Shown here piece after piece: positions 1 through 10,923 of a stretch of DNA of 10,923 nucleotides. The notes below the pieces were generated by a model. That model saw only the letters and a list, made by a program, of their open reading frames with translations, ran no database searches and had not been told where the DNA came from. The stretch's first letter is position 1, and each line of letters opens with the position of its first letter. The stretch is from Candidatus Paceibacter sp. (GTDB lineage: Bacteria > Patescibacteriota > Minisyncoccia > Phycocordibacterales > JABAAK01): positions 1 to 10,923 of the forward strand of contig JABAAK010000078.1 of the NCBI GenBank assembly GCA_014238775.1. Direction: 5' to 3'. The position numbers were made by a program, and so were the translations under genes.

Positions 1-380
1 AGCCAAGCATCATTTGCTGTTGTACGGTCCAAAAAGCGAGTGCTATACTCCTCAATGCTGACAGCCTTTGGATGGTATCGTTTCATGCGCAAAGATATGC
101 CTTGACGTATTACCCACATTGGAACTTGCGGCTTTTTTATGAAAATTTGCCTATGGCCCTCAAGGACGTATATGTAACCAGTTATGGTACTGCGTCCAAG
201 TAACCGTGCAATGCGATGGCGTTTACGGCGTCCGTATTGTATCGCTACAAGTTTGAGAGGCATGCCCTCAACATTTCCAGGCTTTTTTACAAAGTCATGC
301 TCGTTTGTTATCCAAGAGTGATCGTGATGATCGTACTCGTCAATGAATGTCAGTATTTGTTTTGGATCTAGTATACCCAT
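1..380 (-). CDS. Unknown protein, partial (runs off the left edge)
   Basis: An open frame starts at the ATG at 380 and runs without a stop to position 1, giving about 126 visible residues, so the C-terminus is missing. It begins MGILDPKQIL and then has a histidine/aspartate-rich stretch, DEYDHHDHSW (residues 14-23), that could bind metal but matches no motif I can name. The middle is very basic (YGRRKRHR at 49-56). The following part (about 65-92) alternates hydrophobic and charged residues and looks beta-rich. There is no convincing membrane segment or signal peptide. The start lies one base after the stop of the gene at 382-729 in the same direction, so it is probably co-transcribed as part of the late structural or lysis block. 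There is no TATA box at -29 and no clear Shine-Dalgarno. I do not recognise the family. The frame is supported by length, position and tight packing only. Confidence 0.7.
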   Translation of the reverse strand, partial: MGILDPKQILTFIDEYDHHDHSWITNEHDFVKKPGNVEGMPLKLVAIQYGRRKRHRIARLLGRSTITGYIYVLEGHRQIFIKKPQVPMWVIRQGISLRMKRYHPKAVSIEEYSTRFLDRTTANDAW

Positions 381-381
381 G

Positions 382-729
382 TTACTCGCCTGGCTGTTTT
401 GGTGGCGTTGGTATACCGAGTCCTTGCAGATATTTAGCGAGCTGTGCTTGTAACTCTGGTGGCATTGCATCGTGTGCGGTTTTAGCGATGTTTAGACCAG
501 TACCAGCGAGTGCTTTGGCCTTGCGCTTGCTGTGTCCGTTTATCAAGCCAGCAGCTCCAGTAAAACCAGACATGGTCATCATTGTGTACACGATGTTGAG
601 CATGTTATCAAGTGCATCTTGTGACACGCCATAAATTGCGCCGCCCATATACATGGCGGATATCAGCATCGTTACGATAATACTACCAAGTGTTGCTTGA
701 GAGGATGTTTTACCGCCGAGTATGCCCAT
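382..729 (-). CDS. Small two-helix membrane protein, holin-like candidate
   Basis: This 115-residue protein has two predicted membrane segments, at about residues 13-34 and 43-65, joined by a short acidic loop (SQDALDN). A basic cluster (HSKRKAK) follows. The C-terminal half is soluble: a helical stretch around residues 76-102, then a proline-rich tail (GIPTPPKQPGE). Two closely spaced membrane helices followed by a basic segment fit small phage holins, but the sequence does not match a named holin family that I know, so lysis is an inference. A structural or membrane-interaction role remains possible. It follows a single-helix coiled-coil membrane protein with a 21-base gap. The start has no Shine-Dalgarno, but a TATA-like ATAAAT lies at -29 to -24, suggesting a leaderless transcript of its own. 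Confidence 0.75.
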   Translation of the reverse strand: MGILGGKTSSQATLGSIIVTMLISAMYMGGAIYGVSQDALDNMLNIVYTMMTMSGFTGAAGLINGHSKRKAKALAGTGLNIAKTAHDAMPPELQAQLAKYLQGLGIPTPPKQPGE

Positions 730-750
730 GTTTTATACAAACTAGAGTCA

Positions 751-1140
751 CTATTTATCTTTATGCTCGTCAAAGCGACCCTCTAGGCGTGCAACTTTGC
801 ATCCAAACTCGTCTATTTTACGGCTCTGCTCTTGCATAACCTTGCTCCCTTTGTTGAGCTCTCGTTGCATGCCCTCTAAAACGCCAGTGTGTTTTTTCAT
901 GCAGACATGATTAGAGTGCTGATCATCGCGTACAGATTTTATCTCTGCTGTTAATTCTTTGAGTGCCGATGCTTGACTCTCTCGATACTCGTGTATGTCT
1001 TGCATGAGTGCCTCATGCACGGCTTTACGTGACTTGAGTAACGGCCGTATAACATATGCGCTCATTGCGCCACCGATAACTGTCAGCGCCGTCATAATTG
1101 CGGCAATTCCCTCTACGCTTGTAACTAGGCCGTCTAACAT
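751..1140 (-). CDS. Membrane-anchored coiled-coil protein, possible lysis or virion-membrane protein
   Basis: This 129-residue protein has one N-terminal membrane segment (about residues 11-34, ending in YVIRPLL). A long charged helical region (about 36-129), rich in E, K, Q and R with little proline, is probably a coiled coil. The order is helix first and coiled coil second, the reverse of XhlA-type phage haemolysins, which it otherwise resembles in size and composition. Two cysteines (about 80 and 114) lie in the helical part. Its ATG overlaps the stop of the 1316-residue fibre gene by one base (TAATG), so translation is probably coupled. A weak GAGG lies 13 bases upstream. Being next to a two-helix membrane protein suggests a lysis pair (holin and partner), but a tail or adsorption role next to the fibre cannot be excluded. 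The archaeal context has no known peptidoglycan target, and no endolysin is visible. Confidence 0.75.
   Translation of the reverse strand: MLDGLVTSVEGIAAIMTALTVIGGAMSAYVIRPLLKSRKAVHEALMQDIHEYRESQASALKELTAEIKSVRDDQHSNHVCMKKHTGVLEGMQRELNKGSKVMQEQSRKIDEFGCKVARLEGRFDEHKDK
753..758 (-). promoter_or_regulatory. TATA-like box for the gene starting at 729
   Basis: On the minus strand ATAAAT lies 29 to 24 bases before the ATG at 729, where an archaeal TATA box sits if transcription begins at the start codon. It overlaps the end and stop codon of the upstream gene. No Shine-Dalgarno precedes the ATG. A second A/T run (TATAAAA, 731-737) lies too close to the ATG to drive this gene. Confidence 0.4.
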
Positions 1141-4100
1141 TATACACGATCAGCCTCGTAAACTGCATCAGTGCCAGCATCGTTACCGTCTTTGTCTTTG
1201 AGATCAAATGTCACGGAGATCATGTTTGCTACAAAACGATCCATGTGTTTTAATGTACTGTCATCTTTGTTACGTACCGTTGATCCAAGCAATACGGCAT
1301 CCATTTGACGTATAGAGTTGATAACAGAGTTTGCGCTAAAGGCAGCAGTCGCTGTGATGCTCATATTCCAAACCTTGTTTGCGACCTCGTCACGCTCTAG
1401 ATCAGATAACGCGGCGTTTACGTTGAGCTCGCCATCAAACTTGAATTTTTCAGATATTACCTTTATCACGCTCACGATGTCCTTGACTTCAAGCGTTGCC
1501 TCTTTGTTTGCAGTAAGAGCATCGAGTATCTCCGTTATGCCACGATGATCAATGGCGAGTGCTTGCACTCGCATAGTTGCTGTAGCGTTATACAGACCAT
1601 TACCACCAAAGTTAAAGACGAATATCCCCTTGTCGGCGCCTGGATGTAATACTGTGTTTATCCCATCAACGCCTGCTGTAACTGTATCGTCTGCCTCAAC
1701 ACATGCGACAAACTTACCAGAGATGTTAAGAACGTTGAACGCCTCAACGATCATCTTGTCTTGATCATCGGTAAACGGCAGAGTGTCAATGTCACGCGGT
1801 GGACGCTCTAATATGACAGCTCCAGGCTCAAACGGATATACGTTATTAAGCGGATCAAAGTCATCTGGCAGCCGTACTAACTTTGTGCGCAATTTACCAG
1901 TACCAAACGTTGCATCTGGATCGTTTACCTCCTCTTTGCGGAGCGGTAACACAAACACTAGATGCTGATCGTCTGGCTCAATTTCAACATACACGCCAAG
2001 TGTGCGGCCAGACGCTGTAAAGTTGGTCGGTACCTCGTTATGTAGAAATTCCAAGTTATCAATTAGCGCACGCCGACCCACTGACTCTGACGCTAGCATG
2101 CGGAGCGAGGTCTCTGATATATGCTCGATATTTGCGACTATTACGAGCTGCTCGTCTATTTTCTCGTTGAGCTCATGTATTGCCGCTGTAACATTTGCTG
2201 GAGTCTCAACGTTTACCAGTATTGCAGGCTGTGCTTGAAACGACACGTATCCTAGTGCACGCGGCGTATCATCGCCGGACACGTACATTACTGGCATTGA
2301 GACATATCTGAATGTATCAGCAGGCGAGACGGCTGGCTCGTAATTCATTACGATGGTATTGTCCTCAACTCTGTTTATGACGTGGTTACCTTTAACGCCG
2401 TTTGGATACGACAAGTCAAAGTCAGCATAGGCTGCGATCTCCTTTGCGTTATCTTGAGCTGGACTTGCGTTTTGGCCAGAGAGGTCATCAGAGTATACCA
2501 ACTTGCCAGCGACTATTGAGAGCCGATCCGTAATAGGTACCCAGGGATTAACTGGTAAATCATCTGGGAGATTCTTGGATATGAAAAATGCCGCATACGT
2601 TGAATCATCAGCAGTTAGTGTCTTTGCTAGTGAGTCCATTTTGTACCGCTTTACCTTTACATCGACAGTATCGACTTTGTTGTACACTTTGACTAGAGCA
2701 TCGGCATTTTGTAACGTCTCCAAAGGCTGCAGCACGCCGTTTATCTCAACGCCAAGTACATCGCCTGCTTGGTGGTCAACAAACAAGCCTGCATACTTGT
2801 CGGCTGTTTGCACGTTAATAGAGTCGCCAAAGTTATGCGAGAGTTTTGCATCCTGCTCGTTACGCAATATCAACTTGATATGAGTGCCAGTTGTAAAGCG
2901 CAGTTTGGTAAATACCAAGTTTACCTTTTTGAGCGTAATCGTGTTTATGTCATCTGTGATGTAATCAGAGGCTCGCACATACGTACCGTTCACGATATTG
3001 TATGCACGAATAAACCGCCTCACTAGGAAATTTAGGAGGTGGCTGTTTAGATCCTCAAACTCTACTTGATCAGCAAACGTTACCGTCATCACAGCGCCGT
3101 TAGAGTCAAGGCCTGCTTGCGTTATATCCCACACGCCATCGTCTAACTTCTGTTTCCAAACGGATGCGTACTCTGGGTATTGGTACGGTGTTATTACTGG
3201 ATCCAGATACTCTGGCATCGTATCTGCAGCATACGTCTCGCTGTACTCGACAACGTGACCCTCTATGATGATACGGTACTTTTGGTCCTTGTCCAAGAAT
3301 ATCCAGTCATCAATACCATTTGAGGTAGTTTTCAGATACTTTTGTATCATGCTCTCATCAACGGCAACCTCCATTATTCTAAACGTGTATGACTCATCGT
3401 GAGCCGTCTTGAGCTCTGGCTTTACGTTGTAATTCTTGTACATGATGCCGTTTACTGTATACGACATGTTACCTCGCACAGAGGTACCAGCGCCAAGCGT
3501 GAGCGCTCCGTTTATGACGGCCGCTGTAATCTTTGTGCCTTTTTGGAGTACGCCTTGTGCTCCAAGATATATCGTAAACTTGCCATCGGCTATGTCGCAT
3601 TGTACTGGATTTGCATTATCCTCGGCGACAGTTACAATACTGTATCCAGGCGCAAGAGTCAGAGTGTTACCATCGGCAGCAATTGGATCAGACTTGTATC
3701 TTGCCAAAAATCCTATATCGTCATTCTCAACGATGTAATACCGCATGGCATCATAGAGGTCATCGTACGTCTCAATGTGTGTCATTGCTGCAACCTCGGC
3801 GTACGTCTTTGTAACCGTCAAGTCTGGCAGCATGTTTACCGTCTCTTGCTTTACAATACCATCGGACCGCATGATGACTTGTTTTGCGATCAACGTGTAC
3901 CCATATGCACGAGTGTACCAGGGATGCCTGTCTGTCATAGGATCCTCTGTACGTCTAGAGTTCTTTTGGCCGACTTCAAGATTTGGGTTACCGTTTGGCA
4001 TATTGTGATCGTTGTACCAAAATGCTCCAGTTAGCATGTTGAATATCGTACTTATGCCAAGTACGGATCCACGAGCTGTGTAACGCTTGTCCTCATCTAG

Positions 4101-5090
4101 GCTGCCAATGTACTCGACCAGCGTTGATATTCCCTGGTAACTAAACTGGTCAGCGTACCATCCACTTGTAGGCCGTATGCCATCGTCAGTATCAACTGTC
4201 GATATACGTGCATGAGGTATCGGCTGCTGTGTTAGAGCGTCCAAGACTGTAAACTGTACTTGCTGTGCAATTCTCATTATGCCACAGAGTTGCTGGAATT
4301 GCCAGTTTAGGTTGAGCGATGTGCCAAGCGGCGTATCTTGTAGAAATGCACGAGCAGACGCGGCCATTAACAGATATCCGTCTCCGTCAATGTCAAAGCC
4401 GATAAAATTAAACTCCTCAAATGTGCCGCCTCTATTGTAAGCATGCAAGGCCAAGAACGGCTTACCGAGTCCGATGTTACGCAATACAAAGCCTGTCGTT
4501 TTTGCGATGGCTTTGTAGATGTTACCAGATAATGCTAGTATCGAGTTTGTGACATCAGTTATGGTATTTGTCCGTATTTGTGCTTGCGATGGTACTGGAT
4601 CACTAGAGCGGTCAAGTGGGTATAGCTCACATTGCACAAGTTGCATATCTGTACCGTTGAACGCATTAAACGGACTTGCAGTATACAGTTTGACGTTACG
4701 CATTATCAGCGTACCACCGTTTTGTACGGCACCATCTGCTTGGCGCCATTGATTTGTAGAAATTCGAGGGAATGTAAACACGGCATTTTTGAGGTACTCG
4801 TCAGCAATTACTGTCAGCGTTTGATTAACCAATACGGTCAACTCTCCAGGCGTGTCACGATCACCAATGGTTATACATGCAAAGTTTACGTACTCTTTTT
4901 TGCTGACAGTAATCGTGGTACTTGTATCGCATATTATCCGTGCGGTGCTAATATTGTACGAGGCAATATCTCCGTATTGTACCTTGACACAATGCGCGGC
5001 ATCGTTTATGACGCCATCGATCTCCTCTAGCGTTGTATCGCCGTGCAAGTATAGTATCTGCGCTGCAGCATCCCATGTTGGTGCTGCCAT
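1140..5090 (-). CDS. Very large tail fibre or adhesin-like structural protein
   Basis: At 1316 residues this is the largest gene here and takes up more than a third of the window. The N-terminal 250 residues alternate beta-strands and short turns, as in parallel beta-helix fibres and spikes. A calcium-loop-like motif, DIDGDGYL (residues 233-240), follows. Next is a short region like a carboxypeptidase-regulatory or Ig-like fold (FTVLDALTQQPIPHARI, 280-296). A second beta-solenoid-like stretch lies at about 470-550. The middle and C-terminal parts hold repeated short beta-rich segments, and the C-terminal 200 residues are more helical. No enzymatic motif, signal peptide or membrane segment is visible. 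The start overlaps the stop of the 43-residue gene (TAATG) and has a good Shine-Dalgarno (GAGGG, 8-base spacing). Size, fold and position suggest a receptor-binding fibre or a baseplate/neck appendage. I cannot assign a named family. Confidence 0.8.
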   Translation of the reverse strand: MAAPTWDAAAQILYLHGDTTLEEIDGVINDAAHCVKVQYGDIASYNISTARIICDTSTTITVSKKEYVNFACITIGDRDTPGELTVLVNQTLTVIADEYLKNAVFTFPRISTNQWRQADGAVQNGGTLIMRNVKLYTASPFNAFNGTDMQLVQCELYPLDRSSDPVPSQAQIRTNTITDVTNSILALSGNIYKAIAKTTGFVLRNIGLGKPFLALHAYNRGGTFEEFNFIGFDIDGDGYLLMAASARAFLQDTPLGTSLNLNWQFQQLCGIMRIAQQVQFTVLDALTQQPIPHARISTVDTDDGIRPTSGWYADQFSYQGISTLVEYIGSLDEDKRYTARGSVLGISTIFNMLTGAFWYNDHNMPNGNPNLEVGQKNSRRTEDPMTDRHPWYTRAYGYTLIAKQVIMRSDGIVKQETVNMLPDLTVTKTYAEVAAMTHIETYDDLYDAMRYYIVENDDIGFLARYKSDPIAADGNTLTLAPGYSIVTVAEDNANPVQCDIADGKFTIYLGAQGVLQKGTKITAAVINGALTLGAGTSVRGNMSYTVNGIMYKNYNVKPELKTAHDESYTFRIMEVAVDESMIQKYLKTTSNGIDDWIFLDKDQKYRIIIEGHVVEYSETYAADTMPEYLDPVITPYQYPEYASVWKQKLDDGVWDITQAGLDSNGAVMTVTFADQVEFEDLNSHLLNFLVRRFIRAYNIVNGTYVRASDYITDDINTITLKKVNLVFTKLRFTTGTHIKLILRNEQDAKLSHNFGDSINVQTADKYAGLFVDHQAGDVLGVEINGVLQPLETLQNADALVKVYNKVDTVDVKVKRYKMDSLAKTLTADDSTYAAFFISKNLPDDLPVNPWVPITDRLSIVAGKLVYSDDLSGQNASPAQDNAKEIAAYADFDLSYPNGVKGNHVINRVEDNTIVMNYEPAVSPADTFRYVSMPVMYVSGDDTPRALGYVSFQAQPAILVNVETPANVTAAIHELNEKIDEQLVIVANIEHISETSLRMLASESVGRRALIDNLEFLHNEVPTNFTASGRTLGVYVEIEPDDQHLVFVLPLRKEEVNDPDATFGTGKLRTKLVRLPDDFDPLNNVYPFEPGAVILERPPRDIDTLPFTDDQDKMIVEAFNVLNISGKFVACVEADDTVTAGVDGINTVLHPGADKGIFVFNFGGNGLYNATATMRVQALAIDHRGITEILDALTANKEATLEVKDIVSVIKVISEKFKFDGELNVNAALSDLERDEVANKVWNMSITATAAFSANSVINSIRQMDAVLLGSTVRNKDDSTLKHMDRFVANMISVTFDLKDKDGNDAGTDAVYEADRV

Positions 5091-5221
5091 TAACCAAACC
5101 CTCTAGTTACAATAGCATCGCCGAATCCTTGTATTGGTAAATTGTCTTGCACTTTACCAGACGGCGGAGTTGGTATAACCGTGCCAAGTATCGGCAACGT
5201 CACGCGTGCGCCGTTAGACAT
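5090..5221 (-). CDS. 43-residue microprotein between portal and fibre
   Basis: A short open frame encodes 43 residues beginning MSNGARVTLPILGTVIPTPP and ending VTRGFG. Its ATG lies inside the last codons of the portal gene (8-base overlap), and its stop overlaps the fibre ATG by one base (TAATG). It therefore bridges the two genes exactly, and this is the main evidence that it is real. The sequence is glycine- and proline-rich, with no cysteine, no membrane segment and no obvious helix. It could be an extended peptide that decorates or staples virion parts, or a leader peptide that couples fibre translation to portal translation. The only candidate ribosome site is a weak TAGG about 10 bases upstream. 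I do not recognise the family. Confidence 0.6.
   Translation of the reverse strand: MSNGARVTLPILGTVIPTPPSGKVQDNLPIQGFGDAIVTRGFG
5099..5103 (-). promoter_or_regulatory. Shine-Dalgarno of the fibre gene
   Basis: GAGGG on the minus strand lies 8 bases before the ATG at 5090. It supports that start and shows that this internal, overlapping gene is translated from a leadered, polycistronic message. Confidence 0.5.
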
Positions 5222-7322
5222 GAGGTACCAGCCTACAGCGACAGCGTGGATGTCTTGGCGGTGGCTTGTCTCCGAGATCCTCGTTTATCTCCGAGCCCTC
5301 AAGCGGTCGACATAGAGGACACACTTTGTCATCTTTCCAGGTCGTCCATATCTCTCGTACCTCTTGCTTGGCGTCTGGCGTTCCCGTTATCTGATTCGAG
5401 GCACTTATCGTACCAAGATTAACAGCAGTAGTACCGATCATGGTCTGTAATCCGTATGCGTAATTGTTTGCCAGTTGGAACGCAAACACTTGATCCCATC
5501 CAAATGCTCCGATGAGTTTCTTGCTGTCTTTACCAGCTCGCGTGTCCATTTCCTTTTTTACGCCGTCTCGGAGTTTTGTTACGCCAGACCAAAACGCCTC
5601 CTCTGTTTGTCTTGCTGTATCTTGTATCTTGTTAATGTCCGTGTTTGTAAGTATCGGCGGTAGTTTTGTCTTGAGCTGCTCTTGCGCATATTGCTGACCC
5701 TCCATGTATGCGGCTTGCGCTCCTTGTACGAGTTTGTTGTATATGAGAGGACCATTACGGTCTCGGAGATCGTCTATTGTCGCTGTACTCTTTGCATACT
5801 TTACCAAGAGCGGTTTTAATTCACTGCCAATCATAGACTCTAGTTTTTGCATATTCTGATCAGATAACGTTAGTGCACGGCCTGCAGCTCCAAACATGGT
5901 ACTCTGTGTCTGCTCGACATGTTGCGAGGTAATCTCATCGCTTTTCTCCTCGATTAACGGATCCGTTGGTATCGCTGTCTTTGTGTGAATCTCAAGTCTC
6001 ATAGAGAGCTCGTTCACACTCTTACCTTTTAGATGTGCTAACAAAGGCGTCAAGAGCTGCTCGCTAAAGTCTGTACAGATGGCAACCTCTGCAGGCTTGC
6101 GTATCAGTTTGAGGTACTGGATTATTTGCACAGTAGCAATGTCACGATTCAGCGTATGCTCTCTGTTTAGCATGGATTTAGGCACGCCAACAATTGAGAG
6201 CATCGCATCCGCAAGTTTACGCTCTATTATGTCGATCATGGCAGAGTCTGTCTTGACGCCGACACTCTTTACATCTCGGAGCTCCTCGCCAGTAGCAATT
6301 GCCGTATTACCTCGTGTCGCTACTTGCTGTACGACCTTTGTCATGTGCTCCTCCTCGTTTGCGATGTTAGACTCTTTAAAGTCAAACATGAGTAACGCTC
6401 TGTCAATGTATGCGGCAACGACTGCCTCTGGCATGTTGTAATTGTACAGTCGCTTTATCGTCTGCGATATTACGAGCATCGGCTCAAAGGATGACGTGCC
6501 GTAATAATCGTCAGTAGGCCGCAAGCCGAGGTCTCCTTTGAGTATGTATACGACCTCATCCATACGTGCGTGCGTCTTTTCTAATCGCTGCAGCGTAAGT
6601 CCTTGCATCTTGTAAGTACGGCCAACGTCAATTATTACCTCGCGTATTGTATCATACGTCAGCAGTTTAATGCTCTCTGGTAACATGCCCGTTGCCAAGT
6701 CTTGTACACCTGGCGTTATCAAAGCGGCGGTACGTCCTTGCGTAAATGCCGAGCTGTCACATTGTCGCATTATCTTTACGATGTTAATCTTTTTGGCCCA
6801 GTCCTCTATTTGCGCCAAGTACATGCCGTACTCTGCACTCTCTGCTGTAACGAGTGCGGTAATCTCACTCTCTGTCAAACGACTACCAGTTTGCGGATTA
6901 ACGGTACTCTTTGGTACGAGTTTGAGCTCGATGCCATCCTCAAAGAGAGAGTTATGGCGTACCTTTAGCGCAGGCGCTGCAATAGGATCAGTAGTCGCAC
7001 ACTTGGCAAACGCTTTACGAGTCTCGTTTACGTAAATGTCGTTTAACTGGCGTAACTGTATGTCTGGCTGTTTGTAACCATTATCGCCAGCAGCTCCGAT
7101 GAGTACCGTGTGTTTGTCTATGATTTTAAGCGAGTGCTCGTACTCTTGCTTCTCGCCCGTCTTGCTTGTGGTCGGCGGCCATGCTTTGGTCTCGGCCTCG
7201 TCATTTGTAACCACGCCAGTTTTATCGGCAGTATCCATATTTTTCAGCCAAGAGAGTGCGCCCTTGAGTTTATCGGAGCGCTCCTCGTCAAGTGCGTCTA
7301 GTTTGTCCGCGATAATACCCAT
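5214..7322 (-). CDS. Portal protein fused to a C-terminal MuF-like domain
   Basis: This 702-residue protein combines two virion parts. Residues of about 60-480 match the SPP1/HK97-like portal pattern. There is a YYGTSSFEP motif (273-281) followed by a long helix. Then comes VGVPKSMLN (378-386) followed by a helical stretch with NRDIATVQ, as in portals where a 'giP..ll' motif precedes the stem helix. The C-terminal part (about 500-702) is helical and ends in the cysteine/histidine signature of MuF proteins: DDKVCPLC (664-671), then PPPRHPRCRC (687-696). Portal proteins form the dodecameric DNA gate at one capsid vertex. MuF domains are minor head proteins bound near the portal. Fusion of the two is known in some phages. 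The gene follows the terminase nuclease gene after a 34-base gap that carries a TATA-like box at -28. The ATG has no Shine-Dalgarno. It overlaps the downstream microprotein by 8 bases. Confidence 0.85.
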   Translation of the reverse strand: MGIIADKLDALDEERSDKLKGALSWLKNMDTADKTGVVTNDEAETKAWPPTTSKTGEKQEYEHSLKIIDKHTVLIGAAGDNGYKQPDIQLRQLNDIYVNETRKAFAKCATTDPIAAPALKVRHNSLFEDGIELKLVPKSTVNPQTGSRLTESEITALVTAESAEYGMYLAQIEDWAKKINIVKIMRQCDSSAFTQGRTAALITPGVQDLATGMLPESIKLLTYDTIREVIIDVGRTYKMQGLTLQRLEKTHARMDEVVYILKGDLGLRPTDDYYGTSSFEPMLVISQTIKRLYNYNMPEAVVAAYIDRALLMFDFKESNIANEEEHMTKVVQQVATRGNTAIATGEELRDVKSVGVKTDSAMIDIIERKLADAMLSIVGVPKSMLNREHTLNRDIATVQIIQYLKLIRKPAEVAICTDFSEQLLTPLLAHLKGKSVNELSMRLEIHTKTAIPTDPLIEEKSDEITSQHVEQTQSTMFGAAGRALTLSDQNMQKLESMIGSELKPLLVKYAKSTATIDDLRDRNGPLIYNKLVQGAQAAYMEGQQYAQEQLKTKLPPILTNTDINKIQDTARQTEEAFWSGVTKLRDGVKKEMDTRAGKDSKKLIGAFGWDQVFAFQLANNYAYGLQTMIGTTAVNLGTISASNQITGTPDAKQEVREIWTTWKDDKVCPLCRPLEGSEINEDLGDKPPPRHPRCRCRLVPHV

Positions 7323-7344
7323 ACAGTATTACAGTATCGCTGTC

Positions 7345-7350
7345 TTTTAT
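7345..7350 (-). promoter_or_regulatory. TATA-like box for the portal gene
   Basis: ATAAAA on the minus strand lies 28 to 23 bases before the portal ATG at 7322, in the only gap between the terminase nuclease and portal genes. The ATG lacks a Shine-Dalgarno, so a leaderless portal transcript is plausible. Confidence 0.4.
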
Positions 7351-7356
7351 GCTTGT

Positions 7357-8091
7357 CTAGTCTACTTGGAGACTGTCATATCGTACGCCTCGCCGTGCAA
7401 GCGCCGCCTTTATCTCTTGCATTTTGCGCTCTCCAGCATCATGGCTTGGTCCGTCTAGAGACTTTGAGGCTATGACGTTAGTACGGCGTCTCTTGTACGC
7501 TCCAAGTAGATGGCGCTTGAGATCGTGTACCCAGATGATCAGACACGAGACGAGGTCATCATGTATACGCCTGCCGCTTGCGTCTGTACCAAGCCCCTCC
7601 CATTTACCAGCTCTGTTACGGCCGTATGCTGGGAGTTGCGCGTTTAACTGCCGTAAGCCCTCCGTGCCAGTTGATATCTCCAACTGTCCGCTTTGCTGAA
7701 ATCGGCGTACCCATTCTACGGTGGTATCCTTGTCGAGCGTGGTGCTTTTTGCAGTAGAGCGTCTGCCAAAACGTATCGCGCTCTCACGCTCTGTCGTACC
7801 AGTTACAATTGGTATTACGCGGAGACCTCTGTCTCGCAAGTTAGAGATGGTAACCACACCGAGTGCGTTCTTTTCACAGAGTATCCTATCGACATTCTGC
7901 TCATAGTTTATCTTGTAAATCTCCTTTTCAATGTTTGAAAAGCGACCGCCCATGTCAGCGAGTCTAAACTCACGAGCGCCAACTACTCTACCAAACGTTG
8001 GATATCTGTCTCCGATAAGACAGCCAAACGCATCGCCGCCATCGCCTGCTGGATCTAGTATCATGTCACGCGAGAGTCTACCGCTTGCCAT
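7357..8091 (-). CDS. Terminase large subunit, RNase H-like nuclease domain (separate gene)
   Basis: This 244-residue protein, starting MASGRLSRD, contains the C-terminal nuclease half of a phage terminase and no ATPase. The expected RNase H-fold acidic residues are all present: ILDPAGDGGDAF with D13 and D20, ILCEKN with E73, and IHDDL with D178 and D179, followed by D190. Between them lies the usual terminase segment with a conserved lysine (LDKDTTVEWVRRFQ, 119-132), followed by L-x2-Q-L. The C-terminus (from about 195) is basic. The domain cuts concatemeric DNA at the end of packaging and would have to dock on the ATPase encoded at 9360-10391. I chose the ATG at 8091 because it overlaps the stop of the preceding gene (TAATG) and has GAGG 8 bases upstream. 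An ATG-less extension to 8193 would only overlap that gene. The domain call is firm. Encoding it as a separate gene is the unusual part. Confidence 0.87.
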   Translation of the reverse strand: MASGRLSRDMILDPAGDGGDAFGCLIGDRYPTFGRVVGAREFRLADMGGRFSNIEKEIYKINYEQNVDRILCEKNALGVVTISNLRDRGLRVIPIVTGTTERESAIRFGRRSTAKSTTLDKDTTVEWVRRFQQSGQLEISTGTEGLRQLNAQLPAYGRNRAGKWEGLGTDASGRRIHDDLVSCLIIWVHDLKRHLLGAYKRRRTNVIASKSLDGPSHDAGERKMQEIKAALARRGVRYDSLQVD

Positions 8092-8282
8092 TACTGCCGC
8101 CTCTTTTTGCGTACTTGTCCTCGGCAACATCGACATACTTTGCTGCCGTTCTTGTCGATAACAGTACCGCTGGCCTTGAGTACAATGTCGCATCTTGTAC
8201 AGCGTACTTTGTCATGGTAAACACCAGTGCCAACAACTAGCGAGGCTTTATGTCTGACACAAGTGCCTTTGCACTCTAGCAT
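8091..8282 (-). CDS. Small zinc-binding protein, ECKGTC type
   Basis: This 63-residue basic protein has three cysteine clusters: C4-x3-C8 in MLECKGTCVRHKA, C28-x2-C31 in VRCTRC, and C50-x-C52-C53 in VCRCC. It ends in a strongly basic tail (RGQVRKKRRQ). The pattern closely resembles short proteins that I associate with thaumarchaeal genomes, beginning ECKGTC-x-R-x-K-A and carrying a C-terminal C-x2-C zinc ribbon. Their function is not known to me. The basic tail suggests binding of DNA, RNA or an acidic partner. The ATG overlaps the stop of the previous gene (TAATG) and has GAGGT 7 bases upstream. Its own stop overlaps the terminase nuclease ATG (TAATG), so nuclease translation may depend on this gene. 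Confidence 0.8.
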   Translation of the reverse strand: MLECKGTCVRHKASLVVGTGVYHDKVRCTRCDIVLKASGTVIDKNGSKVCRCCRGQVRKKRRQ

Positions 8283-8428
8283 TATCGTAACCTCTCATTC
8301 ATTGCGCCGCCGATGTTAGCGCCGCATATACAGCCGTATGTACTGCACTCTTTGCCTTTGTGTCCAGGACATCCGCAAACTCTGCAAGAGTCGTTACGTA
8401 CTCGCTCCCAGTTATTAGCAGAGCTCAC
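8282..8428 (-). CDS. Small CCHC zinc-knuckle protein
   Basis: With the GTG at 8428 the product is 48 residues. It holds a perfect CCHC zinc knuckle, C15-x2-C18-x4-H23-x4-C28 (CRVCGCPGHKGKEC), followed by C33-x-C35. Zinc knuckles of this spacing usually bind single-stranded nucleic acid. I preferred GTG 8428 because it overlaps the stop of the preceding gene as GTGA, like the neighbours. An ATG at 8479 in the same frame would add 17 residues and overlap the preceding gene by 55 bases. Neither start has a good Shine-Dalgarno, so the start is uncertain while the frame is not. The stop overlaps the next ATG (TAATG). The gene belongs to the zinc-protein cluster lying between the two terminase domains. 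Confidence 0.68.
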   Translation of the reverse strand: MSSANNWERVRNDSCRVCGCPGHKGKECSTYGCICGANIGGAMNERLR

Positions 8429-8640
8429 GGTACCACGCCGCGTATTGTATACTGTGTGCACGGACAGCCTGGCACACATGCACCTTTGCCGCCGACATGG
8501 CTTGCCTTTTCATGCTGGCAATCGCATGCAGTATCAGTACCTCTTGGTATAGCGCGTGCGTTTTCACAGTAACTACATTTGGTACCCATGTTACGGCCGC
8601 ACTTGCGACACTTGCGTCCGGTGCGCCGCTGTCCAATCAT
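8425..8640 (-). CDS. Small protein with two zinc-binding modules
   Basis: This 71-residue protein, starting MIGQRRTGRKC, has an N-terminal four-cysteine zinc ribbon (C11-x2-C14, C22-x2-C25). The second module is C39-x-C41-x-H43-x4-H48-x6-C55-x3-C59-x-C61, followed by T-Q-Y. The second module has the same layout as the one in the gene at 8882-9112, which suggests duplication within the cluster. I chose the ATG at 8640, which overlaps the previous stop as ATGA. The longer frame to 8685 would begin with GTG and overlap the upstream gene by 49 bases. A GGAG lies 12 bases upstream, a rather long spacing. The function is unknown. Nucleic-acid or protein binding through zinc is the only supportable role. 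Confidence 0.75.
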   Translation of the reverse strand: MIGQRRTGRKCRKCGRNMGTKCSYCENARAIPRGTDTACDCQHEKASHVGGKGACVPGCPCTQYTIRGVVP

Positions 8641-8882
8641 CTCGCACACTCTCTCCAATTCTTGATACTCATGTGAGGTCCACACTCACACTTGCCGTTA
8701 TCTGCAGTACATCGTAAGTTTGGCTGACATACGAGTATTGTACCAAAGGCGTCACGCTTTACTACCTTGTGATCAATGACGTCAGAATAATGCAAAGCGA
8801 CTTGGTGACCGCACTTTGGACACATCTGGTCTATGCCAGTACCAGGTTTAAACTCGGAGCCGCTTGGTAGTATTATCGGCAT
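8637..8882 (-). CDS. Small zinc-ribbon protein
   Basis: This 81-residue protein starts MPIILPSGSEF. It has a zinc-ribbon half-site C21-x2-C24 that continues as G-H26-x4-H31, and further cysteines at C52, C58, C65 and C67 (the last two in C-x-C). The CGH-x4-H element also occurs in the neighbour at 8882-9112, although here the first pair is C-x2-C rather than C-x-C. I chose the ATG at 8882 because it overlaps the previous stop as TGATG and has GAGGT 9 bases upstream; a GTG immediately before it is less likely. It sits in the cluster of overlapping small genes between the terminase ATPase and nuclease. I do not recognise a named family. Confidence 0.75.
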   Translation of the reverse strand: MPIILPSGSEFKPGTGIDQMCPKCGHQVALHYSDVIDHKVVKRDAFGTILVCQPNLRCTADNGKCECGPHMSIKNWRECAR

Positions 8883-9112
8883 CACTCGTCTACCTCTGGC
8901 CTATGTGACCAATCAGCAAAGTATGGCGTGCCTTGTCTGAATTGAGTACACTGGCACAAAGCGTAAGCGCATATGGTAGGTCCCTCTCCTCTGTTATGCG
9001 AGTCCTCGCTATGTCCGCAAGTGCAATATCCAGCGTACGGATCCTTTGCGGCTCTGCGATATTTCAGCGCGCATTTTATCCGTGTTAATATCAATTGCAG
9101 TACGCGTCTCAT
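8882..9112 (-). CDS. Small zinc protein with C-x-C-G-H-x4-H module
   Basis: This 76-residue protein has a basic, partly hydrophobic N-terminal helix (about residues 2-22). A compact module follows: C30-x-C32-G-H34-x4-H39-x8-C48-x4-C53-x-C55, then T-Q-F. Modules of this type are, to my knowledge, frequent in small proteins of Nitrososphaerota, where their function is unclear, and this is one reason for the host call. There is a 47-base gap to the previous gene. The ATG has no Shine-Dalgarno but has a TATA-like ATAAAT at -29 to -24, so a leaderless transcript may start here and cover the rest of the zinc cluster and the terminase nuclease. The stop overlaps the next ATG (TGATG). Confidence 0.78.
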   Translation of the reverse strand: MRRVLQLILTRIKCALKYRRAAKDPYAGYCTCGHSEDSHNRGEGPTICAYALCQCTQFRQGTPYFADWSHRPEVDE

Positions 9113-9135
9113 ACTTACGCATACTCGGCTAGTGA

Positions 9136-9141
9136 ATTTAT
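9136..9141 (-). promoter_or_regulatory. TATA-like box inside the zinc-protein cluster
   Basis: ATAAAT on the minus strand lies 29 to 24 bases before the ATG at 9112, in a 47-base gap between two small genes. The run upstream of it (CTAAAACC) is A-rich, as archaeal BRE sites often are. The downstream ATG lacks a Shine-Dalgarno. It could drive the other five zinc genes and the terminase nuclease. Confidence 0.4.
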
Positions 9142-9159
9142 GGTTTTAGCATAGGCGGC

Positions 9160-9363
9160 TCATGTTGGCGGATCGTCCAGTATTGCTTGGAGGTTTGCCG
9201 AGTTATTGAGGCGATGGCGTTCTTTGGCGCTCCCAGACGAGCGCCGATCCGACCCATTATCAACAAAGCATTGGTACGTACAATACTTGCGTCTGTCATG
9301 TTCAGCCTCAAAGGCAACACCGCATCCATTACAGATCATCCAAATAAACGGCATGCCGCTCAT
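9160..9363 (-). CDS. Small zinc-finger protein next to the terminase ATPase
   Basis: This 67-residue protein has one short zinc finger, C11-x2-C14-x13-C28-x3-C32 (ICNGCGVAF, then RRKYCTYQC). This resembles the 'C-x2-C-G-x2-F...R-x-K-Y-C-S-x2-C' fingers common in small phage proteins, sometimes in front of HNH nuclease domains. The rest is short and polar (ending ILDDPPT), with no HNH residues that I can identify. The ATG overlaps the terminase ATPase stop as ATGA and has GAGGT 9 bases upstream, which strongly supports the start. A competing frame at 9138-9329 has no such start signals. As the first gene after the ATPase half, it could be an accessory of the packaging motor or the remnant of an inserted element; the sequence does not decide. 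Confidence 0.75.
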   Translation of the reverse strand: MSGMPFIWMICNGCGVAFEAEHDRRKYCTYQCFVDNGSDRRSSGSAKERHRLNNSANLQAILDDPPT

Positions 9364-10391
9364 ATATCCAGTACCTCTGTATCTGGCGGCGGACGTGCAA
9401 ACTCTCCAAAGGCTTTACCGCCGTACTGTGGCCACTTGCACTTGAATAGGCGCTCGTACTCATCTGTCGGCATGCCGCTCTCAAACGAGGCACGCATCTC
9501 TTTGGTTATGAGCCCGTACTTTACGTAATCGTCAATGTCGTATTGGTGGCAAGACCACGCCATAATTTTCTCGCTCTCCTTTTCTATTCCCTGCTCCAAG
9601 TCTATGATGTCGGCCTCTTGCTGGTCGGGGTTTATTCCCTCTAGGTTAAACTTGGTCTTGGCGATGTCCCAAAAGTGTCCGTAACGTCTGTGTCCAGGTA
9701 CTCCCTCCATGAGTATGCGCCCTTGCGAGTTGGCAATACGTCCGTATAGCGCGTTGAAAAATGACGTTTGGTCCACAGCCTTGACCTCTGCTGGATCTGT
9801 AATGTGTACACGTACAACGTCTGGCCAAGAGTATGCAAGACTCTCGCTGAATCCAATACCTGTAATCTTGCTAGGCAGTAACGGGTTATACGGATTTACA
9901 ATAACGGCTGTCGCCATGTTACTTTTCTCCTCTTTAAACAAGAACTTCTCCGGCTGTTTAATTAGATACTTGCGGTAGTTTGACGTGATGAGTAAACGCT
10001 TGAGCTCTAACACTAGCGCGTTAGCGAGCCGTTGAGTTGGCGCCATGAGCAGACATCTACCAGAGGCCCAGCGTGGCTGCAGTAACTCTGTCGTATCGAG
10101 GAGCATCCCACACATAGATACGCCGCCTCTGTTAGACTTGTGCACGAGTACGCATTGTGCTGGATCATTCCATATAGCAACTTGGTGCGGAGCCCAGACT
10201 GTAACCTGTGCTTTGTGCTTGCCAGTCTTGTCCATGTTACGAGGATGCGCAAAGCCGCCAATTGCTTTTAGAGCAGCATTTGCCTCTGTTGGAATCTTGA
10301 CACTCTGCTTTGCTTGAGCGGTGGCTATGTAGTTTATGGCCGCAGCCTCAAGGCTCGAGTGTTGGCTTTGCATCGCCTTGCTTAACGTCAT
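9360..10391 (-). CDS. Terminase large subunit, ATPase domain (separate gene)
   Basis: This 343-residue protein holds only the N-terminal motor half of a phage terminase. A Q-motif-like APHQVAIW spans 67-74. A deviant Walker A lies at about 84-93 (HKSNRGGVSM), without the classical GxxGxGKT. A Walker B-like strand, VVRVHITDPAEV (192-203), places D199 and E202 around a proline. A motif III-like segment (GRILMEGVPG, 224-233) follows. The end (DEYERLFKCKWPQYGG, 310-325) is the usual linker before the nuclease domain, but here the protein stops. ATP hydrolysis by this domain drives DNA into the procapsid through the portal. The nuclease half is encoded at 7357-8091. The ATG overlaps the terminase small-subunit gene by 44 bases. 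A TATA box at -29 with no Shine-Dalgarno supports this start, although an ATG at 10373 is possible. Confidence 0.83.
   Translation of the reverse strand: MTLSKAMQSQHSSLEAAAINYIATAQAKQSVKIPTEANAALKAIGGFAHPRNMDKTGKHKAQVTVWAPHQVAIWNDPAQCVLVHKSNRGGVSMCGMLLDTTELLQPRWASGRCLLMAPTQRLANALVLELKRLLITSNYRKYLIKQPEKFLFKEEKSNMATAVIVNPYNPLLPSKITGIGFSESLAYSWPDVVRVHITDPAEVKAVDQTSFFNALYGRIANSQGRILMEGVPGHRRYGHFWDIAKTKFNLEGINPDQQEADIIDLEQGIEKESEKIMAWSCHQYDIDDYVKYGLITKEMRASFESGMPTDEYERLFKCKWPQYGGKAFGEFARPPPDTEVLDI
9373..9377 (-). promoter_or_regulatory. Shine-Dalgarno of the first zinc gene
   Basis: GAGGT on the minus strand lies 9 bases before the ATG at 9363, inside the end of the terminase ATPase gene. The same motif and spacing occur before the ATG at 8882 (GAGGT at 8892-8896). 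Similar sites precede 8282 (GAGGT at 8290-8294, 7 bases) and 8091 (GAGG at 8100-8103, 8 bases). These sites fix the starts of the coupled genes. Confidence 0.5.
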
Positions 10392-10827
10392 GCAGATACT
10401 TACTCACGGCGGCATTTATAACCTCTTTTGGCGTCTTGGATATGGTCGCATCCAGTAACATCTCTTGCACTTTGGCCTTTGCAGTTATCGCTGATATCAG
10501 CGTTTTAGGATCGGCGTCTTTGTCTTTGGCGTTCTCACGCTGTAATACTTTGTCGAGCTCTCCCATGCAGTCGGCATACGTGTACTGTGCCATGTAGATG
10601 GCCATGCTTGCACGAGGCAAGTACCCAGGATCGTTTGTGATCCATCTGCCGCGTATTGCCACCATGTCTGCATTAATAGTTTTGACAGCTCCGAGACGGC
10701 GGCCGTCATCGTAAAAGGGATGTGGCGTTGCGGCGATTTGTGTTACCGTGAGTCCTCGTGTCATTAACAGCTCTACTTTACGTTGGCGTGCGGCCGTTGC
10801 CATTTGTGTCTTAACCGTCTTTGCCAT
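10348..10827 (-). CDS. Terminase small subunit-like DNA-binding protein
   Basis: Started at the ATG at 10827, this 159-residue protein begins MAKTVKTQMATAARQRKVEL. It contains a helix-turn-helix-like region at about residues 10-57 (RQRKVELLMTRGLTVTQIA, then a variable turn, then TINADMVAI). The remainder (about 70-155) is largely helical and charged, as in terminase small subunits, where it forms the oligomer. Such proteins recognise the packaging site and load the large subunit. The identification rests on this architecture and on lying directly before the terminase ATPase with a 44-base overlap; the sequence itself is too diverged for certainty. The frame could be extended to a TTG at 10839, but a strong TATA box 25 bases before the ATG and the absence of a Shine-Dalgarno favour a leaderless start at 10827. 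A general HTH regulator is the alternative. Confidence 0.62.
   Translation of the reverse strand: MAKTVKTQMATAARQRKVELLMTRGLTVTQIAATPHPFYDDGRRLGAVKTINADMVAIRGRWITNDPGYLPRASMAIYMAQYTYADCMGELDKVLQRENAKDKDADPKTLISAITAKAKVQEMLLDATISKTPKEVINAAVSKYLHDVKQGDAKPTLEP
10414..10421 (-). promoter_or_regulatory. TATA box for the terminase ATPase gene
   Basis: TTATAAAT on the minus strand lies 30 to 23 bases before the ATG at 10391, preceded by a purine-rich run (AAAAGAGG) that could serve as a BRE. It is inside the end of the terminase small-subunit gene. Its distance from the ATG matches the other four TATA-like boxes of the window. Confidence 0.45.
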
Positions 10828-10923
10828 GAATAGAGACAACGGCGCCTATATATAAAAACAATACACTATACGCCTAGCCCTCCAGTACCGCCGATATCGT
10901 CACTCAAAATCGGTAAAAATTCA
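10828..10923. other. Intergenic region upstream of the packaging genes
   Basis: These 96 bases hold no open frame I can support. They contain the TATA box described above, an 8-base palindrome CGATATCG (10892-10899), and an imperfect inverted repeat around the TATA box: GGCG-cc-TATA at 10841-10850 against TATACGCC at 10867-10874. The latter could be an operator, but the arms are short. The region continues beyond the right edge. Confidence 0.4.
10847..10858 (-). promoter_or_regulatory. Strong TATA box at the head of the gene block
   Basis: On the minus strand the 12-base run TTTTTATATATA lies 31 to 20 bases before the ATG at 10827. It contains the archaeal consensus TTTATATA and is the best promoter of the window. 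It fits a leaderless transcript that begins at or near the ATG and could run through the packaging genes. The same A/T tract could also act on the plus strand, but no plus-strand gene starts inside the window. Confidence 0.6.

What the first reader, a model, noticed from the sequence alone, without database searches (positions are those of the whole stretch)
7357..10391. Terminase large subunit split into two genes 1.27 kb apart
The gene at 9360-10391 has the terminase ATPase motifs and stops exactly where the nuclease domain should begin. The gene at 7357-8091 has the complete acidic set of the RNase H-like nuclease (D13, E73, D178/D179, D190) and begins exactly at that domain. In the usual arrangement, one polypeptide carries both. 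Inteins and introns in terminase genes are known, but here each half has its own start signal and the gap is filled with six overlapping genes, so this looks like a stable two-protein motor. The halves must then dock in trans, perhaps through the small proteins encoded between them.
Basis: partly seen in the sequence, partly recalled or inferred. Interest (0 to 1): 0.75.

Follow-up and report, generated by a model that had tools for sequence, protein, structure and literature searches.

The report
Virus packaging motor in two genes
A virus, probably one of ammonia-oxidising archaea, seems to encode the engine and the DNA cutter of its genome-packaging motor as two separate proteins instead of one, and relatives suggest that this arrangement is old and arose more than once.

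Summary
The 343-aa gene (9360-10391) is a terminase (TerL) ATPase half; the 244-aa gene (7357-8091) is an RNase H-like nuclease half. The evidence comes from relatives; the window's own halves miss Pfam's cut-offs.

The split is not peculiar to this contig. Of 25 database relatives of the ATPase, 21 are 322-367 aa long and end at about the same point; 4 are truncated. In the window, a Nitrosopumilus MAG (L026) and an integrated provirus of the same family (L037) the order is ATPase, nuclease, portal. The insert differs: six small Cys-rich ORFs, two genes, or none. The L037 nuclease starts 9 bases after the ATPase stop and passes Pfam's Terminase_6C cut-off.

More distant proviruses are split too; others are intact. 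Split versus intact needs three changes on an ATPase tree. Breaks lie in the interdomain linker (30-45 residues summed; intact 34-39). Rfam finds no intron.

Best reading: a two-gene terminase in tailed viruses of Nitrososphaeria, ATPase and nuclease acting in trans (inferred). Whether it arose by fission or by nuclease replacement is open: the free nucleases do not match the C-terminal parts of the intact TerLs with the closest ATPases. Docking through the small proteins is not supported as a general device.

The parts
10348..10839 (-). 163-aa ORF (TTG start) upstream of the ATPase, in the position of the small terminase subunit
   Evidence: Position and a helix-turn-helix-like look only; no family match
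9360..10391 (-). TerL ATPase half, 343 aa
   Evidence: 21 near full-length relatives aligned; profile match to TerLs of Nitrososphaeria, prob 98.0, portal control 0.1; AlphaFold model pLDDT 74.7, pTM 0.73
10116..10139 (-). Walker A-like stretch K85-S92 (KSNRGGVS); motif name recalled
   Evidence: K85, N87 and G90 invariant in 22 of 22 rows
9792..9797 (-). D199-P200, Walker B-like position (HITDP); motif name recalled
   Evidence: Invariant in 22 of 22 rows
9696..9707 (-). E229-G-V-P232, at the place of the ATPase coupling motif; motif name recalled
   Evidence: E229, G230 and P232 invariant in 22 of 22 rows
9160..9363 (-). small Cys-rich ORF 1, 67 aa, ATGA overlap with the ATPase stop
   Evidence: weak PHROG matches of unknown function, best E 3e-4
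8882..9112 (-). small Cys-rich ORF 2, 76 aa
8637..8885 (-). small Cys-rich ORF 3, 82 aa (GTG start)
8425..8640 (-). small Cys-rich ORF 4, 71 aa (ATG chosen here; one search lists a longer GTG form to 8685)
8282..8428 (-). small Cys-rich ORF 5, 48 aa (GTG chosen here; one search lists a longer ATG form to 8479)
   Evidence: phrog_1311 E 0.0072
8091..8282 (-). small Cys-rich ORF 6, 63 aa, TAATG overlaps on both sides
7357..8091 (-). TerL nuclease half, 244 aa (RNase H-like, Terminase_6C type)
   Evidence: Aligned with L026 and L037 nucleases; L037 over the Pfam cut-off; profile match to C-terminal part of an intact-TerL set, prob 96.5, portal control 0.3. Structure model unusable
8053..8055 (-). 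D13 of the nuclease, first acidic residue
   Evidence: invariant in 3 of 3
7873..7875 (-). E73 of the nuclease
   Evidence: invariant in 3 of 3
7555..7563 (-). H177-D178-D179 of the nuclease
   Evidence: invariant in 3 of 3
5214..7322 (-). portal fused to a Mu F-like domain, 702 aa; marks the packaging block
   Evidence: PF04233 E 8e-5, 23.8 bits, below its cut-off of 29.6; portal part 36-38% identical to L026 and L037 portals

Best explanation
This is a tailed virus, most likely of Nitrososphaeria, whose large terminase is encoded by two genes, an ATPase and a nuclease, translated separately from one operon. The ATPase presumably docks on the portal and pumps DNA; the nuclease presumably joins it, the small subunit or the portal to cut at the start and end of packaging. 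In this clade the two genes probably first lay side by side, as in L037, and small genes later entered the gap (six in the window, two in L026). Shown: separate ORFs, conserved residues, conserved order with the portal, a break in the interdomain linker, recurrence in other loci. Inferred: that both proteins are made and act in trans, what docks them, the order of split and insertion, and the host. Open: whether the split arose by fission of one gene or by loss of the old nuclease domain and recruitment of another.
For: 25 relatives of the ATPase, 21 of them 322-367 aa with a common end. L037 and L026 have a separate nuclease before the portal; the L037 nuclease passes Pfam's Terminase_6C cut-off and is the only Terminase_6C match in its genome. 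ATPase and nuclease profiles match the N- and C-terminal parts of TerL sets, 98.0 and 96.5, portal controls 0.1 and 0.3. Other splits: L077 with both halves over Pfam's cut-offs, and L122 and L123, whose nucleases match the TerL set at 96.9, portal control 0.3. Residues between the ATPase core and the first nuclease Asp sum to 30-45 in six splits and are 34-39 in four intact TerLs. No Rfam match in window, L037, L026, L122 and L123.
Against: No RNA or protein data. The window's halves miss Pfam's cut-offs. The L026 ATPase has an in-frame TGA, the L098 ATPase is in pieces and L124 is frameshifted, so some loci are decaying. The free nucleases of the window group and of L122/L123 do not match the C-terminal parts of intact L120/L121, which carry the closest intact ATPases (0.4 and 0.5; two-row profile): plain fission of that very protein is not shown. 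Halves of L122, L123 and intact L120 have no Pfam match. For P0005-P0026 the neighbouring genes were not seen, apart from P0022, which is the L026 fragment.
Confidence: 0.8

Rival explanations
1. The gap is an intron or intein and the halves are joined after transcription or translation, as in phages whose terL is cut by group I introns.
For: Such cases are known: terL in 2-3 pieces through group I introns, with splicing shown by RNA reads (PMC12363816, passages); terL with inteins (PMC7156551, passages).
Against: No Rfam family in window, L037, L026, L122 and L123 at gathering threshold, nor at E up to 1 in window 7300-10450. The two genes touch or overlap in L037, L077, L122 and L123. The window's insert is tiled by overlapping ORFs.
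Confidence: 0.04
2. The halves are remnants of a decayed or misassembled terL and neither works.
For: Single contig without reads; L026 has an in-frame TGA, L098 and L124 are broken.
Against: Both ORFs are open with conserved residues; relatives in separate assemblies break at about the same place; L037 keeps an integrase, tape-measure and neck match.
Confidence: 0.08
3. The second gene is a different nuclease that was recruited: an ancestor lost its own C-terminal domain and a stand-alone Terminase_6C-like nuclease took over. It is still a two-protein motor, but not by fission.
For: Free nucleases of the window group and of L122/L123 match the L104-type TerL set (96.5, 96.9) but not the C-terminal parts of intact L120/L121 (0.4, 0.5), although the ATPases are related.
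Against: L120/L121 form a two-row profile, so a miss means little; L121 has a weak Terminase_6C match of its own (E 0.015); summed linker lengths equal those of intact TerLs.
Confidence: 0.3
4. A fused protein is made by stop readthrough or frameshifting where the genes adjoin.
For: In L037 the two ORFs are in the same frame with one TAG and 9 bases between; L077 has an ATGA overlap.
Against: Impossible for the window: 15-22 stops per frame in the insert. L037 has a GGAG before the nuclease start.
Confidence: 0.04
5. The second gene is a nuclease unrelated to packaging that happens to lie there.
For: The window's nuclease misses Pfam's cut-off.
Against: The L037 homologue passes the Terminase_6C cut-off and matches the C-terminal part of phrog_38 terminase; it sits before the portal in 3 of 3 loci.
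Confidence: 0.03

Closest known systems
Canonical single-polypeptide TerL (Terminase_6N + Terminase_6C), e.g. intact L104/L106 in Nitrososphaeria; Thermus phages P23-45 and P74-26 match the L077 nuclease
   Same: ATPase and RNase H-like nuclease profiles, gene order before the portal
   Different: Two ORFs instead of one; in the window 1.27 kb apart
terL cut by group I introns in Jug phages (PMC12363816, passages) or by an intron and intein in a Campylobacter phage (PMC3322345, passages)
   Same: terL in pieces
   Different: There the pieces are rejoined; here no intron was found and the break lies between the domains
NitKor-E1 element with TerS and TerL only (PMC6563490, passages)
   Same: Thaumarchaeal TerS-TerL pair; L039-L041 look alike (not compared by sequence)
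   Different: No separate nuclease is described in the passages seen; window, L026 and L037 carry nuclease and portal
phi29-type ATPase-only packaging motor (recalled; PMC11476376 seen in search listings only)
   Same: ATPase without an attached nuclease
   Different: Here a nuclease gene follows, and the ATPase aligns with TerL
Short PHROG 'terminase large subunit' profiles phrog_5573 (250) and phrog_5909 (285)
   Same: Weak matches of the L037 and L026 nucleases (E 0.017 and 0.01); their length suggests free nuclease genes elsewhere
   Different: Members not examined

Membership tests
TerL ATPase domain | Profile homology to TerL ATPases | tested here: met
   prob 98.0 to a set of 5 single-ORF TerLs and 2 split ATPases; portal control 0.1. 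Direct Pfam match not met for the window; Terminase_6N matches 2 of 22 family members, best E 0.0022
TerL ATPase domain | Walker B Asp followed by Glu (recalled) | tested here: not met
   D199 is followed by Pro in 22 of 22 rows; invariant E229 lies elsewhere
TerL nuclease domain | Profile homology to Terminase_6C | tested here: met
   L037 homologue 26.3 against 22.6 bits; group profile 96.5 to the TerL set, control 0.3. Window alone 14.5 bits and L026 17.4 bits, below cut-off
TerL nuclease domain | Three or more conserved acidic residues | tested here: met
   D13, E73, D178, D179 in 3 of 3
Canonical TerL | Both domains in one polypeptide | tested here: not met
   two ORFs
Intron-split terL | Self-splicing intron between the pieces | tested here: not met
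   no Rfam match
Two-subunit terminase | Both proteins made, binding each other and packaging in trans | not testable with these tools
   needs expression, binding and packaging assays

The most novel reading that the evidence does not exclude
In tailed viruses of Nitrososphaeria the large terminase became two genes at least three times, giving a motor whose nuclease is a detachable and perhaps exchangeable subunit. In the window's clade the split is fixed, and the gap between the halves collects small genes that may regulate when the motor cuts.
Probability: 0.45. Interest if true: 0.75.

Novelty: new variant of a known kind. Interest (0 to 1): 0.62.

Why it matters
TerL is used as a near-universal single-gene marker of tailed viruses; one review calls the attached nuclease domain a universal feature across Caudovirales (PMC7824862, passages). 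A natural, repeated separation would show that pumping and cutting need no covalent link, makes their coordination testable with two proteins, and warns that TerL-based detection can miss these viruses: the window's ATPase found nothing in the phage records or in the viral contig scans made with it or its family.

Tried and rejected
Searches without a match: tblastn against 50,697 phage records with the window's ATPase, portal and nuclease, P0010 and the L037 nuclease; seven viral-contig scans; PDB sequences with the ATPase profile gave four weak hits to hydrolases (E 0.39-0.42), taken as chance. Terminase_6N and Terminase_6C in the window's own bin gave none, which says little because these models also miss the window's own halves.

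Rows dropped: of 20 places listed, 13 were set aside; 8 of these were read (L050, L051, L053, L055, L059, L062, L063, L064) and are proteins with a repeated WWADGSIDD-like stretch, 5 (L052, L054, L056, L060, L061) were not read. Of 6 short Terminase_6C frames, L081 reaches a contig end, L097 starts at a contig start and L092 lies 392 bases from one; these three were not counted as free-standing. L100 is a free nuclease over the cut-off with no ATPase recognised in the 4.5 kb upstream that I listed. L047/L065: nuclease near a contig end, no ATPase seen. L066 and L067 (splits) and L026 were left out of the tree.

Codon-bias test of the six ORFs inconclusive. Nuclease model unusable, pLDDT 33.7. 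The homing-element idea: only weak HNH-family PHROG matches to ORF 1 (E 0.019 and 0.2), no intron.

They supported L122/L123 as nucleases and showed that free nucleases do not match the C-terminal parts of L120/L121; I added the replacement rival and lowered the novel-case probability from 0.5 to 0.45 and the confidence to 0.8.
Full report
WHAT IS THERE. The main genes of the 10,923-base contig lie on the minus strand: a 163-aa ORF in the TerS position, the ATPase gene (9360-10391), six small ORFs, the nuclease gene (7357-8091), a 702-aa portal fused to a Mu F-like domain, a 1316-aa protein and two small ones. The contig is binned in a 478-kb assembly. From the proteins I read, the bin looks like a Patescibacterium (my judgement). 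Its readable contigs are mostly near GC 0.31; the window has GC 0.476 and tetranucleotide r = 0.02 with the sample (23 other contigs fetched, 12 without readable bases). I take the window as misbinned or foreign. Among fetched loci over 5 kb the closest composition is L066, a provirus locus from the order of the Nitrosopumilus genome (r = 0.58). The host is therefore inferred, not shown.

EACH HALF. Alone, the window's halves are weak. One search found two relatives of the ATPase besides itself and none of the nuclease. A profile search then gave 26 proteins at E up to 1 among 3178 candidates, the window's own included. Of the other 25, 21 are 322-367 aa and 4 are truncated: two end in what I recognise as adapter, P0022 stops at a TGA, P0027 comes from a 650-base contig. 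Candidates up to 600 aa were eligible, but the search reaches only relatives sharing short words. Twenty-two rows, the window included, align to a common end.

RELATIVES WITH DNA. One GTDB scan gave L026, in a Nitrosopumilus MAG. The ATPase profile matched 8 of 250 genomes of that family, among them L037. In L037 the order is TerS-like, ATPase (359 aa), nuclease (232 aa), portal, Mu F. The junction reads GGATAC TAG GAGAACCAA ATG. The L037 nuclease has 26.3 bits against a cut-off of 22.6 and is the only Terminase_6C match listed for its genome. Integrase, tape-measure and neck profiles match nearby genes; the 410-aa candidate capsid protein matches none. In L026 a HELLH-containing 122-aa gene and a 62-aa gene with CxxC lie between the halves; its ATPase carries an in-frame TGA. 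The three nucleases share D13-P, C72-E73-x-N75, D120 and H177-D-D. The L026 and L037 portals are 36 and 38% identical to the window's.

LINK TO TERMINASES. The ATPase family aligns to columns 40-285 of 473 of a seven-row set (five single-ORF TerLs, two split ATPases), prob 98.0. The three nucleases align to columns 248-409 of 448 of a second set (four single-ORF TerLs, three free nucleases), prob 96.5, the displayed row being the single-ORF L104 at residues 383-550. Against the portal set they score 0.1 and 0.3. In 400 genomes of the order, Terminase_6C gave 22 matches in 21 genomes: 16 in frames of 417 aa or more, 6 in frames of 247 aa or less, three of these six at or near contig ends. Ten ORFs of 426-579 aa were read out; one, L102, begins inside an intein-like stretch.

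RECURRENCE. The ATPase profile matched 14 of 400 genomes of the class and 9 of 398 of the phylum, largely the same ones. Two class genomes have single-ORF TerLs with this kind of ATPase: L120 (540 aa, E 9.1e-61) and L121 (503 aa, E 5.3e-40). Two have splits: L122 (324 + 228 aa) and L123 (341 + 244 aa); L124 is frameshifted. The L122/L123 nucleases have no Pfam match but match the TerL set at 96.9, portal control 0.3. L077 has both halves over Pfam's cut-offs and an ATGA overlap; L076 has only 142 aa of nuclease and L098 a broken ATPase. A tree of 38 ATPase domains joins window, L037 and 21 metagenome ATPases (support 100/99) and, apart from them, L120-L124, the remnant L038 and three ATPase-only loci (100/98); L076, L077 and four single-ORF TerLs were the outgroup. 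Split against single-ORF rows need three changes. This cannot tell split from fusion; I take three splits because one-gene TerL is the general state (recall; PMC7824862). The window and L037 sit on long branches.

AGAINST PLAIN FISSION. The free nucleases of the window group and of L122/L123 do not match the L120/L121 set (0.4 and 0.5). That set has two rows, so the miss is weak evidence, but it leaves open that the nuclease was replaced rather than cut off. For fission speaks the break point: residues from the ATPase core to the first nuclease Asp sum to 35 (window), 35 (L037), 30 (L026), 33 (L122), 42 (L123) and 45 (L077), against 38, 34, 39 and 39 in L120, L121, L104 and L106.

THE INSERT. 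The six ORFs hold 39 Cys in 407 residues and 7 CxxC; the other seven genes hold 25 Cys in 3019. Codon usage is inconclusive, 121 of 2000 shuffles reach 7 CxxC and one antisense frame has 31 Cys. Six of seven junctions overlap. They are likely, not proven, small zinc-binding proteins. Since four other splits have no insert and L026 has other genes, they are not the general docking device.

MECHANISM. Most likely two subunits made from one operon meet at the portal: the ATPase pumps, the nuclease is recruited to cut. The ATPase model is fair, pLDDT 74.7 and pTM 0.73; the nuclease model failed. Binding is untested.

PRINT. Ten searches of an open-licence PubMed Central library listed no paper whose title, abstract opening or opened passages describe free ATPase and nuclease terminase genes in archaeal viruses. 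Passages were seen of PMC11705971, PMC11849493, PMC6563490, PMC6210493, PMC7824862, PMC7156551, PMC3322345, PMC12363816, PMC8651126, PMC10848311 and PMC9855967. The nearest is terL cut by group I introns (PMC12363816). Subscription papers are not covered. I recall, from no call, that some phage annotation lists name TerL ATPase and nuclease domains separately, so annotators may know split TerLs.

Noticed in passing
window 9792-9797 and 9696-9707; alignment A3: The ATPase family has Asp-Pro where terminases usually have Asp-Glu (Walker B, recalled), and an invariant Glu (E229) at the coupling-motif position; L120-L122 show the same pattern by eye. The catalytic Glu may have moved.
   Followed up: partly
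L039:6356-8088, L040:8861-10250, L041:9501-10993: TerS-like and ATPase genes with no nuclease or portal recognised in the ORFs listed; they resemble the published NitKor-E1 element (not compared by sequence) and could be satellites that borrow a helper's capsid.
   Followed up: partly
window 5214-7322: Portal and Mu F-like protein are one 702-aa ORF here but two ORFs in L026 and L037: a fusion or split next to the terminase genes.
   Followed up: partly
L067:8972-9634 and 9627-10340: Two adjacent ORFs both match the nuclease profile (E 4e-12 and 1e-6).
   Followed up: no
L102:6344-8083: Single-ORF TerL that begins inside an intein-like stretch (by eye).
   Followed up: no
P0002, P0003: Both database proteins end in the same foreign 21-residue tail, which looks like sequencing-adapter readthrough (recognised from memory).
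   Followed up: yes
L009 (G000:C7): Contig of the same bin with GC 0.384 and tetranucleotide r 0.36 to both window and bin sample; a giant secreted-looking protein; perhaps another foreign contig.
   Followed up: no
L026:11017-11385 and L112:17466-17843: Small HELLH/HELIH metalloprotease-like genes, one of them between the terminase halves of L026.
   Followed up: no
L124:8436-10021: TerL in two overlapping frames that break just after the first nuclease Asp: decay or programmed frameshifting.
   Followed up: no
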